64,000 nt of DNA, taken from NCBI RefSeq assembly GCF_023973145.1, contig NZ_CP099546.1, positions 620,001-684,000 on the forward strand, given 5' to 3'. This DNA comes from Natronosalvus vescus. Lineage in GTDB: Archaea > Halobacteriota > Halobacteria > Halobacteriales > Natrialbaceae. Made by a program: the position numbers and the translations under genes. This document shows positions 1 through 64,000 of this stretch, one piece after another (the first letter of the stretch is position 1; each line of letters opens with the position of its first letter). The notes under the pieces were generated by a model. That model saw only the letters and a list, made by a program, of their open reading frames with translations, had not been told where the DNA came from and did no database searches.

Positions 1-1
1 G

Positions 2-316
2 TTCGCGGTGATCCACACGCCGGGTCACGCCGACGATCACGTTTCGCTCGTCTCCGAGACGGCGGTGTTCAGCGGGGACGTCGTCGTCCACAACGACGGC
101 GCGTTCGACTACGGTAGCTTTGGACGGACGGACATGGCCGGTCAGTCCCGGGAGACGCTGATCGAGAGCATCGAACGGTTGCTCGAGCGCCTTCCTAAGG
201 GCGTCGAGCACCTGTATGCTGGTCACGGGGATGTCTTTCACGGCGACGTTCGAGACGTGATCGAGACGGCGCTCGAGCGAGCAGAAAAGCGGGAGCCGAA
301 GTATCCGGACGAGTAA
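2..316 (+). CDS. MBL-fold metallo-hydrolase (3' part only)
   Basis: The gene enters from outside the window, so only the last 104 residues are visible. The fragment opens with the HTPGHADDH segment. This carries the third zinc-ligand region of the metallo-beta-lactamase fold and is followed by FSGD (bridging Asp) and LYAGHG (last metal His). The HxHxDH motif expected upstream is off the window edge. The family includes glyoxalase II-like thiolesterases, sulfur dioxygenases and other hydrolases; the fragment does not decide between them. The C-terminal tail is rich in Glu and Lys. The gene converges on the L40e gene, with a short hairpin in the gap. Fold assignment is firm, substrate unknown. 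Confidence 0.85.
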   Translation, partial: FAVIHTPGHADDHVSLVSETAVFSGDVVVHNDGAFDYGSFGRTDMAGQSRETLIESIERLLERLPKGVEHLYAGHGDVFHGDVRDVIETALERAEKREPKYPDE

Positions 317-352
317 TCGGTTCGACGTGACCTGCCGTCGGCAATTGGTGGT

Positions 353-368
353 GCCACCGCTCGGTGGC
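353..368. terminator. hairpin between convergent genes
   Basis: GCCACCG and CGGTGGC form a perfect 7-bp inverted repeat separated by CT. It lies in the 86-base gap between the ends of the MBL gene and the L40e gene, so it could stop transcription from either side. No long T run follows. Function is inferred from position only. Confidence 0.35.
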
Positions 369-402
369 GACTGATTAGTGGATAGGAGAACCGAGAGATC
401 GA

Positions 403-552
403 TCAGGCTGCGCGGGCTTCCTTCGCCTTTGGGCGGAGGTTCTTGTAGCCGCACTTGCGGCACTTCTTCGCTCGCGGGGAGTTGCGAGCGTTACAGCGCA
501 TGCAGATCATCTTCTCGAGCGTTCGTTTTTCCGCGGCGTCGAAACTGGCCAT
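403..552 (-). CDS. rpl40e: 50S ribosomal protein L40e
   Basis: This 49-residue zinc-ribbon protein of the large ribosomal subunit is typical in size for archaeal L40e. The sequence has [11 protein letters not shown] and [10 protein letters not shown], that is CxxC-x(~10)-CxxC with a very basic tail ending KAKEARAA. The open frame continues upstream of the chosen ATG, but the ATG at 552 gives the family's usual N-terminus ([10 protein letters not shown]). A TATA-like TTATATGG lies about 25 bases upstream, which fits a leaderless transcript starting here. It is divergent from the small membrane protein gene and convergent with the MBL-fold gene. Confidence 0.95.
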
Positions 553-572
553 ACCGTCCAATTGCCGGTGAG

Positions 573-582
573 CCATATAACG
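573..582 (-). promoter_or_regulatory. TATA box for L40e
   Basis: Reading the minus strand, CGTTATATGG is centred about 25 bases ahead of the ATG at 552. This is the spacing expected for an archaeal TATA box and a leaderless mRNA. Confidence 0.6.
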
Positions 583-643
583 GCTGTGATCCCACCCTGC
601 TGGCAGCCGAAGCGGTAGCCTTACGGTTCGGTCGGCCATCGCC

Positions 644-868
644 ATGCATATGCCAGACGGCGCGCCTCCACCTCGAGCGGCCCGACTCGCTCATCGCGGG
701 CTCCAGGCGATGGGGGTCGGATTTCTCCTGTCCGGGATCGGTGTCGCGTGGGTGCTCCTTCGGCAGGGCGCGCTCACCGTCGGGTTCGTGGCACTCCCGC
801 CACTGTTTCTCGGAGCGATCGGACTCTCGTTGCTGGTCGCGGCCCGGCGTCGAGCGCTCGCGTGGTGA
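644..868 (+). CDS. small two-helix membrane protein, unknown function
   Basis: A 74-residue protein that I do not recognise. It has a short basic N-terminus ([10 protein letters not shown]), one hydrophobic helix (about residues 22-40, [16 protein letters not shown]), a short loop, a second helix (about 46-65), and a basic end (AARRRALAW). The pattern suggests two membrane spans with both ends facing the cytoplasm. ATG codons at 644 and 650 are both possible starts. It is divergent from L40e and convergent with the tsr3 gene. Codon use is like its neighbours, so it is probably real. No function can be assigned. Confidence 0.6.
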
Positions 869-919
869 GATAAGCGGCCTCCGATCGCCCGACAATCACT
901 CCTCGTCACCGGCCGACAG

Positions 920-1420
920 TCACTCGTCGGCGAGGTAGTCGTCCTGGACGGCGACGACCTCGCCCGAGTCCGCACAGTCGGCGTACCGCCTGAGCGGTTC
1001 CTCGTTGAGCGTCAGGAAGGTTTCCCCCCAGCGAAACGGCTCGAGAAGGTCGGCTGCCGCCTCTTGTTCCCCGAAAATACAGAGGGCTGATGCCAGCGCC
1101 TCCGCAGTCGTCAGTTGAAACGGTCGCCCGTAGTTGACGGGGTTAGCGGCGACGAGAAATGGCAACGCACGATGGATTCCGGGCATCGAAAACGCCGCCT
1201 CTTCGGCGGATTCCCAGGAGCAATCGAGGGCCACGATTGTGTCGAGGGCGTCGTCGGTGTCGGCGGGCGACAGCGCCTGCTCGGCGTGGGGGTTGAGCAC
1301 GACGCCGTAGGGAACCTGGCTCATCGACCGGTGAAGGATTGCCCGGTCGAAGCGCTCGAGGCGACGCGCGGTGCACTTTTTCGGGTCGTCGTCGCCCTCG
1401 TAGTAGACGTGGCACTCCAC
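920..1420 (-). CDS. tsr3: 16S rRNA aminocarboxypropyltransferase Tsr3 (DUF367 family)
   Basis: Tsr3 transfers the 3-amino-3-carboxypropyl group from SAM to a (methyl)pseudouridine in the decoding region of small-subunit rRNA. Family hallmarks are visible: [14 protein letters not shown] near the N-terminus, then [31 protein letters not shown], and [30 protein letters not shown], which is the most conserved stretch of the family. The open frame extends to 1465, but the family starts just before the DDPKKC motif, so GTG at 1420 (VECHVYYEG) is preferred. That gives 166 residues, a usual archaeal length. It is divergent from the ABC importer operon. Family is secure, the exact start less so. Confidence 0.9.
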
Positions 1421-1580
1421 ACCGAGAAATAGAAACCGCGTATACAAACACGTTGGTATCCGCAAGAAACGGATGCCAATATCCGTTCACGCCTGAAATT
1501 CGTTGAGAAATGCTGGAAAATGTTGATCTATTTATAACTGGTCTTGTAAATTATCCAAAATTCGAAACCGACGACGAGAC

Positions 1581-1590
1581 ATTTATATAC
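1581..1590 (+). promoter_or_regulatory. TATA box of the ABC importer operon
   Basis: ATTTATATAC ends 27 bases before the ATG at 1618, so transcription should start within a few bases of the start codon. The surrounding 1530-1600 region is distinctly AT-rich compared with the coding DNA on both sides. Confidence 0.65.
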
Positions 1591-1617
1591 TTTTACCCAA
1601 ACCTATTGGGTGTAGCA

Positions 1618-3279
1618 ATGGGAACACATAACACATCACGCAGAACGGTGCTCAAGGGTGCGGGGGCGGCTGGGGTAGCAGGCCTCGCAGGGTGTCTCGG
1701 TGGCGGTGACGACGACGGCAACGGAGACGTCGACGGTGCCGACGAACTCGGCGAACAATTTCCAGAGATTCACTTCCTCGTACCGACTGCAGGCGTGAAC
1801 GCGTTCCGGAACGAACTCGCCACGATGGTCGCGGAGAACTGGGAAGAAATTGGCTTCGAGGTCAATCTCGAGGAGCTCGAGTTCGGTGCGCACGTCGATC
1901 AGGCAGTCGTCCAGCAGGACTTCGACGCATCGCTCCTCGGCTGGGGTGGAACGCCGGAACGGATCGACCCGCACACGTTCATCTTCGACATGCACCACTC
2001 CTCGACGACGGGGGAAGGTGGGCGGAACACGCCGGGCTACGAAAACCCGGAGTACGACGAACTCGCGGAACTGCAGGTGACGCAGGTCGACGAAGACGAA
2101 CGACAGCAGACGGTGTACGAGGCGCAGGAGATCATCGCTCGCGATCAACCGCGTACTTACGTCGCGAACGAAGGCGGCTTCCACCCGTACGCCAGCTCGC
2201 GCGTCGAGAACGTCGAGGCGGGGCTCGGTGAAGGGTTCAACTCGTTCTGGAATATGATTTCGGTCACGCCAACCGAAAGCGATACGGTTCGCTTTGGCTA
2301 CCCCTCCGAAATTATCTCGCTGAACCCGATGCAGGATCTGGCGACGCCGGACAGGCAGTTCGTCCGCCTCATTTACGATCAACTGTACCGGATCGGCCCG
2401 GACGGGATGCCGACGCCGTGGCTTGCCGTCGACGAGCCCGAAATCGAAGACGACGGGATGGTTTACACCGTCGAGGTGCGCGACGACATGACGTTCCACG
2501 ACGGCGAGGATCTCACGATCGACGACGTCGAGTTCACGTACGAGATGTACGCCGACTCGCCGACGTACGGCTCGCTCGTGGAGAACATCTCGGAGATTGA
2601 CACCTCCGGAAACGAGATTACCTTCCATCTCGATGAACCGTTTGCCCCGTTTACGGCGAACGTTCTCGGCCAGGTGTACATCTTCCCCGAACACATCTGG
2701 GGCGACGTCGAACCGGACGATCTCGCGGACTTCGAGGACGAGAACTGGGTCGGCAGCGGTCCGTTCCAGTTCCAGGACTGGGAGCGCCAAGAGGAACTCC
2801 AGCTCTCGGCGTTCGACGACCACTTCGAGACGCCGAACGCGGATACCTTCATCCGTATCCCCGGTGCGGACGTCTCACAGCTCGTGGGCGACCTCGAGGC
2901 CGGCCAGCTGGATATGCTCGGTGCGGTTCCACAGCCAGCGGCTATCGAGCGCGTGCGAGACGACGACGACCTCGATATGGAGGAGTTCGCGGCCGTCGGT
3001 TACGCGAAGATCGCCTACAACATGCGCCGCGATCATCTGGACGACGTCAACGTTCGCCGCGCACTGTCCTACGGTGTGCCCAAGGAGGACTGGGTCGAAC
3101 TCGTTCGTGACGGCATGGGAACGGTGACCCACACGACGATCTCGGAGGCCGTCGAGTTCTGGCACAACCCCGATGTCGAGCAGTTCGACGAGGATCTCGA
3201 CGCTGCACGAGCGGAACTCGCCGAAGGCGGATACGGCTGGGACGACGACGGAATGCTCCACTACGGCGCAGACCAGTAG
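1618..3279 (+). CDS. ABC transporter solute-binding lipoprotein, family 5, circularly permuted order
   Basis: A 553-residue binding protein for a peptide/nickel/oligosaccharide-type ABC importer. The N-terminus has a Tat motif (SRRTVLKG) and a lipobox with Cys26 (GLAGC), so it is an exported, lipid-anchored protein. The frame is open further upstream, but ATG 1618 fits the signal and the TATA spacing. The classical family-5 start (VRFGYPSEIISLNP, then DDMTFHDGEDLTIDDVEFTY) is found only at about residues 224-310. The stretch that usually ends the family (GFEVNLEELEF, FDASLLGWGG, NPEYDELAELQ, EAQEIIARDQPRTY) lies at about 50-215, right after the lipobox. The chain ends at LDAARAELAEGGYGWDDDG, an element that normally precedes that stretch. 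It heads the importer operon. Substrate unknown. Confidence 0.92.
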   Translation: MGTHNTSRRTVLKGAGAAGVAGLAGCLGGGDDDGNGDVDGADELGEQFPEIHFLVPTAGVNAFRNELATMVAENWEEIGFEVNLEELEFGAHVDQAVVQQDFDASLLGWGGTPERIDPHTFIFDMHHSSTTGEGGRNTPGYENPEYDELAELQVTQVDEDERQQTVYEAQEIIARDQPRTYVANEGGFHPYASSRVENVEAGLGEGFNSFWNMISVTPTESDTVRFGYPSEIISLNPMQDLATPDRQFVRLIYDQLYRIGPDGMPTPWLAVDEPEIEDDGMVYTVEVRDDMTFHDGEDLTIDDVEFTYEMYADSPTYGSLVENISEIDTSGNEITFHLDEPFAPFTANVLGQVYIFPEHIWGDVEPDDLADFEDENWVGSGPFQFQDWERQEELQLSAFDDHFETPNADTFIRIPGADVSQLVGDLEAGQLDMLGAVPQPAAIERVRDDDDLDMEEFAAVGYAKIAYNMRRDHLDDVNVRRALSYGVPKEDWVELVRDGMGTVTHTTISEAVEFWHNPDVEQFDEDLDAARAELAEGGYGWDDDGMLHYGADQ

Positions 3280-3355
3280 GCGAACTGCCATCTTTCATGA
3301 ACGTCTTTCACTATAATCGAATGGTCACGACGACGCACACGAGACGGGGGGAGCG

Positions 3356-4336
3356 ATGGGGCTGAGAGAGTTCGTCATCAGGCGCGTTCTCCAGCTCATC
3401 GTGACGTTCTGGGCGTTCTTTACGATCCTGTTCGTCCTGTTCCGGATGATGCCCGGCGATCCGACGTCGATGTTCATCCTCGACGGGATGACACCGGAAC
3501 AGCGCGAACAACGGATCGCCGAACTCGGGCTCGATCAGCCACTGTACGTTCAGTACGTCGAATACGCCAGGCAACTGCTGACCGGAGACTTCGGCCAGTC
3601 GTTCATCTACCGCGACCCGGTCATGGACATCATCGTCGTCCGGTTCATGAACACGATCGTGCTGATGGCGACGGCGCTGTTTTTCGCGTACGTCATCGGG
3701 ATTACGTTCGGGGCTCTCATGGGCTGGTGGCGCGATTCGAAGTTCGAGCGCGGTGGCATCGTTGTCGCGCTCATCGCTCGATCCTCCCCCGAGTTTTGGG
3801 TTGGGATCGTCCTCCTGTCGGTGTTCGTCTACTGGCTCGGCTGGTTCCCCTCGAGCGGAATGCGAACCACCGGTGGCGAACTCGGCGGCGGCTTCATCGC
3901 CCGATACGGCTCGGTCGATTTCCTCCGCCATCTGTTCCTGCCAGCCTTGACGGGCGCGATCGTCTATCTGGCGACGCCGACGCTCCTGATGCGGAGTACG
4001 ATGCTCGACGTCCTCAACGCGGACTTCATCGAGATCAAGAAAGCGGAGGGGCTACCCGAGCGAACCGTCCTGTACAAACACGCCGCCAGAAACTCGATCT
4101 TGCCGGTCGTGACGGTCGCGGCGATCGCCACAGGTGCGGCGATGGGCGGTTCCGTCGTCATCGAGACGGTCTTCAACTGGCCCGGCATGGGGCGTGAGAT
4201 GGTGCGCGCGGTGAACAACAACGATTACCCGGTCGCGATGGCCGCGTTCTTCCTCATGGGATCGGTCGTGATCATCATGAACTTCGTCGCCGACCTGGCC
4301 TACGTCTACCTCGATCCGAGGGTGGAGTACGAATGA
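3356..4336 (+). CDS. ABC transporter permease, DppB/OppB type
   Basis: A 326-residue inner-membrane subunit of the importer. It begins with the typical RRVLQLIVTFWAFFTILF helix and the conserved MPGDP just after it. It has about six membrane helices and an EAA-type cytoplasmic loop near residues 220-240 (ADFIEIKKAEGLPERTVL) that docks to the ATPases. The ATG at 3356 is preceded by a purine-rich GGGGGGAG stretch that could act as ribosome binding site. It lies 76 bases after the binding protein and overlaps the next permease by four bases (ATGA). It pairs with the following DppC-type subunit to form the transmembrane channel. Confidence 0.95.
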   Translation: MGLREFVIRRVLQLIVTFWAFFTILFVLFRMMPGDPTSMFILDGMTPEQREQRIAELGLDQPLYVQYVEYARQLLTGDFGQSFIYRDPVMDIIVVRFMNTIVLMATALFFAYVIGITFGALMGWWRDSKFERGGIVVALIARSSPEFWVGIVLLSVFVYWLGWFPSSGMRTTGGELGGGFIARYGSVDFLRHLFLPALTGAIVYLATPTLLMRSTMLDVLNADFIEIKKAEGLPERTVLYKHAARNSILPVVTVAAIATGAAMGGSVVIETVFNWPGMGREMVRAVNNNDYPVAMAAFFLMGSVVIIMNFVADLAYVYLDPRVEYE

Positions 4337-5274
4337 GCACTGAAACGACATCCCCCATCGACAACGCGATGGGCAAAGTGGGGAGCAGCGTCGACTTCGT
4401 TCGGGACAAACTCGAGGTGTTCGAGGGTGACCGACTCGGGCAGATTGGCCTGGCCATCCTGCTCGTGTTCGTCTTCGTCGGCATCTTCGCCCGACCGATC
4501 ACGATCGACTTCCTCAATATAACGATTCCGGGGCTCGCACCCCACGATCCGACCGAACGGGGCATCGGTGGGCGACTCGAGAGTCCGTCTGCGGCACACC
4601 CGCTGGGGACGACCGACCTCGGTCGTGACGTCCTCTCACAGCTCATCGTCGGCACGCGCGTGACGCTGGTCGTCGGCACGCTGGCGGCGTTCATGGCGGT
4701 GTTCATCGGCACGAACATCGGCCTCATCAGCGCCTACTTCGGCGGTATCGTCGACGACGTGCTCATGCGAATCACGGACATCGTCTACGGCTTGCCGTTC
4801 TTGCCGTTCGCGATCGTGCTCGTCGCGATTCTTGGCAGCAGCATAGTCAACATCATCGCGGCGATCGTGTTAATCCTGTGGCGCTCGACGGCACGTGTGA
4901 TCCGGTCACAGGTGCTGAGTCACAAGCAACGACCGTACGTCGAGAGCGCACAGGCGATCGGTGCCAGCAACGTCCGAATTATGTATCGGCATATCCTGCC
5001 GAACGTCCTGCCACTGGCGTTCCTGTACGCGGCGTTCGCCGTCGCCTACTCGGTCATCGCCGAGGCGAGCCTCGCGTTCCTCGGCTTTGGCGACCCGAAC
5101 ATGCTCTCGTGGGGTAAGATGATCTTCGAGGTGCGCACCGCCAATGCCGTCCGCGAGGCGTGGTGGTGGGTCTTCCCACCGGGTATCGCCATCATGCTGT
5201 TCGTGATGTCGGTGTTCTTCATCGGCCGCACGCTCGAGAAAGTGGTCAATCCTGAACTGAGGCATCAAGAATGA
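4333..5274 (+). CDS. ABC transporter permease, DppC/OppC type
   Basis: A 313-residue second permease. The first roughly 45 residues are cytoplasmic and charged, then a helix (IGLAILLVFVFVGIFARP). Next come the family's periplasmic-side signature AHPLGTTDLGRDVLSQLIVG (about residues 90-110), several helices, and the EAA loop (YVESAQAIGASNVRIMYRHI, near 200-220). The start overlaps the DppB-type gene by ATGA and its stop overlaps the next ATPase gene by ATGA, so the three genes are translationally coupled. No unusual features were seen. Confidence 0.95.
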   Translation: MSTETTSPIDNAMGKVGSSVDFVRDKLEVFEGDRLGQIGLAILLVFVFVGIFARPITIDFLNITIPGLAPHDPTERGIGGRLESPSAAHPLGTTDLGRDVLSQLIVGTRVTLVVGTLAAFMAVFIGTNIGLISAYFGGIVDDVLMRITDIVYGLPFLPFAIVLVAILGSSIVNIIAAIVLILWRSTARVIRSQVLSHKQRPYVESAQAIGASNVRIMYRHILPNVLPLAFLYAAFAVAYSVIAEASLAFLGFGDPNMLSWGKMIFEVRTANAVREAWWWVFPPGIAIMLFVMSVFFIGRTLEKVVNPELRHQE

Positions 5275-6371
5275 GTTTACTCGAGATATCCAATCTGAAG
5301 ACGTACTACCGGGCCGACGACGGCTGGGTTCGGGCGACCGACGACGTCTCGCTGTCCGTCGACCGCGGCGAAACCGTCGGGCTGGTCGGCGAAAGCGGCA
5401 GCGGGAAGACGACGCTGGCGAAGTCGATTATCCGACTGTTCCCGAAAAACGCCGAGATCGTCGACGGTTCGATCGATTACGACGGGACGGAGGTCACCGA
5501 CCTCTCGGACAGGGAACTGCGCAAGCAGATCCGCTGGTCTGAGATCTCGATGATCCCCCAGAACGCCATGAACGGGTTCGACCCCGTCTACACCGTCGGC
5601 GAACAGATCGTCGAGGTCATCCGCTACCACGAAGACGGTACGTCGAAGCAGGAGGCCCGCGAACGGGCCAGGGAACTGTTCGACGACCTGGGTATCGAAC
5701 CCGACCGCGTCGACGACTACCCCCACCAGTTCTCCGGTGGCATGGCCCAGCGGGCGATGATCGCGCTCGCACTCGCGCTCGATCCGAACATGATTCTGGC
5801 CGACGAGCCGACTACCGCGCTCGACGTGGTGATTCAGGATCGCATCCTCGAGACGATCAAGGAGAAACAACGCGAGATCAACAGCGCGATGATCATGATC
5901 ACCCACGACATGTCGGTGGTCTCGGAGACGTGCGACCGAATCGCCGTCGTCTACGGCGGCCGCATCGTCGAAGTCGCCGACGCGGCGACGATCATCAAGA
6001 ACCCGCGTCACCCCTACACCCTGGGACTGCGAAACGCCTTCCCGGACATCAGCGACGACGATCAGGAGCTGATCTCGATCCCAGGAACGCCGCCGGATCT
6101 GGTCGACCCCGACGAGGGCTGCCGATTCGCGCCGCGGTGTCCGTTCGCCGAGGACGACTGCTGGGAGGTGACGCCCGAACCCGAGGAGTACGAGGACGAG
6201 CACCTCGTCGAGTGCCACCGCGCCGACGAGATCGAATATCTGCAGGAGGAAGCCGGCAAGAAGGAGACCTGGCTCGAGCAGGATATCGGGAAGGATGGCG
6301 ACCTAGCACCCGGGAGCCGAGTCGATGCCGATGCTGATACGGAGGCCGAGGAGGTGACCACCGATGACTGA
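5271..6371 (+). CDS. ABC transporter ATP-binding protein, DppD/OppD type
   Basis: A 366-residue ATPase that energises the importer. Walker A is GESGSGKTT (about 40-48), the signature is [10 protein letters not shown] (near 160), and Walker B is [12 protein letters not shown]. The C-terminal oligopeptide-transporter domain carries four cysteines ([19 protein letters not shown]). This pattern can hold an iron-sulfur cluster in characterised DppD proteins. After it comes an acidic tail ([10 protein letters not shown]), common in halophiles. It overlaps its neighbours on both sides (ATGA upstream, 8 bases downstream). Confidence 0.95.
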
Positions 6372-7662
6372 GGGCCGCGAACTCATCAGTAAACCCGAGT
6401 CGGAGCAGTCGTACAAACTCGAGGTACGCAACCTCGAGAAACACTTTCCGGTGAACACGGGCCTCATCTCCCGCATTTTCCGGGGTGAAAGCGACAAGGT
6501 CGTCAGAGCCGTCGACGGCGTCTCTCTCGGTATTCGTGAGGGTGAGGCGTTTGGATTGGCCGGCGAATCCGGCTGTGGAAAGACGACCCTCGGCAAGTCG
6601 GCGATCCGATTGCTCGAGCCGACGGGTGGAGAACTCTACTTCGATGGGCAGGAGATCACGGACGTCGGGGGAGCCGAACTCAACGCGTTCAGACGCGAGG
6701 CCCAGATCATCCACCAGGATCCCTACCAGTCGATCAACCCCCGATTTACCGTCTACAAGTGGGTCAAAGAGCCCCTCGACGTGCACGACATCGGGACGGC
6801 CGAAGAGCGCGACGCCCGGGTGTACGAGGTCATCGAGCAGTCCGGCCTCGAACCCGCCGAAGCGTACGTAGACGAGTATCCGAGCGAACTCTCCGGCGGC
6901 GAACGCCAGCGCGTCGGCATCGCTCGAGCGCTCGCCCTCGAGCCGTCGTTCCTGCTGGCCGACGAGCCGGCGAGCATGCTCGACGTCTCGATTCGAGCGA
7001 GCATCCTCGACCTGTTCAGGCGGCTCCAGACCGAGCTGGGACTGACGGCGGTGTACATCAGTCACGACCTTTCGTTGCTCAAGCACATGTGCGATCGGAT
7101 CGGGATCATGTACCTCGGCGAACTCGTCGAAGTCGGCCCGGCCGACGAGATCATTAACAATCCCAAACACCCTTACACGCAGGCACTGGTGTCGTCGGTG
7201 CCGCGTATCGATCCGGACGTAGATCGGGAGCGAATCGAACTCGTCGGCGAGGTGCCGGATCCCGTCGACGTGCCGAGTGGCTGTCGGTTCCACCCGCGGT
7301 GTCCGAAACTCGTCCAGCCCACGAACTACGCGTTCGACCAGGATCACTGGCGAGCGGTCGCCAACTTCAGACGCGACCTGCTCGAGGACGACGTGACGAT
7401 CACGAGCGAAGCAGCGGAGGTGACGCCCGAGCGGATCCGTTCGTCCTACGAGATCCCGTCGACGCTCTCGGATTCGGCTGCCGAACGCGTTCTCGCCACT
7501 GCGCTAACGGAGGTGGCCAACGAGAATCACGAGGTCGCCAAGGATCGCCTCGAGACCGAGTTCGCGACGCCGTGTGAACGTCCGCCGATCGAGATGCACC
7601 AGGTGACGCCGAATCAGCAGGCCAAGTGCGTCCTCTACGACGACGTGGGCAGTCGTCAATAG
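6364..7662 (+). CDS. ABC transporter ATP-binding protein, DppF/OppF type, with C-terminal insertion
   Basis: A 432-residue partner ATPase. Walker A is GESGCGKTT (about 68-76), the signature is [10 protein letters not shown], and Walker B is [12 protein letters not shown]. Members are usually about 320-350 residues. Here the C-terminal Cys domain is split: [10 protein letters not shown] (about 306-315) is followed by roughly 95 extra residues. Then come [10 protein letters not shown] (near 404) and AKCVLYDD, which look like the second half of the Cys motif. The insert is mostly helical-looking and charged ([33 protein letters not shown]). It is last in the operon. The core assignment is secure; the insert's role is unknown. 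Confidence 0.93.
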
Positions 7663-7680
7663 CGTTCATTTTTCCAATCG

Positions 7681-7698
7681 GGGCGGTGGTCACCGCCC
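7681..7698. terminator. hairpin after the importer operon
   Basis: GGGCGGTG and CACCGCCC form a perfect 8-bp inverted repeat around GT, 18 bases after the DppF-type stop codon and preceded by a CATTTTTCC run. It lies in the 188-base gap between convergent genes. A terminator is likely from position, but unproven. Confidence 0.45.
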
Positions 7699-7850
7699 TC
7701 GAGTGCGTCGCAGATCCGAGCAGCGAACGGCGAATCCTGCAGCGCAATCGGTGTACCTCGAGCCAACGCGCATTCGGTCTGCTGTAGTCTCATACCAGCG
7801 ATTGCCCTATCGGGTCGGCAATCACCGGTAAAAAGTTACAGCAAACCGTA

Positions 7851-9710
7851 TCACTCCTCGTGGATCGTCTCGCCCCGGTTCAGTCGCGAGGCGATCCGGA
7901 ACGTCTGTTCGGCCTCCCGTCGCGTCGGGAAGTGCGCTGCCATGTACCGGGCCGTCGCGACGAACGGCATCCGTCGCGTCCGCTCGTCGACAGCGGGGCC
8001 GCTGGCGTCACCCTCGAGATCGCTCGCGCCGCCCTCGAGCAGATCGAACTGGCGGAAGGCGGCCTCGACGTTCTGGAGCGTGTGGAAGCCGGCGTCCTCA
8101 CGCAGGAGGCCGTGGCCGAGCGTTCGCTTCAGTTCCGTGGGGTCGCCGCCACAGTCGAAGAACTCGCTGACGAGCCGTCCCGCGTCGTTCACGCCGCCCT
8201 CGCGGTCGAAGGTGTCGAGCAGTTCCTCGAGGACGTCCTCCGGTTCCCGGCCCGTCTCGTTCTCGCCGGGGGCCGACACCGGCGCGGGCGGGGTGTTGAG
8301 GAACCGGTCGAGGTAGACGTTCAGGGCCGCGTCGAAGACGCCGCGGTAGAGGGCGACGGCGTCGGTGCGACGCGTGCTCTGGTGGACGGCGTTGGCGTAG
8401 GTGAACGTGTGGTGTACCGTGTTCCAGTCCGAGAACTCGTTGGCGACCCCGAACTGGGCGACTCGAGTGGTGGCCGCCCGCGTGACGGCCGCGGCCAGCT
8501 CTTCGGTCGTCGCCCCCGCCAGGATGGCGTCGGCGAGGGCGTCGACGATCGCCCCGGGGTCGTCGCCGAGCAGGATGTCCTGGAAGTCCGCCGGTGGCTC
8601 CCACCCGTCGCCCGCCTCCTGGGCCGCCTCCCCCTCGGCTGCCAGCGCCTCGAGGCCGCTCGTCTCTGTCACGTCGCCCCCGTAGACGTCCTCGAGCAAC
8701 GCGACGAGGTCGATCGGTTGCCGCCACGAGGAGCGCTCGTCGCTTCGGGCGGCGGTCACGAGGGGGTCGACGAGGGAGGCGAGGACGTCGGCGGCGAGAC
8801 TGGCGTCGTCGGCGGAACCGTCGTCCCAGGCCCAGTCGACGTGCTCGAGACTTTCGAACGCCGTGTTCGCGAAGTCGAGGACGTGGCCGGTCGACAGGTA
8901 TGGGTGGTCGGTCGCGCCGGTGAAGACGATTTCAGCGACCTCGCTCTCGGTGTGGCCGGCGGCGATCGCCGTCCGAAGACAGCGCTCGGCCCCGTCGGCG
9001 TCGCGAACCTCGACGCAGTCGCGGAACCAGCCTTTGAGCCGATCGAAGGCGACGTCGCTCGTCGAAAACGACGGCTGGTCGAAGTTCGGTGGCTCGCCCG
9101 CACAGTCGCTCGCGACGTGGCGAACGCCGGTGTAGAGCGCTCGCTTTCGATCCTCGGGTTCGAGGTCGTCGACCACGTTCGCCAAACAGCCCAGGATCGT
9201 CGCCCCCGACGACCAGCCCATCTCCCGGTAGCGGGTGGCGAACTCGAGGGTCGTCGCCATCGGCTCTCGGTAGTCGACGCCGGCGTCGAGCAAACCGATC
9301 GTGGATTTCCCGATCACCAGCCTGAGGTTCTCCTCGAGCCCCGTCTCCAGCCGGTCGGCCCAGTGTTCGGCGGGCGCTTTCTCGAGCGGCGGATTCGGAT
9401 CGACGTACACCGTGCCGTCTCGCACCTCGACGGGGTAGGTTCGGACGTCGTCGGCCCACGGATCGAACGTATCGCCACACGAGAGTTCGAACCGGGCGTG
9501 GTGCCAGTGACAGGTGAGGATGCCGTCGTCGACGCTCCCCTCCGCGAGCGGAAAGCCCATGTGCGGACAGCGGTTGTCGACGGCTCGAACCTCGCCATCG
9601 TGGTAGAAGAGGGCGATCGCCGTGCCGTTTTTCGTGATCAGTTCTCGTCCCTCCGCTTCGAGCGTCTCGAGGTCGACGGCCTCGAGGAAGCCCGTGGTCT
9701 CGGATGACAT
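7851..9710 (-). CDS. Rieske [2Fe-2S] domain fused to a large helical domain
   Basis: A 619-residue protein with an N-terminal Rieske domain (about 1-105). The cluster ligands are clear as CPH (48-50) and CHWH (67-70) inside CPHMGFPLAEG and LTCHWHHARFEL, the soluble ferredoxin/dioxygenase-like form. The remaining roughly 510 residues are alpha-helical with many His, Asp and Glu. They seem to contain an internal repeat: AIAAGHTESEVAEIV followed by ATDHPYLSTGHVLDFANTAF resembles AILAGATTEELAAAV followed by VHHTFTYANAVHQS. The helical part recalls questin-oxidase-like or AhpD-like helical enzymes, but I cannot name it. No signal peptide, so it is cytoplasmic. A TATA-like CCTTTAGG lies about 27 bases ahead of the ATG. 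Monocistronic; an oxidoreductase of unknown substrate. Confidence 0.85.
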   Translation of the reverse strand: MSSETTGFLEAVDLETLEAEGRELITKNGTAIALFYHDGEVRAVDNRCPHMGFPLAEGSVDDGILTCHWHHARFELSCGDTFDPWADDVRTYPVEVRDGTVYVDPNPPLEKAPAEHWADRLETGLEENLRLVIGKSTIGLLDAGVDYREPMATTLEFATRYREMGWSSGATILGCLANVVDDLEPEDRKRALYTGVRHVASDCAGEPPNFDQPSFSTSDVAFDRLKGWFRDCVEVRDADGAERCLRTAIAAGHTESEVAEIVFTGATDHPYLSTGHVLDFANTAFESLEHVDWAWDDGSADDASLAADVLASLVDPLVTAARSDERSSWRQPIDLVALLEDVYGGDVTETSGLEALAAEGEAAQEAGDGWEPPADFQDILLGDDPGAIVDALADAILAGATTEELAAAVTRAATTRVAQFGVANEFSDWNTVHHTFTYANAVHQSTRRTDAVALYRGVFDAALNVYLDRFLNTPPAPVSAPGENETGREPEDVLEELLDTFDREGGVNDAGRLVSEFFDCGGDPTELKRTLGHGLLREDAGFHTLQNVEAAFRQFDLLEGGASDLEGDASGPAVDERTRRMPFVATARYMAAHFPTRREAEQTFRIASRLNRGETIHEE

Positions 9711-9784
9711 ACGAGAAGGATGGACGAGGAGTCCTAAAGGCGTTCCCTGAAGCGCAGTTTTGTAACCGAGCTGATGTTAAGCCG

Positions 9785-11431
9785 TCATTCGCCGCGACCG
9801 TCGTAGACGACCTCCCCGTCGACCATCGTCAGCGCGACGTCGATCTCGTCGATTCGATTCGGCTGTTCCCACGGTGACTCTTCGAGTACCACTATATCGG
9901 CTCGCTTGCTGCGCTCGAGCGTCCCCAGTCGATTCTCGTCGAATCCGGCGTAGGCGGCCCCGCTGGTGTACGCCTTCAGCGCCGCCGTCACCGAGAGGCG
10001 CTGGGCCTCGACGGGCGCGTTCACCGCGTACTGGACGCCCGCCAGAGGATCGAGGGGCATACAGTCCGAGCCGAACGCGAGGGGGACGCCCGCCTCGAGC
10101 ACCGAGCGGAACCGATCCAGTTGCCGTCGACGCGCCGTTCCGAGACGCTGGTCGTACATCCCGCCTTCCTGTGCCCACTGGAGGAAGTTCGGCTGCATCG
10201 AGGCCACGATGCCGGGGTCGGCCATCCGCTCGAGGTGGTCGTCGCTCGCGAACTCGAGGTGTTCGACCCGGTGGCGGGCCGACGCGACGTTCGGCGTGGC
10301 CTCGAAGGCAGAGATCGTCTCCTCGATGGCCTCGTCGCCGATGGCGTGAACGGTCAGCTGGTAGTCGCCGTCGTGGGTCGCATGCGTTGCGATCTCGGCC
10401 AACTTGTCGGGGTCGACGACCCACTGGCCGCGTCCGTCGCCGCCGCCCTCGTTCCCGTTGGCGTCGCCGCTGCCGTCGCCATGGACTTCACCGTCGCCGT
10501 CGCGTCCCTCCGGCAGGTCGTCGTACGGCTCGAACACTTTCGCCGTCCGGCTGCCGAACGTCCCGTCGGTAAAGGTCTTGATCGCTCCCGTCTGCACGAA
10601 CCCGGAGCCGCCGTTGGTCACCAGTCCCGTCTCGAGCGCGCTCTCGAGGTGGTCGCTCCAGTAGTCGATTCGCACCCGGCAGGTGAGGTCACCCGCCCGC
10701 TCGAGGTCGCGGTACACCCGCGGGGCGTGGGAGTGGCGGACTTTGTCGTGGACACCGGTCACGCCCAGCGCGTTGGCGTGGTCGATCGCCGCGGTCACGA
10801 GATCTCTGGTCTCCTCGTAGTCGGCCTCGATGGCGTCCCAGACGGCTTCCGTGGCTTCCTCGACGACGACGCCCGTCGGGTCGCCGCCCTCGGTTTCGAC
10901 GTCGTAGTCGGGCATCGCGTCGGCGAGTCGCTCGAGGGCGACGCTGTTGAGCGAGGCGTTGTGCATGTCGACGCGCATCGCCACGACGGGCCGGGTTTCG
11001 CTCACGGCATCGAGGTCGCTAGCACGGGGGTATCGGTTCTCGGGCCACTCGCTCTCGTCGTAGCCGAAGCCGAGGATCCACTCGCGGTCGTCCTCGGCCT
11101 GGTTGCTGAGGGCGTCGATGGCTTCGTCGAGCGTGTCCGCACTCGACAGATCGGCGTGCACCAGGTACTGTCCGAGGTGTTCCATGTGGGTGTGGGCGTC
11201 GATGAACCCCGGGAGGACGACGCGGCCACCGCAGTCGATGACCTCGGTCTCGACGCCGTCGAGGAACTCGACTTCGTACTCCCGGTTGACGCGAACGATC
11301 TCGCCATCGCGAATCGCCAGCGCCTCCGCGGGTTCCGGCTCGGGTTCGTCTGGGTCGCCGCCGCTGGAGGGATCGCCTGTGAGAGGGTACACCGCCGCGT
11401 TTATCAGCACCGTATCGGCCGCTCTGGTCAT
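9785..11431 (-). CDS. amidohydrolase, YtcJ-like (amidohydrolase 3 family)
   Basis: A 548-residue metal-dependent hydrolase. The beta-sandwich start (TVLINAAVYPLTG) leads into the barrel with the first metal motif (GFIDAHTHMEHLG). Later come HAIGDEA, RVEHLEF and FGSDCMPLDPL, which supply further His and Asp ligands. The C-terminus (RADIVVLEESPWE) closes the sandwich. The frame is open upstream, but ATG 11431 is the sensible start. An Asp/Gly/Asn-rich insert of about 25 residues interrupts the barrel after YDDLPEGRD (bases about 10425-10510). The substrate of this family is rarely known; deacetylase or amidase activity is possible. It is divergent from the ABC ATPase gene. Confidence 0.9.
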   Translation of the reverse strand: MTRAADTVLINAAVYPLTGDPSSGGDPDEPEPEPAEALAIRDGEIVRVNREYEVEFLDGVETEVIDCGGRVVLPGFIDAHTHMEHLGQYLVHADLSSADTLDEAIDALSNQAEDDREWILGFGYDESEWPENRYPRASDLDAVSETRPVVAMRVDMHNASLNSVALERLADAMPDYDVETEGGDPTGVVVEEATEAVWDAIEADYEETRDLVTAAIDHANALGVTGVHDKVRHSHAPRVYRDLERAGDLTCRVRIDYWSDHLESALETGLVTNGGSGFVQTGAIKTFTDGTFGSRTAKVFEPYDDLPEGRDGDGEVHGDGSGDANGNEGGGDGRGQWVVDPDKLAEIATHATHDGDYQLTVHAIGDEAIEETISAFEATPNVASARHRVEHLEFASDDHLERMADPGIVASMQPNFLQWAQEGGMYDQRLGTARRRQLDRFRSVLEAGVPLAFGSDCMPLDPLAGVQYAVNAPVEAQRLSVTAALKAYTSGAAYAGFDENRLGTLERSKRADIVVLEESPWEQPNRIDEIDVALTMVDGEVVYDGRGE

Positions 11432-11571
11432 GTTCGAGGACGGGCGCGGAGAGGTCAAAACGATTGGGAAAGCGGGTGGCGCTGTTCTCGCTCGCTGCTC
11501 GAGCCATCGCTCACGGTCAGCACCCGACCAGCAGTCGACGCGGACGCACAAGGAAATCTAGCCAAACCAAC

Positions 11572-11580
11572 ACCATTTAA
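11572..11580 (+). promoter_or_regulatory. TATA-like box of ABC ATPase gene
   Basis: ACCATTTAA lies about 27 bases before the ATG at 11605, consistent with a leaderless transcript. Confidence 0.5.
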
Positions 11581-11604
11581 CCCACGCGGCACCAACGCGA
11601 ACCC

Positions 11605-12390
11605 ATGTCCCCAGCTTCGTCCCTCGCGATCGAGACCGACGGCCTCACCAAACGCTACGGCGAGGAGGAGGCCGTCGCCGACCTCGACCTCGAGATCCCA
11701 ACGGGTGCCGTCTACGGCTTTCTCGGCCCGAACGGGGCCGGAAAGACGACGACGATGCGGATGCTGACGACGCTCACCCGGCCCACCTCGGGGACGGCAC
11801 GGGTCGCCGGTCACGACGTGACCGACCGGGACGCCGTGACGCCCCACATCGGCTACCTTCCCGAGGAGCCACCCATCTACGACGAACTCACCGGTCGCGA
11901 ACAGCTCGAGTACGTCGCAGGGCTGCGTGACCTGCCAGCGGAAGCGGCGAGCGAACGCATCGAGTCGCTGCTCGAACGCTTCGACCTCCTCGAGGACGCC
12001 GATAAGCGTATCGACGCCTACTCGAAGGGAATGCGCCAGAAGGTCGGCGTGATCCAGGCCGTCCTCCACGAGCCGGCGGTCGCCTTCCTCGACGAGCCGA
12101 CCAGCGGCCTCGATCCTCGCGCCGCGCGGACGATGCGCGAGACCATCGCCGACCTGGCCGACCAGGAGATGACCATCTTCCTCTCGACGCACATCCTCTC
12201 GGTCGTCGACGACCTTGCCGACACCATCGGCGTCCTCCACGACGGTCAACTCGTCGCCGAGGGCGACCCCGAGGCGTTGAAGTCCCGCGCGGAAACCGGC
12301 GAGAGCCGGAGCCTCGAGGATGCGTTCCTCGAGATCACGCAGGACGCCCCCCGTCCTCGAGGGGAGGCGGTTTCGGCCGATCAGTCCTGA
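11605..12390 (+). CDS. ABC transporter ATP-binding protein (ABC-2/exporter type)
   Basis: A 261-residue ATPase of the CcmA/NatA/drug-exporter group. Walker A is GPNGAGKTTT (about 42-51), the Q-loop segment is IGYLPEEPPIYDELTG, the signature is YSKGMRQKVG, Walker B is VAFLDEPTSGLDP, and the switch region is LSTHILSVVDDL. The C-terminal segment (LEDAFLEITQ) is typical of ABC-2 ATPases. Such ATPases normally sit next to their permease on the same strand. Here the only candidate membrane partner is the 555-residue protein on the opposite strand, whose 3' end is 50 bases away. The transported substrate cannot be inferred. Confidence 0.92.
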   Translation: MSPASSLAIETDGLTKRYGEEEAVADLDLEIPTGAVYGFLGPNGAGKTTTMRMLTTLTRPTSGTARVAGHDVTDRDAVTPHIGYLPEEPPIYDELTGREQLEYVAGLRDLPAEAASERIESLLERFDLLEDADKRIDAYSKGMRQKVGVIQAVLHEPAVAFLDEPTSGLDPRAARTMRETIADLADQEMTIFLSTHILSVVDDLADTIGVLHDGQLVAEGDPEALKSRAETGESRSLEDAFLEITQDAPRPRGEAVSADQS

Positions 12391-12440
12391 CCATTCTTCG
12401 GCCATCCGGGCCGGCGTGTCCGTAACTACACCGATTTCTA

Positions 12441-14108
12441 TCAGTCGACGTAGCCCTCGAACCGCCTGATCGCGTAGCGATAGGAGAGCGCCGGCGCGGC
12501 CAGGCCGAGCGGCAGGGCGACCCACGCGGCTCCGGCGATGACCGACGCGGGAATCGTCGCTTCGAGAACTGGTGCCAGCCCGACGAGTGCCGACAGCATC
12601 GCGGCGATCAGGTCGGCGGCATCGGCGTAGATGACGGCGGCGGCACCGACCGGGACGGTGAGTCCCAGCGTGTACACCAGGAACGCCGTCTTGCTCGGCA
12701 TCACCGCCTCCCGCTTGCTCGAGAGGCGAACGCTGCCGAATCGGGGAAACAGCGAGCCGACGCCGATCGCGAGCGCTGGGGAGACGAGGACGCCGACGAC
12801 GGTGCCGACGACCAGGAGACCGGTCTGAGCGAGCGTAAGCGGGCTCACGAGTCCGACGCCGAGGCTCACGACGACGGCGACCGGGAGCGCGACGAGCGTG
12901 CTCGCGACCACCTGACCGGTGACCGCCGCCCGTCCCGATATCGTCGACGTGAGGACGACGGGTCGGGCCCGGCCGAGGTCGCCGAGCGGGTTGAGCGTGA
13001 AGAGCGCGCCGGCACCCCAGACGACGTACAGACTGACCAGGACTGCCAGATGGGACGGGATCGTCCCCGTTCGGGCGATCTCATCGACGAAGAAGGCCGC
13101 CATGAACAGCGGATAGGCGACGTACAGCAGCCGGATCGGTGCCCGCTTCGTTCGTCGGATCGCGGTGATCGCCACCGTTCGAACCGGCTGGCTCAGCCCC
13201 GGCTCGAGCAGGCTCGAGAGCCGACTCGAGGACGGTCGATGCGTGGACGTCGTCTCGGAGTCGTTCCGGTAGGGATCGGCGTACCAGTGGACGGCTCCAA
13301 TTCGGGTCGCCGCGGTGACAGCGAGGCCGGCGAGGGCGACGGAACCGATCAGCGAGACGGCGAGGTGTGATGTGGAGGGAGAGACGTTCGGCAGGCCGAC
13401 GAGCAGCAGGTGGCCGGGCCAGCCCAGCGGACTCTCGCCGAACAGGTCGAAGAGAACGATAGTGACGCGGTCGAACCATCCCATCGCGATGGTGCCGAAG
13501 TACGCGACGCCGACGAGAACCAGCAGCGGCGTGCGGAAGCGAGCGATCGGCTCGTAGACGGTGATCAGGTGACGGATGCCGAGGCCGACGGCGAACCCGA
13601 CCGGGAACGTCGTGGCGAGCAGGACGAGGACGACCACCGGGCCGACGACGGCGGGCCAGACGGTGCCGGCTCCGTAGGCGAACGCGCTCGAGAGGACGAC
13701 CGATATCGGGAGCAACCAGATCCCGAACACGAGGAGTTCGGTACAGATCAGCCCCACGACCGTATTTCGGAGCGGCGTCGACACCAGGATGCTCGAGGGG
13801 TGATCCAGGTCGCCGACGGCGGTGACTGTCCGAATCGTCGCCAGGGTAGCCAGTCCGAGCCAGAGGAGAGCGACGCCACCGGTCGCGATCTCGGTCACGG
13901 TGATGACGCCGAACGCCTCGACGGTACCGTCGGCGACGGCTTCGCCCGCGACCGGGAGGAGCAACGCGCCGAAGACGAGCACTGGTCCGAGTCCGAACAG
14001 GACGGCGAGCGCCAGAAACAGGAGTTTGGTTCGATCGCCGACGGAGACGCGTGCCTTTCGCCGGAACTCCGTCGTCGCGATGGTGGCGGGGACGAACGCC
14101 ACGGTCAC
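12441..14108 (-). CDS. ABC-2-like integral membrane protein
   Basis: A 555-residue protein starting with GTG at 14108. A short cytoplasmic N-terminus (IATTEFRRKARVSVGDRTKL) is followed by about twelve hydrophobic helices in two halves. They are separated by a polar loop near 270-310 (NDSETTSTHRPSSSRLSSLLEPG). The second half starts again with an RxxKRAP-type cytoplasmic stretch. This duplicated layout resembles haloarchaeal ABC-2 export permeases, but no sequence motif proves it. It converges with the ABC ATPase gene, the likely partner. If correct, the pair would form an exporter. Alternative: an unrelated polytopic membrane protein. Confidence 0.7.
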   Translation of the reverse strand: MTVAFVPATIATTEFRRKARVSVGDRTKLLFLALAVLFGLGPVLVFGALLLPVAGEAVADGTVEAFGVITVTEIATGGVALLWLGLATLATIRTVTAVGDLDHPSSILVSTPLRNTVVGLICTELLVFGIWLLPISVVLSSAFAYGAGTVWPAVVGPVVVLVLLATTFPVGFAVGLGIRHLITVYEPIARFRTPLLVLVGVAYFGTIAMGWFDRVTIVLFDLFGESPLGWPGHLLLVGLPNVSPSTSHLAVSLIGSVALAGLAVTAATRIGAVHWYADPYRNDSETTSTHRPSSSRLSSLLEPGLSQPVRTVAITAIRRTKRAPIRLLYVAYPLFMAAFFVDEIARTGTIPSHLAVLVSLYVVWGAGALFTLNPLGDLGRARPVVLTSTISGRAAVTGQVVASTLVALPVAVVVSLGVGLVSPLTLAQTGLLVVGTVVGVLVSPALAIGVGSLFPRFGSVRLSSKREAVMPSKTAFLVYTLGLTVPVGAAAVIYADAADLIAAMLSALVGLAPVLEATIPASVIAGAAWVALPLGLAAPALSYRYAIRRFEGYVD

Positions 14109-14315
14109 ACCTCGTTTGAGCCGGCAGAAGGAGGCGCTATTAGATCGTTCATGGGTTGGCCTGCGACCCCAGTGCTCCTAAATCGTTCGGTTGTTTGTCA
14201 CCTTTGGTGGTGATTCTGTGGGAGTAGGGCGTTCGAATCGAATGACGGTGGGAGGGGCAGTTGAAAACAGTCAGGGGCCGCTCCCGAGGCCCTGACCGAG
14301 GTCGCCGTCTAACCG

Positions 14316-15251
14316 CTACTCGAGGTTACCCTCAATTTCCGCACGAAGCGTCGCCATGTCGACGACGCGTTCGGCGTGGGCGTTGTGCTGGTGGATCGAC
14401 TCGTCGTTGGACTGGGACATTCGGATCACGGCGTCGTCGGGGAGGTCGGGGAACTGCTCGAGGACGCCCTCGGCCATCGCCCGAACGCAGTCCTCGACGA
14501 ACTTCGCGTCGCTGTGGGCCTCGAAGGTCATGTGATCCTCGTCGGGTCGCTTCGCGAGGTTGTAGATGTGGGCGCTCATCGAATCGCGGGCGACGTCGAT
14601 GACGTCGTTCAGGTCGACGTCGGGCGCACCGTCCGATTCGATCGTCAGCGTGGCATGGCCGCGCTGGGAGTGACCCGGTTGCGGAATCTCGTCCAAGAAC
14701 TCGGTGATCTTCTCCTCGGGCACCTCGAGATCCTCGAGTTTCTGTTTCGCCCGGGCGACAGACATCCCCTGCGAGCAGGGACAGACGGTCATGCCGACGA
14801 CATGGGCGCCGATCTCCTCGCGGGTACCCTCCTCGGTCGCCGTCGCGGAGGCGATGATGTCGACGGTATGCTGGGTCTCCCTGTCGCTGGCGGGGGTTTG
14901 CTCGCGGCGGATAAACTCCGCTTCCATCGATACCTCCGCTCTGGAGGTGTAGTCGTGTTTCTCGAGCAGGCGTTCGGCGGCGTCGCCACAGACGTCCTCC
15001 GCGCGGAGGGCTTCCTCGCGGGTGGCTTCCTCGAGCGTCTCGTCGATGACCTCCATGTTGCGGCTCATGTCCGCGCCCTTGCGCCAGGCGGGGAGGTCGA
15101 CGAACACCTCGAACTCGGCGGTGAACACGAGCGGGCGTTTGTTCTCTCGAGCGATCTTGACGAGCTTTTCGACGCCGGTGACGCCGACCTGGCTCAGTCC
15201 GACGGTGACGTCGGGGGCCGTCGCCTGCACGTCCGGAAGCTGGTGACTCAT
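14316..15251 (-). CDS. mptA: GTP cyclohydrolase MptA (type IB)
   Basis: A 311-residue metal-dependent GTP cyclohydrolase. It makes the dihydroneopterin (cyclic phosphate) precursor used for pterin/folate and, in haloarchaea, for the 7-deazaguanine of archaeosine tRNA. Diagnostic segments are [20 protein letters not shown] at the N-terminus, [20 protein letters not shown], and [15 protein letters not shown]. The last holds the conserved Cys involved in metal binding, with later His in SQRGHATLT and [11 protein letters not shown]. The length fits the family. It stands alone, 207 bases from the nearest gene on its 3' side. No signal peptide; cytoplasmic. Confidence 0.96.
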
Positions 15252-15452
15252 TGCCGATACTCGGGCCAGAACGTGATTAGGCCTTTCGGAAGGGGTGAGC
15301 CGCTCGAGGGTCTGGTCTCCTGTGGTCGAACCAGTGCTCGGGAGTCATTGATGTGGTGTGTTATCATCCATCGTCCATTTAAGTCATTCTCGTCACAAGG
15401 AGTAGCTATGAAGGGCATTTTGGCAGTGGTCGTACGTACGAAGAAGCCCCTG

Positions 15453-15848
15453 CTATCCAGCGTGAACCCATATCGGCTGCTCTCGCCCTGGATTGAAGTA
15501 GATGTTCGCTTTGAGAGCTGATTGCTCCGACCCATCGTACTCTACCGGCCACGGGAACTCGCGTTCGTATTCGTCACTCACCGTAATGTGGAGGGTTGCA
15601 GGAATCCCGTCGAACGGTATCCGTTCGTCGGCTGTAGACGCATCTAGCTCGACGGTCATATTCTCGAACGCCTCCGCTGGACGTCGCCCTATTCTAATGA
15701 TGAACGTGTGATCCTCGTCAGAATAATTGTAGACGCCAATCGAATACTGTCTCTGCTCGTCGTCAGCGATGAAATCTATCGCAGAACAACCTGCGAGCGG
15801 AATCGTCAAGCCTGCCCCAATACCTGTCAGCACTGATCGACGTCTCAT
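15453..15848 (-). CDS. Tat-exported lipoprotein, unknown function
   Basis: A 131-residue protein with a clear Tat lipoprotein signal: MRRRSVLTGIGAGL, then the lipobox IPLAGC with Cys21. The mature part (about 110 residues) looks like a small beta-sandwich (YSIGVYNYSDEDHTFIIRIG, ATLHITVSDEYER), as in many haloarchaeal surface lipoproteins. No catalytic motif is visible. It is alone, flanked by mptA downstream and the AAA ATPase gene divergently upstream. An AT-rich promoter region lies about 45 bases ahead of the ATG. Confidence 0.8.
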   Translation of the reverse strand: MRRRSVLTGIGAGLTIPLAGCSAIDFIADDEQRQYSIGVYNYSDEDHTFIIRIGRRPAEAFENMTVELDASTADERIPFDGIPATLHITVSDEYEREFPWPVEYDGSEQSALKANIYFNPGREQPIWVHAG

Positions 15849-15888
15849 GTCTCTTGGTTGCTCTCCTCTCGTAAAATAGTCACTAAGT

Positions 15889-15900
15889 TAATTTAAATTA
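15889..15900 (-). promoter_or_regulatory. AT-rich promoter element of the lipoprotein gene
   Basis: The minus strand reads AATTTAAATTAA about 45 bases ahead of the ATG at 15848. It is the only strongly AT-rich run in this intergenic region and includes a palindromic AATTTAAATT. A TATA role with a leader of about 20 bases is inferred. Confidence 0.45.
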
Positions 15901-16073
15901 TCGTTCCCAGGTAGAGATGGGGTACAGGTTGAGACCCGCATCGACAACGGACAAGGAGTGATTGACTACAACGGCCACAGTCGAATCCTCGAGAATCGAT
16001 ACGGTGTGGCGCGTAGACGAGCGGCGACGCCGTGACGACGGGGTTAAGGGTGTGTGGTGAGTAGTCTCGGCGA

Positions 16074-17510
16074 ATGAGTACTCCGGCGCTCGAGGTCGTC
16101 GAGTTTCTGCTCACTACGAGCATCTACTCGGACGACCGTTCGCTCGACGAAAACGATCTCCCGCCGGCGATCCGACGGGTGTTCTGGACTGGTGGGTCAG
16201 GTGGATCGGACGACGATGAGGACGACTCGAGCCACACGCGAACGGGCCGCCACCACGGCGGCATCTCGCGCCCGCTTTCGGCGACCAACACGACGGCCAG
16301 GGACGCCACCGGCGTCGACCGCCCGTGGAACGCCGTCAGCGACCTCATGTTCACCGAGCGGGACGACTTCTCGGGAACCATCTCGCTGACCGAACGCGAA
16401 CTCGCCGAGCGGTGGTACCTCGAGCGCACCGACGAGGAACGCCTCCTCGAGAATCCCACGCTCGCGAAACACTTCGAGGGCCGGGACGACCTCGGATTCG
16501 AAGTCGAGTACGAGGCCGCCCGCGAGCAAAACCGCCCCATCCAGGCCGATCGGGTCTGGATCGACGGCCTGCTCGAGGAGTTCTTCGCCGACGAGGAGGA
16601 CGAGGAGATGCTCGACCTCGTCGAAGTCCGCGCACCAGAAGAGATCGAGATGACCCTCGACGACCTGGTATTGACGCCGGATCAGGAGGCCGAAATCGAG
16701 AAGATCGCCAAGGCGATCGAACACCGCGATTACCTCGCCCAGATCGGCCTCCGCGAGATCGGGAAGTTGCTGTTCGTCGGCCCACCGGGAACGGCCAAGA
16801 CGTCGACGGCGCGGGCGCTGGCCCACGACATGGATCTCCCGTTCGTCGAGGTCAAACTCTCGATGATCACGAGCCAGTACCTCGGGGAGACGGCGAAGAA
16901 CGTCGACAAGACGTTCGAGGTCGCCAAACGGCTCTCGCCGTGTATCCTCTTCATCGACGAGTTCGACTCCGTCGCGAAGACCCGCCGGAGCGACGAACAC
17001 GCCGCGCTCAAGCGGGCGGTCAACACGCTGCTCAAGAGCATCGACAACGTCTCGCTGATCCAGGATGACGTGTTGCTCATTGGGGCGACGAATCACCCCG
17101 ATCAGCTCGACGCCGCCGCCTGGCGACGCTTCGACGAAATCGTCAACTTCCCCAAGCCCGACACTGGCATGCGCGAGGGCATCCTCCGGGTGATTACCCA
17201 CGCAATGGACATCGACGAGTTCGATCCAAAGGCGATCGCCGAGGCCACGGAGGGGTTGACCGGCAGCGACCTCCGGATGGTGCTCCGGGAAGCCGTCCTC
17301 GAGGCGCTGACCGAAAACCGGACGACGCTCACCCAGGACGACCTGCTCGAGGCCGTCGCGGACTTCGAGGAACGGGACAACCTGAAGAACATGGACATGA
17401 TCGACGGCGACCACGACACGCTGGTGGCCGGCGGTGATCTGGGGGCGGCGAGCGATGGTGGGCACGACCATGGCCACGATCACGGGCACGACCACGACCA
17501 CGACCATTGA
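16074..17510 (+). CDS. AAA-family ATPase with His-rich tail
   Basis: A 478-residue cytoplasmic ATPase. The first roughly 200 residues are a family-specific region (LEVVEFLLTTSIYSDDRSLD, RPWNAVSDLMFTERDDFSGT). The AAA core follows with Walker A GPPGTAKTS (near 238-246), Walker B CILFIDEFDS and sensor 1 LIGATNHPDQLD. Next come arginine-finger-region residues in AAAWRRFDEIVNFP and the C-terminal helical lid (LTGSDLRMVLREAVLEAL). The protein ends in an unusual His/Asp/Gly tail (HDHGHDHGHDHDHDH) that could bind divalent metals. The core resembles FtsH/Cdc48-like AAA modules without a protease domain. It stands alone; its substrate is unknown. Confidence 0.9.
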   Translation: MSTPALEVVEFLLTTSIYSDDRSLDENDLPPAIRRVFWTGGSGGSDDDEDDSSHTRTGRHHGGISRPLSATNTTARDATGVDRPWNAVSDLMFTERDDFSGTISLTERELAERWYLERTDEERLLENPTLAKHFEGRDDLGFEVEYEAAREQNRPIQADRVWIDGLLEEFFADEEDEEMLDLVEVRAPEEIEMTLDDLVLTPDQEAEIEKIAKAIEHRDYLAQIGLREIGKLLFVGPPGTAKTSTARALAHDMDLPFVEVKLSMITSQYLGETAKNVDKTFEVAKRLSPCILFIDEFDSVAKTRRSDEHAALKRAVNTLLKSIDNVSLIQDDVLLIGATNHPDQLDAAAWRRFDEIVNFPKPDTGMREGILRVITHAMDIDEFDPKAIAEATEGLTGSDLRMVLREAVLEALTENRTTLTQDDLLEAVADFEERDNLKNMDMIDGDHDTLVAGGDLGAASDGGHDHGHDHGHDHDHDH

Positions 17511-17750
17511 CGACGACGCGTCAATGACTGTTATCCGTCGATGACGGCTGCACGATTCTACGGGACTGTCACGTAACCGGTAATCGACAGGCACGACTCG
17601 GAGGGACGTCAGTTTCCCCAAACGAACCGTCAGTCCGCACGAGCCGTTAGTCCACAGACAGGGGCACTCGCGGCGAGCGATCCCAAATCGACCACCTCCC
17701 TTCGTTCCCGACCGACAGGATATTGCCAGTCGACACGCCTCTGACCAGTA

Positions 17751-18983
17751 GTGAAGCGAAACGACCGTGCGATAGCCGCCTTTACCAGCCTCGGTCACGG
17801 CACTTTTCACGGCCTGGAGCTAGCGATTCCGTTGTTCGTTCCGTTGTGGCTCGCCGAGTTCGACGCTTCGCCCACCGCGCTGGGTCTCGTCGTCGCAATC
17901 GGCTACGCCCTGATTGGCTTCGTCGCGCCGCTCGCGGGCGTCCTCGCCGATCGGTACGGATCGAAGCGAATCGTTCTCGTCTCCATCGGCGGGATGGGAC
18001 TCGCCTTTAGTGCCCTGAGCGCCGCCAGTTCGCTCGCCACGCTCGCTGCCGTGCTCATCGTCTGGGGAACCGCTGCTGGCCTCTATCACCCAGCGGGACT
18101 CTCGCTCATTAGCCGCGGGGCGACCCGTCGAGGTTCCGTCCTCGCCTGGCACGGTGCCGGTGGGAATCTCGGGATGGTAATCGTTCCCCTCGCCGTCGTC
18201 TTCCTGTTACTCGTGGTCGACTGGCGAACCGCCGCCGTCGTCCTCGTCGTCCCCGCTGCACTCTGTGTCACCGTCGGCTTTCTCCTCGAGTTCGAGACCC
18301 ACGAAATCAGGGACGAACACACGAAACCGTCCGATTCTGCCACCAGAGTCCACACGTCACTTCGCCGGTTTCTCAGGGATACCCGAACGCTCTTCGTCGG
18401 TGGCTTCCTGCTCATCCTTGCGATCCAGATGGTATACGGGACGTACTATCGCGGCATATTCACGTTCTTGCCGGACGTCCTCGGTGATTTGCCGGTCTTC
18501 GCACCCGTCGCCGTCGGCGCTCACGAACTCGAGGCGAGTCAACTGGCCTACTCGGGGCTCCTGCTTATCGGCGTCTTCGGCCAGTACGCTGGGGGAATGC
18601 TCAGCGACCGACGCCAGCCCGAGTGGGTACTACTCGCGACGGTGGCCACGCTCACCGTCGCGTCGCTGTTGTTCGTCCCGGCCGCTAACGCAGGACTGCT
18701 CCCGTTGCTCGTTATCTGTGCCATTCTCGGGTTCTGCATCTACGCATTCGCCCCGGTCGTCCAGATCCTCGTCGCTGACTACGTCGCCGATCACCAGCAC
18801 GGACTCTCATACGGCTACGTCTACCTGGGAACCTTCGGGGTCGGCGCTGGTGGGGCCGCTATCGCTGGAGCCACCCTCGAGTGGGGTGGCACGACCGCGC
18901 TGTTTGCTGTTCTCGCCGGTCTCGTCGCGTTGTGTGCGGTACTCGTGGGCGGGCTCGTCGCCGTGGCACCAGCTAGCCAGTAG
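17751..18983 (+). CDS. MFS transporter, fosmidomycin-resistance (Fsr)-like
   Basis: A 410-residue major facilitator protein with about twelve membrane helices, starting with GTG. The first helix (FTSLGHGTFHGLELAIPLFV) contains the conserved GH, loop 2-3 has GVLADRYGSKR, and helix 4-5 has AAGLYHPAGLSLISRG, a strong signature of the Fsr subgroup of drug exporters. A cytoplasmic loop of about 40 residues divides the two halves (HEIRDEHTKPSDSATRVHTS). The last helices are rich in Ala and Val. Export of an inhibitor-like small molecule is likely from the family, with no genetic context to sharpen it. Confidence 0.88.
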   Translation: MKRNDRAIAAFTSLGHGTFHGLELAIPLFVPLWLAEFDASPTALGLVVAIGYALIGFVAPLAGVLADRYGSKRIVLVSIGGMGLAFSALSAASSLATLAAVLIVWGTAAGLYHPAGLSLISRGATRRGSVLAWHGAGGNLGMVIVPLAVVFLLLVVDWRTAAVVLVVPAALCVTVGFLLEFETHEIRDEHTKPSDSATRVHTSLRRFLRDTRTLFVGGFLLILAIQMVYGTYYRGIFTFLPDVLGDLPVFAPVAVGAHELEASQLAYSGLLLIGVFGQYAGGMLSDRRQPEWVLLATVATLTVASLLFVPAANAGLLPLLVICAILGFCIYAFAPVVQILVADYVADHQHGLSYGYVYLGTFGVGAGGAAIAGATLEWGGTTALFAVLAGLVALCAVLVGGLVAVAPASQ

Positions 18984-19099
18984 CTCGTCGCTACCAATCA
19001 CCTCGAGCGGTGGCTCGACCTGCCAACCCGAAAAACCATCACGAACGTTTTGACGGATTTGTCAGTATCCTCTTGAAGGCGATTGTCGTGGTTCCCTGT

Positions 19100-21190
19100 A
19101 TGTCACGGCAGCCAGTCGATCGACGATCAGTACTCAAAGCCTCCGGTGCGCTCGCCGGCGCTAGCGTGCTCGGCTTGCTCGGAACGACACCTGTCACGGC
19201 GACCGACGGGATCGAATCTACGAGCGGTGAGACCGAACCGCGATACGACCTCGCCGATCCGGAATCGCAGTACGTCGAGGTCGAGTTCACCTTCGAGAAC
19301 CGCGACGGCAAGGAAGTGACGGAATCTCCCTCGCTGTATGGCGAGATTATCCGGCCAGTCGACTCGAACGGGGAGATCGTCGAGGACGTCCCCGTTATCC
19401 TGACGTACTCGCCGTACAACGACCTCTACCAGGCGCTCAACGGCGGCGACAGTCCAGCGAAAGACGGCATCGCGGAGTTCTTCGTTCCGCGGGGGTACGC
19501 TCGAGCCCAGTTCGATCTCATCGGGACGCGCAACTCGGGGGGTTACTACGACTACGGCGGCATCCGCGAGCGTCTCAGCGGAGCCGAACTGATCGACGCC
19601 CTCGGCGAGATGGACTGGACGAACGGGAATATCGGCATGATCGGGGGCTCCTACGACGGGACGACCCAGTTGGCGGCCGCCATCGAGGCGCCCGACCACC
19701 TGCAAGCGATTATCCCGCAGGTCGCTATCGACCGCTGGTACGACTACCGCTTCCACGGTGCGTGCCCGTGGGACACCTACGGCACGCCGACGCTGTTCGA
19801 CTTCGGGTTCGGATTGCTCCCGCCGGCGGCCGTCGAGTACCCCGACGAACTGCTCGACTCGCTCACGACGCGGATCGAACCAGGTGAGCGCCTCGAGCAC
19901 GAGATTCGTTCCTACGAATACGATCCGCCATACGACGAGTTCTGGACGGAACGGGACTACCGCCGCCGCGCGGATCGAGTCGAGTGTGCGGTCATGATGG
20001 AAGCCGGCTGGGAGGATCGCAACGTCAAGCGGTGGGGGACGACGCGGTTCTACGAGGCGCTGCCCGACGACCATCCGAAACGGCTCGTGGTCGGCGACTG
20101 GGGACACGCCGCCGGTCAGTATCCCGACATCGCGGCCCTCTATCACGGCTGGTTCGACCACTGGCTGGTCGAGGGCGTCGAGACCGACGTTATGGAACTT
20201 CCCCCGGTGGACGTCCAGTCGGCGTCTTCGCCCCGAACGCAGTTTGAGACGTGGCCGCCCGCCGATAGTCAGACACTCGCGCTCCCGCTCGTTCGCGACG
20301 ATCCCGGGGCCGGCGAACTCGAGTTGCTCGGCACCGGCGTCTCGACGTTCGAGGACGGCTCGCCGCCGATCGAGGAGGACGGGATGTTCGCCGAGCGCGC
20401 CTCCGGCGACGACCACCTCATGTTCGAAACCTCTGCACTCGAGGACGACGTCCGCATCGCTGGCCGCCTCACGGCCGACCTCCTCGCGGCCTCGGACGAC
20501 GACACCTGGTTCACGGCCGTCGTCTACGAGCGTCGATCCGACGGCAGCACCCGCATCTTCGCCCGCGGGTTCTGGAACACTCGGTTCCGCCGCGGCATCG
20601 ACGAGGAGTCGCCAACGCCGACCGATCGAGCCTACCGCGTGCCGATCGAGTGCTGGGACATCGACTGGACGCTCGAGGCTGGCTCCCGGCTCGGTCTCGT
20701 CGTCGCCTCGGACAACGCCGACTGGGTACGACACGATCCGGATCTCGAGGGGACGAACCAGGTCGTCCTCGGGGAATCGGCCCTCAGGATGGACGCCATC
20801 GTCGACGACGTCGATGCGCCGACCTTCCCCAACGCGACGCTCGCCCGCGACCAGGACGCCTCGGTGTACACGGCCGGTCAGACCGCCCGCGTGACGATCA
20901 CCGTCGAGGAGACGACCGAGGAGGCGCTCGTTCGCGACCGCCTCCCCGACGGGTGGACAGTGCTCGACGGCGACGACCACACGATTACCGAACTCGAGGG
21001 CGCGACCTACGTCGAGTTCGAGGAACCCCTGAACGACGGGGAATCGGTGCGCTACTATGCGGAAGTGCCCGGCGAGACGGGCGACCACGAGTTCGGCCCG
21101 CTCGAGTACAGTGCGACCGGCGAACTCTGGGCGAGCGACGCTGATACGTCGGCGGCGGTGACGGTACTCGGGCTGGATACGAGTCTCTAA
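19100..21190 (+). CDS. secreted CocE/NonD-type alpha/beta hydrolase (X-Pro dipeptidyl-peptidase-like)
   Basis: A 696-residue protein. ATG 19100 puts the Tat signal at the start (DRRSVLKASGALAGASVLGL) with an AT-A-type end (TPVTATDG) and no lipobox Cys, so it is probably a soluble secreted enzyme. The catalytic fold is visible: YNDLYQALNGG near 107-115, GTRNSGGYY, and the nucleophile elbow GMIGGSYDG with Ser184. A conserved WFDHWLVEG segment and a late His in VVGDWGHAAGQ follow. A jelly-roll domain of the CocE/PepX type comes next (about 390-560). The last roughly 100 residues form an extra beta domain (ARVTITVEETTEE). Likely a peptidase or esterase; the substrate is unproven. Confidence 0.87.
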   Translation: MSRQPVDRRSVLKASGALAGASVLGLLGTTPVTATDGIESTSGETEPRYDLADPESQYVEVEFTFENRDGKEVTESPSLYGEIIRPVDSNGEIVEDVPVILTYSPYNDLYQALNGGDSPAKDGIAEFFVPRGYARAQFDLIGTRNSGGYYDYGGIRERLSGAELIDALGEMDWTNGNIGMIGGSYDGTTQLAAAIEAPDHLQAIIPQVAIDRWYDYRFHGACPWDTYGTPTLFDFGFGLLPPAAVEYPDELLDSLTTRIEPGERLEHEIRSYEYDPPYDEFWTERDYRRRADRVECAVMMEAGWEDRNVKRWGTTRFYEALPDDHPKRLVVGDWGHAAGQYPDIAALYHGWFDHWLVEGVETDVMELPPVDVQSASSPRTQFETWPPADSQTLALPLVRDDPGAGELELLGTGVSTFEDGSPPIEEDGMFAERASGDDHLMFETSALEDDVRIAGRLTADLLAASDDDTWFTAVVYERRSDGSTRIFARGFWNTRFRRGIDEESPTPTDRAYRVPIECWDIDWTLEAGSRLGLVVASDNADWVRHDPDLEGTNQVVLGESALRMDAIVDDVDAPTFPNATLARDQDASVYTAGQTARVTITVEETTEEALVRDRLPDGWTVLDGDDHTITELEGATYVEFEEPLNDGESVRYYAEVPGETGDHEFGPLEYSATGELWASDADTSAAVTVLGLDTSL

Positions 21191-21369
21191 CGGGACGGTA
21201 CCAATCCGTCGCGGCAAACCGTCGCGGGTAACAGCCTTGTGCCCCACGCCCGTAGCCATCGGCGATGAGGCAGGTGTTATGGACGTGCCGGTCGAGAGGA
21301 TGTCTCGAGGGAACGATGGAGCGATCGTCGATCCGTAGCTCCGTCAGCGCGGAGAGGTGTCGGTGACCC

Positions 21370-22194
21370 ATGCGCGTCACGCTGCTCGGAACCGGCGACA
21401 CCACCGGCACGCCGACCGTCGGCTGTGACTGTGAGACTTGCCAGCTCGCCAGGGAACGGAACCTCGAGCGCACCCGATTTTCGGTGCACGTCCAAAACGG
21501 GCGGACGGGCGAGTGTCTGTTGGTCGACGCCAGCCCGGACTTTCGCTACCAGTTTCTCCGGGACGGCGTCGCCTTGCCGGACGCGGCGATCATCACCCAC
21601 ATCCACTTCGACCACCTCGACGGGCTGGGCAACGTGTTTCGGCTCCTCCGCGACATCGACGTTTACGCGGCCGACGAAACCGACCCCCAGACCGGCCAGA
21701 GCGTCGCCGAGACGATTGAACGCGACTATCACTACCTCGACGCGGTGACCGTCGAGGCGCGACCGCCGCTCGAGCCGTTCGAGACCTGCGGCCTTGAGGT
21801 GACCCTGGTGCCGGTTGTCCACCCACCGCTAGTGTGTTACGGGCTCGCGATCGAAGACCCCGAAACGGGTGCGAAGCTCTCGATCACCGGCGATACGACG
21901 TACGCGATCCCCGACGAGTCACGGGCGGTGCTCGCCGATCCCGATCTCCTCCTGGCGGAGGCCATCGTGCCCGCCCACCTCTGTGACAAACATCCGATGG
22001 GCGGCCGAGACGAAGGCCCCGACGGCGTCCCGCGAACGTTCGGGACGAAACACATGACTCGAGAGGGAGCGCTGGCACTGGCGGACGAGCTCGAGGCCAC
22101 GAAGACGCGGCTGGTTCACGTCGCACACTTCTATCCCGCCGACGAGGCGTTCGAGGAGCCGCTGGCGATAGACGGCGAGCAGTATGAGTTGTAG
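21370..22194 (+). CDS. PhnP-like metallo-beta-lactamase-fold hydrolase
   Basis: A 274-residue enzyme. The N-terminal GTGDTTGTPTVGCDCETC carries a Cys trio (C19, C21, C24). This matches the extra structural zinc site of PhnP, the phosphoribosyl cyclic phosphate phosphodiesterase. The active-site motif is THIHFDHLDGLGN, followed by PVVHPP, ITGDTTYAI (Asp bridge) and VHVAHFYP (last His). PhnP itself works in phosphonate breakdown, but no phosphonate genes are nearby, so a general cyclic phosphodiesterase role is safer. An insertion near 200-225 (DKHPMGGRDEGPDGVPRTFG) covers the region before the C-terminal His. Confidence 0.88.
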   Translation: MRVTLLGTGDTTGTPTVGCDCETCQLARERNLERTRFSVHVQNGRTGECLLVDASPDFRYQFLRDGVALPDAAIITHIHFDHLDGLGNVFRLLRDIDVYAADETDPQTGQSVAETIERDYHYLDAVTVEARPPLEPFETCGLEVTLVPVVHPPLVCYGLAIEDPETGAKLSITGDTTYAIPDESRAVLADPDLLLAEAIVPAHLCDKHPMGGRDEGPDGVPRTFGTKHMTREGALALADELEATKTRLVHVAHFYPADEAFEEPLAIDGEQYEL

Positions 22195-22214
22195 CGCAGA
22201 GGGAGTCCGGTGAT

Positions 22215-23384
22215 CTAAGAGAACCGATCGAGTCCCGACTGTCGTCGTCGTTTTCCTGCCGGGTCGGCGACCCACGATGTCCACCGGTCGCGTTCGGCTG
22301 TGAGATTCACGTCGGGTTCATCCGCAGATTCGTAGCCGGGACACGCCGATCCGCAATCGGCATTCGCGTCGACAACTCGCTCCGCCCACTCGCAGTACGG
22401 AAGGGTCGCCCCATCCTGCTCGAGCGGCGTACACCGCGCACAGGCCGGGAAGCCGTACGTCCGCCACCCTTTTCCGTATGCCCGCTCGGCGATTCGCCGC
22501 CGGATGCGGGCTTTCTCGGACGGCGAGACGACCGCGATGTCGGTGCGGCCTGGCTGGTACTCGAGCGGCTCGATTCCCGATTGATCGACTGGAAGCGGCG
22601 TTGGCTCGCGTATGACCTCGATCGTGACGGAGGCGATACCTGGCTCTCCTGGTAAAAATCCACTTTCTATAGTATTAACCTCGAAATCTATAGTGTTGAA
22701 TTTCGATAGATCGGTACGGCCACCACCATCACCGCTACCTTCGTCGCTGTTTTCGTCTCTACCCCCACCGCTGACTCTACCTTCGACGCCACCTCGAGTC
22801 CCCCGGTGCACCCGCCAGACGCCGACCTCCTCGGGAATTCGGTTGAGATGTGCTCGCGTCACGTAGCTCTCGGTCGCCAGAATCGCCGCATCGACCAGCC
22901 CCAGGCTCACGTCGAGTCGCAGCTGGGCCTCGAGGTCGCCCGGCCGGCCGAGGTCGGGCTTGTTCTCGATGCCGATCAGCGACCCATACCAGTCGGGGTA
23001 GCGGGCGACCTGGCGGATGTACTCACGACCACGGCGACGTTCGGCCTCGAAGAACCCGATCTCGAGGGCGCGGTCGACGACTCGGCGCGCCGTATCTGGA
23101 TGGCAGTCAAAACAGTCCTTCCAGTAGCGGGCGCGCCCCGTCCCGACGTCGGCCGCGAGCGCCAGGTCGGGGATTGCCTCGGGCGTGATCGCCGTCCGCT
23201 CGTCGAACTCGGGGCCGGGTTCCACGCAGACGATGTCGAGAATCCGTCCGCCCGGGTTGGCGACGCTGCCGCCGAGCTGGCGGGCGAGGAGTCCCAGCCC
23301 CTCGTGCCGGCGCTCGAGGGCCCCACAGAGCTCGAGTTCGAACGCAAACTCGCTCACTGTCTCGTCTGGGGGCGCGTCGGACAT
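22215..23384 (-). CDS. haloarchaeal DUF5787-type protein with nuclease-like and Cys-cluster features
   Basis: A 389-residue protein that I place, with moderate certainty, in the haloarchaeal DUF5787 group. The first two thirds hold a helical region followed by LIGIENKPDLGRPGD, where an ExK pair after hydrophobic strands resembles the PD-(D/E)XK nuclease core, then LEAQLRLDVSLGLVDAAILA. The C-terminus has CARC, LPYCEW and CGSAC (Cys near 329, 332, 344, 355, 359). This spacing can hold zinc or an Fe-S cluster as in Cas4/AddB-type nucleases. Between them sits a Gly/Asp/Glu-rich, AT-rich linker (bases about 22650-22800) that looks inserted. It faces the BsuPI gene across a 40-base gap. Nuclease activity is inference only. 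Confidence 0.7.
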   Translation of the reverse strand: MSDAPPDETVSEFAFELELCGALERRHEGLGLLARQLGGSVANPGGRILDIVCVEPGPEFDERTAITPEAIPDLALAADVGTGRARYWKDCFDCHPDTARRVVDRALEIGFFEAERRRGREYIRQVARYPDWYGSLIGIENKPDLGRPGDLEAQLRLDVSLGLVDAAILATESYVTRAHLNRIPEEVGVWRVHRGTRGGVEGRVSGGGRDENSDEGSGDGGGRTDLSKFNTIDFEVNTIESGFLPGEPGIASVTIEVIREPTPLPVDQSGIEPLEYQPGRTDIAVVSPSEKARIRRRIAERAYGKGWRTYGFPACARCTPLEQDGATLPYCEWAERVVDANADCGSACPGYESADEPDVNLTAERDRWTSWVADPAGKRRRQSGLDRFS

Positions 23385-23424
23385 AAGCCTGTACCGTCGT
23401 CTCGAGCACGTGACGCCGAATCGC

Positions 23425-23757
23425 CTAGACCGAGAAAGGCGTCCGCGCCGTACAGTCGTGATTGTTCGCGTTTAACTCGCCGACGGCGGTGTACTCGCCG
23501 GACTCGAGTTGGTCGCCCTGTGCCTCGTAGGTGGCCGTCTCGCCGGCGACGAGCTCCTGGCTGGAGAGCACCTGGGTGAACATACGGGTGTCGGTGAACC
23601 GCCAGCGTTCCTCGCCGTCGGATTCGACGGCGAAGTCCGCCTTGCAGCCGTTTCGAAACTGGAACGTGACCGGCTCACTACCCGTATTCTCCACCACCAG
23701 CGAGAACGTCGGGACGCCGTCGGTGACCGAGACGTCGAGTGTGCCCTCGAGTGTCAT
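23425..23757 (-). CDS. BsuPI-like (intracellular proteinase inhibitor) domain protein
   Basis: A 110-residue, all-beta protein without signal peptide. The pattern VENTGSEPVTFQFRNGCKAD, then ERWRFTDTRMFTQVL, and LVAGETATYEAQGDQ followed by GEYTAVGELNANNHDC matches the BsuPI inhibitor/immunoglobulin-like domain named after the Bacillus intracellular protease inhibitor. Many members are probably binding modules rather than inhibitors. It lies upstream of the nuclease-like gene on the same strand (40-base gap), so the two may be co-transcribed. Target unknown. Confidence 0.8.
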   Translation of the reverse strand: MTLEGTLDVSVTDGVPTFSLVVENTGSEPVTFQFRNGCKADFAVESDGEERWRFTDTRMFTQVLSSQELVAGETATYEAQGDQLESGEYTAVGELNANNHDCTARTPFSV

Positions 23758-23857
23758 AGCTCTCCGTTCGTCCGACGACCCTATATTCCTTGCGCTGGAG
23801 ACGAAATAATGGCGGTGGGAGGTCGAACGTCACGACTTTCTATCCCGGATTCGAAAG

Positions 23858-24778
23858 ATGGGTGTGTACGTAGTCGGGTACGAACCCCGCCGGCCGGACG
23901 CGAACGCTGATAGGTCGGGAGCGAACGTTGATGGGTCGGGAGCGAACACTGTCGAGAGCCGAACCGACAGCGAGCTTGGAGCCGATAGAACGCCGGACTC
24001 GCGCCTCCCCGCTTCAGCGAGCTACCTCAAGGCGGCCGCGCTGGTGCTCAGCGACGCGAACGGGACGCCCACATCTGTGACTCGGCTTCCCCTCGAGCCC
24101 GGCACCACGCTCGAGTACACCCTGGGCGATCGCCAGTGCGCCGGATCGCTCGAGGGGGACGTCCACCATCCCTGCGACCGCCCAACTGCACCGTACTGCT
24201 CGTACCACACCACCACGTGGGTCTGCGCTCGCTGTACGGGTACCTGCCTGAAAGACGAGATGGACTGTTACGAGGAACACGCGGTCTACCTCGCAGCGTT
24301 CGCCCCGGATACGTTCAAGGTCGGGGTCACCCGGAGTTGGCGACTCGAGACCCGCCTCAGAGAGCAGGGTGCCGATCGGGCGGCGCACGTCCACACCGTC
24401 TCGAACGGCCGGATCGCTCGCGAACTCGAGGCCGACATCGCCCGGGAACACGGACTCGTCGATCGAGTTCGAACCGACGCGAAACTCGAGAGTCTGGCGG
24501 CGACCGTCGACGACGCCTGGGAGTCCCTCCTCGCACGCGAGGCGTTCGACGTCCTCGACCGGGTCGACTTCGAGTGGGAACTCGACCTCGAGCGCCAGCC
24601 GGTTCGGGAAGTCATGGCCACGGGCACCGTCGTGGGGACGAAAGGCCGGCTGCTGGTGCTCGAGCGCGGCGGGACGACCTACGCGGTCGACATGCGCGAT
24701 CTGGTCGGGTACGAACTCGAGGAGGCGGGGCCGGAGTCGACGCGTCGGCTCCAGTCGTCGCTGGGCTCGTTCTCGTGA
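23858..24778 (+). CDS. DUF2797 family protein
   Basis: A 306-residue protein. The middle has a Cys/His-rich zinc-binding stretch (CDRPTAPYCSYH, VCARCTGTC). It is followed by VYLAAFAPDTFKVGVTRSWR and LETRLREQGAD, the hallmark of DUF2797, whose strands and Arg resemble GIY-YIG/T5orf172-type nuclease cores. Near the N-terminus is an in-frame 21-base tandem repeat (ANADRSG, ANVDGSG) that lengthens a low-complexity region. The C-terminal part (TGTVVGTKGRLLVLERGGTTY) looks like a small beta barrel. Cytoplasmic. A nucleic-acid role is plausible from fold resemblance but not demonstrated. Confidence 0.85.
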   Translation: MGVYVVGYEPRRPDANADRSGANVDGSGANTVESRTDSELGADRTPDSRLPASASYLKAAALVLSDANGTPTSVTRLPLEPGTTLEYTLGDRQCAGSLEGDVHHPCDRPTAPYCSYHTTTWVCARCTGTCLKDEMDCYEEHAVYLAAFAPDTFKVGVTRSWRLETRLREQGADRAAHVHTVSNGRIARELEADIAREHGLVDRVRTDAKLESLAATVDDAWESLLAREAFDVLDRVDFEWELDLERQPVREVMATGTVVGTKGRLLVLERGGTTYAVDMRDLVGYELEEAGPESTRRLQSSLGSFS

Positions 24779-24787
24779 TCACTCGAG

Positions 24788-24922
24788 CTATCGCAACAGT
24801 GCGAGCACCAGTCCGAGCACACTCAAGACGAACACGAGCGCGATCGCGAGGACGAGCGCGGCCAGCAACAGCTCGTCGCTCACGTCGAGTACGTCGATCA
24901 CCGACAGTGTCGTCCACGCCAT
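24788..24922 (-). CDS. 44-residue single-span membrane microprotein
   Basis: A short frame on the minus strand encodes MAWTTLSVIDVLDVSDELLL, then one long hydrophobic helix (about residues 17-42, AALVLAIALVFVLSV) ending in LLR. It starts with ATG at 24922 and stops with TAG at 24788, in the 240-base gap between the DUF2797 gene and the Gly/Met-rich protein gene. The strict hydrophobic span with an acidic start is unlikely by chance in GC-rich DNA. Conservation should be tested. Function unknown. Confidence 0.55.
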   Translation of the reverse strand: MAWTTLSVIDVLDVSDELLLAALVLAIALVFVLSVLGLVLALLR

Positions 24923-25018
24923 AGCCGGTGTGCGCAGTCAGCGCTCCTAACTGTTGTCCTGCGCGACTGTAACTCCCGAGATAACAATCCTTTTCCGACC
25001 TGCTCGAGAACTTCGGGT

Positions 25019-25390
25019 ATGGCAGACGAACACGACAACGACGCCGACGCTGGCGAGGAAGCCGGTGAGGAGAGCGAGGAGAAATCCTTCCGCGAGCGCG
25101 TCGAGGAGATCCGCGAAAAACGCGAAGCGGAAGCCGAAGAGGGTGAGGGGCCGCCGGAGAGCCCGTTCGGCGGTGGCGGCGGCCCGGGAGGCATGGGTGG
25201 TGGTAACCCGCTGGCCCAGATGATGGGCGGCATGATGGGTGGTGGCCCAGGCGGCCCGGGTGCAGGCCCAGGCGGCGACTCCGGCGTCGGAAACGAGGAA
25301 CTCGTCCGCGAAGTTCGACAGGTTCGGGACGAACTGCGCGACCAGACCCGTGCACTCAACCGGATCGCAGACGCGCTCGAGGACGACTGA
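25019..25390 (+). CDS. acidic Gly/Met-rich protein with C-terminal coiled coil
   Basis: A 123-residue protein in three parts. First comes an acidic helical N-terminus (EEAGEESEEKSFRERVEEIR). Next is a flexible Gly/Pro/Met-rich middle (about residues 50-90, with GGMGGGNPLAQMMGG and MMGGGPGGPGAGPG). Last is a short coiled coil (ELVREVRQVRDELRDQTRAL). There is no signal peptide or enzyme motif. The repeated Met-Met-Gly-Gly pattern resembles disordered, protein-binding or metal-binding linkers. I recognise it only as a haloarchaeal hypothetical. The coiled coil suggests oligomerisation. Alone on its strand. Confidence 0.75.
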   Translation: MADEHDNDADAGEEAGEESEEKSFRERVEEIREKREAEAEEGEGPPESPFGGGGGPGGMGGGNPLAQMMGGMMGGGPGGPGAGPGGDSGVGNEELVREVRQVRDELRDQTRALNRIADALEDD

Positions 25391-25507
25391 GAATCGCTCA
25401 CAGGCTACTTTCCGCCGTTTTCCGTTTTTTCGCACGTGCCGTCATCCTACGATCAGTGTCGACTCCTGATCCGATCACTCAAGCCTCTATCGAGTGCCGA
25501 CACCCCC

Positions 25508-25560
25508 ACTCGAGTAGCGACTCGTACAACTGACCCTCACTCGAGCAGCGACTCGTACAA
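25508..25560. repeat. imperfect 31-base-period duplication of gene end
   Basis: ACTCGAGTAGCGACTCGTACAA (25508-25529) and ACTCGAGCAGCGACTCGTACAA (25539-25560) differ at one base. The second copy codes the last residues (LYESLLE) of the glycosyltransferase, and the first lies beyond its stop codon in another frame. It is probably a local slippage duplication. Confidence 0.8.
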
Positions 25561-26676
25561 TTCCCGCACCCGATCGATCGATCGATCCACCCCGAGCGCC
25601 TCCCGTCGCTCGAGGCAGTTCGCCGCCAGCTGCTCTCGGTGCTCGAGCACGGCCCGAATCCCGTCCCTGAACGACTCGAGGTCGCCTCGCTCGTAGTGGA
25701 TCCCGGTGACGCCATCCTCGACTGTCTCGGTGAGCGCGCCCGCATCGACGGCGACGACGGGCGTTCCCGTGGCGATCGATTCGAGGGCCACCAGCCCTTG
25801 GGTTTCGACCGGGCTTGGGAAGGCGAAGGCGTCGAGGCTGGCGTAAAACGCCGGCAGTTCCGACCGCTCGAGGAAGCCGAGAAACCGGGCGTCGACGCCA
25901 CGGGCGGCGGCGCGTCGTTCGAGTGCGGGACGGGCGGGGCCGTCGCCGGCGAGGACGAGGGTCACCGCCCGGGATTCGACCGCACCGCCGAACCCGGCCA
26001 CGGCGTCGATCAGTTCCTCGAGACACTTTTCGTGGCCGTGGCGGCCAGTGTAGCCGATCAGGAGCCGGTCGTTTGCTGACTCGAGTCCGTGGTGCGCTCG
26101 AAACGACCCCGCTTCCTCGGGTACCGGTCGAAACCGCTCGAGGTCGACGCCGTTGGAGACGACCGCCACCGGCGTGGAGATGCCGACCCGCTCGCGGACG
26201 TGCTCTCGGGCGGCCCTCGAGGGGGCGATGACGAGGTCTGCCCGATCGTAGAACCACCGTTCGTACGCCGTAGCCGCGGTTTGCAGCAGGCGTGTGAGAC
26301 GACCCCGGGGTGTGACGTAGCCGGCGTACTCCGCGGCCGGCGTGTGGTAGCTCGCGACCAGCGGGATATCCTGCGTTCGTGCGTAACGACTCCCGGCCAG
26401 CCCGAGTGCGAACGGCGTGTGCGCGTGCACCACGTCGGGCCTCGAGAGCCCGTTCGGAACGGTCGGCTGGCCGAGGCGGAACCCGTCGTAGAACGGAAAC
26501 GGAAGGCTCCTGACCGGAAACTCGAGGTCGCCGGGGTCGTAGTCGCCGTCGGGGAAGACAACCGCCATCTGGCCGCCCAGGCGGTGAAAGCGTTCCTGCC
26601 AGGTACTGACGGTGTAGGTGACGCCGTTGACCGTCGGCAGGTACGTATCGGTGAATGCGGCGACCTGGTCGACCAT
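25537..26676 (-). CDS. GT4-family glycosyltransferase
   Basis: A 379-residue retaining glycosyltransferase (GT-B fold). The N-terminal domain starts FTDTYLPTVNGVTYTVSTW, typical of the PimA/alpha-mannosyltransferase-like subgroup, with DVVHAHTPFALG and VASYHTPAAEYAGY. The C-terminal donor-binding domain has LLIGYTGRHGHEKCLEELID and ends in the EX7E-type motif ETQGLVALESIATGTPVV. No signal peptide; it should act at the cytoplasmic membrane face. It is last in a four-gene operon (glycosyltransferase, binding protein, PAP2, this gene), which suggests glycolipid or surface-glycan synthesis. A 22-base duplication of its 3' end follows the stop codon. Confidence 0.92.
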   Translation of the reverse strand: MVDQVAAFTDTYLPTVNGVTYTVSTWQERFHRLGGQMAVVFPDGDYDPGDLEFPVRSLPFPFYDGFRLGQPTVPNGLSRPDVVHAHTPFALGLAGSRYARTQDIPLVASYHTPAAEYAGYVTPRGRLTRLLQTAATAYERWFYDRADLVIAPSRAAREHVRERVGISTPVAVVSNGVDLERFRPVPEEAGSFRAHHGLESANDRLLIGYTGRHGHEKCLEELIDAVAGFGGAVESRAVTLVLAGDGPARPALERRAAARGVDARFLGFLERSELPAFYASLDAFAFPSPVETQGLVALESIATGTPVVAVDAGALTETVEDGVTGIHYERGDLESFRDGIRAVLEHREQLAANCLERREALGVDRSIDRVRELYESLLE

Positions 26677-26753
26677 CGTTGCTCGTCTGGCGACTTTCGG
26701 CTCAGCGGCTTAAGTCGGTCGTTCGTCGCTGACCGGCGCTAGCGACGACGTGC

Positions 26754-27629
26754 TCAGTCTCGGCGGACGTACGACCGAACGCGGGTTGCGCCAGGGATCC
26801 GCTCGAGGACGGCTCCGTTTCCGATGGCGTCGTAGACCGACCAGCGACCGACGAGATACTTCGAGAGGGTGACCGAGATCCAGGCGAGGGCGATCCCGGC
26901 GACGACGTCGGTTGCCCAGTGAATGCCGAGGTACATCGTCGAGATACAGACGCTGATGCCGAGCCAGGCTGCGAGCCAGAACCAGCCGCGGTAGATGTCG
27001 CGAGTTCGATACGATAGTAGTGTGACCGTTACTGCTAGCGAAGTGTGCAGCGACGGGAAGACGTTGGTGTTGCGGTTGACCTGCCTGGTCAGGTGCTGGT
27101 ACCGTGGATACGTGTCGTACAGCAAGGCGTCGATGAGTTCGGGCATCAGGTTCCGGGGGCCGTAGGCGATGATGATCGCATAACAGACGAGGCCGAGCGT
27201 GTAGTTGAGCGTGTAGGCGGTCAGTAGCTCCCGCAACGGGCGCGTGTTCGGGAGCATAAAATACGCGACGACCGGGAAGATGAGCAAGAAGATGTAGCCG
27301 TAGATGTAGATGAACGAGAAGTACGCCGTGAGTTCCGGCGTCGCCTGTGCCTGCAGAAAGAGGATGAAGTCCCCTTCGATGTCGTAGATGACCGGTTGGG
27401 TTATCTCCCAGTCGATGAGCCAAGAGACGTCGGGGAGGTTCTGCCTGGCAACGCTGTTGAACAGCAACACCGTGACGAGCACGACCGTCACGGGAGCCAT
27501 CGCCTTCAGACGGCCTGGCCACTCACGGAGCGTTCGAACCAGTCGCTGACGGCCGACGAAGAGGGCCGTCGAGAGCACGATCAGGGTCGTAACGATGATC
27601 GCCAGCCGAACGAGCACGTCGACCAGCAT
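26754..27629 (-). CDS. PAP2-type membrane phosphatase/transferase
   Basis: A 291-residue protein with about six to seven membrane helices. The PAP2 motifs are FPSLHTSLAVTV (PSxH) and TMYLGIHWATDVVAG (HxxxD), with an upstream NRNTNV stretch. Its layout resembles the Aur1/inositol-phosphorylceramide-synthase branch more than simple lipid phosphatases. Such enzymes move or remove phosphate-linked head groups on lipids at the outer membrane face. Its ATG overlaps the stop of the preceding solute-binding lipoprotein gene (TGATG), so the two are translationally coupled. The glycosyltransferases on either side of the operon suggest a lipid-linked glycan pathway. Confidence 0.88.
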   Translation of the reverse strand: MLVDVLVRLAIIVTTLIVLSTALFVGRQRLVRTLREWPGRLKAMAPVTVVLVTVLLFNSVARQNLPDVSWLIDWEITQPVIYDIEGDFILFLQAQATPELTAYFSFIYIYGYIFLLIFPVVAYFMLPNTRPLRELLTAYTLNYTLGLVCYAIIIAYGPRNLMPELIDALLYDTYPRYQHLTRQVNRNTNVFPSLHTSLAVTVTLLSYRTRDIYRGWFWLAAWLGISVCISTMYLGIHWATDVVAGIALAWISVTLSKYLVGRWSVYDAIGNGAVLERIPGATRVRSYVRRD

Positions 27630-29446
27630 CAGGACCTCACCACCAGCGTCTCACCGTCGTACCGATACCCGGCCTCCTCGAACCCCGATCTGGCGGCCGC
27701 CGCGTCCAGTTCGCCGCCAGTTCCGTGAAACGGCACGACCGGGTCACCGTCCTCGAACGCGAGCGATTGTGGCATCCACTCGTCGAAAACGGGGGTCGCG
27801 ATGGGCGTAGCGTACCCCTCGAACACCGTTTCGGCGGCCCAGGCCTTATCGATCAGTCTGGCAACCGCCTGGCGGAAGTACGGGTTGCTACATGGGCCAC
27901 GACGGACGTTGAATCCCAGGTGGTAGAACTCCTGTGACGTCGTTTGCAACCGACGGAGTTCGTCGGTGTCCTCGAGGTCGCCGAGCGCGTAGGCCTCGAG
28001 GGGCGAGATCGTAACGTCGGCGTCGTCGTTTTCGATGAGCGCGATCGCGGACGGGCTTCGGGGATCGATCTGGGCACGAAAGGAGGTGGCCGTTGCTGCC
28101 GGGAGGTCGACATCCGGTCTGGTCGTGAAGTGGTCGTCGAAGCGCTCGAGGCTCAGGTGTTCGCGCTCGACGCGTTCGTCGAACCGGAACGGGCCGCTGC
28201 CGATCGCCGGCACGTTGTCGACGACGAGTGCCTCCGTGGCGTCCTGGGCCACCCGAACGCCGCGAACGTGTGCCGGATCCGCTCGGGGTTCCCAGATGTG
28301 CTGGGGGAGGATCGGGACGGTCAACGCTCGCTCGACGACGGCTTCGGCGGCGTCGACCTCGGCGGCGATCGTGTGGTTGTCCGGCGTCTCGATCGCGTCC
28401 GCGTCGATGGCTGACGCGAGCCCGCGATAGTGTGGGGACGGCGCGGGAACGTCGGTCTGCCCCATCGCGGTGTCTGCGAGGAACCGGTACGTAAATTCGA
28501 CGTCGTCCGCCGTTACCGGCTCGCCGTCGTGGAACGTATGGTCGTCCCTGATCGTCATTTCGAGGCGGCCGTCCTGGTACGTCCACTCACTCGCCAGCCA
28601 CGGCACCAACTCGTCGGTCTCCGGATCCGGTGTGGCAAGGGAGTCGTACAGCAACTCCATGATCACCGGCTGGTAGCGATACTCGACGGTGAGCGGGTTG
28701 ACGTTTTCAGACGGGCTCGCGTAAATGACCGTCCCACGGAGGCGTCCCGGCTCGTCCGGATCGGCCTCGGTTCCTGGCTCGAGGTCGAGATAGCCAAGTC
28801 GGGTCGCCAGGGCGTGTTCGTTCCAGCCGTCGAAGCGGGTGGTTCGGGCCAGGCGAACCTCTTCGAATCGACAGATGGGGACGAACGGTTGCTCCAGGGC
28901 CACGTACTCGAGCAGTTCTTCGACGGCGTCGCGTCGCTCCTCGCCATCGGTCACTCGCTGACGGTCGAGCAGCCGATCGACTGTCGTGTCCGCGACCCCG
29001 AACGGATTCTGCCAGCCCGCTTCTTCTGCGTACCGTGAGTACAGCGCTTCGTACAGGAAATCCGGATCGCTGCCGCCCGGGTGACGACCGACGTAGAGGT
29101 CGAAGTCGTGATTGATGAGCGTCTCTCGGCGGAACTCCTCGGAGGAACGAAGGCGAATCGAGGTGTCGATGCCGACGGTCTCGAGGTGGTCGGCGAGGCG
29201 GCGAACGATCTGGATCGCCTGTCGGTCGCCGTCAGCCGGCTGGGTCGTGATCGAGAGCGAGAGTTGGTCGAGTCGATTTCGGTTGACTGCCGTTCGAAAT
29301 TCGCGTATGCAGCCGCTGAGGCCGAGTGTAAGTCCGGTTGCCGTCGCTGCGAGCATGGAGCGGCGATCGACCCTTCCCGCGTTTCTAGTCGATGGCTCCG
29401 CTACGCTACGCTCGAACTCTGCCTCGCTTGGCCCGGTTGTGGTCAC
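27629..29446 (-). CDS. orphan family-5 solute-binding lipoprotein, circularly permuted order
   Basis: A 605-residue Tat lipoprotein starting with GTG. Twin arginines (VDRRSMLAATATGL) lead to the lipobox GLSGC with Cys46. The mature chain begins with what is normally the C-terminal part of family-5 binding proteins (ADHLETVGIDTSIRLRS, HDFDLYVGRHPGGSDPDFL, VEELLEYVALEQPFVPIC; about 60-215). The usual N-terminal part (VIYASPSENVNPLTVEYRY, DDHTFHDGEPVTADDVEFTY) begins near residue 240. It ends with LDAAAARSGFEEAGYRYDG, an element normally internal. No permease or ATPase genes are nearby. It lies between a glycosyltransferase gene and a PAP2 gene, coupled to the latter by TGATG. Ligand unknown. 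Confidence 0.9.
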   Translation of the reverse strand: MTTTGPSEAEFERSVAEPSTRNAGRVDRRSMLAATATGLTLGLSGCIREFRTAVNRNRLDQLSLSITTQPADGDRQAIQIVRRLADHLETVGIDTSIRLRSSEEFRRETLINHDFDLYVGRHPGGSDPDFLYEALYSRYAEEAGWQNPFGVADTTVDRLLDRQRVTDGEERRDAVEELLEYVALEQPFVPICRFEEVRLARTTRFDGWNEHALATRLGYLDLEPGTEADPDEPGRLRGTVIYASPSENVNPLTVEYRYQPVIMELLYDSLATPDPETDELVPWLASEWTYQDGRLEMTIRDDHTFHDGEPVTADDVEFTYRFLADTAMGQTDVPAPSPHYRGLASAIDADAIETPDNHTIAAEVDAAEAVVERALTVPILPQHIWEPRADPAHVRGVRVAQDATEALVVDNVPAIGSGPFRFDERVEREHLSLERFDDHFTTRPDVDLPAATATSFRAQIDPRSPSAIALIENDDADVTISPLEAYALGDLEDTDELRRLQTTSQEFYHLGFNVRRGPCSNPYFRQAVARLIDKAWAAETVFEGYATPIATPVFDEWMPQSLAFEDGDPVVPFHGTGGELDAAAARSGFEEAGYRYDGETLVVRS

Positions 29447-29531
29447 GTTCTCTGCGTTACTTCACCGGTAGCCGTATAACAGTATTGCGCCATCGGTCGG
29501 CGAATCGCCACCCGAACGGTTCGCGGCAACC

Positions 29532-30650
29532 TCACCGACCGTGTTCGTCGATTGCGCGGTCATATACCTCGAGCAGCCGCTCGCCGACGCGTTCGAGGCG
29601 GTGTTCGGCAGCGGTTTCCTGGGCGGCTTCGCCGAGACGTTCTCGCAGCCCCGGGTTTGCCGCCAGCCGCTCGAGGGCGCCCCGGAACTCGCGTTCGCTC
29701 GAGCAGAACAGGCAGTCGACGCCGTCGGTGTAGAACTCCCGGAAGACGGGGAGGTCGCGGAGGACGACGGCCTTCCCGCAGGCCATCGCCTCGAGGACGG
29801 CGATCCCCTGGTTCTCGGCGTGGGTCGGAAACAGAAAGACGTCGCCGGCGGCGAACGCCTCGCGTTTGTCGTCGACCCAGCCGGTGAACGTCACGTTCGG
29901 GGGTGGATTTTCTGTCCAGTGGCGAACAACAGGGCTCGCCTGGGGGCCGCTGTCATAGGGGCCGAACCAGACGAACTCGTAGGGCATCCGTACGGCGAGA
30001 CGGCAAAACGTCGAGAGCCCCTTACGCTCGAACACGTTGCCGACGGCGAAGACGACCAGGTCGTCCGCCGCGAGGCTGAACCGATCGCGCGCCGGTTCTC
30101 GAAGGCGATCGACTCCCTCGAGCGAGGCGTGGTCGACCCCGTTCGTGATCGGTTCGATGGGGGCGTCGACCGGGTAGGCCTCGAGGTGGCGTTTCGTCTG
30201 CTCGCTGGGACAGCAGACGAGGTCGGCCCGGGAGTACATATAGCGGAGATAGCGTCCGAGCGGCCCGGCGAGCGTGTTCGAGCCACGAAAGCTTCCCCGG
30301 AAGTCCTCGCGAGTGACGTGTGCGTGGAGGACGAGCGGGATGCCGTGGCGGTTGGCGTATCGAGCGACGGCAAGCGAACCGGGGCCAATAGCGTTGCAGT
30401 GGACGACGTCGTGGACGGCGATGGGCAGTGAGTCACGGAACAGCCTGACGGGAACGCCGGCGAGCGAGCCACCCCACGGATCTGTACAGACCTCAAGGTC
30501 GACCGGGTCGACGGGCAACTCGTCGTCACCGCCGTCGGCTCTCGCTCGCTCTCGAAGCCGAGTCAGCGCCCGCCGCTGCTGGGCGGCGGCCGTCCCGATG
30601 CCGCTTCGCTGGAGCGCTCTCTCGAGTTCCAGGTAGGTGAGTACGCGCAC
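29532..30650 (-). CDS. GT4-family glycosyltransferase
   Basis: A 372-residue glycosyltransferase, the first gene of the operon. The frame is open far upstream, but the first family-like start is GTG 30650 (VRVLTYLELERALQRSG). The acceptor domain includes VVHCNAIGPGSLAVARY and VLHAHVTREDFRGSF. The donor domain has VVFAVGNVFERKGLSTF and the EX7E-type motif ENQGIAVLEAMACGKAVV. Cytoplasmic with peripheral membrane binding likely. It precedes the orphan binding protein by 86 bases and is divergent from the RNase P subunit gene. Donor and acceptor cannot be told. Confidence 0.9.
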   Translation of the reverse strand: MRVLTYLELERALQRSGIGTAAAQQRRALTRLRERARADGGDDELPVDPVDLEVCTDPWGGSLAGVPVRLFRDSLPIAVHDVVHCNAIGPGSLAVARYANRHGIPLVLHAHVTREDFRGSFRGSNTLAGPLGRYLRYMYSRADLVCCPSEQTKRHLEAYPVDAPIEPITNGVDHASLEGVDRLREPARDRFSLAADDLVVFAVGNVFERKGLSTFCRLAVRMPYEFVWFGPYDSGPQASPVVRHWTENPPPNVTFTGWVDDKREAFAAGDVFLFPTHAENQGIAVLEAMACGKAVVLRDLPVFREFYTDGVDCLFCSSEREFRGALERLAANPGLRERLGEAAQETAAEHRLERVGERLLEVYDRAIDEHGR

Positions 30651-30773
30651 GGGTTGGTCGTATCGACTGACACAACCGGGAAAGTCGTACCGGTTAGATC
30701 TGGCACAACGGCGTTGTTTACGGGTACGTCTCAAACACAACAGCAATAGGCGACCCCCAGTAACAGCGATGTG

Positions 30774-31061
30774 ATGAGCGTCGCCGCCGAACGCATCGAC
30801 CGCCTCCACGAGCTGGCTCGAGCGGCGGCTGCCGACGGCGAGGACGAACGGGCGAAAGCGTACGTCAGGCTGGCGCGTCGCGTTGCCGAGCGAAACCGGC
30901 TGGCGCTCCCGCGGACGTTCAAACGCTTCACGTGTGACGCCTGCGACGCCTACCTCCGGCCCGGCGTGAACGCTCGAGTCCGCCTCCAGAACGGCCACGT
31001 CGTCGTTACCTGCGACTGCGGTCACCACGCCCGTTATCCCTACGACCGACACGACGGGTGA
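30774..31061 (+). CDS. rnp4: ribonuclease P protein component 4
   Basis: A 95-residue zinc-ribbon subunit (Rpr2/Rpp21 family) of archaeal RNase P, which matures tRNA 5' ends. The N-terminal helices (AAERIDRLHELARAAAADG, RAKAYVRLARRVAERN) are followed by KRFTCDACDAYLRPG and VTCDCGHHARYPY, which give the CxxC...CxC metal site. Starts at GTG 30771 or ATG 30774 are equally placed; ATG is chosen. It is the first of a plus-strand cluster with yhbY and the MscS channel, an arrangement that makes sense for the two RNA-related genes. Confidence 0.93.
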   Translation: MSVAAERIDRLHELARAAAADGEDERAKAYVRLARRVAERNRLALPRTFKRFTCDACDAYLRPGVNARVRLQNGHVVVTCDCGHHARYPYDRHDG

Positions 31062-31176
31062 CGGCTGTACAACGCGACTCGAGACGCCACTGTATCTGGT
31101 TCTCGCCGCCGCTTTTGTCTCTTTCACCCCAACGTATTCGGGAACATTGAAACGGACGGCGGCCATATCCCGCGGT

Positions 31177-31425
31177 ATGGACGAACAAGAGCTCAAGCGC
31201 CGCGCACACGACCTCGACGTCACCGTGTGGGTCGGCAAGGGCGGGATCGACTCGGTCGTCGACGAACTGAACGACCAGCTCGCGAACGAGAACCTGATCA
31301 AGGTCAAGTTCCTCCGGGCGGCTCGAGCGGGCGATCCGACCGAGGAGAAAGCGGCCGACCTCGCTGACCGCGTCAACGGCCAGCTCATCGAGACCCGTGG
31401 ACACACCGCAGTGATCTATCGATGA
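31177..31425 (+). CDS. YhbY/CRM-domain RNA-binding protein
   Basis: An 82-residue protein consisting of one CRS1-YhbY (CRM) domain, which binds ribosomal precursor RNA. The family signature is seen as VTVWVGKGGIDSVVDELNDQ (GKGG loop) and ENLIKVKFLRAARAG, with NGQLIETRGHTAVIYR at the end. ATG 31177 is chosen over an upstream in-frame ATG at 31147 because the domain begins here. Its last bases overlap the MscS gene by ATGA. Confidence 0.92.
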   Translation: MDEQELKRRAHDLDVTVWVGKGGIDSVVDELNDQLANENLIKVKFLRAARAGDPTEEKAADLADRVNGQLIETRGHTAVIYR

Positions 31426-32336
31426 TTGGGGTTCCCTTGCAGGCCGACGGGGACGACCTCGGTTTTCTCGGTGATCAGCTCGAATCCCTCGTCGGTGACG
31501 CCCTGGCGAGTACGCTCGAGAGCGCGATCATCTTCGTTCTCGCGTTTCTCTTCCTCTGGATCGTTGGCCGACTCGTCGTCGGGGCGCTCGTCAAGCGGGC
31601 GCTCGATCGGCGCGAACTCGATCGACACGCCCAGAAACCGCTGTTGATGATCACTCGGTTCGCGATTGCGTTCGTCGCCATCGCGATCGCGTTCGGGGCT
31701 GCCGATTATGGGAACTTCCTCGTGTCGATGGCCGGCATCGCCGCCGCCGGGGCGCTCGCAGTTGGGTTTGCCATGCAAAGCGTGATCTCGAACTTCGTCG
31801 CTGGCGTGTTCATCTACACCGACCGACCGTTTCGCATTGGGGACTGGATCGAGTGGGACAACGGTGATTACTCGGGTATCGTCGAGGACATCAGCCTGCG
31901 GGTCACCCGCGTCCGCACGTTCGACAACGAACTGCTGACCGTCCCGAACAGTGAACTCACCGGCGGCGTCCTCATGAACCCCGTCGACGCCGACAGGCTC
32001 CGGCAGAAGTTCGTCTTCGGTATCGGGTACGACGACGACATCCAGCAAGCCACCGACATCATCATCGAGGAAGCCAAGCGCCACCCCGACATCATGGAAG
32101 ACCCTGCACCGAGCGTCCGGCTGACCGAACTCGGCGACTCCGACGTCGGCCTCCAGTCGCGCTTCTGGATCGCCAACCCCTCCCGGGCCGACTTCGTCCG
32201 GATCCGCGGGGAGTACGTCCAGTCGGTGAAAGAGCGATTCGACGAGGAGGGCATCGACATCCCCTACCCCGTCCGCACGCTCGAGGGTGCGCTGGGGCTC
32301 GAGACCCCGGCGGCGCTCGAGGTGGCGGACGACTGA
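31422..32336 (+). CDS. MscS-family mechanosensitive channel
   Basis: A 304-residue channel that opens under membrane tension to release solutes on hypo-osmotic shock, a real threat for a salt-in halophile. Two to three helices come first (IIFVLAFLFLWIVGRLVVGA, MITRFAIAFVAIAIAFGAA). The pore helix MAGIAAAGALAVGFAMQSVI has the Gly/Ala packing typical of MscS. The beta domain follows (RPFRIGDWIEWDNGDYSGIV, RTFDNELLTVPNSEL), then the C-terminal alpha/beta domain. The start overlaps the yhbY stop by four bases, so they are co-translated. Confidence 0.95.
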   Translation: MIGVPLQADGDDLGFLGDQLESLVGDALASTLESAIIFVLAFLFLWIVGRLVVGALVKRALDRRELDRHAQKPLLMITRFAIAFVAIAIAFGAADYGNFLVSMAGIAAAGALAVGFAMQSVISNFVAGVFIYTDRPFRIGDWIEWDNGDYSGIVEDISLRVTRVRTFDNELLTVPNSELTGGVLMNPVDADRLRQKFVFGIGYDDDIQQATDIIIEEAKRHPDIMEDPAPSVRLTELGDSDVGLQSRFWIANPSRADFVRIRGEYVQSVKERFDEEGIDIPYPVRTLEGALGLETPAALEVADD

Positions 32337-32417
32337 CGTCGTCTTCGAATCCGTTTTTCGTTCCGAAGGGAACACAACGTTGAACAGTCAGCCCTGCCTC
32401 TGCTCGAGCGACACGCG

Positions 32418-32948
32418 ATGAACCGACCGCTCGGTCTCGACCCGTTCGCCACCCAGTCGCGCCTCGGTCACGCGCTTACGGTGGGTGGGGGCATCGGAGT
32501 CTGCCTGCTTACGTACTTCGGTGCCGTCGCCGCCGTCTACGGCGACCTCTCGGTGCTGGCGCTCGAGGCCAACGTCGAGGCCCAGCGCGTCGGCGGGATG
32601 GCCGCCAGCGTCGCCACCTGGACGTACTTCGCGCTGGCGTTCGTCCGGGGCTACGGCGGGCCAGTGTTGAACACCCTGGCGTACCCGCTTGTGATCGTCG
32701 TGCTCGCGCCGTTTCCTGCTCGCTGGGCGCTGTACGGTCCGGACGTCTCGGGACTCATCTCGCGGTTCGTCGGCCTCTTCGTCTTCGAACCGATCGTCAC
32801 GACTGCCCTCGCCGTCGTCCCCGGCCTTAGCTTCTTCATCGTCATCCTGATGGCCTGGGCGTCGCTCATCGGCGAGGAGGCACGTGAGCAGTGGGAACGC
32901 CATCATCTCACGCCGTCGTTTTACGAGGCGTTCGTCGACGCGGAGTAG
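32418..32948 (+). CDS. four-helix membrane protein, unknown function
   Basis: A 176-residue protein with about four hydrophobic helices (LTVGGGIGVCLLTYFGAVAA, ASVATWTYFALAFV, NTLAYPLVIVVLAPF, FIVILMAWASLIG). It ends in an acidic-basic tail (REQWERHHLTPSFYEAFVDA). I do not recognise the family. It follows the MscS gene by 81 bases on the same strand, so the two might be co-transcribed, but nothing in its sequence points to channel regulation. Codon use is ordinary. Confidence 0.7.
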   Translation: MNRPLGLDPFATQSRLGHALTVGGGIGVCLLTYFGAVAAVYGDLSVLALEANVEAQRVGGMAASVATWTYFALAFVRGYGGPVLNTLAYPLVIVVLAPFPARWALYGPDVSGLISRFVGLFVFEPIVTTALAVVPGLSFFIVILMAWASLIGEEAREQWERHHLTPSFYEAFVDAE

Positions 32949-33063
32949 GCACCGGCTCGAGGGCGATTGGACATCTACATCCCAGTCTTGAGCCAAACAG
33001 AACCCGACCGAATTTGACCAAATCTCGAGTCCGATACCGAACGCGTTCAAACCAGCAGCGAGA

Positions 33064-33390
33064 TCACGGCCGCGTCGTCGCCCACACCGCCGTCAGTGCG
33101 AGCAATACTGCGGGAACGAGCGGGATTATCAATAGCGCGAACAGGTAGCTCGTATCCGGCGGGATCAACAGGATCATACCCGGGGCGACGATAAACGCGA
33201 GGACGATCATCCCGACGAGGATCCAGCCCCGGCGGCCGAACTCCCTGTCGATCGACTCCGGGTGGATCGGCTCCTCGAGCCAGGCGTCGTCGTCGCCCGT
33301 TCGGTCAGTCGCCTCGTCGCCTCGACGATTTCCGTCCTCGTCGAACGCGTCGGGATCGTGTACATAGCCGGCGTCGTCGCTCGCGGTCAC
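33064..33390 (-). CDS. small acidic two-helix membrane protein, unknown function
   Basis: A 108-residue protein starting with GTG. The first roughly 50 residues are soluble and strongly acidic (DPDAFDEDGNRRGDEATD). Then come two closely spaced helices (GWILVGMIVLAFIVAPGMIL and YLFALLIIPLVPAVLLALTA) joined by a short PPDTS turn. No motif is recognised. It lies downstream of the alcohol-dehydrogenase-like gene on the same strand. The gap holds a run of nine A on this strand (T on the plus strand, near 33442-33450). Confidence 0.65.
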   Translation of the reverse strand: MTASDDAGYVHDPDAFDEDGNRRGDEATDRTGDDDAWLEEPIHPESIDREFGRRGWILVGMIVLAFIVAPGMILLIPPDTSYLFALLIIPLVPAVLLALTAVWATTRP

Positions 33391-33479
33391 ACCCGGATGT
33401 TACGAGCGCGTGTGCAAAGCCCTCACGGTTTTACTCGGTCGTTTTTTTTTCGGCGGTTCCGCTCGCGCCAGTCGTTCCG

Positions 33480-34523
33480 TCACTCGAGTTCGCTATCTGG
33501 CTCGACGACGACCTTCCCGAAGCCCTCGCGGTTCTCGAGTAACTCGTGTGCCCGGCCGGTGTCACTCATTGGGAGGACGTCCCTGATCGCAGGTTCGAAG
33601 GTGCCGTCCCAGACGAGGGACATTACGTCGTCGACCTGACCGGGCGTCGCCATCGTCGAGCCCAGAATCGTCAGCTGGTTCCAGAAGATTCGTGGGATGT
33701 CAGTCTGTGGGCTCGGCCCTGCGGTGCCCCCGCAGGTGACCAGCCGGCCGCCCTTGGCGAGGCTCTTGATCGAATCCTGCCAGGTGCCAGCGCCGATGTA
33801 GTCGACGACGACGTCGACCCCGCGTTTGCCGGTCTCGGCGCGTACCCAGTCGGCGAAGTTCTCCTCCTCGTAGTTGACCACGTGGTCGGCCCCGTGCTCT
33901 TCGGCGTAACGAAGCTTCGCCTCGCTCGAGCCCGTCGCGTACACCTCCGCACCGGCGTAGTCGGCGATCTGGAGGGCGGCGTGGCCGACGCCGCCGCTGG
34001 CCCCGAGGACGAGCACCGATTCGCTCGCCGAGAGGTCGGCCCGGTCAATGAGCATCCGCCAGGCCGTCTGGAAGACCAGGGTGCTCGAGGCGGCGGTCGT
34101 CCAGTCGACGTCCGCGGGAACGGGGATCAGGTTGTCCTGGTCGACGGCGGCGTACTCGGCGTGGACGCCGGGGACGTGTTCGCCGACGACGTGGTAGGAG
34201 ACACACAGCGGGTACTGGCCGCGCCGACAGAACTCACACTCGCCACAGGAGACGCCCGCCGACAGCGCGACGTGGTCCCCTTCCGAAAAACGAGTGACGT
34301 TTTCGCCGGTTTCGACGACGACGCCCGCGCCGTCGCTGCCCGGGACGTGGGGCATCTCGAGGTCGAGGCCGGGAAGTCCGCGCCGAACCCAGACGTCGAG
34401 GTGGTTGAGCGCGCCCGCTTTCACGTCGATCAGCACGTCCTCGGGACCGACCGTTGGGTCGGGAACCTCGGCGTACTCGATGACGTCGGTGTCTCCGTGG
34501 CCGGTGAATGTCACGGCGTGCAT
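33480..34523 (-). CDS. zinc-type alcohol dehydrogenase/quinone reductase-like MDR protein
   Basis: A 347-residue medium-chain dehydrogenase/reductase. Domain motifs are GALNHLDVWVRRGLPG and PGSDGAGVVVETGEN, then a structural zinc loop with four Cys (VSCGECEFCRRGQYPLC). The nucleotide site VLVLGASGGVGHAALQIA (GxGGxG-type) follows. The C-terminus FGKVVVEP is usual for the family. Zinc-loop cysteines together with a quinone-oxidoreductase-like coenzyme site are common in this branch, so the substrate class (alcohol, enone or quinone) stays open. AT-rich palindromes lie upstream of its start at 34660-34692. Confidence 0.92.
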   Translation of the reverse strand: MHAVTFTGHGDTDVIEYAEVPDPTVGPEDVLIDVKAGALNHLDVWVRRGLPGLDLEMPHVPGSDGAGVVVETGENVTRFSEGDHVALSAGVSCGECEFCRRGQYPLCVSYHVVGEHVPGVHAEYAAVDQDNLIPVPADVDWTTAASSTLVFQTAWRMLIDRADLSASESVLVLGASGGVGHAALQIADYAGAEVYATGSSEAKLRYAEEHGADHVVNYEEENFADWVRAETGKRGVDVVVDYIGAGTWQDSIKSLAKGGRLVTCGGTAGPSPQTDIPRIFWNQLTILGSTMATPGQVDDVMSLVWDGTFEPAIRDVLPMSDTGRAHELLENREGFGKVVVEPDSELE

Positions 34524-34659
34524 ACACGTGCCATCGGGGTAATCCGTGAAAAACTTCGTGAGACTGGGCGGAGGGGCGGCCGATCACGTCACTCCACCCG
34601 ATTGGCCGATACTGACAGCACGCTCGACCACCACACGAGCATCTAACACTATGATACAA

Positions 34660-34692
34660 ACTATATAGTATCTCAGTATGAAAACTATAGTT
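34660..34692. promoter_or_regulatory. pair of AT-rich palindromes, possible operator
   Basis: Two perfect 10-base palindromes, ACTATATAGT (34660-34669) and AACTATAGTT (34683-34692), have centres 23 bases apart. They lie in the AT-rich gap between the methyltransferase gene and the MDR gene. The spacing of about two helical turns suits two dimers on one DNA face. The bound protein is unknown. Confidence 0.4.
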
Positions 34693-34698
34693 AAGGTT

Positions 34699-35664
34699 TT
34701 AGACTCGAGCCACCGCCAGGATGTGATTCGCCCAGTCGACGACAGCGGGATCCGTCCGGAGCGCGCGAACCGTCTCCGTGACCGCCTCGACGTGGTCGTC
34801 CTCGAGTTCCTCGAGCGGCTGGCGCTCGCCGACGTTCGTCGCGATTCCCTCGAGGCCGACCAGCGCCTGGACGTCGAAGCCGGCGGTTTCGAGGGCGGCC
34901 TCGAGTTCAGCCGCCCGGAAGAAGTGACAGCCGGTAAACTCCGGAGACTCGAGATCGTATTCGCGGGCGAAGGTACGGTCGTAGGTTCCGTCGGCGGCAA
35001 TCGCGTCAACGCCCGGGATGTACTCCGGACTGCGGACGAGATTTTGTAAGACGGCGAGCCGGCTCATCACGGAGATGAACACCGGGCTGTCGGCTCGAGC
35101 GACCCGGCGTAGTTCCGACAGCGCGTGCTCCCGATCGGCTGCCTCGACGATGTGTGAGAGCGGGCCACCGGTACAGCAGACGGCGTCGAATAGGTCTCCC
35201 CGAAAGGGAAGATTTCGGATGTCGCCCCGCTCGACCGTGACGCGGTCGTCGACGCCGTGTTCGTCGGCTTTCGCTCGAGCGATCTCACACTGACGTTCGC
35301 TGATGTCGACGAGTGTCACCTCGTATCCGCGTTCGGCCAGCCAGACCGCGTACCGACCCGCACCGCCACCGGCATCGAGGACGTGGCCGGTTTCGGGCAG
35401 GTACCGGGCGAGGTAGTCCGTCGTCCCCTCGAACTCGAGGTGGCCGCCGAGCGTCGCCTCGAGGCGCTCCCACTCTTCGTGTCCGTACTCGTCGTAGTAG
35501 CGTTCGGGCTCGAGCGTCGCCAGGCTGTTTTCGTCGTGTACGTCGTGTACGTCGCTCGACCGGACGCCATCGCGCCCGTTCGTATTTACCCCGTTGGGCT
35601 CCCTCCCGGACGCTGTTTCGGGATCCGCTTTGGAGGACGATCTCGAGTGAGGCTCCTCGGTCAT
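34699..35664 (-). CDS. SAM-dependent methyltransferase
   Basis: A 321-residue class I methyltransferase. A disordered, charged N-terminal extension of about 50 residues (SSSKADPETASGREPNG) precedes the fold. SAM-binding motif I is VLDAGGGAGRYAVWLAERGY, followed by VTLVDISERQCEIA (acidic end of strand 2) and DLFDAVCCTGGPLSHI (motif for strand 4). The rest forms the cap and the later strands (ISVMSRLAVLQNLVRS, FFRAAELEAALETAGF). Such proteins methylate small molecules; no partner gene identifies the substrate. It is divergent from the PadR regulator gene, 165 bases away. Confidence 0.9.
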   Translation of the reverse strand: MTEEPHSRSSSKADPETASGREPNGVNTNGRDGVRSSDVHDVHDENSLATLEPERYYDEYGHEEWERLEATLGGHLEFEGTTDYLARYLPETGHVLDAGGGAGRYAVWLAERGYEVTLVDISERQCEIARAKADEHGVDDRVTVERGDIRNLPFRGDLFDAVCCTGGPLSHIVEAADREHALSELRRVARADSPVFISVMSRLAVLQNLVRSPEYIPGVDAIAADGTYDRTFAREYDLESPEFTGCHFFRAAELEAALETAGFDVQALVGLEGIATNVGERQPLEELEDDHVEAVTETVRALRTDPAVVDWANHILAVARV

Positions 35665-35797
35665 ACGAACGTGTCAAACGGGACACGACAAGTAGACACT
35701 GGTTGTGTGGCCTTCGTTAGCACGTCACGGCTGTCGATAGCCACCGCCGCAAGCGTCCGTGTCACGCCGTCTCGTGGGGATTTCCGTGACCGAAACC

Positions 35798-35806
35798 CTT
35801 TATGTA
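35798..35806 (+). promoter_or_regulatory. TATA box of PadR gene
   Basis: CTTTATGTA is centred about 28 bases ahead of ATG 35830, giving a leaderless or nearly leaderless transcript. PadR proteins often repress themselves, so an operator near here is possible. Confidence 0.55.
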
Positions 35807-35829
35807 CGCCGGTTTTAATCGTGAACAAC

Positions 35830-36351
35830 ATGCGGAAAAGTGGGCCGCCAAAAGGACTTATCGCGTATCTCGTCCTCGAGTTGCTCGAGGAGAAACCGCG
35901 GTACGGCTACGAGATTCTCAAAGAAATTCGCGACATCAGCGGCGGTCATTGGGAGCCATCGTATGGCTCCGTCTACCCGATTCTGTACAAGTTCGAGGAG
36001 AAGGGATGGGCTGAACGGATCGAACGCGAGGACGAACCCGACAGGAAGTACTTCGAACTCACGCCGGAGGGCCAGGTCGAACTCGAGGAACGACGCGAGT
36101 CGAGCGCCGAGAAAGCCAGGGACTTCGCGGACGTCATCCTGGGCTTTTTCCACGTCTACGCCGCCTTCTCGACCGACGAGCGCTTCGAGGTACCCGAACT
36201 CGAGGACGAGTGGCGCTTCAACGAGGAGTTCAGCGCCTGGGTCGTCGAACAGGTCGTGCGTCACCACGAGTACTACTTCGACACCGAGTTCGAGCGCATC
36301 GAGGACACCCCCGAGGAGTTCTACGAGCGCCACGGCGTCGACGACGAGTAA
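35830..36351 (+). CDS. PadR-family transcriptional regulator
   Basis: A 173-residue regulator. The winged-helix PadR N-terminal domain (about 1-90) has GLIAYLVLELLEEKPRYGYE, ILKEIRDISGGHWEPSYGSVYP and the wing YFELTPEGQVELEER. The C-terminal part (about 95-173) is helical and acidic (DFADVILGFFHVYAAFSTDE) and would form the dimer. The frame is open upstream by 191 codons, but the domain begins at ATG 35830 and the TATA box agrees (GTG 35821 is a weaker alternative). PadR proteins usually control nearby genes. The divergent methyltransferase and the downstream dehydrogenase are the first candidates. Confidence 0.93.
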   Translation: MRKSGPPKGLIAYLVLELLEEKPRYGYEILKEIRDISGGHWEPSYGSVYPILYKFEEKGWAERIEREDEPDRKYFELTPEGQVELEERRESSAEKARDFADVILGFFHVYAAFSTDERFEVPELEDEWRFNEEFSAWVVEQVVRHHEYYFDTEFERIEDTPEEFYERHGVDDE

Positions 36352-36460
36352 GTTGGATGGCCTCGGGGCGTGACTGCTCCGCCAGGAATTCTCGTCATCG
36401 GACAACCGCGCGAGCCCCACACATACCTATTAGTCTGTCTGGCCTGAGCACACAGCTAGG

Positions 36461-37372
36461 ATGTCTGCACAGACGATCGGATTCATCGGACTTGGAATCA
36501 TGGGCCTACCGATGGCTCGCAACCTCATCGATGCAGGGCACGACGTCGTCGGGCACAACCGCTCGAGCGACCCGACTGCGGAACTCGTCGCGTACGGCGG
36601 CGAAGACGGTGGCTCGCCCGCGGGCGTCGCGGAACGGAGCGACGTCGTCCTGCTGTGTCTCCCCGACTCGCCCGACGTCGAGAACATCGTCCTCGGCGAG
36701 GGAAACGAAGCGAACCCCGTCATCGACGGCGTGAGCGAGGGGATGACGGTGATCGACCACTCGACCATCTCGCCGACCGTCGCGGAAGCCGTCGCCGACC
36801 GCCTGGCCAAGGAGGGGGTCAGCATGCTCGACGCACCCATCTCCGGGGGCGAACAGGGCGCGATCGACGGCACGCTCTCGATCATGGTCGGTGGTGAGGA
36901 GTCGACGCTTGAAGCCCACCGCGAGGTACTCGAGGCGATGGGTGAGACGGTCACCCACTGTGGCCCCAGTGGGGCTGGCCAGACGACCAAAGCCTGCAAC
37001 CAGATCGTCGTCTCCGCACAGATGGTCGGCGTCAGCGAGGCGCTCGTCTTCGCGGAGAAAGCGGGGGCCGACCTCGAGGCCGTCGTCGACGCGATCAGCG
37101 GCGGCGCGGCGGGTTGTTGGACGCTCGACAACCGTGCGCCGAATATGATTACGGGCGACTTCGACCCGGGCTTCTTCGCCGAATATCAGTACAAGGATCT
37201 CCGCATCGCAACCGCGGCGGGCGAGGAGTTCGGCGCGCCGATCCCCCAGACGTCGGTCGCCCACGAACTGTACAAGACGATGGTCGAAAACGATATGGGG
37301 CGAGACGACAACTCCGGCGTGATGCAGGTACTCGAGCTGATGGCCGGGACGGAGGCTCGTATCGACGACTAA
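36461..37372 (+). CDS. 3-hydroxyisobutyrate dehydrogenase family oxidoreductase
   Basis: A 303-residue beta-hydroxyacid dehydrogenase. The Rossmann start is IGFIGLGIMGLPMARNLIDAG. The substrate-site motif follows in MLDAPISGGEQGAIDGTLSI, and the catalytic Lys lies in GAGQTTKACNQIVVSAQMVG. The C-terminal helical domain holds KDLRIATAAGEEFGAPIPQT. The family includes tartronate semialdehyde reductase and hydroxyisobutyrate dehydrogenase; the sequence alone does not decide. NAD(P) preference is likewise unclear. It follows the PadR gene by 109 bases with its own weak TATA-like CTATTA near 36427. Confidence 0.92.
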   Translation: MSAQTIGFIGLGIMGLPMARNLIDAGHDVVGHNRSSDPTAELVAYGGEDGGSPAGVAERSDVVLLCLPDSPDVENIVLGEGNEANPVIDGVSEGMTVIDHSTISPTVAEAVADRLAKEGVSMLDAPISGGEQGAIDGTLSIMVGGEESTLEAHREVLEAMGETVTHCGPSGAGQTTKACNQIVVSAQMVGVSEALVFAEKAGADLEAVVDAISGGAAGCWTLDNRAPNMITGDFDPGFFAEYQYKDLRIATAAGEEFGAPIPQTSVAHELYKTMVENDMGRDDNSGVMQVLELMAGTEARIDD

Positions 37373-37536
37373 CGGCGATCCAAGGGGCCTGTCCCCTTTT
37401 GGCACTCGATGTATCATTCATACTGTGAAAATAGCTAACATATGGCATGGCGTATTACTGGTGAGCGTTCTTCGTAAATCGGCGCACCCAAACGGTGCCC
37501 GTATCGACAGATGCTCCTCGTTACAGAGAGGCAACC

Positions 37537-37947
37537 ATGGCAAAAGCAACAACACCAGACGTTGAACAACTCATGAATGACTACTTTGACTTGCGGAACG
37601 GAGATCTCTCGAAGTTGAACGTGCTTTCTGAATCGTTCACATTTTATCTCCCAATCGACGAGATCCACGGCCGGGACGCAGCCGAAGCGATGCAGCACGA
37701 GCAGGAGACGGCGTTCCCCGATTTCGAGCTGACCGTAGACGATATGCTCGTCAGCGATGACATCGCCATGTGGGAGTGGACGGTGGCGGGCACACACGAG
37801 GGGGAATGGCAGGGTATCCCGTCGACCGGCCGTGAAGTGGAATTCAAGGGAATATCGAAATCAGTGATTTCGGACGGCAAAATCCAGGAAAACTGGGCGT
37901 ACTTCGACTCCCAATCTCTCATGGATCAACTCGGTGTCACCGAGTAG
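37537..37947 (+). CDS. SnoaL-like/NTF2-fold protein
   Basis: A 136-residue protein of the SnoaL-like polyketide-cyclase/ester-cyclase superfamily. The fold pattern is an N-terminal helix (VEQLMNDYFDLRNGDLSKLN), then alternating strands. FPDFELTVDDMLVSDDIAMW and TVAGTHEGEWQGIPSTGREV are hallmark segments, and the chain ends NWAYFDSQSLMDQLGVTE. ATG 37537 is used because the helix begins there. The cleft of such proteins binds small hydrophobic ligands, sometimes with enzyme activity. A second family member lies at 41.5-41.9 kb, so these are paralogues rather than a tandem pair. Confidence 0.87.
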   Translation: MAKATTPDVEQLMNDYFDLRNGDLSKLNVLSESFTFYLPIDEIHGRDAAEAMQHEQETAFPDFELTVDDMLVSDDIAMWEWTVAGTHEGEWQGIPSTGREVEFKGISKSVISDGKIQENWAYFDSQSLMDQLGVTE

Positions 37948-38198
37948 CGCCCGTAGTTTTTCTTTCGGCCGCCCGCCCGTCAGTTTCGTCATGCATCGTG
38001 AATTCCTATTTAGCAACGTGTCTCGAGCAGGTTTTCCGGTTTCAATCGATACAGTCCTTCGTCGTTTGCTACAGCCTAACCCTTCGCCTTTGAGGCGTCA
38101 GGCAGGTTGAGGCATTGTGAAGAACACCGTTTCTCCCACCTCGAGTCGAACAGTAGTTGTTCGAAAATGAACTCAGTAGTGACTCGAGTTCGCTCCGG

Positions 38199-39872
38199 TC
38201 AGTCGTGTCTAAATGACCGCTGACCCGTGAACACCATCGCCATCCCGTGTTCGTCCGCTGCCTCGATCACGTCGTCGTCGTTGACCGAGCCACCGGGCTG
38301 GATCACCGCTTCGATGCCCGCCTCCGCGGCCGCCTCGAGGCCGTCCGGGAACGGGAAGAAGGCATCGGAGGCCATCACGGCCCCCTCCGCGGACTTGCTT
38401 TCGGCGTGCTCCTCGGCTTTCATCGCCGCCAATCGAACCGCGTCGACGCGGGAGACCTGTCCCATGCCGATGCCGACGGTTTCCGTTCCCGTCGCAAAGA
38501 GGATTCCGTTCGATTTGACGTGCTTGAGCGTCTGCCACGCGAACACCATCGACTCGAGTTGTTCGTCGGTGGGTTCGTGCTCGGTGACGACCTCGAGGTC
38601 GTCGACGGTTACCCGCTGGCCGTCGCGCTCCTGGACGAGTCGGCCGCCGACGATGGGTTTCTCGGTGAAGCGTTCGGTGGGGGTCTCGAGTGCTCGCGGC
38701 GAACTGCCGCTCGCTCGTTCCGAGGCGCGTAGCGCCTCGCGCCCAACGTCGAGCACGCGCAGGTTCTTTTTTTCGCACAGGATCTCGAGTGCCTCGTCTG
38801 TGTAGCCAGGGGCGACGACGACCTCCTTGAACGAGTCGATGATGGCCTCGGCCGTCTCGGCGTCACACTCGCGGTTGAGCGCGACGATGCCGCCGAAGGC
38901 GCTCATCGGGTCGGTCGAGAGCGCGCGGTCGTACGCCTCCGACAGCGTGTTGGCGGTGGCACAGCCGGCGGGATTGGTGTGTTTGATCACCGCGGCAGCG
39001 GGCTCGTCGAACTCCTTGATCAGATTGAGCGCGCCGTCGGCGTCGTTGTAGTTGTTGTAGCTGAGCGCTTTTGCTCCCTCGTTCAACTGGTTTGCGTGGA
39101 CGACGGAGGCCTCCTCGCAGGTGTAGTCGGCGTAGACGGCCGCGTTCTGGTGAGGGTTCTCGCCGTAGCGGAGGGTGTCCAGTCGGTCGCTCGAGGTGAG
39201 TCGCCGTGCTGGCAGGCCCTCGTCCTCGTCGGCATCGTCCGCGTCGACTGTAACCTCGCCGGCCTCGAGATCAACGTCGACAACGTCCTCTGCGAACCAC
39301 TTCACTGCTCGCGGGTACGCGCGGAACTCGCCCTCGTAGAGGACGCGCTCTTTGAGCGCCTCCGTGGTGTCACCGTCGTAGACGGGAATCGGTTCCTGGG
39401 TGACGATCGGGCCGCCGTCGACTTCGCCTTCGATCACGTTTCCGTCTCCGTCGGTCGCGTCGGTGACGACGTGTACGGTACAGCCCGTCACGGAAACGCC
39501 AGCCTCGAGGGCGTCGCCCCAGGCGTCCATCCCTGGGAACGCCGGCAGGAGTGAGGGGTGAACGTTCAGTGTCGTCGGCTGGGCCTCGAGGAATGTCTCG
39601 GAGAGGATCCGCATGTAGCCGTCGAGACAGACCAGGTCGTAGTCGTAGTCAACGAGGGCGGCGGTGACGGCCTCTTCGTGTTCCTGGCGGCTCATTTCGT
39701 CCTCGAGCGAGACGACTTCGGTCGGAATCCCGCGGTCAGCCGCGTCATCGAGCACGGGTGCGGCCGCGTTGTTCGTGAGGATCACGGCGACCTCCGCACC
39801 GCCAGGCGCTCGATCGGCGATATTCAGCAAATTGCGTCCGCGGTTCCCGGCCAATCCGGCGAGTCGTGTCAT
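38199..39872 (-). CDS. purNH: PurN-PurH fusion: GAR formyltransferase + AICAR formyltransferase
   Basis: A 557-residue purine biosynthesis fusion. Residues about 1-205 are a PurN-type glycinamide ribonucleotide formyltransferase (ILTNNAAAPVLDDAADRGIP, TLNVHPSLLPAFPGMDAW, VTGCTVHVVTD). After an acidic linker (DADDADEDEG), residues about 225-557 are the AICAR formyltransferase half of PurH. It shows LRYGENPHQNAAVYAD, LSYNNYNDADGALNL, IKHTNPAGCAT and DAFFPFPDGLEAAAEAG. The IMP cyclohydrolase half of bacterial PurH is absent, as expected where archaeal PurO does that step. ATG 39872 starts the PurN domain. It is divergent from purB, sharing a 167-base control region. Confidence 0.95.
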   Translation of the reverse strand: MTRLAGLAGNRGRNLLNIADRAPGGAEVAVILTNNAAAPVLDDAADRGIPTEVVSLEDEMSRQEHEEAVTAALVDYDYDLVCLDGYMRILSETFLEAQPTTLNVHPSLLPAFPGMDAWGDALEAGVSVTGCTVHVVTDATDGDGNVIEGEVDGGPIVTQEPIPVYDGDTTEALKERVLYEGEFRAYPRAVKWFAEDVVDVDLEAGEVTVDADDADEDEGLPARRLTSSDRLDTLRYGENPHQNAAVYADYTCEEASVVHANQLNEGAKALSYNNYNDADGALNLIKEFDEPAAAVIKHTNPAGCATANTLSEAYDRALSTDPMSAFGGIVALNRECDAETAEAIIDSFKEVVVAPGYTDEALEILCEKKNLRVLDVGREALRASERASGSSPRALETPTERFTEKPIVGGRLVQERDGQRVTVDDLEVVTEHEPTDEQLESMVFAWQTLKHVKSNGILFATGTETVGIGMGQVSRVDAVRLAAMKAEEHAESKSAEGAVMASDAFFPFPDGLEAAAEAGIEAVIQPGGSVNDDDVIEAADEHGMAMVFTGQRSFRHD

Positions 39873-40039
39873 ACTGGAGGTGCCGACTGCGAACGGCAAA
39901 GTGGTTGCGGTCTCGAGCGAGAATATGTGCACAAATGTGTATAAATACCTGGGTGATGTGGCTCGAAAGGACAATCGATGTGCACGGGTGTGGAACGAAA
40001 TCCGACACGCTTTTGCACACTGCTGGTGCACCCACGGAC
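39873..40039. promoter_or_regulatory. divergent purNH/purB promoter with three GTGCAC sites
   Basis: The 167-base gap contains TATAAATA (39940-39947), usable in both directions. GTGCAC cores lie at 39927-39932 (within TGTGCACA), 39980-39985 and 40026-40031 (within GGTGCACC), with a related TTTGCACAC at 40012. Three copies of a six-base palindrome in so short a region suggest a shared regulator site, possibly for purine control. This is inference from sequence only. Confidence 0.5.
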
Positions 40040-41425
40040 ATGACCGACACGCACGCGCTGTACGCCGTCTCGCCGCTCGACGGCCGCTACGGCTCCCGGA
40101 CGGAACCGCTGGCTCCCTACGCGAGCGAGGCCGCGCTCATGCGCGCTCGCGTCCGCGTCGAAGTCGAGTATCTGATCGCGCTGGCCGACCTCGAGGCGAC
40201 GCCCCTCGAACTCGACGCCGACGACCGATCCCACCTTCGCGGGCTGTACGAGGACTTCGACGAAGCGGACGCCCAGCTCGTCAAGACGCTCGAGACGGAG
40301 GGGTACGCGGGCTTCGACGCGACCAACCACGACGTCAAGGCCGTCGAGTACTTCGTCCGTCACCGTCTGCCCGAGGGGAGCGACGCCTCGGCGTGGATTC
40401 ACTTCGGGCTGACCAGCGAGGACGTGAACAACCTCGCCCACCGCCTGCTGGTTCGCGGGGCCGTTGAGGACGTCGTCCTGCCGGCGCTGTTCGAGGTGCG
40501 CGACACGCTCGCGGAGATGGCCCGAACCTACCGGGACGTGCCGATGCTGGCACGAACGCACGGCCAGCCGGCCACCCCCACGACGTTCGGGAAAGAATGC
40601 GCGGTGTACGCGGCGCGTCTCGGTCGGGCCACCGGCCGCGTGTCGACGGCGACCGACGCCCTCTCGGGCAAACTCGCCGGTGCCTCCGGCACGTACGCGG
40701 CCCACATCGCCGCCTATCCAGACGTCGAATGGCGGGCGTTCGCCCGCGAGTTCGTTACGGGGCTGGGTCTCGAGTTCACGTCCCTGTCGACGCAGGTCAA
40801 CCCCTGTGACGACCTGGCGGCGGTCTTCGACGCCCTCCGGGGGGCGAACAACGTCCTGCTCGACCTCGACCTCGATATCTGGCTGTACGTCTCCGATAGC
40901 TACCTCGGCCAGGAGGCTGTCGCGGGCGAGACAGGATCGTCGACGATGCCCCACAAGGTGAACCCCATCGACTTCGAGAACAGCGAGGGGAACCTCTCGA
41001 AGGCCAACGCCGACCTCACCTTCCTCGCCGACTACATCACGACCTCCCGACTCCAGCGAGATCTCTCGGATTCGACGGTCAAACGCAACATCGGCGCCGC
41101 CTTCGCCCACTGTCTCATCGGGTACACCAAGACCCAGGCCGGCCTCGAGAAGGTCGTCCCCAACGAGCACGTCGTGCGCGAGGAGTTACAGAACACGCCA
41201 GCGATCATCGGCGAAGCCGTCCAGACGATCCTTCGCCGTGAGGGCCAGGACGACGCCTACGAGCAGGTGAAGGAACTCACTCGCGGCCGGGAGGTCTCCC
41301 TCGAGGACTTTCGTGACCTCTTCGACGACCTCGACGTGAGCGAGGACGTCCGTGAGGAGCTACGGGCGCTGACGCCGGAAACCTACGTCGGCGTTGCGAG
41401 CGAGTTAGTCGACGACCTCGAGTAG
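40040..41425 (+). CDS. purB: adenylosuccinate lyase
   Basis: A 461-residue enzyme acting twice in purine synthesis: cleavage of SAICAR and of adenylosuccinate. Features are LYAVSPLDGRYGSRTEPLAP at the start, then DVKAVEYFVRH and IHFGLTSEDVNNLAH. The His-bearing LARTHGQPATPTTFGKE and the fumarase-superfamily signature GSSTMPHKVNPIDFENSEGN follow. It is a homotetrameric enzyme in the family. ATG 40040 is chosen because family homology begins there, although the frame is open further upstream. Divergent from purNH, so two purine steps are controlled from one intergenic region. Confidence 0.97.
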   Translation: MTDTHALYAVSPLDGRYGSRTEPLAPYASEAALMRARVRVEVEYLIALADLEATPLELDADDRSHLRGLYEDFDEADAQLVKTLETEGYAGFDATNHDVKAVEYFVRHRLPEGSDASAWIHFGLTSEDVNNLAHRLLVRGAVEDVVLPALFEVRDTLAEMARTYRDVPMLARTHGQPATPTTFGKECAVYAARLGRATGRVSTATDALSGKLAGASGTYAAHIAAYPDVEWRAFAREFVTGLGLEFTSLSTQVNPCDDLAAVFDALRGANNVLLDLDLDIWLYVSDSYLGQEAVAGETGSSTMPHKVNPIDFENSEGNLSKANADLTFLADYITTSRLQRDLSDSTVKRNIGAAFAHCLIGYTKTQAGLEKVVPNEHVVREELQNTPAIIGEAVQTILRREGQDDAYEQVKELTRGREVSLEDFRDLFDDLDVSEDVREELRALTPETYVGVASELVDDLE

Positions 41426-41467
41426 TGATCTCTGCAAAAAAGACGATTCAGGCCTCCAAGAGGGGAT

Positions 41468-41932
41468 TCAGGCCTTCATCTTTGTGATTTCGTCCATCGG
41501 TGGGAGGATACCGAGTTGCTGGAGGAACTCCAGATTGTCGGATTCCGCCCACCGTTCGACGATCAATCCGTCCTCGAGGCGCATCCATACCATGTTCGAC
41601 CCGGACACCTGTTTCCCCGTCGGTTCCATGCCGCCGTACGATCCATCGTTCGTTCCCTCGAACGTGAAGCGAACGGCGACCGTCTCGTCCTCGGCGATCA
41701 TCTCCTCGATCGTCACCATCGCATCGGGGAACGCGTTGCGTGCGCTCTCGACGTGACGGACGAATCCCTCGAAGCCCCTCGCCTCCTCGGGAGTGAGCGT
41801 CTCGTCCGAGACCGGGTCGTGATTGACGACGGTCTCCGCGATTAGCTCGTCGAGCAGTTCGGTTCGTCCCCTGTTGAAGGCTTCTTCGTAGTACCGCCGT
41901 ACGACCTCCATGTTCTTCGCTGGTGTAGCCAT
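41468..41932 (-). CDS. SnoaL-like ester cyclase family protein
   Basis: A 154-residue NTF2-fold protein. It starts KNMEVVRRYYEEAFNRGRTE, has VVNHDPVSDETLTPEEARGF and RNAFPDAMVTIEEMIAEDET, then VAVRFTFEGTNDGSYGGMEP. It ends IVERWAESDNLEFLQQLGIL. This order is the classic SnoaL-like/ester cyclase pattern (COG5485-like). ATG 41932 is preferred to the upstream TTG. It converges with purB across a 42-base gap and has a TATA-like GATATATT about 50 bases upstream. Biological substrate unknown. Confidence 0.88.
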   Translation of the reverse strand: MATPAKNMEVVRRYYEEAFNRGRTELLDELIAETVVNHDPVSDETLTPEEARGFEGFVRHVESARNAFPDAMVTIEEMIAEDETVAVRFTFEGTNDGSYGGMEPTGKQVSGSNMVWMRLEDGLIVERWAESDNLEFLQQLGILPPMDEITKMKA

Positions 41933-42115
41933 AGCCAACTCACCGATGGACTCTACGCTTCATAACAGGTTAATGTATTCTGAAATATATCCGGTCGGTC
42001 AGCGAAACCGGAGCGTCGCCCGGCCACCGTCACAAAAGCAGCGGGTTGCTTTCCACAGGCATGTGGAACACGGTCTCCAGCCCGAGTGCGGTGCGTACCG
42101 AGCAGCGCGGACGAA

Positions 42116-43024
42116 CTACGGGTACTCGACCGCTGTCTCCGCCTCCGATCGTTCCCAGAGCCGCCGTGCAGTCTCCGGGTTGTGAGCAGCGCTCGAGGGC
42201 CGTTGGCGCGTTGGGGAGCCACGGACATTGAAGGGGCCGCCCGGGCCGTAGTACGCCCCACCCTCCACGTCAGGGGCGGTCGCGGCGTACAGCGTCGGCA
42301 ACGCACCCTTCGACGCCGGCTGGGCGAAGAGTGCGTTCGCCAGCCCCATCATCACGAGTTGGAGGCGCGACCCCTTGGCTCGAGCGACCCGGAGCTGCAG
42401 GTTCGTGTCGGCGTAGCCCGGATGCACCGCGATGCTTTTCACGCCACGACCGGCGGCCTCGAGCCGCCGCTGTAGTTCTCTCGCAAAGAGGACGTTCGCG
42501 AGTTTCGACTGTGCGTAGGCGTCCCAGGGGCCATACGATTGCTCGCCATGGAGATCGTCGAAGTCGATCGACCCCATCTTGTGCATCGTGCTCGAGACGG
42601 TGACGACCCGTCCGCCCTCGACCAGGTTCTCGAGCAACAGGCCAGTGAGGGCGAAGTGCCCGAGGTGGTTGACCCCAAATTGTTTCTCGAAGCCGTCCGC
42701 AGTCGTCTCGTGCGGGATGCCCATGACGCCCGCGTTGTTCACCAGGACGTCGATCTCGGAGTCTTCCAGTCGGTCGGCGAACGCACGAACGGACTCGAGG
42801 CTGGCGAGGTCGAGGTGTTCACGCCACAGGTCGGCCCTCCCGACGTCGGCGTGGATTGCCCCGGCGGCGGCCTCGGATCGGTCGCGACTGCGACAGGCCA
42901 TCACGACGGTTGCGCCGGCGCGGGCCAGTTCGCGGGCCGTTTCGTGACCGATTCCGCTGTTCGCCCCCGTCACGACCACTGTCGCGTCGGTCACCTCGGG
43001 AATGTCCGCGGCAGTCCAGCCCAT
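42116..43024 (-). CDS. short-chain dehydrogenase/reductase (retinol-dehydrogenase-like)
   Basis: A 302-residue SDR. The cofactor site is VVVTGANSGIGHETARELA, with the R-rich VMACRSRDRSEA that favours NADPH. VLVNNAGVMGIP and the catalytic set (VSSTMHK serine region, YAQSKLANVLF with Tyr and Lys) follow. It then shows SIAVHPGYADTNLQ and a C-terminal AYYGPGGPFNVRG. This is the WW-oxidoreductase/retinol dehydrogenase-like branch. No partner genes nearby define the substrate. Confidence 0.93.
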   Translation of the reverse strand: MGWTAADIPEVTDATVVVTGANSGIGHETARELARAGATVVMACRSRDRSEAAAGAIHADVGRADLWREHLDLASLESVRAFADRLEDSEIDVLVNNAGVMGIPHETTADGFEKQFGVNHLGHFALTGLLLENLVEGGRVVTVSSTMHKMGSIDFDDLHGEQSYGPWDAYAQSKLANVLFARELQRRLEAAGRGVKSIAVHPGYADTNLQLRVARAKGSRLQLVMMGLANALFAQPASKGALPTLYAATAPDVEGGAYYGPGGPFNVRGSPTRQRPSSAAHNPETARRLWERSEAETAVEYP

Positions 43025-43093
43025 ACGTGGTCGTGGGCCGCGAGCGGTTTGACGGTATGGGTTTCGGAACTCGAGGCGTCGTGACCGATCGCG

Positions 43094-43588
43094 TCAGGGT
43101 CGTTCGATCGTCTCGGAAACGAACTGTCCGCTGTCGTCGTCGTGATCGTGGTCGTTGTCGCGCCACCGCCAGGAACCGATGACCTCCTCCCCGTGATCCC
43201 CTTCGAGGCTCACGATCACGTACGACCGATCCGGCCACGCCGCACCGGCGACGTCGGTCTCACTCGGTTCGTGCGGGCCCCGTGGATGGGAGTGATAGAA
43301 GCCGACGATCTCCTCGCCTCGATCCTCGAGTTCCTCGAATACGGCGAGTTGCTCCTCGGGGTCGATTCGATACTCCCGTCGTGGTTCCGCGGCGACGTTG
43401 CGGGTCGGATACCGGCTGTCGACGCGGCTTCGGTTCGTGTCGAACCCGCCGCCGAAGACGCCACAGCACTCCTCGGGGACGGCCGATCGAGCGTCCTCGA
43501 CGATGGCTTCCTCGATCGATTCGGGAAGCTCGAGCGTCGGTGCGGTCGTGGTGCCACCGTCCGTGTGGTGGGAGTCTCGCTCGATCAC
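43094..43588 (-). CDS. JAMM/MPN+ metalloprotease, desampylase-like
   Basis: A 164-residue JAMM protein. The motif is complete: Glu in VPEECCGVFGGG, then GFYHSHPRGPHEPSETD with HxH, Ser and Asp. In haloarchaea such proteins (HvJAMM1) remove ubiquitin-like SAMP modifiers. Start choice is decided by context: GTG 43588 overlaps the TGA stop of the upstream gene in a GTGA, so the two are translationally coupled. The C-terminus has a DNDHDHDDDSG metal-like tail. The mature activity could also be on SAMP precursors or another isopeptide. Confidence 0.87.
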   Translation of the reverse strand: MIERDSHHTDGGTTTAPTLELPESIEEAIVEDARSAVPEECCGVFGGGFDTNRSRVDSRYPTRNVAAEPRREYRIDPEEQLAVFEELEDRGEEIVGFYHSHPRGPHEPSETDVAGAAWPDRSYVIVSLEGDHGEEVIGSWRWRDNDHDHDDDSGQFVSETIERP

Positions 43589-44532
43589 GCTGTCGCCCCG
43601 TAATCCGCTCGGAGAACCGACCACGGCACGGCCACGTCAGTCGACGGCCGTTCGTCGAACCGCTCGGGCTGGATGATCGGTGCAAGGAGCTCGAGCGTAT
43701 CCACGAGTCGCGGCCCGGGTCGGTTGAGGTACTGATCGCCGTCGAGCGCCCAGATGCGGCCCTCCTCGACGGCCGACAGCTCGTCCCACCCTTCGCGGTC
43801 GGCCAGATCCGCGAGGTTCTCGGCGGTCTGTGCGAGGTCGAATCCGCACGGGGCGACGATCACGACCTCCGGATCGTAGTCCCGAATTTCGTCCCACTGG
43901 CGCGGCCTCGAGCGTTCCCCCACATCGGCCAGCCCGTAGCGTCCGCCGGCCCACTCGACGAGTTCGGTCGTCCAGTGGCCGGCGATCATGACCGGGTTCG
44001 TCCAGTCGAAGATGGCTACTCGCGGTCGCTCGCTCGCGTCGATGTCGGTCGTCCGATCCCTGACGGCGTCGATCCGTCCCTCGAGATCGTCGATCACCGT
44101 TCGAGCCCGCTGCTCGACGCCGGCGGCCCGCCCGATGCGCTCGACGTCGGCGAATACGTCCGCGACGGAGTGAGGGTCGGTCGTCAGGAGGTCGGGTTCG
44201 GCCTCGATCGCGTCGACCGCGCGTTCGATCGCCGCCGTATCGACCGCACAGACGTCGCACATTCCCTGTGTGACGATCAGATCCGGATCGAGCGCCTCGA
44301 GCGTGGCGTGGTCGATTTCGTAGACGCCCTCACCGCTCTCGTCGTCGGCCGCCTCGAGCACCTGTTCGTCGATCGCCGCGCTCGAGCCGTCGGTGTCGAT
44401 CCGTGAGCGGGTGACCGGCGGGTGGTCGAGAACGCGGGGTGGGTAGTCACACTCGTGGGAGACGCCAACCGGCTCGAGCCCGAGGGCACAGGCGATCTCG
44501 GTCGCCGAAGGGAGCGTGGTGACGAGGTTCAT
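43585..44532 (-). CDS. cobalamin-binding/BtuF-like protein without signal peptide
   Basis: A 315-residue protein of the helical-backbone metal receptor type (class III substrate-binding fold). It begins directly at NLVTTLPSATEIACALGLEP with GVSHECDYPP next, then LDPDLIVTQGMCDVCAVDTA (CxxC), VAIFDWTNPVMIAGHWTTEL and LNRPGPRLVDTLELLAP. No signal peptide or lipobox is present, so it seems cytoplasmic, unlike BtuF itself. Such proteins are often annotated as cobalamin-binding. Its stop overlaps the GTG of the JAMM gene by four bases. ATG 44532 is chosen; the frame is open upstream. Confidence 0.82.
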   Translation of the reverse strand: MNLVTTLPSATEIACALGLEPVGVSHECDYPPRVLDHPPVTRSRIDTDGSSAAIDEQVLEAADDESGEGVYEIDHATLEALDPDLIVTQGMCDVCAVDTAAIERAVDAIEAEPDLLTTDPHSVADVFADVERIGRAAGVEQRARTVIDDLEGRIDAVRDRTTDIDASERPRVAIFDWTNPVMIAGHWTTELVEWAGGRYGLADVGERSRPRQWDEIRDYDPEVVIVAPCGFDLAQTAENLADLADREGWDELSAVEEGRIWALDGDQYLNRPGPRLVDTLELLAPIIQPERFDERPSTDVAVPWSVLRADYGATA

Positions 44533-44603
44533 GCGAGCGGGTTGGGTCTCGAGGGAGAAAAGCGTACGTCGCCGCGGTGCTGTGCTGGGCACTGATCATT
44601 GGA

Positions 44604-44624
44604 CACTGGTCACTGGTCACTGAT
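44604..44624. repeat. three 7-base tandem units
   Basis: CACTGGT, CACTGGT and CACTGAT follow each other directly in the 132-base gap between the BtuF-like and Nudix genes. The gap also contains several TCTAG steps. Probably simple sequence slippage. Confidence 0.6.
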
Positions 44625-44664
44625 GCCTTGTCTCTAGCCTCTAGTCAACGCCACTAATCCCTGG

Positions 44665-45213
44665 TCATTCCCCGACGAGCTCGAAGTGGGACACGGCGAG
44701 CACCGTTCGCCCGTCCCGTATCTCTCCCTCGCGAACGGCCTCGAGCAGTTCCGCGTAGGCCATCGGAGTCACGCGAATGCTCTCGTCGTGATCGAGTCGT
44801 TGCTCGCCCGCCGGCTCACAGCCTCGAGCGACGAAAAAGTGCATGACGGAGTCCGCGAGTCCGTTCGCCGGTTCGACGGTAACCAGCGGCTCGATGGTGT
44901 CCGCCACGTGGCCGGTCTCCTCGGCGAGTTCGCGACGGGCGGCCGCCTCGAGATCGTCGTCGTCGGGTTCGGTGGTTCCTACGGGGAGGCCACGATTGAT
45001 TCGCTCGACTGCCTGACGCCACTCTTCGATGCAGACGACGGTACCGTCGGCGGTGAACGGGAGGATACAGACGCTGGCCGGCTCGGAGAGGTAATCGAAA
45101 TCGGTTTCGTCGCCATCGGGGAGTCGTACGGTCTGCGTAACGATGTCGAAGCCAGGGCAGGAGTAGGCTACACCGGACTCGCGCGTCTCCCAGGCGAGCG
45201 GATCGTCGGGCAT
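44665..45213 (-). CDS. Nudix hydrolase
   Basis: A 182-residue pyrophosphohydrolase. The Nudix box is GTTEPDDDDLEAAARREL followed by AEETGH. It has the REL-x-EE-x-G core, but the N-terminal Glu is replaced or shifted by the Asp run, one residue longer than the classical box. Flanking strands (YLSEPASVCILPFTADGTVV, EEWRQAVERINRG) suit an ADP-ribose pyrophosphatase-type enzyme. ATG 45213 begins the domain; an in-frame extension to 45402 runs into the divergent promoter and looks non-coding. Substrate unproven. Confidence 0.88.
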   Translation of the reverse strand: MPDDPLAWETRESGVAYSCPGFDIVTQTVRLPDGDETDFDYLSEPASVCILPFTADGTVVCIEEWRQAVERINRGLPVGTTEPDDDDLEAAARRELAEETGHVADTIEPLVTVEPANGLADSVMHFFVARGCEPAGEQRLDHDESIRVTPMAYAELLEAVREGEIRDGRTVLAVSHFELVGE

Positions 45214-45393
45214 ACCGGCCGATACGGCGGTCGCTGGGAAAAACGTCGTGGCTCGTGGCCGCTCGAGTGCAATCACACGAGTCGGGCGTTCAGTACCGCG
45301 TTCTACGTCGTCAGTTCCGGTCTCACAACTTCCGTGTACTGGCTCTATAACAAAGCCACAGATCGATGAACGTTCGTTTTCAGAGGGTGATCC

Positions 45394-45669
45394 ATGGATC
45401 AACTAACAGGTTTCCAACGCGACTTGCTGTACGTCATCGCCGGCATGGAACGGCCGTCGGGCCAGCAAATTCTCGACGATATTAACGAGTACATCGACCA
45501 GCCGGTCACACACGGTCGGCTGTATCCGAACCTGGATACGCTGGTCGAAAAGAAACTCGTCGAGAAAGGGCAACTCGACCGACGGACGAACTACTACGCG
45601 TTGACCCCGAAGGGTCGGCGCGAATTACAACGACGCCAGGAGTGGGTACAACGATACGTCGACGTCTAA
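45394..45669 (+). CDS. small PadR-family transcriptional regulator
   Basis: A 91-residue winged-helix protein of the short PadR type common in haloarchaeal chromosomes and viruses. The domain is LTGFQRDLLYVIAGMERPSG, then THGRLYPNLDTLVEKKLVEK, and the wing RRTNYYALTPKGRRELQRRQ. Nearly the whole protein is the DNA-binding domain. It is divergent from the Nudix gene by 180 bases. An inverted repeat at 45716 follows its stop and may end its transcript. Confidence 0.92.
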   Translation: MDQLTGFQRDLLYVIAGMERPSGQQILDDINEYIDQPVTHGRLYPNLDTLVEKKLVEKGQLDRRTNYYALTPKGRRELQRRQEWVQRYVDV

Positions 45670-45993
45670 CGTTTTTTCACGTTTACGAGCGGCGCGGTGG
45701 GTCGAGCCAGCGGGTATCCGTTGTATCCAACGGATTGCCCGTTTCGACCCGGTATTTCCGAGGTGTCGTTGCTGTAGCGACGCTCATTCTATCACCTCAT
45801 ATCGGCCAGCTACTCCACTCGAGTGTCGGCTTCCGGGCGGTGACTGATTCGATACGTGACGGGTCACCCGACTCGCGATCGCGTTCCCAGTTCGAGTAGT
45901 GATTGCGCTACTGGCTCCGTGCATCACGCCCGAAAACTGACGACGGAGCCGTCTCGAAATCGAGCGTCAAAACGGGGCGGCCATCCGTTTCGT
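45670..45993. other. gene-free stretch after PadR
   Basis: About 320 bases without a credible gene. Short open frames here lack haloarchaeal codon bias and acidic composition. The stretch holds the inverted repeat at 45716-45735 and otherwise nothing I can name. Confidence 0.6.
45716..45735 (+). terminator. inverted repeat after PadR gene
   Basis: ATCCGTTG and CAACGGAT form a perfect 8-bp stem around TATC, 46 bases after the PadR stop. Flanking GGG and CCC can extend the stem past a small mismatch. No T-run follows, so a terminator is a guess; an operator is the alternative. Confidence 0.35.
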
Positions 45994-47055
45994 TCAGGTG
46001 TCGTTGTCGTCGTTGTCGTCAGTGTCGTCGGGTTCCTCGTCCGGCTCTTCTTCGGGTTCCTCTTCTGGCTCATCCGGTTCTTCCTCTGGCTCCTCTTCAG
46101 GCTCCTCCTCCTCCGGTTCCTCTTCAGGCTCCTCCTCTGATTCGTCGACCGCCGGTGGCCCGTCGACGGTGAGGTTCACCGAGAACGCACGGTCTTCCTG
46201 GTCGGCTTCCGGCTCGAGGTACCCTGCTGCGAAGGCCGTGTACGCCGTTCCCATCTCGAGGTCGACGGTGACGGAGGCGACGGCATCGGTGTCTTCGGCT
46301 TCGTCGTCTTCGTCGCGCGCTTCGGTTTCGTCGTCAGCCGCTTCCTCGTCGTCGTACTCATCATCGGTTTCCCTCTCGTCGTTGTCGTCGTCAGCTGCTT
46401 CCTCGTCGTGGTCGTCGGTTTCGTCAACATCGTTCGCACCGTCCTCGTCGTCCAACTCGTCGTCACCAGCAGCGGGCACGACGTCGAGCGTGTATGACCC
46501 CGCCGGAACGGCGACGTAGTTCGTCCCCTCGCCGAAGGCCACGTTCGCGAACAGCGCCTGTCCGCTTTCGCTCTCCTCGACGTCGACCGCTGGCGCGTCC
46601 GGTGCGGCGTGAACCAACCGGACGAGCGAGGAACCAGCGTCGGTGAGAACCAGCATCTCGAGGGTGTCGGCCTCGAGTTCGCCGATCGCGGCGATCGTGT
46701 AAAACGCGTTGCCGACCGCGAGCTCCTCGTCGTAGACGACCGTTTCCTCGTCGCCGGCAGCGGTCACCCGAACCGAGTAGGTTCCGGGCTCCAGCTCGAG
46801 ATACGGGGTCACCTGGTCGTAGGCAGCGTCTGAAACGACTCGCTCGTCGTCGACGTAGACGTCGACTGCCGGGGCGTCCGGGGAGAAGTGAGCGACACGA
46901 ACGCCGCCCGTGGGGGCCGTTCCGTCGTCCGTTTCGTCGTCCGTCCGCTCGTCGTCTTCGTGTTCGCCCATCGCGAAGACGCGTCCGCCCGCGAGTACGC
47001 TTCCCGTGCCGACGACACCCAGTGCTTTGAGTGTCGTGCGTCGTGATGTCCTCAT
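45994..47055 (-). CDS. Tat-exported DUF4397 protein with acidic repeats
   Basis: A 353-residue exported protein. The N-terminus (RTSRRTTLKALGVVGTG, then SVLAGGRVFA) is a Tat signal without lipobox Cys. Two DUF4397 beta modules follow: VRVAHFSPDAPAVDVYVDDE (about 52-71) and VRLVHAAPDAPAVDVEESES (about 145-164). They are separated from the final strands by an extremely acidic stretch of about 70 residues (DDHDEEAADDDNDERETDDE). The tail is a run of EEP/EEEP repeats (about 310-345). The acidic repeats suggest a secreted or wall-associated spacer. Function unknown. It lies downstream of the PAS-protein gene on the same strand. Confidence 0.87.
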   Translation of the reverse strand: MRTSRRTTLKALGVVGTGSVLAGGRVFAMGEHEDDERTDDETDDGTAPTGGVRVAHFSPDAPAVDVYVDDERVVSDAAYDQVTPYLELEPGTYSVRVTAAGDEETVVYDEELAVGNAFYTIAAIGELEADTLEMLVLTDAGSSLVRLVHAAPDAPAVDVEESESGQALFANVAFGEGTNYVAVPAGSYTLDVVPAAGDDELDDEDGANDVDETDDHDEEAADDDNDERETDDEYDDEEAADDETEARDEDDEAEDTDAVASVTVDLEMGTAYTAFAAGYLEPEADQEDRAFSVNLTVDGPPAVDESEEEPEEEPEEEEPEEEPEEEPDEPEEEPEEEPDEEPDDTDDNDDNDT

Positions 47056-47296
47056 AATGCACTCGATACGGGGGACACTGAACGAATAAAGCGAGCCGTC
47101 AGTTCCGCGGATTTGGCCGTGGTTTACACTCGACGCGTCCCTGTAGGCTGTCTCTGTGGCCGAGAAACGTTCCCCTACGCGTGGTCGTTAGTCGCTCGAG
47201 CACGGTGACAAATATCCGTCTGCCACTGTACGAACGTGTCCGAGAACAGTCCCCTCGAGGCCGCTATACCCCGCCCAGACCGCGTCTCGCTCCCCC

Positions 47297-48073
47297 TCAG
47301 CGAATGTTGTCGGGAACCCGATTCGACGAGTCGCCCTCGAGGAGCAGGGCGAAGCCGCCATCCTCGAGGCCGATAACGCTCACGCCCGACGTAAACGTTG
47401 TGTCCCCTCGTCGGCCGATACACGTCCCCTTCCAGCGCCAGCCGGCGGCGGCCACCGTGAGCGCCGTCTCCTCGAGTCGCCGCACTTCGTCGTCGGGATA
47501 CGGGAGTCCCCAGTGACTCCCGAGGAGTTCCTCGCGGGCGACGGCGAACTGCCGGACGTAATTGGTGTTCACTGCGATCACGGTTCCGTCGGGGTCGACG
47601 AGTGCGATCCCATCACCGACAGCTTCGAACGCTGTCAGCACGTTTCGAGTCAGCGTTCGCTGCCGGTGGTGATCGATCAGCCGACGAATCCGTGCAGCCA
47701 ACCGGTCGCCGTCCCGTTCCCCGGGACGGTGCTGGATTGCCCAGTCGTCCTCGAGCACCGCGTCGAACAGCGCCTCCGATTGTGGCGCCGTATAACAGAC
47801 GACGGGAAGCGTCGATTCTTGACGCCGAACGCCCGAGAGCACCTCGAGGGCGGTCGCCGGCGATTCGGGGGCCACGCACACGACGCTTTCGACCGCTGGT
47901 GATCCGATCGGTGCCGTCTCGACCGTCTCCGCCGTCTGCACCTCGAGCACGTCGGTTCGACCGAGTGCCGTCTCGAGTGTCGTGATCGGGTCTCCGGTAC
48001 CGATCAACAGGACGGTCGCTGCGGCGTCAGTGTCCGTACCTGTCGTGTGTTTATCGGTTTCGACGGCTGTCAT
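47297..48073 (-). CDS. PAS-domain signalling protein with receiver-like N-terminus
   Basis: A 258-residue cytoplasmic protein. The first half (about 20-125) looks like a degenerate response-regulator domain (ATVLLIGTGDPITTLETALG, SVVCVAPESPATALEVLSGV, STLPVVCYTAPQSEALF). The usual phospho-Asp is replaced, because VCVAPESP has no Asp at that strand end. A PAS domain follows (about 150-250: VLTAFEAVGDGIALVDPDGT, VIAVNTNYVRQFAVAREELL). There is no kinase domain. The annotated open frame begins at GTG 48085; ATG 48073 is preferred. It lies just downstream of the HalOD1 gene on the same strand, which suggests a shared sensory pathway. Confidence 0.83.
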   Translation of the reverse strand: MTAVETDKHTTGTDTDAAATVLLIGTGDPITTLETALGRTDVLEVQTAETVETAPIGSPAVESVVCVAPESPATALEVLSGVRRQESTLPVVCYTAPQSEALFDAVLEDDWAIQHRPGERDGDRLAARIRRLIDHHRQRTLTRNVLTAFEAVGDGIALVDPDGTVIAVNTNYVRQFAVAREELLGSHWGLPYPDDEVRRLEETALTVAAAGWRWKGTCIGRRGDTTFTSGVSVIGLEDGGFALLLEGDSSNRVPDNIR

Positions 48074-48163
48074 CGTTGTGAACACCTGTTCGGTACCGGC
48101 ATCGTCTGGGAACTGCGGCGGAACAGCCAGCGGAACGACCGGGAGTCGACCCCGACGATCGGT

Positions 48164-48418
48164 TCATGCCGGTGGGTACACCGACCCATCGACGGTGACG
48201 GTACCGTCGTGTTGAACCGTGATTTCGCGACCGACATATTCGAAGGTGACCGTACACTGGACGTCGTCTCGAAAGAGTTGATCCAGCGCTTCAGGGTCGA
48301 CTGCCTCGAACAGCGGTACCTCGAGATCGAGTGGATCGACACCACTGTCTTCGGCGATGGCTTCGATCACGCGCATACTCATCGAGTGGGCGGAGGGTCT
48401 GGTGTCAATCTGGGGCAT
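48164..48418 (-). CDS. HalOD1 output-domain protein
   Basis: An 84-residue protein formed by one HalOD1 domain, the small output domain frequent in haloarchaeal signalling proteins. Features are SMRVIEAIAEDSGVDPLDLE, VPLFEAVDPEALDQLF and the strand pair VTFEYVGREITVQHDGTVTV ending VYPPA. Such domains occur alone or behind receivers. It lies 90 bases upstream of the PAS gene on the same strand and is divergent from the giant Bat-type regulator, which starts 166 bases away. Confidence 0.85.
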   Translation of the reverse strand: MPQIDTRPSAHSMSMRVIEAIAEDSGVDPLDLEVPLFEAVDPEALDQLFRDDVQCTVTFEYVGREITVQHDGTVTVDGSVYPPA

Positions 48419-48583
48419 CGTTGTTCCGGCCTAAGTGAACGCGGGGTATTTGCCTAGCCGTTTTATGTGTATCCCCAGCGTATATTCGACACTATATGTA
48501 TAGCGCGGGCTTGACGTGCCCGACTACTCGGCGACGACACTCAGCGGGTACAAGCCAGCTATACGCGTGATTGCTATCGATTC

Positions 48584-51500
48584 ATGGGACTAATGACAGC
48601 ACACTGTGATGGCGATGCGAGCAGATCCCTCGAGCGTGTCGACAGCGCCTGGTTCGAACTCCTTTCGGTGGCGGGTGACCCACTGGGTGCGGTCGACAGT
48701 GTGGGTGTGTTCGCCCTGTGGATCGCTATCAGTGTGGGTGTTCTCGGACTCACCCGCGAGACGGGAAACGGTGGCGGGAGTTCGGGAAACACTGATGACG
48801 GCACGCCGACGGGCGACGTCGACGGAAACGACCCACTCGAGGCGCTCCTCGAGGCGATCGACACGCTCGAGGAAGGCACCTACGACATAGCGGTTCCGAC
48901 GGAACGAGCGGACGAGTACGGCCTGCTCGGTGACCGTCTCGAGGGGCTGGCGGACTCGCTTCGGACGCGATCGGCCGACCTCGAGCGGTATCGCGGCTAC
49001 ACTGACGACCTCGTCGATGCCGTCGACGACGTGTTCATCCTGCTCGAACCGGACGGCACGATTCGACGCTGGAACGAGAGTCTCGTGGCATCGACGAGTT
49101 ATACATACGAGGACGTCACCTCGATGAACGCCTTCGAGTTCTTCGGTTCGGACGAACGGACGCGAGTCGAGACGGCCGTCGAGACGGCGCTCGAGACCGG
49201 TCACGCTCGGATTGAGACCGACGCGGTCGGAGTCGATGGAACGGTCGTACCCTACGAGTTCGTACTTTCGCGTGTCGAAGACCCCGACGGGACGGTACTG
49301 TTGGCTGCGGTCGGCCGTGACGTCAGCGACCGAAACGCCCATCGCCAGCGGCTGCGCGAACGCGAACGGCAGCTTTCGACGCTGATGCACAACATCCCGG
49401 GCATGGTCTACCGATGCCGGAACGAGCCGACGTGGCCGATGGAGTTCGTCAGCCAGGGCTGTCAGGAACTGACCGGCTATCGGCCCGACCAGCTCGTCGA
49501 CGGCTCCGTGGTCTGGGCTGACGACGTGCTGGTTACGGACAATTCTGTGCTCTGGGAGCACGTCCAGGGGAGCCTCGAGACCAGGAAGCCGTTTCAGGTC
49601 ACCTACGAGGCCGAGACGGCGGACGGCAGGCGACGGTGGTTCAAAGAACAGGGACGCGGCGTCTTCGACGATGCGGGAACTCTCGAGGCCCTCGAGGGAG
49701 TGATCATCGACGTTACCGACCGCGTCGAGAGCGAGCGCGAACTCGAGCGGACGAGCGAACTCCTCCAGCAGACGCAGCGGGTGGCGAGTGTCGGCGGCTG
49801 GGAAATCGACGTCCACGGTGGGGAACCCTACGACGTCCTGTTGACCGATGAGACCTTTCGTATTCGGGGCCTCGAGCCCGCTGATTCGATTCCGCTCGAG
49901 CAAGGGATCGAATGGTACCATCCGGACGACCGCCACCGAGTTCGCGAGGCCGTGTATCGGGCCATCGAGGACGGTGTGAGCTACGACCTCGAAGCTCGAC
50001 TGCACACCGAACGCGGCGACCAGCGGTGGGTCAGAGTAATCGGCGATCCCGTCAGGGAGGACGGTGAAATCGTCATGCTCCGTGGGTCCCTGCAGGATAT
50101 CACCGAGCGAAAGGAACGCGAGCGCACCCTGACCCGAACTCGCGAGATGCTCGAGCAGAGTCAACACATCGCCGACGTCGGTGGGTGGGTCATCGAACTC
50201 GAGGACGGCGAGCCATCGGTCTGCCAGTGGACGGAGAAAGCCGCCGAGATATTCGGTCTGGAGCCAGAGGGCTCGCTGGAATTCGACGAGAGCATAGCGC
50301 TGATTCACCCCGACGACCGAGCCCAGGTTCGAACCGCGTTCGAACGAACGGCCGCCACTGGCGACCCCCACGACCTCGAGGTTCGGATCGGTACCGACAC
50401 CGGGCAGGTTCGCTGGATCAGGACGATCGGGAAGCGCTACACCGACGACGGTGAGCCGAGCCACTTGCAGGGCTCGATCCAGGATATTACCACGCGGAAA
50501 GAGCGGGAACTGGCGCTTCAGTCCCTCCACGAAACGACCCGGGAGCTATTACAGGTCGACTCCATCCCGGCGGCCGCGTCGCTGATAACCGAGACTGCAG
50601 ACGGGGTACTCGACGTTTCCGGCAGTTGTGTGTACGCGTTCGATTCGGAGACGAACACGCTCGACCCCATCGCGAGCTCCGGCGGATTTAGCGGCTACTG
50701 CGATGGAGACGTTTCGATCGGGGCCGGTGACGGAGACTCGGTGCTCTGGGAAACGTTTCTAACGGGTACGCAAACGGTCTTTGATGGGGCAGAGGTTACG
50801 AGTCAGTCACCCGTGTTCGGTACCCGTGTCGAGGCAGGGCTGGTCGTTCCGATCGGCAACCACGGCGTCTTCGTGGTCGCTCACGACGACGTGATCGACC
50901 ACGAAACCCGACGTCTCGCCGAGACGCTCGTCGCCACGATGGAGGCGGCGTTCGATCGCCTCGAGAGCGAAGCCGATCTCCGAACCCGCGACGCTGAACT
51001 CGAGGCCCAGAATCGCCGGCTCAGCCGACAGATCCAGATCAACGACATCATTCGGACGGTCGATCAGTCGCTCATCGGGGCATCCAGCCAGGCGGACATC
51101 GAACGCACGGTCTGTGATCGGTTGAGCGAGAGCGAACACGTCGAACTCGCCTGGATTGGAGGCCTCAACGTCGCCGAAACGGTCGTCGAACCGCGGGCCT
51201 GGGCCGGACAGCCCAACGAGTATCTCGATGCCGTCTCCCTCGAGACCGATGTCGACGAACCGGAACTCGCCGTGGCGACGGCACTCACCGAAACGCCGGC
51301 GGTCGTCTCGAACGTAGCCGACGACCTGCGGACACCCTGGCGAAAAGCCGCGCTCACACACGACCTGTCCTCGTGTCTGGCAGTCCCCCTCCGCGTCGAT
51401 GAGTACACGTACGGCGTCCTCGCGGTCTACACCGACGAACCTGGTGCATTCGGCGACCTCGAGCGAACGGTCTTCAGCGAACTCGGTGAAACGATCGCGA

Positions 51501-52258
51501 ACGCGATCACGGCCGTCGAGGCGCGTTCGGCGCTCTCTGCGGAGTCCCACCTCGAGTTGACGCTGCACATCGACGGCACCGACGACGTCCTTGCCCGCCT
51601 CGCTGCGGACGCCAACTGTCAGGTGACCTACGAGGGGATGGGGCGACACAGCAGCGACGAGGTGCACCTGTTCGTCATCACCGAGGGTGCCTCGGCGGCA
51701 GCCGTTACCGCGATATTGGACGACCTGGTTACCGTCGTCGGTTACCGACGTATCGGTGGCGGTGAGACGGCGTCGTCGGACGAATCCGAACCCGAACGCT
51801 GTCACTTCGAGATCACCGTCTCGGGAACGCCGCTTGCCTCGCGGCTTACCCGTCACGGCGGCAGTCCACAATCCATCCGGGCGACTGCATCGGGTATCGA
51901 CGCCGTCGTCGATTTACCGACTACGGCCGACGTCCGGGAGTTCGTGGACACACTCGGCGAGACCTACGATCACGTCGAATTGCAAGCACGTCAGCACGTC
52001 GACCGGGCCATGCACACCAGAGCCCAGGTCGTCACCGAACTGTTCAACGACCTCACCGAGCGCCAACTCGAGGTGCTCCGGACGGCGTACTTCGCGGGCT
52101 TTTTCGACTGGCCACGTGAGAGCACCGGTCAGGACATCGCCGATATGCTCGAGGTGAGCCAGCCGACGATCAACAGGCATCTGCGGTTCGCCCAGCAGCG
52201 GCTACTCACACAGCTATTCGAGCGAGACGGGGTCGGAACCGGAGGATCACGATCCTGA
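48584..52258 (+). CDS. multi-PAS/GAF Bat-type (bacterio-opsin activator) regulator
   Basis: A 1224-residue sensor-regulator. Residues about 39-57 form one hydrophobic helix (VFALWIAISVGVLGLT), so the protein may be membrane-tethered. Four PAS domains follow at about 135-260 (VDAVDDVFILLEPDGTI), 265-390 (LMHNIPGMVYRC), 400-515 and 530-640. The last two have a repeated IADVGGW/VASVGGW start and PAC ends like VRVIGDPVREDGE. Two GAF-type regions lie at about 650-790 and 830-985, linked by a coiled coil. Next are the Bat-associated domain (about 990-1150) and the C-terminal HTH_10 (LTERQLEVLRTAYFAGFFDW, SQPTINRHLRFAQQRL). It probably controls genes in response to a cytoplasmic signal. ATG 48593 is an alternative start. 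Confidence 0.9.
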   Translation: MGLMTAHCDGDASRSLERVDSAWFELLSVAGDPLGAVDSVGVFALWIAISVGVLGLTRETGNGGGSSGNTDDGTPTGDVDGNDPLEALLEAIDTLEEGTYDIAVPTERADEYGLLGDRLEGLADSLRTRSADLERYRGYTDDLVDAVDDVFILLEPDGTIRRWNESLVASTSYTYEDVTSMNAFEFFGSDERTRVETAVETALETGHARIETDAVGVDGTVVPYEFVLSRVEDPDGTVLLAAVGRDVSDRNAHRQRLRERERQLSTLMHNIPGMVYRCRNEPTWPMEFVSQGCQELTGYRPDQLVDGSVVWADDVLVTDNSVLWEHVQGSLETRKPFQVTYEAETADGRRRWFKEQGRGVFDDAGTLEALEGVIIDVTDRVESERELERTSELLQQTQRVASVGGWEIDVHGGEPYDVLLTDETFRIRGLEPADSIPLEQGIEWYHPDDRHRVREAVYRAIEDGVSYDLEARLHTERGDQRWVRVIGDPVREDGEIVMLRGSLQDITERKERERTLTRTREMLEQSQHIADVGGWVIELEDGEPSVCQWTEKAAEIFGLEPEGSLEFDESIALIHPDDRAQVRTAFERTAATGDPHDLEVRIGTDTGQVRWIRTIGKRYTDDGEPSHLQGSIQDITTRKERELALQSLHETTRELLQVDSIPAAASLITETADGVLDVSGSCVYAFDSETNTLDPIASSGGFSGYCDGDVSIGAGDGDSVLWETFLTGTQTVFDGAEVTSQSPVFGTRVEAGLVVPIGNHGVFVVAHDDVIDHETRRLAETLVATMEAAFDRLESEADLRTRDAELEAQNRRLSRQIQINDIIRTVDQSLIGASSQADIERTVCDRLSESEHVELAWIGGLNVAETVVEPRAWAGQPNEYLDAVSLETDVDEPELAVATALTETPAVVSNVADDLRTPWRKAALTHDLSSCLAVPLRVDEYTYGVLAVYTDEPGAFGDLERTVFSELGETIANAITAVEARSALSAESHLELTLHIDGTDDVLARLAADANCQVTYEGMGRHSSDEVHLFVITEGASAAAVTAILDDLVTVVGYRRIGGGETASSDESEPERCHFEITVSGTPLASRLTRHGGSPQSIRATASGIDAVVDLPTTADVREFVDTLGETYDHVELQARQHVDRAMHTRAQVVTELFNDLTERQLEVLRTAYFAGFFDWPRESTGQDIADMLEVSQPTINRHLRFAQQRLLTQLFERDGVGTGGSRS

Positions 52259-52302
52259 CCGAGAGAGGAACGCCCAAGGCTATTCACGACAAACGGCCGG
52301 AT

Positions 52303-53145
52303 ATGGATACACACAACCGCTCGGCGGGATACGGCCGCTCACTCCTCGTCGCCGTCGCCTTGACGATTGGGGGGATTATTTCGGCGGAGTTCCTGACGTT
52401 GCCGGCGATTCTGGCCGAACCAGGGCTGATATCCGAACCAGCTGAGACCTCCCGAGAGATTAGGACGGCGTTTTTCGTCCTCAACTTTGCCGGCTTCTTC
52501 GTCGCAGGAGCAGCCTACCTCTGGTGGACTGAACGCGGTTGGGGGTTCATCGACATCGCGGTTCCGGATCGGCGCGGGTGGCTCATGTCGATCGTCGGAA
52601 TTCTCGTCAGCATCGGCTTCGTCATCGGTGCGGGGGTACTGTCGACGCTCCTCGACATCCCGCCGTCGTCGAACCAGGTGATCAACTTCATCGGTGAGGA
52701 TCCAACGATGGTCTTGATCATGATCGCCATCGTTTTCCTGTTCAACGCCCCAGCCGAGGAGTTTCTCTTTCGGGGCGTCATCCAGAAACGCCTCTACGCC
52801 TCGTTCACGAAGCTTCACGCCGTCCTCGTCACGAGCGCTATCTTCGCGCTCGTACACCTCCCGGCATACGGGCTCGTTCCCGGCGGCGAATCCGTCCCAC
52901 CCTCGGCAATCGCGTTCTCCATCACCATCGTCTTCGGCGGTTCAGTCATCTTCGGCTACCTCTACGCGATCACCGACAACCTCTTCGTTCCCATCGCCGC
53001 TCACGCGGGTTTCAACGCTTTCCAGTTCGGTACCATGTACATCGTCCTCCAGTACGGCGACGACGAGGACATCGAGGCCATCACCTCGACGCTGCTCGAG
53101 GTACTCCCGGTGCTGCTCGAGGTACGGGCCATCGTCGGGGTGTAG
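52303..53145 (+). CDS. CPBP-family intramembrane metalloprotease/glutamic protease
   Basis: A 280-residue membrane protein with about eight helices. The CAAX/CPBP (ABI) motifs are PAEEFLFRGVIQKRL near residue 152 (EExxxR), FALVHLPAYG near 185, and AAHAGFNAFQF near 234. These form the conserved Glu/His active site in the membrane. Family members process prenylated or other membrane proteins, or confer bacteriocin resistance; the substrate here is unknown. It starts 44 bases after the Bat-type regulator on the same strand, so co-transcription is possible, though not suggested by function. Confidence 0.92.
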   Translation: MDTHNRSAGYGRSLLVAVALTIGGIISAEFLTLPAILAEPGLISEPAETSREIRTAFFVLNFAGFFVAGAAYLWWTERGWGFIDIAVPDRRGWLMSIVGILVSIGFVIGAGVLSTLLDIPPSSNQVINFIGEDPTMVLIMIAIVFLFNAPAEEFLFRGVIQKRLYASFTKLHAVLVTSAIFALVHLPAYGLVPGGESVPPSAIAFSITIVFGGSVIFGYLYAITDNLFVPIAAHAGFNAFQFGTMYIVLQYGDDEDIEAITSTLLEVLPVLLEVRAIVGV

Positions 53146-53298
53146 TCTCATACCGTCGAACGATTCTTCGGACGATGTGCTCGAGGTTCGCGTGATGCCG
53201 AGAACTCGAGCAGGCAGCAAACGGAAACGCAGGCGAAAACGAACACTGAGAACCGAGTGACATGAGTGTGCGAGACCGTCACGTCACCGATTCTGGCG

Positions 53299-53925
53299 TT
53301 ATCGATCCTGTACGCCCCGTACGTGCGTCTGTTCGTGGGCCGGAAACAGCGACCCGATCGAGTCCTGCCCGTCGGCCTCCGCGATGAGCGCCCGAAGTTC
53401 GGCTTCGTAGTCCGCCCGGGTGATCTCCTCGCTCGGCCCGACGGTGACGTCGAGCGTCGAGTCCACCAGCCGATCGACCGCCTGCCGTCCGAAGCCCGAC
53501 AGTGGCGCGATGTAATCGACGTCGTGTCGATCCTCGAGGCTCTGGGCCTGTGCCCGCGAGACCGTCGGCACCCGGTCGTCTCGGCGCGTTCCATCTGCGA
53601 CGGCGTCGAATCCGGACTCGGCCAGCGCTTCGAGGGCGTGCTGGTGTACCCGCTGGATGCCGTTTCGCGGGAAGCCGTCGGTGCGGATCGTCTCGACGGC
53701 GTCGGCCGCCACGTCCGGGTCAAGATCCAGGCGTTCGAACGCGAAATCGAGTGATTCGGCGGTGTCGCGCGCGTACGTCCAGTCGTCGGTAATCCCGAAC
53801 GTTGCCGTCATCAGGGTGACGTCATAGAAGTTATCGAGGAGGAGCGCGGCGAGTGTCGAGTCCTTCCCGCCGCTGTAGAGCAATCCGAGGCGCATCGGAC
53901 TCGACGGCTGTGTCGGCGTTGACAT
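53299..53925 (-). CDS. PP-loop ATPase, haloarchaeal type
   Basis: A 208-residue protein of the PP-loop (N-type ATP pyrophosphatase) superfamily, recognised by GLLYSGGKDSTLAALLLDNF near the N-terminus. The rest shows TATFGITDDWTYARDTAESL and a late YIAPLSGFGRQAVDRLVDST, as in haloarchaeal proteins annotated as asparagine-synthase-like or DUF7411. Related families thiolate or amidate tRNA, or make diphthamide. ATG 53925 is preferred over an upstream TTG. It lies 10 bases after the PDCD5-family gene on the same strand, so translation-related work is plausible. Substrate unproven. Confidence 0.8.
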   Translation of the reverse strand: MSTPTQPSSPMRLGLLYSGGKDSTLAALLLDNFYDVTLMTATFGITDDWTYARDTAESLDFAFERLDLDPDVAADAVETIRTDGFPRNGIQRVHQHALEALAESGFDAVADGTRRDDRVPTVSRAQAQSLEDRHDVDYIAPLSGFGRQAVDRLVDSTLDVTVGPSEEITRADYEAELRALIAEADGQDSIGSLFPAHEQTHVRGVQDR

Positions 53926-53935
53926 CGATGTCTGC

Positions 53936-54307
53936 TCAACGTCGTTTGATGTCAAAGCTCTTCTTCTCGGGCTGGAGTTCCTTGAGTAGCTGTTGCATCT
54001 TTTCGTCGTCGATCTTGCCCTGAATCCGTCCGCTCTGGGCCAGCGCGACGATCTGTCGTTCGACCTGTTCGCCGAACTGCTGCTTGCTCATCTTTACCGT
54101 GTTGAGTCGCTTTCGTGCCTCGTCGGTCAGATACTGCCGTAAGAGCGCCTGACGCTGGGCTTCGGCCTGTTGCTGGGCGGCCTCCTGTGCTTCGGCGTTG
54201 GCCTGTCCTTGCCCCTGACCGGACTGGGACTCGGCGCGCTCCTGAAGCTGCTCCATCTTCTTGCGGCGCAGTTCATCGAGGTCGTCGTCCGATTGTCCAC
54301 CGTTCAT
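53936..54307 (-). CDS. PDCD5-family DNA-binding protein
   Basis: A 123-residue archaeal member of the PDCD5 family (TFAR19). Basic and Gln/Ala-rich helices come first (ELRRKKMEQLQERAES, AEAQEAAQQQAEAQRQALL). The conserved core RQYLTDEARKRLNTVKMSKQ and a C-terminal LLKELQPEKKSFDIKRR follow. The archaeal role is DNA binding or chaperone-like, not well defined. ATG 54307 is used; an upstream GTG is two codons earlier. It is downstream of S19e by 176 bases and just ahead of the PP-loop gene, a neighbourhood common in haloarchaea. Confidence 0.92.
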   Translation of the reverse strand: MNGGQSDDDLDELRRKKMEQLQERAESQSGQGQGQANAEAQEAAQQQAEAQRQALLRQYLTDEARKRLNTVKMSKQQFGEQVERQIVALAQSGRIQGKIDDEKMQQLLKELQPEKKSFDIKRR

Positions 54308-54483
54308 ACACACGTGTTGTTTGGGGACGGAGAAAATGATTACGGACGCGGGCGATCAGGAACTGATGACCGATACTCTCGACGACGTCGTATTCGTTTC
54401 ACGCAATTGCACCGCTGACGGCGATCCGGCCCACGCTATTGCGCTTCCACTACGGAACAGCGAAAGACGATAAACGATCCCTA

Positions 54484-54939
54484 TCAGGCGTAGCGCTCGA
54501 GTTCCGGACGGTCGAGGTCGGAGAGAACTTCGCCGGCGGTCTCGTCGAGGAAGCTGCGTCCCTCGGCGGTGATCCGTCGACCCTCACCGTCGGCGGTCTC
54601 GACGTAGTCGAGTTCCTCGAGTTGCTGGAGGATCGTGCGGATGACGTTTCGCGAGCCGTCCGATCGCTTGTCGGGGGCGACGCGGTAGCGGTTCGAGCCT
54701 GGTTTGCCGCCACCGTACTCGGTGGCGAGGCGCTGGACGCCGACCGGGCCGTCGTCGGCGACCTTCCGAAGCAGGCTGCCCGCGCGGATCGCCCAGAAGT
54801 TCTCCTGCTCTGGGGGCAGTTCTCGATCGACACCGTTCTTCGTAAACGCTGCCCACTCCGGTTCCTCGAGGTCGTCGGCGAGGTTCTCGGCGAGCGCTTC
54901 GATGAGCGCTTCCGCCGGAACGTCGTACATCGTAGCCAT
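54484..54939 (-). CDS. rps19e: 30S ribosomal protein S19e
   Basis: A 151-residue archaeal/eukaryotic-type ribosomal protein. The sequence has MYDVPAEALIEALAENLADD, then EWAAFTKNGVDRELPPEQEN and FWAIRAGSLLRKVADDGPVG. The S19e signature YGGGKPGSNRYRVAPDKRSD and a C-terminal VIRTILQQLEELDYVET follow. The N-terminal frame is open further upstream, but ATG 54939 matches the family. A TATA-like CCTTAAATGG is about 28 bases upstream on this strand. It is the first gene of a minus-strand cluster with PDCD5. Confidence 0.96.
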   Translation of the reverse strand: MATMYDVPAEALIEALAENLADDLEEPEWAAFTKNGVDRELPPEQENFWAIRAGSLLRKVADDGPVGVQRLATEYGGGKPGSNRYRVAPDKRSDGSRNVIRTILQQLEELDYVETADGEGRRITAEGRSFLDETAGEVLSDLDRPELERYA

Positions 54940-54962
54940 TGGGGTTTCGTTCCCTCTGGCGC

Positions 54963-54972
54963 CATTTAAGGG
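54963..54972 (-). promoter_or_regulatory. TATA box of S19e
   Basis: The minus strand reads CCCTTAAATG, centred about 28 bases ahead of ATG 54939, the spacing of a leaderless haloarchaeal promoter. Confidence 0.55.
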
Positions 54973-55103
54973 CATCGTTGTCCCTCCACCGCCCCGTCGG
55001 TGGTTTCGGGTGACAGTGCCACGCACGTCGACCACACGCGTCGCTCGCTGACTCGGTGACCGGCTTCCGGTTCGCTTTTCGCCCTGCCCTTGGTAGGGGG
55101 TGT

Positions 55104-55997
55104 ATGGACGAACGGGCCGCGCTCGCGTTGCTCGAGCGCCACCTCGACCCGGTCGGCGACGACGCCGCGATCGTCGACGATCTGGTGATCACGACGGACA
55201 TGCTCCACGAGCGGACGGACTTCCCGGCCGGGACGACTCGCTATACGGCCGGCTGGCGGTCGGTGGGGGCTTCGCTCTCCGACGTTGCCGCGATGGGGGC
55301 GAGCGCGACGGCTGCCGTTGCGGCCTACGCGGCCCCCGAGTTCGATGCGGACGATCTCGAGGCGTTCGTCGACGGGGCGAACGACGTCTGTGATGCCGTC
55401 AACGCGGCCTACGTCGGCGGTGACCTCGACACCCATCAGGAGTTTACCGTGGCGACGACTGCAGTGGGCGAAACCACAGCCCCCGTCCTCCGCAGGGGAG
55501 CGACCCCGGGCGACGTCGTTTGTGTCACCGGCTCGCTGGGACGGAGCGCGGCCGCCCTCGACCACTTCGACGCCGACAACATAGAGCGGGCGAACGAGCT
55601 GTTCAGGTTCGAGCCACGGGTTCGAGCCGGCCGCGAGCTCGCGGACGTGGCGACGGCGATGATGGACTCGAGCGACGGACTGGCCCGCTCGCTCCACCAG
55701 CTGGCCGAGGCGTCAGACTGCGGGTTCGCCATCGAAGGGGCGTCGATTCCGGTCGCTTCGGCGCTCGAGGACGCGCTCTCTGAAACGGGCGCGACCGACG
55801 CTGAGATTCTCGAGCGGGCGATCTCCTTCGGCGAAGACTTCGAACTGGTGTGTACGATACCCGAATCGGCTGTCGAGGCCGCTCGAGAAGCCATCGACAC
55901 CGAGTTGACCGTGGTCGGGGCGGTCGTCGACGCTGGCAAGGGCATCACCCTCGACGGGGCGAAACTCGCGGATCGGGGCTATACCCACGGCGGGTGA
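55104..55997 (+). CDS. thiL: thiamine-monophosphate kinase
   Basis: A 297-residue enzyme that phosphorylates thiamine phosphate to the active diphosphate cofactor. Signs of the PurM-like ThiL fold are LLERHLDPVGDDAAIVDDLV, TTDMLHERTDFPAG, and WRSVGASLSDVAAMGASATA. VATTAVGETTAPVLRRGATP, DVVCVTGSLGRSAAALDHF and MMDSSDGLARSLHQLAEAS follow. ATG 55104 fits the family start; the frame is open upstream to 55056. It is divergent from S19e and convergent with the first site-2 protease gene. Confidence 0.95.
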   Translation: MDERAALALLERHLDPVGDDAAIVDDLVITTDMLHERTDFPAGTTRYTAGWRSVGASLSDVAAMGASATAAVAAYAAPEFDADDLEAFVDGANDVCDAVNAAYVGGDLDTHQEFTVATTAVGETTAPVLRRGATPGDVVCVTGSLGRSAAALDHFDADNIERANELFRFEPRVRAGRELADVATAMMDSSDGLARSLHQLAEASDCGFAIEGASIPVASALEDALSETGATDAEILERAISFGEDFELVCTIPESAVEAAREAIDTELTVVGAVVDAGKGITLDGAKLADRGYTHGG

Positions 55998-56109
55998 GCG
56001 GCCCCGTATGCGCCCCCTCGAGACTCGCTTATAGCGATTCGTGGACGTCCTGAGCCACTCGAGCGGAGACGGTAGCGCGTGCGTGTCTCGACAGTTTCAC
56101 GGAACACTA

Positions 56110-57255
56110 TTAGTTGACGATCGAGACCGGTGCTGGCATGAAACAGAGCAGACCGAGACCGAAGGTGACGAGGCCGAGTGCGACCCGCTTTCGATCCAGG
56201 CGGTCGTCGTTCACCGGAACGGCTGGCCCCATCGCGGCGAGTAATACGGCGAACAATCCCCAAAACACCCAGATGAACACCGCGTTGCCGCTGTAGCCGT
56301 CGACGTAATAGAGGTACGCCGCCAGGGAGAACAACACGCCGGGAACGACGGCTGCGACCGTTTCCTGAAGGTCACCGACCATCGCTCGCATGATGTGACC
56401 GCCGTCGAGTTGGCCCACCGGGATGAGGTTCAAGAACGTGATGAACATGCCGACCCAGCCCCCGATGACGACCGGATTGACGTTTTGCGTCGGATCGTCG
56501 GCGTACAGTGGCCGATCGACGGCGGCGGCGATCATCTCGAGCATCGGCGGAAAGCCGAGTCGAATCTGGGTCGCGTCGGGGTCGGCTGCACCCTCCGGGA
56601 CGGGCACCGGCGGCAGATAGAGGCCGATTACGGTGACGACGACGGTGGCGACCAGCCCGGCGAGCGGGCCGGCGACGCCGATGTCGAACAGTGCTTTTCG
56701 ACTCGGCATCTGGCCTTTCATCTTGATCACCGCTCCCATCGTCCCGATGAGCGTCGGCACCGGCAGGAAGTACGGCAGCGAGGCGTCGACCTGATGGTAG
56801 CGACTCAGGACGTAATGGCCCATTTCGTGGACGCCGAGTACGCCGAGAATGGCGACGGTAAACGGCCACGCGCGCCACAGCTCGAGCGGGTCGCCGATCG
56901 GGTCGATGCCGTACCACATCGCCCCCGCAAACAGCGTCGAGGCGACCGTCGCCAGGAACAGAACGAGGTTCGTCCAGGGAATGCCGTCGACGCCCAGCGA
57001 GAGGGGCTCGGCGACGAGGACGTACTCGCCGCGTTCGACGGTGAGCCGAACGTCGTAGCCGGCCTCGCGGAAGTCACCCCAGAGTTCCCGCATCATCGGC
57101 TCGGGTGCCAGTTGTGGCGTCCCGTAGTAGCGAATCTCGTCGCCATCGACCGCGATTTCGTAGACCGGAAACACCGATTCGATCCGCTCGAGGGGCGGAC
57201 CGTTCCCGGGCACCTCGGCGTCGGCCGAATTCATTGCCTGCTCGTTCGTCGCCAC
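56110..57255 (-). CDS. site-2 protease-type (M50) membrane peptidase
   Basis: A 381-residue intramembrane metalloprotease. A soluble N-terminal region (about 1-90: FPVYEIAVDGDEIRYYGTPQ) precedes the helices. The zinc motif VLGVHEMGHYVLSRY (HExxH) lies near residues 140-155, and the second active-site motif FLNLIPVGQLDGGHIMRAM near 283-300. A helix inserted between the two motifs carries VGPLAGLVATV-like residues (GVAGPLAGLVATVVVTVIGL). Such enzymes cleave membrane-bound regulators. A PDZ domain is not visible. Substrate unknown. Confidence 0.93.
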   Translation of the reverse strand: MATNEQAMNSADAEVPGNGPPLERIESVFPVYEIAVDGDEIRYYGTPQLAPEPMMRELWGDFREAGYDVRLTVERGEYVLVAEPLSLGVDGIPWTNLVLFLATVASTLFAGAMWYGIDPIGDPLELWRAWPFTVAILGVLGVHEMGHYVLSRYHQVDASLPYFLPVPTLIGTMGAVIKMKGQMPSRKALFDIGVAGPLAGLVATVVVTVIGLYLPPVPVPEGAADPDATQIRLGFPPMLEMIAAAVDRPLYADDPTQNVNPVVIGGWVGMFITFLNLIPVGQLDGGHIMRAMVGDLQETVAAVVPGVLFSLAAYLYYVDGYSGNAVFIWVFWGLFAVLLAAMGPAVPVNDDRLDRKRVALGLVTFGLGLLCFMPAPVSIVN

Positions 57256-57586
57256 CTCGTATAAATCGACTGTCGTCGGCGTGACGGCTGTGTCATAGTC
57301 TCCCGGGGTATGTCGGCGCTCGACGACGGAGTCCGGTTCTGCTGTGGGTGCTGTAGCTCCGTGTCGAACTGGGGGATAGGAGAAACCCCGACGTCGACTG
57401 GTGTGCGGCCAGCGACGACGGGGTTTTGTGCGTGTGATCGTCTCGCCGCCCGCCGGTATCAGCGGACGGCTGTGCGTGAGACGGGCGGTCTGGATGCCGC
57501 CTGGGTGATCGTCGTACGCGCCGCGTGTGGAGTAGCGCGTACGTGTGGGACCAATTGCAATTCAGGGGGCCGATGACACGACCCGT
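57256..57586. other. gene-free stretch with hairpin
   Basis: About 330 bases between the M50 gene and the small wHTH-like gene. The longest open frame on the plus strand is Cys- and Arg-rich and unlike the acidic proteins of this organism, so it is not taken as a gene. The notable content is the hairpin at 57383-57426. Confidence 0.65.
57383..57426. other. strong conserved-looking hairpin
   Basis: Arms AAACCCCG, CGTCG and CTGG pair in order with CCAG, CGACG and CGGGGTTT, giving 17 pairs with one mismatch, one bulge and a 7-base loop. It sits between two minus-strand genes, 160 bases after the end of one and 129 ahead of the other. A terminator, an RNA element or a small RNA are all possible. 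Confidence 0.5.
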
Positions 57587-57826
57587 TCAGGCTGGAGCGA
57601 CTCGCCACGTGGTCGCACTCGTGTACGACCACTTTTCGATCTCGAGATCCGTCGCGGATTCCGAGAGCTTGACCATCAGGGCACCGATCTCTTTGGGGGA
57701 GAGACCGACGTCGTCCGCGATGAACTTTCCTTTGAAGTACATCTCGCCGTCGGCAGCGCGTTCGCGCAGGTACTGTTTGAGGCGGAGTTCTTTGCCGTCC
57801 GTGGAGGGTTGGGCTGTCGTGCTCAT
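57587..57826 (-). CDS. small haloarchaeal protein, winged-helix-like
   Basis: A 79-residue protein that resembles a haloarchaeal conserved family (DUF7123-like, from memory). Features are KELRLKQYLRERAADGEMYF, KGKFIADDVGLSPKEIGALM and LEIEKWSYTSATTWRVAP. The helix-turn-helix-plus-wing order suggests DNA binding. It has its own TATA box about 33 bases upstream (minus strand GTTATAAAG reversed, 57855-57863). It stands alone, facing a 331-base stretch with a hairpin downstream. Function unproven. Confidence 0.8.
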   Translation of the reverse strand: MSTTAQPSTDGKELRLKQYLRERAADGEMYFKGKFIADDVGLSPKEIGALMVKLSESATDLEIEKWSYTSATTWRVAPA

Positions 57827-57854
57827 CGACAGCTATCCGTACCAGTGGGATGAT

Positions 57855-57863
57855 GTTATAAAG
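57855..57863 (-). promoter_or_regulatory. TATA box of the wHTH-like gene
   Basis: The minus strand reads CTTTATAAC about 33 bases ahead of ATG 57826, giving a leader of only a few bases. Confidence 0.55.
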
Positions 57864-57965
57864 GCGGGTTACTTCGAACTGTTTCAAATGTCTTCAGCAA
57901 TCCAAGGGGTAACACTCGTTTCACCTGTGTTTTCGATACTGTTAAAGGCGGTGTGAGAGGACAGT

Positions 57966-57986
57966 AGAAGTTTTAAAACTGCTTCT
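57966..57986. repeat. AT-rich palindrome
   Basis: AGAAG and CTTCT flank TTTTAAAACTG, and the inner AGTTTTAAAACT is a perfect 12-base palindrome. It is in the 245-base gap between the wHTH-like gene and the MoaE-fusion gene. It could be an operator or part of a terminator. Confidence 0.4.
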
Positions 57987-58071
57987 AACGTATTATTGGA
58001 CGTTTTACACTCCGTCCACTGTGAAGCGGCCACGGTCGCCATAAACCCAATATATTCGACATATTTACCGA

Positions 58072-58908
58072 TCAGGAACGGTCGTGAACCCAGAACGTCT
58101 CTTCGACCGTCACCTCTTTTTTGAACAGAGGTACCTCGTCTTTGAGGCGGTTGATACCGTCCTCGACGGTGCGAAACGCCTCTTCGCGGTGGCCGGCAAG
58201 CACGACGACGTGGACGATGTCCTCGCCGTTACGGACGACCCCCGTCCGGTGGTACAGTTCGACCCCGTACACGCCCTCACGCGCCTCGAGGTCGGCCTGC
58301 AGCGCCGCCATCCGCTGGTCGGCGACGCCGTCGTACTTCTCGAACTCGAGGTACTCCGTTCGGGCGTCCTCTGGGTCGTCTTTCGCGCGAACGCGACCCG
58401 TAAACGTTGCGATGGCTCCGGCCTGATCAGCGTCCTGACGTGTTTTGACCCGTTCGACGAGCGACTCGAGCGTCCGATAGGGATCCGTGGCCTCGAGATC
58501 AGTCGCCAGGGCCTCCAGATCGAGATTGTTGGGCGTGCCGACGGTCGCGATCACGGGCGATTTCGAGGGTTCGCGTTCGTCGCCGACGACGACCGTCGGA
58601 TGGCCCGGTATCTCGAGGCCGATGACGACAGCGTACGCGCAGGTGGGCGCGAGTGAGTCGAGCGCATCGGCGACGGTGAGTTCCGTGCCGGAGGCCGTCC
58701 AGTCGCCGTCGGCACCGAGGGCGTACGTGACGTCGCCACCGGGGGTAATCCCCGCGTCGCGAAGCGTGTTGAGCCCGTCGGCGATGGTGGCGTCGTAGCG
58801 GACGACGCCGACCCGACCGGATCGCGAGAGTTGATCGACGATCCGGTCGGCCGTGCGCTCGAGGCGGTCGTCATTCGCCCCGCCGTCGATGATGCCGAGT
58901 ACGTACAT
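58072..58908 (-). CDS. moaE: molybdopterin synthase large subunit MoaE fused to a MobB-like domain
   Basis: A 278-residue fusion. The C-terminal part (about 140-278) is MoaE, which with MoaD adds sulfur to precursor Z to give molybdopterin. It shows AGAIATFTGRVRAKDDPEDA, TEYLEFEKYDGVADQRMAAL, and VYGVELYHRTGVVRNGEDIV followed by VVVLAGHREEAFRTVEDGI and KDEVPLFKKEVT. The N-terminal part resembles MobB, but the P-loop is missing: the start is YVLGIIDGGANDDRLERTAD. It may only help binding. ATG 58908 is used. It is divergent from the amino-acid-kinase gene. Confidence 0.9.
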   Translation of the reverse strand: MYVLGIIDGGANDDRLERTADRIVDQLSRSGRVGVVRYDATIADGLNTLRDAGITPGGDVTYALGADGDWTASGTELTVADALDSLAPTCAYAVVIGLEIPGHPTVVVGDEREPSKSPVIATVGTPNNLDLEALATDLEATDPYRTLESLVERVKTRQDADQAGAIATFTGRVRAKDDPEDARTEYLEFEKYDGVADQRMAALQADLEAREGVYGVELYHRTGVVRNGEDIVHVVVLAGHREEAFRTVEDGINRLKDEVPLFKKEVTVEETFWVHDRS

Positions 58909-58987
58909 ATCGGAATGGTGGGTGGCGGACGTTTTGTAGCTGTCGTCGGTAGACAACCCCACACGCGGTGGTGACCGGCGTTGACAA

Positions 58988-59017
58988 CCCTTAAGATGGA
59001 CTCGCGGTTACACCGCG
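58988..59017 (+). promoter_or_regulatory. TATA box and palindrome ahead of the kinase gene
   Basis: CCCTTAAGA (58988-58996) lies about 30 bases before ATG 59023. Immediately after it, CGCGGT and ACCGCG (59003-59008 and 59012-59017) form an inverted repeat around TAC. The repeat overlaps the expected transcription start, where a repressor could bind. Confidence 0.45.
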
Positions 59018-59022
59018 GTAGT

Positions 59023-59748
59023 ATGAAAGTGGTCGTCTCAATCGGTGGGAGCGTACTCGTTCCCGAGCCGGGTGCGGATCGGGTGGCAGCCCACGCCGCC
59101 GTCGTCGAAGACCTCGTCGCGGATGGGTGTCGGGTCGGTGCCGTCGTCGGCGGCGGCGGTGTCGCCCGCGAGTACATCGGTGCCGCCCGCGAACTGGGCG
59201 CCAACGAGATCGAACTGGATCAACTGGGGATCGACGTTACCCGACTCAACGCCAGACTCCTCATCGCGGCCCTCGGTGAGGACTCGGTGACCGCCCCGGC
59301 TCGAGATTACGAAGCCGCGGGCGAGGCGCTCCGGAGGGGCAACGTCTGCGTGATGGGTGGAGTCGCCCCGGCCCAGACGACCGACGCTGTGGGTGCCGCC
59401 CTCGCCGAGTACGTCGACGCCGACCTCCTCGTATACGCGACGAGCGTCCCCGGCGTCTACTCTGCGGATCCGAACGAGGACGACACGGCGACGAAGTACG
59501 ACGAACTCTCGGCGGCGGAACTCGTCGACGTGATCGCCGGCCTCGAGATGAATGCGGGGGCGTCCGCTCCCGTCGACCTGCTCGCCGCGAAGATCATCCA
59601 GCGGTCGGGAATGCGAACGATCGTCCTCGACGGCACCGACCCCGAGCGTATCGCCCGCGCCGTCCGGTACGGCGACCACGAGGGAACCGACGTGATCCCC
59701 GAGTCGGCGGGTGAAGAGCCGACCTACTGGGCCAGCGATGCACACTGA
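59023..59748 (+). CDS. pyrH: amino-acid-kinase family protein, UMP kinase-like
   Basis: A 241-residue kinase of the amino-acid-kinase fold, most like archaeal uridylate kinase PyrH, which makes UDP for nucleotides. Motifs are MKVVVSIGGSVLV at the start, VGAVVGGGGVAREYIGAARE and NEIELDQLGIDVTRLNARLL. DADLLVYATSVPGVYSADPN and AGASAPVDLLAAKIIQRSGM follow. ATG 59023 is the family start; a longer frame begins at 58981. Its last 11 bases overlap the start of lysS, so they are co-translated. In haloarchaea this pair is commonly adjacent. Confidence 0.93.
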   Translation: MKVVVSIGGSVLVPEPGADRVAAHAAVVEDLVADGCRVGAVVGGGGVAREYIGAARELGANEIELDQLGIDVTRLNARLLIAALGEDSVTAPARDYEAAGEALRRGNVCVMGGVAPAQTTDAVGAALAEYVDADLLVYATSVPGVYSADPNEDDTATKYDELSAAELVDVIAGLEMNAGASAPVDLLAAKIIQRSGMRTIVLDGTDPERIARAVRYGDHEGTDVIPESAGEEPTYWASDAH

Positions 59749-61456
59749 CGGCGATTCCTCGAGCGCTGGTTCGACGGACGAGACGGACGGGATGGACGAC
59801 ACGGAGAGCCCCTACACCCTCCAACGCGAGCGAGAAGCCGAGACCGACGACGCGTTCCACGTCTTCTGGGCCGACGAGGTCGCCGACCGTATCGAGGCCC
59901 GCGACCCCGAGGAACCGATCGTCATCAAGGGCGGCATCTCGCCCTCCGGCGTCCCTCACCTGGGGAACATGAACGAGATCATGCGGGGCTACTACGTCGC
60001 CGACGTCCTCCGCGAGCGTGGCCACGAGGTTCGCCAGGTGTTCACCAGCGACGACCGCGACCCGCTCCGAAAGCTCCCGCGCACGCTCTGTGACCTCGAG
60101 GGGAACCTCGTCGACCTCGGGGACGTCAACGCGGGCGCGCTGGGTCGAAATCTGGGGGCACCCTACACCGACATCCCCGACCCCTTCGGCTGCTGTGACT
60201 CCTACGGCGACCACTTCTCGACGATCATCCAGGACAGCGCCGACGCCCTCGAGGTACCCATCGACCTGGTCTCGACGACTGACCTCTACGAATCGGGCGA
60301 CCTCGATCCTGTCACCGAGTTCGTGCTCGAGCACCGCGAGCGCGCCGCGGCAGTGCTCTCGAACTACCAGGACAAAGTCGACGCCGACTACGTCCCGTTC
60401 AACCCGATCTGCGAAGAGTGCGGAAAGGTGACCGAGACCGTGACCGGCGTCGACCTCGAGGCCGGTACCGTCGACTACGCGTGTACGGACATGAAAGCCG
60501 GCGACCAGACGATCGGCGGCTGTGGCCACGAGGGCACCGCGACGTTCCGGGAGGGCAAGATGCCCTGGCGCTTCGAGTGGCCCGGTCAGTGGCAGGTGCT
60601 CGGCGTCGACTTCGAACCGTTCGGGAAGGATCACGCCGAGGGCTCCTGGCCCAGCGGCGAGGACATCGCTCGCAACGTACTCGATATCGAACCGCCCGTC
60701 CCGATGGTCTACGAGTGGTTCACCCTCGACGGCGAGCCGTTCTCCTCCTCGCAGGGCAACGTTATCCTCGTCTCGGAGGTGCTCGAGTTGCTCGAGCCCG
60801 ACGTGCTTCGGTACTTCTTCGCGAAGGATCCCTCGAAGGCCCGGGATTTCAGCGTCGAACGCCTCGACCTGCTCGTCGACGAGTTCGACCGGTTCGAGGC
60901 GACTTACTTCGGCGAGGTCGATGCCGGCGAGGACGAGCAGGCGTTCGCCGACCGCGTCTACCCCCTTGTGGTCGACGACCCGAGCGCGGATCGAATCCGG
61001 CTTCCGTACACGTTCGCTGCCGTCCTGGGGATGACCGACGACCCCGAGCTCCGCGAGGAAATTGCCCGCCGGGAAGGGCATATCCCGGAGGATGCCCCGG
61101 AGGAAGCCGTCGAGAACGCCCTTTCCCGCGTCGAACAGGCGCGAAACTGGGCCCGGCGCACCGAAAACGAGTTCGACTACGAACTCAAGCGAACGACGAT
61201 CCCCGACCACGAGTTCGACGAGGCGACCGAGAACGCCCTCGACGACCTCGCGGCGTTCGTCGCCGAGGGTCACGATGGTGAGGCTATTCAAGGCGAAATT
61301 TACGAATCTGCGAAACGTCACGACCTCGAGATCGGGGACTTCTTCGGCGCCGGCTACCGGTTGTTCTTCGACGAAGAGCAGGGGCCGAAGCTGGGCCCGT
61401 TCCTCGCGAAGGTCGATCGCAACTTCGTCGTGGATCGGCTTCGACGGGAGCGATAA
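59738..61456 (+). CDS. lysS: lysyl-tRNA synthetase, class I
   Basis: A 572-residue class I LysRS, the archaeal type, which charges tRNA(Lys). The HIGH-like motif is SPSGVPHLGNMNEIM (about residues 70-84) and the KMSKS-like motif is PFSSSQGNVI (about 337-347). Between them are FNPICEECGK and YACTDMKAGD near 220-270, which form a zinc-type insert (CxxC). The C-terminal helical anticodon region ends VDRLRRER. An acidic N-terminal extension (DGDSSSAGSTDETDG) precedes the fold. The start at ATG 59738 overlaps pyrH by 11 bases; ATG near 59792 (MDDTESP) is an alternative. Confidence 0.95.
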   Translation: MHTDGDSSSAGSTDETDGMDDTESPYTLQREREAETDDAFHVFWADEVADRIEARDPEEPIVIKGGISPSGVPHLGNMNEIMRGYYVADVLRERGHEVRQVFTSDDRDPLRKLPRTLCDLEGNLVDLGDVNAGALGRNLGAPYTDIPDPFGCCDSYGDHFSTIIQDSADALEVPIDLVSTTDLYESGDLDPVTEFVLEHRERAAAVLSNYQDKVDADYVPFNPICEECGKVTETVTGVDLEAGTVDYACTDMKAGDQTIGGCGHEGTATFREGKMPWRFEWPGQWQVLGVDFEPFGKDHAEGSWPSGEDIARNVLDIEPPVPMVYEWFTLDGEPFSSSQGNVILVSEVLELLEPDVLRYFFAKDPSKARDFSVERLDLLVDEFDRFEATYFGEVDAGEDEQAFADRVYPLVVDDPSADRIRLPYTFAAVLGMTDDPELREEIARREGHIPEDAPEEAVENALSRVEQARNWARRTENEFDYELKRTTIPDHEFDEATENALDDLAAFVAEGHDGEAIQGEIYESAKRHDLEIGDFFGAGYRLFFDEEQGPKLGPFLAKVDRNFVVDRLRRER

Positions 61457-61641
61457 CGGTTCCTTGCGTCGCTCGAAACGCCGTTCGCCACGTTCATCGC
61501 TGTCCTAATTACAGATTTTGTAGCCAAAACACTTCAAATAGTGACGTAAGCGGGAGGACGCTCGAGCACGCTATCCCGTAACACGATTTTCGTCGCGCCC
61601 AGACAAAACGCCTTTGGCCACGCCTCCCCGAAGACGTACCA

Positions 61642-63471
61642 ATGCAGCATGCCACGTCCGTCGCACTGCTCGAGCTCCCAATTTCGGGAACGCTCACGTG
61701 GATCCTCGCCGGGATCGCCGCCTACTGGCTCGCGGTTGTCCTCCTCCGTCAGCAAGGGCTCCTCCCCGACTACGTCAACACCCAGGGCCCGATCCTGACC
61801 GTCCACACGAAGCGTGGTCGAGACTTCCTGGACTGGCTCGCCGGCCCCAAACGCTTCTGGCGGGCCTGTGCAAACCTCGGCGTCGGTATCTCCATCGTCG
61901 TGATGGCCAGCATGTTCGTCTTCTTGCTCACCGCTGCAATCGCCGCTGGACGGGCTCCTCAGCCCTCGAGCGTCCAGCAGCCGACGAACGTCCTGGTCAT
62001 CCCCGGCGTCAACGAGTTCCTCCCACTGTCGGCGACCCCCGGCATCGTCTTCGGGCTGCTCGTCGGCCTGGTCGTCCACGAGGGCGGCCATGGCCTCCTC
62101 TGTCGGGTCGAGGACATCGACATCAACTCGATGGGCGTCGCGATGTTCGCGCTCCTCCCGATCGGCGCGTTCGTCGAGCCCGACCACGAGAGCAGCCGAA
62201 AGGCCTCTCGTGGGGGGCAGACCCGGATGTTCGCCGCTGGCGTCACCTTCAACTTTGTGGTGACCATCATCGCCTTCGCGCTCCTTTTCGGCCCCGTTGC
62301 TGGCGCGATCGCCGTCGCACCGGGTGCCGCCATCGGCGGCGTCGCCCCCGGCTCACCCGCCGATGCAGCTGGCATCCAGCCGAACGACCGGATTACCGCC
62401 GTCGAGGGACAACACGTCGAGTCGAACGACGACCTCTCCGACCGGCTGGAAGACGCCGGGAGCGGCACCGTCACGGTCGAACTCGATGACGAGCGCACGG
62501 TAGAGATGCAACAGTCCCTGCCCGTCACGGCGACGATCGACGGGGCACCCGTCGGCCTCGAGCCCGGCGATCTGATTCTCGCCGTCGACGGCGAACCCGT
62601 CGTCACCGAGTCCGGCTTCTTCGACGCTGTCGGCGAGTCAGAGACGGTCACCCTGACGGTCAACCGCGACGGCGAAGAGACCGAGATTGCTGACGCCCCG
62701 ATCGGTAGCGCCGTCCAAATCTCGGGCGACGGGCCGCTCGCCGACGCAGGTGCCCCCGGCGGCGAACTATTCGTCATCACCGAGTTCGACGGCGAGCGAA
62801 CCCCCTCGTACAGTCACCTCGAGTCCCTCCTCGGCTCGAACGAGCCCGGTGACGAGGTGGTCGTCGCGGGCTACCTCGGTGGCGAACGGGTCAGCTACAC
62901 CGTCACCCTCGGCGAACGTAGCGAGCGCACCGGCGGCGGAACGGTCGGCTTCTACGGCATCCAGGGCATCTCGGGCGTCGACGTCAACGACGGCGGCCTC
63001 GAGCTGTACCCCGCCGAGGAGTACCTGGCAATTCTCGGCGGCGACGCCGACGGCAGCTTCGGCCACGTGACCGACAGCTTCCTCGGCAAGATCGCGTTCG
63101 TCCTCTTCTTGCCGATCGTCTCGGTCGTCGAACTCCTCCCGTACAATTTCGCTGGCTTCACCGGCGGTATCGAGAACTTCTACCAGGCACAGGGCCCACT
63201 CGCCGGACTGGGCGATTGGACGGTGTTCGCCGTCGCAAACTTGCTGTTCTGGACCGGCTGGATCAACGTCCAGCTCGGCTTCTTCAACTGCATTCCGGCG
63301 TTCCCGCTCGACGGCGGGCACATCCTACGGACGAGCACCGAAGCCGTCCTCTCGCGGCTGCCGTTCGATGCGACCCGCGGGATGGTTCGGGTGGTGACGA
63401 CCACCGTCGGGATCACGATGCTCGTGAGCTTCCTGTTCATGCTGTTCGGCCCGCAGTTGCTCGCGGGCTGA
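61642..63471 (+). CDS. site-2 protease-type (M50) peptidase with PDZ domains
   Basis: A 609-residue membrane metalloprotease. After a first helix (LAGIAAYWLAVVLLRQ) comes the zinc motif LVVHEGGHGLLCRVEDID near residues 148-163. Two PDZ-like segments follow (VAPGSPADAAGIQPNDRITA and PVGLEPGDLILAVDGEPVVT, about 235-315), then a further beta region. At the C-terminus is the second active-site motif NCIPAFPLDGGHILRTS near 551-566. This order matches PDZ-containing S2P (RseP/YluC-like). It follows lysS by 185 bases on the same strand and probably belongs to the same transcript as pyrH and lysS. Confidence 0.94.
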   Translation: MQHATSVALLELPISGTLTWILAGIAAYWLAVVLLRQQGLLPDYVNTQGPILTVHTKRGRDFLDWLAGPKRFWRACANLGVGISIVVMASMFVFLLTAAIAAGRAPQPSSVQQPTNVLVIPGVNEFLPLSATPGIVFGLLVGLVVHEGGHGLLCRVEDIDINSMGVAMFALLPIGAFVEPDHESSRKASRGGQTRMFAAGVTFNFVVTIIAFALLFGPVAGAIAVAPGAAIGGVAPGSPADAAGIQPNDRITAVEGQHVESNDDLSDRLEDAGSGTVTVELDDERTVEMQQSLPVTATIDGAPVGLEPGDLILAVDGEPVVTESGFFDAVGESETVTLTVNRDGEETEIADAPIGSAVQISGDGPLADAGAPGGELFVITEFDGERTPSYSHLESLLGSNEPGDEVVVAGYLGGERVSYTVTLGERSERTGGGTVGFYGIQGISGVDVNDGGLELYPAEEYLAILGGDADGSFGHVTDSFLGKIAFVLFLPIVSVVELLPYNFAGFTGGIENFYQAQGPLAGLGDWTVFAVANLLFWTGWINVQLGFFNCIPAFPLDGGHILRTSTEAVLSRLPFDATRGMVRVVTTTVGITMLVSFLFMLFGPQLLAG

Positions 63472-63525
63472 GGGCTGACGCAGTCTCTGTCTCCGTTTCC
63501 GTCTCCATCGGCTACCGAGCCCGCT

Positions 63526-63537
63526 GATATTTATTGG
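63526..63537 (+). promoter_or_regulatory. TATA box of the isochorismatase gene
   Basis: GATATTTATTGG lies about 28 bases ahead of ATG 63560, the expected distance for a leaderless transcript. Confidence 0.6.
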
Positions 63538-63559
63538 TTGGGAGTACCTTCCTTCGCGT

Positions 63560-64000
63560 ATGGCACCCGATTTCGAACACGTACACGAACTCGAGCCGGC
63601 GACCACCGCCGTCGTGGTCGTCGACATGCAAAACGGCTTCTGTCACCCTGACGGCTCGCTGTACGCACCGGGGAGCGAATCTGTCGTCGACCCCATCGTC
63701 GACCTCGTCGCTCGAGCGCGGGTGGCGGGCGCGCAGGTGGTCTACACGCGTGACGTCCACCCGCCGGAACAGTTCGAGGACGCCCACTACTACGACGAGT
63801 TCGAGCGCTGGGGTGAGCACGTCCTCGAGGGCTCCTGGGAGGCCGAACTCGTCGCGGAACTCGACGTGCGCGAGGACGACCTCGTCGTCGAGAAACACAC
63901 CTACGACGCGTTTTACCAGACCCAACTCGAGGGCTGGCTGAACGCCCGGGGAATCACCGATCTCCTCCTCTGTGGAACGCTCGCGAACGTCTGCGTCCTC
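63560..64000 (+). CDS. isochorismatase-family hydrolase (5' part)
   Basis: The first 147 residues are visible and the gene runs off the window. The start is TTAVVVVDMQNGFCHPDGSL, with the conserved Asp of the catalytic triad in VVDMQNGF. Then come AQVVYTRDVHPPEQFED, VEKHTYDAFYQTQLEGWLN (catalytic Lys region) and LLLCGTLANVCVL, the usual nucleophilic Cys site of the family. Nicotinamidase, or a related amidase, is the likeliest activity; the substrate cannot be fixed without the C-terminus. Confidence 0.92.
   Translation, partial: MAPDFEHVHELEPATTAVVVVDMQNGFCHPDGSLYAPGSESVVDPIVDLVARARVAGAQVVYTRDVHPPEQFEDAHYYDEFERWGEHVLEGSWEAELVAELDVREDDLVVEKHTYDAFYQTQLEGWLNARGITDLLLCGTLANVCVL

Follow-up and report, generated by a model that had tools for sequence, protein, structure and literature searches.

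The gene at positions 1618-3279 of the window, the whole stretch of 64,000 nucleotides from Natronosalvus vescus analysed here, encodes a binding lipoprotein of family 5 (cluster C, OppA/DppA-type) that is complete but has the two segments of the fold swapped. The swapped order, the completeness of both parts, the intact operons and conservation in archaea as well as bacteria were all observed. The protein is very probably the receptor of a Dpp/Opp-type importer, with a family-5 fold that has been circularly permuted in nature. The open reading frame was verified (ATG at 1618, stop codon at 3277-3279, product of 553 aa). The parts of the product and the genes of its operon are as follows.

1618-1695, plus strand: residues 1-26, Tat signal with its lipobox (SRRTVLK...LAGC, Cys26), read from the sequence
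1747-2259, plus strand: first segment, residues ~44-214, the canonical family-5 C-terminal segment now at the front (phmmer to 8efz_A; hhalign to the canonical C-part)
2260-2283, plus strand: junction of the native ends, residues ~215-222 (alignment; AF2)
2284-3276, plus strand: residues 223-553, second segment, which corresponds to the canonical N-terminal part and closes with LAEGGYGWDDDGMLHYGADQ (Pfam; hhalign; VIA-align to 1xoc)
3356-4336, plus strand: DppB/OppB-type permease (BPD_transp_1 and BPD_transp_1_N)
4333-5274, plus strand: DppC/OppC-type permease, overlapping the preceding gene (BPD_transp_1)
5271-6371, plus strand: ATPase with oligopeptide C-terminal domain (ABC_tran and oligo_HPY)
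6364-7662, plus strand: second ATPase with oligopeptide C-terminal domain (ABC_tran and oligo_HPY)

The Tat lipobox of the protein is SRRTVLKGAGAAGVAGLAGC; its TAT_signal matches were weak, under the curated cut-off in Pfam and in NCBIfam. PF00496 (SBP_bac_5) matched the protein with E 1.2e-63 (215.9 bits, cut-off 32.4), and its best stretch aligned residues 265-546 to model positions 2-285 of 368. The top sequence and structural matches were all cluster C proteins. Pairwise alignments revealed the swapped order. Using phmmer, residues 223-546 aligned to 13-329 of PDB chain 8efz_A (CcNikZ-II) and residues 52-180 to 338-457 of the same chain, and the alignments to AppA (1xoc) and DppA (1dpp) were split and reversed in just this way. 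Canonical paralogs encoded by the same genome were also swapped relative to the query; in one of them, L004, residues 219-538 aligned to 63-380 and residues 62-184 to 397-513. Furthermore, the NCBIfam OppA entry PRK15104 and PDB chains aligned residues 65-176 to their own C-terminal parts.

The halves were also compared as profiles. Twenty-three permuted proteins (alignment A1) were cut at residue 216 and 20 canonical proteins were cut correspondingly. In hhalign, the first half matched the canonical C-part (probability 99.8, E 4.5e-30, 146 columns) and the second half matched the canonical N-part (probability 100, E 3.5e-76, 318 columns). The cross-comparisons, which served as the negative control, gave no match, either for the first half with the canonical N-part (0.4%) or for the second half with the canonical C-part (0.4%). 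The N-terminal and C-terminal parts of the family-5 fold are both present in the protein according to hhalign, and they do not follow the canonical order of family-5 members. Because their order is swapped, the protein is a permuted variant and not a standard family-5 member. An HMM of the permuted family sorted proteins sharply: permuted proteins gave a single unbroken domain over most of 5-550, and canonical proteins gave a ~220-545 domain and then a ~55-195 domain. A few permuted proteins were split into two stretches by long acidic inserts, still in the permuted order.

An AF2 model built from alignment A1 had a mean pLDDT of 89.8 and a pTM of 0.85, with low confidence confined to residues 1-36; the blocks at the junction, residues 211-230, were confident (mean 95). 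Sequential structural alignment placed model residues ~217-553 on solved family-5 chains, from their first residue to ~345-385, with Z 21.6-25.4 in the rows shown. For example, VIA-align matched 1xoc with Z 25.4 (329 residues, 3.9 A, model 221-553), and 4oet was matched with Z 23.7 (324 residues, 2.3 A). The remainder of both chains was left unaligned, and the sequential TM-score was ~0.5. An alignment confined mainly to ~217-553 of the model is what a sequential aligner should give for a permuted chain. When residues 40-225 were folded alone as a single sequence, the pLDDT was 33. In OppA, the native ends are both located in domain I, and residue ~360 is located in domain III. This places the new ends of the permuted protein in the C-lobe.

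The initial annotation had proposed a circular permutation of a family-5 binding lipoprotein with its new ends inside the C-lobe, and profiles, alignments and the model all bear this out. It had assigned residues ~50-215 to the canonical final segment, as hhalign confirmed, and had rightly placed this segment after the lipobox, although its start is better put at ~44-50. The short linker between the native ends is real and lies at ~210-223 instead of 215-223. The chain was said to end at the LAEGGYG element, which is nearly right; it extends 13 residues further, WDDDGMLHYGADQ. The comparison of halves found neither an unrelated domain at 50-215 nor a C-terminal part that is complete in the normal order, the two outcomes named beforehand as contrary to a permutation.

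We propose that the original chain ends, which both belong to the N-lobe, were fused via about eight residues and that the new termini lie in a C-lobe loop, after the helix ending in LAEGGYG. The permuted protein would keep the usual two-lobed clamshell, would be lipidated at Cys26 and, like DppA, would pass its ligand on to the two permeases. Its tether, however, would run through the C-lobe and not through the N-lobe.

The binding-protein gene is separated by a gap of 76 bases from the first permease gene, and the permease and ATPase genes overlap one another by 4 to 8 bases. Two permeases and two oligo_HPY ATPases in one operon with a binding protein make up an importer of the Dpp/Opp type. 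The operon was described from the outset as complete and coupled and the gene as not decayed, which agrees with the intact permease-permease-ATPase-ATPase set of overlapping genes. The gene order SBP-B-C-D-F is common to L044, L050, L052, L106 and L107. In other genomes, operons of group a (see below) adjoin M28 and M20 peptidases, a TldD-related peptidase, hydantoinase/oxoprolinase, creatininase and gamma-glutamylcyclotransferase. Because M20/M28 peptidases and hydrolases of the oxoprolinase type often adjoin the operons of relatives, a peptide or an N-modified or cyclic amino acid is the probable ligand, a guess by analogy with these neighbours. No peptidase was identified alongside the window's own operon (1618-7662), and neither this operon nor the flanks of orthologous operons gave a substrate clue. 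A divergent ORF lies upstream of the operon at 920-1465 (minus strand); it carries a 16-residue motif and may encode a Tsr3-type rRNA modification enzyme. On the other side, 7851-9710 (minus strand) encodes a convergent protein of 619 aa that starts with a Rieske domain and continues into a long C-terminal part without an assignment, and a similar-looking ORF flanks the operon in genome G026 (L165:2102-3922).

The genome of Natronosalvus vescus encodes three permuted family-5 proteins (1618-3279, 27629-29446 and L010) plus several canonical ones. The second permuted gene and its neighbour are located in the window.

27629-29446, minus strand: a family-5 binding lipoprotein of 605 aa, permuted and colinear with that at 1618-3279 (SBP_bac_5 only at 279-599)
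26754-27629, minus strand: membrane phosphatase of the PAP2 type, encoded immediately downstream of 27629-29446 (PAP2_3, E 3e-19)

Residues 8-547 of the first protein align colinearly to 28-602 of the second, with 25% identity and E 3e-25. Glycosyltransferase genes (25540-26676 and ~29532-30785) flank 26754-29446, and no permease genes adjoin 27629-29446. The SBP-PAP2 pair was also observed in other haloarchaea, twice in tandem in L098 and L099, and a glycosyltransferase precedes it in L099 and L101. Judging from gene neighbourhoods, the pair of an orphan binding protein and PAP2 is a conserved haloarchaeal module. The third permuted protein, L010 (L104:4125-6023; G000:C1:1548133-1550019), has a long acidic Asp/Glu/Gly/Thr insert within the fold and is likewise followed by a membrane-type ORF, of ~287 aa.

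The permuted proteins are widespread, numbering hundreds of relatives across archaea and bacteria. Colinear orthologs of the 1618-3279 protein from other haloarchaea were 76-94% identical to it, and bacterial ones 36%. At the family level, colinear full-length relatives were found in 20 of 61 genomes at 1e-40. In Halobacteria, the A1 profile matched in 188 of 242 genomes at 1e-60, at least 154 of them at 1e-90; each of the listed matches at 1e-90 was one colinear stretch that spanned almost all of the model. Twelve haloarchaeal genomes with weaker or borderline matches were re-examined, and most were permuted and one (G258) was canonical. Permuted relatives were also found in bacteria, in Halobacteroidaceae (Bacillota), Actinomycetota and Alphaproteobacteria; examples are Natroniella sulfidigena, a Nitriliruptoria MAG and Rhodobacteraceae F11138. 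They occurred in 13 of 199 genomes of the phylum of Natroniella, in 2 of 396 genomes of the Actinomycetota sample, the phylum of the Nitriliruptoria MAG (two colinear matches, the other three canonical), and in 1 of 398 genomes of the Pseudomonadota sample, the last two counts being lower bounds with three candidates scored per genome. The family is patchy in Pseudomonadota and Actinomycetota. Plasmid-borne relatives were found in Nitratireductor, Microvirga, Neorhizobium, Ketogulonicigenium, Roseomonas, Maritalea and many haloarchaea; in 39 of 70 plasmid records a match at one place covered 80% or more of the query. Annotated permuted relatives carry the product name 'ABC transporter substrate-binding protein', and among the PDB matches listed, no chain was colinear with the permuted profile. 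The suggestion of a possibly known haloarchaeal subgroup holds insofar as the proteins are widespread in haloarchaea. It was too narrow: they are found also in several bacterial phyla, no description of them was found in the open-access literature, and more than one permutation is involved. Frames of 880-924 codons around the permuted genes L051, L100 and L102 were considered as carriers of a third segment, and their extra codons had no family match.

Different readings of the 1618-3279 protein were weighed against this evidence. If residues 50-215 were an unrelated N-terminal domain, the family-5 part would be truncated or normally ended, and the Pfam stretch taken alone does resemble a truncated match. 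However, the first half matches the canonical C-part and the second half does not, and PRK15104 and the PDB chains place residues 65-176 at their C-terminal parts. The profile comparison of the halves rules this reading out, and we give it next to no credence. An artefact of sequencing or assembly, a frameshift or a decaying gene is just as hard to believe: nothing speaks for it except the oddity itself, whereas the open frame runs through 553 codons, colinear orthologs exist in haloarchaea and bacteria, at least 154 of 242 haloarchaeal genomes have the permuted form, and the operon is intact and coupled. Conservation therefore rules it out as well. It is very unlikely, if not to the same degree, that the permuted protein no longer takes part in transport and is a ligand sensor or similar, as the orphan PAP2-linked copies might be. 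Both 27629-29446 and L010 adjoin a PAP2 phosphatase or a similar membrane ORF without adjacent permease genes, which fits such a role, but the permease-permease-ATPase-ATPase operon of the 1618-3279 type is kept from haloarchaea to Natroniella and Rhodobacteraceae.

The permuted proteins fall into three groups. Most of them, among them P0001 and the orphan PAP2-linked copies, belong to group a, in which the chain typically closes with LxxGGYxWDDDGxLHY or a variant. Group b (L078-L084, L088 and L089; bacterial) ends directly after the helix, for example with LLREAGYKVD. Group c (L038, L043 and L122-L141) starts with the helix DQERAMQLLEEGFEEEGFEPPYEADLVTNENPERV that closes the group a chain, and ends before this helix. 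The cut of group c is thus one helix earlier than that of group a, while groups a and b are cut nearly alike. The canonical-order proteins L119 and L142-L149 are 42-51% identical to the permuted group c protein L038, with swapped segments in most alignments (46% over both segments, swapped, for L119; 43-51% for L142 and L143). The canonical orthologs L119, L142 and L143 have the same operon order as L038 but the canonical segment order, and they constitute a natural matched pair for comparison. The operons of L152 (permuted) and L154 (canonical) also have the same order, and their transport proteins are 67, 65, 61 and 74% identical, no lower than between two permuted operons. L154 and L152 are a ready matched pair of canonical and permuted binding proteins. 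For group a, the nearest canonical relatives found were L091 and L093, which come from the same phylum as the Nitriliruptoria MAG.

In trees of rotated sequences, groups a, b and c were set apart among canonical proteins, and well-supported branches forced at least 2 to 3 changes. Within the group c tree, canonical f4-family proteins (L142-L149 and L119) nested inside the permuted L122-L141. Canonical proteins inside permuted group c imply a reversion or several gains there, and this nesting hints at reversion or repeated permutation within haloarchaea. These sequence comparisons support more than one origin of the family-5 permutation, with group c arising independently; the independent origin of group c follows from its shifted cut and its close canonical relatives, without reliance on deep branches. 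A single permutation for all, with the canonical proteins among permuted ones being reversions or tree errors, is unlikely. The cuts of all three groups lie around the same C-lobe helix, those of a and b being nearly identical, and the f4 canonical proteins inside group c need at least one reversion or several gains in any case, both of which fit a single origin. Against it are the separation of the groups with the changes it forces, the shifted cut of group c, and the AU test, which rejected one clade for all permuted proteins (p-AU 0.0033) in a reduced 36-row set with long branches under the simple LG+G4 model. On balance, multiple origins are preferred. A stronger form, in which at least three separate permutations took place, always no more than about a helix away from one C-lobe loop, and permuted and canonical haloarchaeal orthologs serve the same importer, has in our judgement an even chance of being correct.

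As for the route, a tandem duplication of a binding-protein gene is the most likely origin. It would have been followed by in-frame loss of the N-part of the first copy behind its signal peptide and of the C-part of the second copy. This route of duplication and complementary truncation, or an equivalent one, would have been taken at least twice in the family. None of the proteins examined had the C-N-C arrangement of a surviving duplication intermediate.

Natural permutation is known in another binding-protein fold. TpMglB-2 (Tp0684) of Treponema pallidum and its relatives were described as 'Type Ic / cluster Bc' permuted binding proteins, and the authors proposed tethering as a possible driver of the permutation (PMC4990184). 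Like the present proteins, TpMglB-2 is a lipid-tethered ABC binding protein in which a known binding-protein fold occurs naturally in circularly permuted form. It differs in having the glucose/galactose-type cluster B fold, whereas the present proteins belong to cluster C, are archaeal and bacterial, probably have several origins, and in some cases have no lipobox. The lipobox is found in most permuted family-5 proteins and is absent from the alphaproteobacterial L052, L095 and L096 and from group b L082-L084 and L088. This suggests that tethering is not the general cause, unless the lipobox was lost later. AppA (1xoc), DppA (1dpp), NikZ (8efz) and OppA share with the permuted proteins the same two segments, motifs (FHDGxxLTxDDVxFT and NPEYDxL) and operon partners, but their segment order is the reverse, and their termini, and hence the lipid anchor, would be in the other lobe. 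Circularly permuted periplasmic binding proteins have been engineered for biosensors, and binding-protein folds tolerate permutation. These permutants are man-made and mostly derive from binding-protein families other than family 5. We found no description of permuted family-5 proteins in the open-access literature, most subscription papers being outside this coverage; in PMC2588589, SBP_bac_5 appears only as a table entry. Permutation of binding proteins is known from TpMglB-2, with its other fold, whereas its occurrence in family 5 has apparently escaped notice.

Few binding-protein families are as large or as well studied as family 5, and yet a widespread class with reversed order is annotated in it as ordinary. 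Domain searches give only partial matches for such proteins, which is a practical flaw. The members without a lipobox bear on the tethering proposal made for TpMglB-2, and the use of permuted and unpermuted orthologs by the same transporter would be a natural experiment on docking versus anchor position. The permutation site is naturally proven and may be of use in biosensor design. If at least three permutations did take place and orthologs of both orders serve one importer, permutation would act as a topological switch, recurrent and open to selection, between tethering by one lobe and by the other. Evolution appears to have made repeatedly the rearrangement that protein engineers make by hand.

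Follow-up and report, generated by a model that had tools for sequence, protein, structure and literature searches.

A lipoprotein with the fold of family-5 substrate-binding proteins (SBPs), its segments in circularly permuted order, and an Aur1-like PAP2 membrane enzyme are encoded as a linked and co-inherited gene pair in Halobacteria. An earlier note on this DNA had placed both genes in a four-gene operon for a glycolipid or polyprenyl-glycan pathway. Genome comparison indicates that this "operon" is two modules with the SBP lipoprotein and PAP2 as the conserved core; compared with the proposed operon, the pair is smaller and much better conserved, and the topology of one of its proteins is unusual. 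We consider it fairly probable (about 0.55) that the pair is a functional unit, in which an envelope enzyme of the outer face acts with a dedicated binding-protein partner, in the manner of LpqW. Binding proteins are mainly regarded as components of import or sensing systems; the one described here is linked to a membrane phospho-enzyme in one genome after another.

The analysed window covers 64,000 nucleotides of a haloarchaeal chromosome of 3.84 Mb (G000:C1:620001-684000). The four minus-strand genes reported previously, encoding a GT4 glycosyltransferase, an SBP_bac_5 lipoprotein, PAP2, and a second GT4 glycosyltransferase, are all present at the positions given for them. They and the other relevant features are as follows.

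1510..3279, plus strand: second circularly permuted SBP_5, an ABC-linked relative, with Dpp-type permeases (3356, 4333) and ATPases (5271, 6364)
25019..25390, plus strand: small conserved flank gene, no Pfam match (conserved synteny)
25537..26676, minus strand: GT1, GT4-family glycosyltransferase (Pfam Glyco_transf_4 / Glycos_transf_1)
26754..27629, minus strand: PAP2_3 (Aur1-like) membrane enzyme (Pfam PAP2_3, AF2, Aur1 fold match)
27629..29446, minus strand: circularly permuted SBP_bac_5 lipoprotein, GTG start, Tat signal, lipobox Cys46 (Pfam PF00496, N-terminal profile, AF2)
27632..28756, minus strand: SBP residues 231-605, corresponding to the canonical SBP_5 N-terminal and middle part (superposition on 4oet)
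28757..29308, minus strand: SBP residues 47-230, corresponding to the canonical SBP_5 C-terminal part, the permuted segment (profile matches)
29532..30650, minus strand: GT2, GT4-family glycosyltransferase, GTG start at 30650 (Pfam Glycos_transf_1)
30774..31061, plus strand: RNase P component 4 (Rpr2), divergently oriented neighbour and marker of the ancestral site (PF04032)
31422..32336, plus strand: MscS-like channel, conserved flank (PF00924, conserved synteny)

Both GT4 assignments are sound, with Pfam scores well above the cut-off. The intergenic distances had been given as 86, -1, and 77 bases; the last two are right, and the first is 85. SBP and PAP2 are indeed coupled through TGATG, the SBP stop and the PAP2 start sharing one base. 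A divergent cluster of RNase P component 4, YhbY, and MscS occupies 30774-32336; throughout Halobacteria, its relatives identify the ancestral GT2-GT1 site.

The twin Arg, Gly, and Cys of the SBP signal (R28 R29 ... G45 C46) are invariant among 20 homologues, and the family core residues are conserved in the protein. The SBP scores 157.7 bits against SBP_bac_5 (PF00496; gathering cut-off 32.4), with Pfam positions 1-283 aligned to residues 279-599, that is, to the C-terminal part only. The N-terminal part matches in BLASTP the C-terminal ends of canonical paralogues from the same genome, and the family profile finds its two blocks in swapped order in five of these paralogues; the shorter blocks score low individually, and the register is nonetheless the same. 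A 65-sequence profile of the SBP aligns to B. subtilis AppA (1xoc) with positions 237-577 on chain residues 40-345 and positions 30-189 on residues 340-496 (i-E 4.8e-8). The profile of the N-terminal segment alone matched 30 solved SBP_5 chains, with every match lying in the C-terminal third and 5u4o as the best PDB match (E 9.5e-8). In the AlphaFold (AF2) model (pLDDT 92.7), residues 182-559 of the mature SBP superpose on residues 1-328 of the 494-residue NikZ (4oet; Z 22.6, 323 aligned); the structural aligners are sequential and hence cover only this part, as expected for a permutant. Compared with the canonical SBP_5 order, the segments are swapped.

The swapped profile blocks, the BLASTP result, the matches to PDB chains, and the NikZ superposition together demonstrate that the SBP is, as judged from its sequence, a circularly permuted family-5 SBP, the cut lying behind the helix with the AGY-type motif at its end. 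By the same comparisons, its first 180 residues correspond to the C-terminal part of canonical SBPs and are not an unrelated domain. This point was absent from the earlier note. Rescoring rotated canonical paralogues with the permuted profile was also tried as a permutation test; the score was barely raised, since the N-terminal segment gives little signal in individual sequences, and it was the profile comparison with PDB chains that decided. In a literature of limited coverage we found no paper on permuted family-5 (cluster C) SBPs. A membrane-tethered SBP of another cluster, TpMglB-2 (Tp0684) of Treponema, has been reported to be naturally permuted; that protein, however, is a sugar SBP of cluster B, and no PAP2 partner has been described for it (PMC4990184).

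The SBP had been called an orphan, and rightly so, since the genes on either side of the pair in the window include neither an ABC permease nor an ATPase. It shares the fold, Pfam family, and core motifs of the Dpp/Opp/App family-5 SBPs (AppA 1xoc, NikZ 4oet, DppA) but differs from them in being permuted and in lacking permeases and ATPases. Dpp probes gave no match around a PAP2-linked locus (L165), though they matched around ABC-linked permuted SBPs. The second permuted SBP_5 of the window heads a complete Dpp-type ABC operon (1510-7662). This arrangement is shared by other haloarchaea (L159, L161-L164) and by rhizobia (Neorhizobium galegae). Common to these transporter-linked relatives, the permutation defines a subclass of family-5 SBPs by topology. 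When a tree was rooted with rotated canonical paralogues, the PAP2-linked SBPs formed a monophyletic group (support 0.93) and the ABC-linked permuted SBPs a paraphyletic one, which suggests that the PAP2-linked clade derived from a permuted transporter component and that the transporter was lost. As the tree is small and some of its branches are long, we assign moderate support to the loss step.

The genomes document the coupling and co-inheritance of SBP and PAP2. Both families are present in 73 of 116 Halobacteria genomes and both are missing from the other 43, so that the two genome lists are identical. By coordinates, the genes are adjacent on the same strand, SBP first and then PAP2, in 72 of the 73 genomes, the exception being G058. 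PAP2 lies immediately downstream of 99 of 115 SBP genes (76 named loci), and 54 of these 99 pairs have the 1-base overlap. SBP and PAP2 distances are strongly correlated (Mantel r 0.915, n=99), a value reached by none of 999 permutations. At the 24 loci with tandem pairs, all 276 comparisons were concordant, each SBP having been duplicated and inherited together with its partner PAP2. Genomes with and without the pair occur within several genera (e.g., g47, g52, g54, g55, g58, g60), so both genes must have been gained or lost together repeatedly. The recurrence of the SBP-PAP2 order throughout Halobacteria argues that the link proposed between them is not due to chance; the four-gene order, in contrast, is not general and was found in no fewer than nine further genomes of Natrialbaceae. 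A search of the phylum sample at E 1e-40 gave no copy outside Halobacteria. Some PAP2 paralogues have no SBP. SBPs without PAP2 are found in L129, L055, and G058 and as the second copy in Natrinema-type SBP-PAP2-SBP arrays, which account for 14 of the 16 SBP genes without a downstream PAP2 (L103, L106, L109, L110, L112, L114-L116, L119, L121, L124, L125, L127, L128). A 1336 aa open frame in G040 that resembled an SBP-PAP2 fusion was ruled out, PAP2 being a separate downstream match.

The description of the second protein as an Aur1-like PAP2 membrane enzyme is borne out. It scores 70.0 bits against Pfam PAP2_3 (cut-off 27) and has the catalytic motifs PSxH and H-x3-D; alignment of 48 homologues demonstrates that S193, H195 (PSLH), H237, and D241 (H-x3-D) are invariant. 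The signature of classical PAP2 phosphatases is incomplete: the Arg of SRX5HX3D is Thr (T231, invariant), and the KX6RP motif is not present, although there is an invariant GPR at 157-159. The fold nearest to the AlphaFold (AF2) model (pLDDT 90.4) is the Aur1 IPC synthase 9vj4 (Z 18.6, rmsd 3.0, 215 aligned), and the Aur1-Kei1 complex 9ivc gives Z 17.4. PgpB and undecaprenyl-diphosphate phosphatase models are matched weakly. Aur1 and the haloarchaeal PAP2 are thus alike in fold and in the PSLH and HxxxD motifs; the latter protein is, however, archaeal, and its candidate partner is the SBP lipoprotein rather than Kei1. We know of no ceramide pathway in haloarchaea, and a literature of partial coverage yielded nothing on haloarchaeal PAP2. 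The mean number of Lys+Arg versus Asp+Glu residues is 6.1 versus 2.2 in loop A and 2.7 versus 3.4 and 0 versus 0 in the loops around the catalytic motifs. By the positive-inside rule these charges place the catalytic loops outside, so the active site is predicted to face the same side as the lipoprotein anchor. The folds of both proteins are likewise predictions.

The glycosyltransferases form a separate, older module. GT2 and GT1 are adjacent as a pair without SBP-PAP2 in many Halobacteria, and the genes around them match those of the present locus: MscS flanks one side, accompanied in several genomes by a small RNase P-like gene, and at L172 the other side carries the 25019-type gene and DUF2797 as well. 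The simplest history is that the GT2-GT1 pair is ancestral, that SBP-PAP2 was inserted between the two genes in Natrialbaceae, and that one or both glycosyltransferases were lost in many lineages. GT2 matches NF053513, the IagA/BgsA-type diacylglycerol/LTA-anchor glucosyltransferases, with E 3.2e-79 and 266 bits, which is below the cut-off of 460 and makes it a relative of these enzymes, not a member. In G055, the 1.4 kb between GT2 and GT1 was considered as a possible PAP2 and ruled out, as it encodes an opposite-strand, transporter-like membrane protein.

Other genes accompany the pair outside Natrialbaceae, counted here as loci and not as independent events: a GT-C-like membrane protein at 12 loci in 8 genera (PMT_2 7.8e-7 in L179), an arylsulfotransferase at 8, and DsbA at 9. 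At 16 loci a membrane protein of 390-490 residues is encoded upstream of the pair, in most cases immediately before it and on its strand (L134:1924-3186 and homologues in L139, L143, L145, L147, L149, L151, L152, L154, and L178); it is a candidate third component. One member, when searched, had no Pfam or NCBIfam match, and an LssY_C-like identity suggested by eye for the 420-aa protein found no Pfam support. The arylsulfotransferase adjoins the GT-C-like protein in L129, L133, L136, L140, L145, L178, L179, and L181, and in L129 this cluster has an SBP but no PAP2. The two genes possibly form a cluster for outer-face sulfation and glycosylation in haloarchaea; in a literature of partial coverage nothing was found on haloarchaeal arylsulfotransferase. 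Most neighbour proteins are expected at the outer face, which supports a role in envelope glycans or glycolipids. The envelope setting envisaged in the earlier note therefore stands, given also the likeness of GT2 to diacylglycerol glucosyltransferases; as these neighbours vary between families, the pathway is not fixed by context.

The closest parallel we find is LpqW of Mycobacterium and Corynebacterium (structure 2grv). To our knowledge, no two-gene coupling of LpqW with PAP2 has been described. LpqW is an orphan SBP_5-like lipoprotein with no transporter role described, which promotes MptB in lipomannan synthesis and the loss of which lowers MptB activity and lipomannan synthesis (PMC7261415). 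The link between a family-5 protein and PAP2 had been called unfamiliar; a family-5-like lipoprotein tied to membrane enzymes of envelope-glycolipid synthesis has a precedent (PMC7261415). The N-terminal segment profile of the haloarchaeal SBP matches LpqW at 405-473 (E 2e-6). That segment, however, lies in the C-terminal part of LpqW, in canonical order, whereas the haloarchaeal SBP is permuted, and the partners of LpqW are mannosyltransferases and not PAP2.

We propose that the lipoprotein descends from a permuted SBP of the dipeptide type whose ABC transporter was lost; anchored on the membrane's outer face, it would be the dedicated partner of an Aur1-like PAP2 with its active site open to the same face. 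The unit probably acts on lipid- or glycan-linked phosphates at the cell exterior. PAP2 would most likely remove or transfer a phosphate-linked group on a polyprenyl- or archaeol-linked (glyco)lipid, a step in the maturation of envelope glycans or glycolipids, and SBP may present the ligand to PAP2 or switch it on, much as LpqW works with actinobacterial mannosyltransferases. We infer the physical interaction of the two proteins, as well as the chemistry and the substrate. Glycosyl- and sulfo-transfer genes would be variable partners, GT4s here and GT-C with arylsulfotransferase elsewhere. Tentatively, and at less than even odds, the permuted, transporter-free SBP_5 may be an obligate subunit of an Aur1-like outer-face phosphotransferase, making the pair a two-component system for lipid or glycan phosphotransfer in the envelope, specific to haloarchaea, and the SBP the first of a new class of binding proteins coupled to an enzyme. 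If SBP and PAP2 do form a complex, it would give access to the phosphate chemistry of lipids and glycans at the outer face of haloarchaea and would be a second, independent case of the LpqW principle.

Several other explanations deserve consideration. The SBP could scavenge, capturing a soluble extracellular phosphorylated or peptide ligand and handing it to PAP2 for dephosphorylation or transfer, a version of the hand-over envisaged in the earlier note. The conserved core residues of its fold, sugar-phosphate binders (AccA) among its close structural relatives, and the predicted location of SBP and active site on one face are all compatible with this; yet no transporter for product uptake adjoins the pair and the neighbours are envelope rather than uptake genes, so we regard scavenging as somewhat unlikely. 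The single four-gene glycolipid pathway of the earlier note draws on the operon-like spacing of the genes, seen here and in nine or more further Natrialbaceae, and on the resemblance of GT2 to diacylglycerol glucosyltransferases. However, GT2-GT1 also occupies this site where SBP-PAP2 is missing from it, and glycosyltransferases adjoin only a minority of SBP-PAP2 pairs; the four-gene unit is not supported, and a common pathway seems unlikely.

It is quite improbable that the SBP is a sensor of peptides (antibiotic- or halocin-like) or envelope stress that controls PAP2 as a polyprenyl-diphosphate phosphatase in resistance, with no hand-over of ligand. The SBP_5 fold commonly binds peptides, the weak matches to PgpB and undecaprenyl-diphosphate phosphatase models fit such an activity, and some pairs are carried on plasmids, but no resistance genes were seen nearby and the nearest fold is Aur1, not BcrC or PgpB. 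That the SBP still serves a transporter encoded elsewhere, its linkage to PAP2 being operon convenience only, we hold to be very improbable: although permuted relatives sit in complete Dpp-type gene clusters, the SBP co-occurs perfectly with PAP2, co-evolves with it pair by pair, and has been duplicated together with it, all of which speaks against this reading, as does the absence of a Dpp match around L165.

The pair is found on large plasmids in Haloferax gibbonsii (pHG2), Haloarcula sp. JP-L23, Halostagnicola larsenii, and Halobaculum halophilum (L178-L181), and such carriage may explain its patchy distribution. The genome analysed here has a second, divergent SBP-PAP2 pair (L052:7088-10023; G000:C1 about 1547087-1550022), which stands alone between unrelated genes.

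Follow-up and report, generated by a model that had tools for sequence, protein, structure and literature searches.

Two mycobacterial lipoproteins that resemble solute-binding proteins (SBPs), LpqZ and FecB, are orphans without importers and associate with the arabinosyltransferases AftA and AftB (PMC12802301). The authors concluded that such SBP-like lipoproteins have been repurposed to aid envelope enzymes (PMC12802301). Another lipoprotein of Mycobacterium, LpqW, channels PIM4 towards lipomannan (PMC3229680). For the haloarchaea, polar-lipid synthesis has been described as not completely resolved (PMC8305020).

The locus described here lies in a 64,000-nucleotide stretch of the Natronosalvus vescus genome (contig NZ_CP099546.1, positions 620,001 to 684,000), the whole of which was analysed and is referred to as the window. 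A first-pass annotation made from the sequence had drawn attention to a solute-binding Tat lipoprotein gene at 27629-29446, and had missed the PAP2 gene at 26754-27629 that overlaps its stop codon. Features are given below in window coordinates; all lie on the minus strand.

25537..26676, minus strand: GT4 glycosyltransferase, glycolipid-synthase-like; adjoins the pair only in some of the Natrialbaceae
26754..27629, minus strand: PAP2_3-family integral membrane enzyme, 291 aa (PF14378, E 3e-19)
27629..29446, minus strand: Tat lipoprotein of 605 aa, a permuted family-5 solute-binding protein; GTG start
27632..28753, minus strand: classical N-terminal part of the lipoprotein, placed second, residues 232-605, ending EEAGYRYDGETLVVRS (PF00496 profile positions 1-283 and model alignment)
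28781..29278, minus strand: C-terminal-type segment of the lipoprotein, placed first, residues 57-222 (PF00496 profile positions 289-363 and the C-terminal parts of solved family-5 proteins)
29309..29365, minus strand: twin-arginine motif to lipobox Cys, residues 28-46, RRSMLAATATGLTLGLSGC, read from the sequence
29475..29479, minus strand: TATA-like element, some 30 bases before the lipoprotein GTG, read in the sequence
29532..30605, minus strand: GT4 glycosyltransferase, IagA/BgsA glycolipid-anchor-like; adjoins the pair only in some of the Natrialbaceae

The lipoprotein carries the twin-arginine motif and lipobox cysteine (Cys46) of Tat-exported archaeal lipoproteins, from which its anchoring is predicted; R28 and R29 of the twin-arginine pair and G45 and C46 of the lipobox were invariant in 22 homologues. 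The TATA-like element suggests that the gene has its own, nearly leaderless transcript. By sequence the protein belongs to family 5, with a PF00496 match of 157.7 bits against a curated cut-off of 32.4. The first segment contains the motifs GRHPG..DPD and GWQNPFG, and the boundary of the second (residue 232) was set at the cut position in an alignment of permuted proteins.

The segment order had been read as permuted in the first-pass annotation, and this was confirmed with high confidence by the PF00496 profile, by rotation in silico and by the swapped alignment of solved proteins. PF00496 covered residues 279-599 with positions 1-283 only of its 368 (E 5.7e-46), and the protein ends there. 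The absent part of the profile (289-363) was located at the N-terminus, at about residues 65-138, in a match that is weak by itself (E 0.0017). When the protein was rotated, one match spanning profile positions 1-363 was obtained (E 1.5e-49), and the score rose from 157.7 to 169.5 bits. The solved protein 4pfu was aligned in swapped order, its residues 17-342 with lipoprotein residues 244-595 and its residues 361-509 with residues 67-208. In an AlphaFold2 model (pLDDT 84.1, pTM 0.83), residues 228-605 were superimposed on residues 1-328 of NikZ (4oet; Z 22.6, rmsd 4.0, 323 aligned), and the model was likewise matched to 1xoc (Z 22.4, rmsd 2.9, 329 aligned); by these alignments the classical N-terminal part has the family-5 fold. 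The structure alignment barely covered model residues 57-225, and for the first segment the match therefore depends on sequence profiles. The classical linear order, which is usual for family 5 and not strictly defining, is not that of this protein, which is therefore filed as a permuted variant of the fold. A gene fusion or a duplicated C-terminal part was considered and rejected, since the protein stops at profile position 283 and no second copy follows. In genome G218 a 1011-aa ORF (L160 5026-7398) was observed to consist of two family-5 proteins fused head to tail; if permutation proceeds by duplication and truncation, an intermediate of this sort would be expected.

A second window protein, at 1.5 kb (1510-3279), had been noted as having the same rearranged order at low similarity, and was found to be colinear with the lipoprotein over 79-602 (26% identity, E 2e-25). 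The comparison of their cut points that had been proposed gave no difference: one cut point is common to all 45 halobacterial permuted proteins aligned, both window proteins included. Neither window protein has close relatives in normal order. The single cut point, together with the occurrence of the arrangement in many Halobacteria and a few other archaea, agrees with the earlier view of an old, stable architecture. Chance or local rearrangement was rejected as the source of the order on the basis of the same cut point and of orthologues in 73 of 116 genomes of the class.

The ATG of the downstream gene shares one base with the TGA stop of the lipoprotein gene (TGATG). Its product was matched by PF14378 at 70 bits (cut-off 27), and the catalytic residues His195, His237 and Asp241 were invariant in 15 homologues. 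The profile match and the His/His/Asp set place it in the PAP2_3 (AUR1-like) family, with a predicted lipid phosphatase or phosphotransferase activity. The model of this protein was fair only (pLDDT 79) and weaker in the catalytic loop (pLDDT 52-65). It matched AUR1 best (Z 17.7), followed by LpxE (14.8), a sphingomyelin-synthase-related protein (13.7) and glucose-6-phosphatase (13.2); bacterial acid phosphatases gave Z 11-12. Loops with catalytic residues had a net charge that was negative or zero, and in the loops alternating with them it was mostly positive, which suggests that the active site is external, on the same side as the Tat lipoprotein.

To relate the two families across the class, 116 Halobacteria genomes were searched separately with a lipoprotein profile and a PAP2 profile. 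Both families were present in 73 genomes, neither in 43, and one only in 0 (Fisher 8e-33, a value that is indicative and too small because the genomes are related). The PAP2 profile was derived from PAP2 genes adjoining lipoprotein genes, some of the searched genomes contributed rows to the profiles, and scoring covered a limited number of candidates per genome. PAP2 lay directly downstream on the same strand for 92/105 lipoprotein genes, with a median of 16 bases between matched ends, and the one-base stop/start overlap was frequent among the pairs at the surveyed loci. Of the 13 lipoprotein genes without an adjacent PAP2 gene, 12 were second copies in SBP-PAP2-SBP tandem arrays; the other belongs to genome G064, in which the lipoprotein and PAP2 genes lie apart. 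Lipoprotein genes never outnumbered PAP2 genes in any of the 116 genomes. An unpartnered PAP2 gene was present elsewhere in 13/13 genomes with an unpartnered lipoprotein gene, against 15/60 of the others (p 4e-7, likewise too small for related genomes).

The tandem arrays were seen at loci L046-L050, L052, L053, L070 and L075, where no same-strand PAP2 gene was found just downstream of the second SBP gene; class-sample genomes with such arrays carry an unpartnered PAP2 gene elsewhere. Loci L135-L138 hold unpartnered PAP2 genes of the same family (237-306 bits in the class sample), and no common neighbour was found among the four loci of unpaired PAP2 genes compared. In Natronorubrum bangense the SBP-PAP2 array on the chromosome and that on the plasmid (L042 and L043) are apparently the same, with identical match positions and scores, which suggests a recent copy.

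A profile search of the N. vescus genome returned 13 family-5 genes, 3 of them permuted. A PAP2_3 gene (L001 7088-7951) likewise comes after the third permuted copy (L001 8122-10023), and pairing is thus kept in two diverged lipoprotein versions, both within this genome. This third pair (L001 7088-10023) corresponds to C1 about 1,547,090-1,550,020. Its lipoprotein contains a repeat-like insert rich in Asp and Glu, several dozen residues long, which was seen also at L103. Across the surveyed loci, genes like 27629-29446 or like the third copy were nearly all directly followed by PAP2 on the same strand. The genomic partnership is well supported, and we hold it with high confidence: lipoprotein and PAP2 form a real, conserved two-gene unit in many Halobacteria, apparently undescribed before. 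In the literature searched, which takes in few subscription journals, neither permuted family-5 proteins nor an SBP-PAP2 pair were found described.

No ABC permease or ATPase genes were matched between 20 and 38 kb of the window, in keeping with the first-pass annotation, which had seen no importer nearby. A nearby importer in other genomes, which it had named as a result that would speak against its reading, was looked for, and no importer genes were found within the PAP2-linked gene units of orthologues. An importer cluster near one SBP-PAP2 pair, in Haloterrigena salina (L054 8734-13075), lies on the opposite strand. With importer genes missing here and from the orthologue units, the lipoprotein is not filed as an ABC importer receptor. 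The earlier suggestion that it might be shared with a remote importer was not upheld, the gene having a dedicated partner, PAP2, that is no importer component. Nearly all surveyed relatives of the 1.5 kb protein have opp-type permease and ATPase genes directly after them.

The two flanking GT4 genes are of glycolipid type and hint at envelope glycolipids. An MscS-type channel gene (window 31422-32336) lies upstream of the lipoprotein gene on the opposite strand; such a gene was found beside the pair in most Natrialbaceae loci and was not seen there in other families. Outside the Natrialbaceae the pair alone was kept and the surroundings were unrelated. The flanking glycosyltransferases and MscS were rejected as members of the core unit, as they were found with it only within the Natrialbaceae.

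In a phylum-wide sample of 196 genomes, counted with the relatives of the 1.5 kb protein kept apart, the PAP2-linked lipoprotein was found in Halobacteria only, in 18 genomes (E 1e-40 or better). Distant PAP2 relatives occurred in other families of the phylum, methanogens among them, and no such lipoprotein was found there; the enzyme family therefore does not always need a lipoprotein. Co-conservation of the two proteins is compatible with either direction of dependence.

A tree was built from sequences rotated to one order. PAP2-linked proteins formed one clade (100/100), classical haloarchaeal proteins lay to one side of a branch (100/99), and in 98% of bootstrap trees the importer-linked permuted proteins did not form a single group. 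Most permuted relatives outside the PAP2-linked clade adjoin opp-type importer genes. The tree pattern speaks for a single permutation within Halobacteria, in proteins that were linked to importers at first and of which some later changed partner to PAP2; a permuted importer subunit thus seems, from the sequences, to have exchanged its importer for an AUR1/LpxE-like lipid-phosphate enzyme. Permuted family-5 proteins beside importer genes were also found in four genomes of another archaeal family of the phylum (L156-L159). At L156 a C-terminal membrane anchor apparently takes the place of the lipobox. These non-halobacterial permuted proteins fell among the classical ones in the best tree, and a single group of all permuted proteins was not rejected (AU p 0.197); on these sequences a single origin of the permutation across all archaea is undecided. 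The conserved residues peculiar to the PAP2-linked lipoproteins include D74, P148, D325, P378 and G575, which were invariant, and W145 and Q146, conserved at 96% and 92%, respectively. None of these residues is conserved in the importer-linked relatives, and they are candidates for a ligand site or an enzyme interface. Clade-specific residues fall in P70-D74, W145-P148, D325, P336-R341 and F573-G578.

The lipoprotein is probably a dedicated extracytoplasmic partner of the downstream PAP2_3 enzyme, either binding and presenting a ligand or regulating it. A permuted family-5 binding protein would have left the role of ABC-importer subunit and become the extracytoplasmic partner of an AUR1/LpxE-like enzyme, both proteins being placed on the outer side of the membrane. 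Lipid head groups, lipid-linked glycans and sugar phosphates are the likeliest candidates for the ligand that the lipoprotein would bind. The lipoprotein would present this ligand to the PAP2 active site or regulate the enzyme, whose predicted reaction, hydrolysis or transfer of a lipid phosphate, would belong to the metabolism of envelope lipids or glycans. The outward active site, the physical or functional interaction, the ligand type and the reaction are what we infer from the data above. Confidence is moderate for a functional role of the pair at the outer membrane face and low for its ligand and reaction. The proposal in the first-pass annotation of a ligand-presenting lipoprotein is compatible with such a partnership, with the amendment that the receiver would be the PAP2 enzyme. 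We also put forward, tentatively and as somewhat doubtful, that the lipoprotein is an obligate presenting or regulatory subunit of an AUR1-like lipid phosphotransferase, and the pair a ligand-gated, head-group-remodelling surface system of two genes not previously described in Halobacteria.

Other functions were weighed against the same data. The pair might be nutritional, the lipoprotein capturing a soluble phosphorylated compound, PAP2 acting as a surface phosphatase and the product being imported by other means. AccA, a solved relative of the lipoprotein fold, binds agrocinopine and glucose-2-phosphate, and the PAP2 model does show similarity to glucose-6-phosphatase (Z 13.2) and, at Z 11-12, to acid phosphatases of bacteria; fold similarity, however, does not fix a ligand, the lipid-acting AUR1 and LpxE match the model better (Z 17.7 and 14.8), and no phosphate-uptake or sugar-import gene recurred beside the pair in the loci surveyed. 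We consider such organophosphate scavenging unlikely. Less probable still, at the level of an outside chance, is that the protein is a conventional solute receptor docking to an importer whose genes lie elsewhere, with PAP2 as a co-transcribed bystander. The family-5 fold is kept, many residues are common to the importer-linked permuted relatives and family-5 importers are indeed encoded elsewhere in the genome. Perfect co-occurrence in 116 genomes, copy numbers kept in step and adjacency in two diverged paralogue groups are not, however, what a bystander would be expected to show, and the orthologue gene units are without an importer.

A ligand sensor, in which the lipoprotein would switch PAP2 on or off in response to an extracellular ligand so that lipid composition responds and no substrate is delivered, draws on the same genomic evidence as the presenting or regulating partner and overlaps its regulatory form. 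LpqW provides a reported case of a lipoprotein that regulates glycolipid flux (PMC3229680). As a distinct explanation we give the sensor only a small share of the probability, about that of scavenging: no sensor or regulator gene recurred nearby in the loci surveyed, and substrate delivery and allosteric control look the same in sequence.

The presenting or regulating partnership, if correct, would be an archaeal case in which an envelope enzyme has enlisted a binding protein that once served transport, and the pair would offer a concrete handle on haloarchaeal polar-lipid synthesis. It also suggests that the name of peptide-transport receptor, if given to all family-5 proteins, is mistaken for one haloarchaeal group that is common.

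Among described proteins, NikZ, AppA, DppA and OppA (PF00496) are homologous to the lipoprotein in sequence and fold; compared with them its segments are swapped, and a PAP2 partner stands in place of adjacent importer genes. The 1510-3279 protein and its relatives have the same permutation and the same cut point, but are nearly all importer-linked and fall outside the PAP2-linked clade. The PAP2 partner shares fold and catalytic His/His/Asp with the inositol phosphorylceramide synthase AUR1, LpxE and PgpB, at a low identity of about 16%. Kei1, the known companion of AUR1, is not known to be related to SBPs. LpqW, which we take to have a family-5-like fold in classical order, resembles the haloarchaeal protein as a lipoprotein without an importer role, its own setting being glycolipid assembly; it acts on PIM/LAM flux, and we know of no PAP2 partner for it.

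On our reading the haloarchaeal pair may, by analogy, work like LpqZ/FecB and LpqW. Like LpqZ and FecB, the lipoprotein has a solute-binding fold, no importer genes and evidence linking it to an outer-face membrane enzyme, and the absence of an importer operon across the lineage is that of an orphan SBP-like accessory lipoprotein. Its partnership with the enzyme is a genomic one, so it is not filed as a proven member of the LpqZ/FecB kind: the arabinosyltransferase partners were co-purified, whereas the haloarchaeal pair is known from linkage and co-occurrence. LpqZ and FecB resemble ProX and ferric-citrate/siderophore binding proteins rather than family 5, and are not described as permuted. 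The pair would thus parallel these recent mycobacterial cases, from which it differs in the family of the fold, the class of enzyme and the linkage of the genes, and also in having a natural circular permutation.
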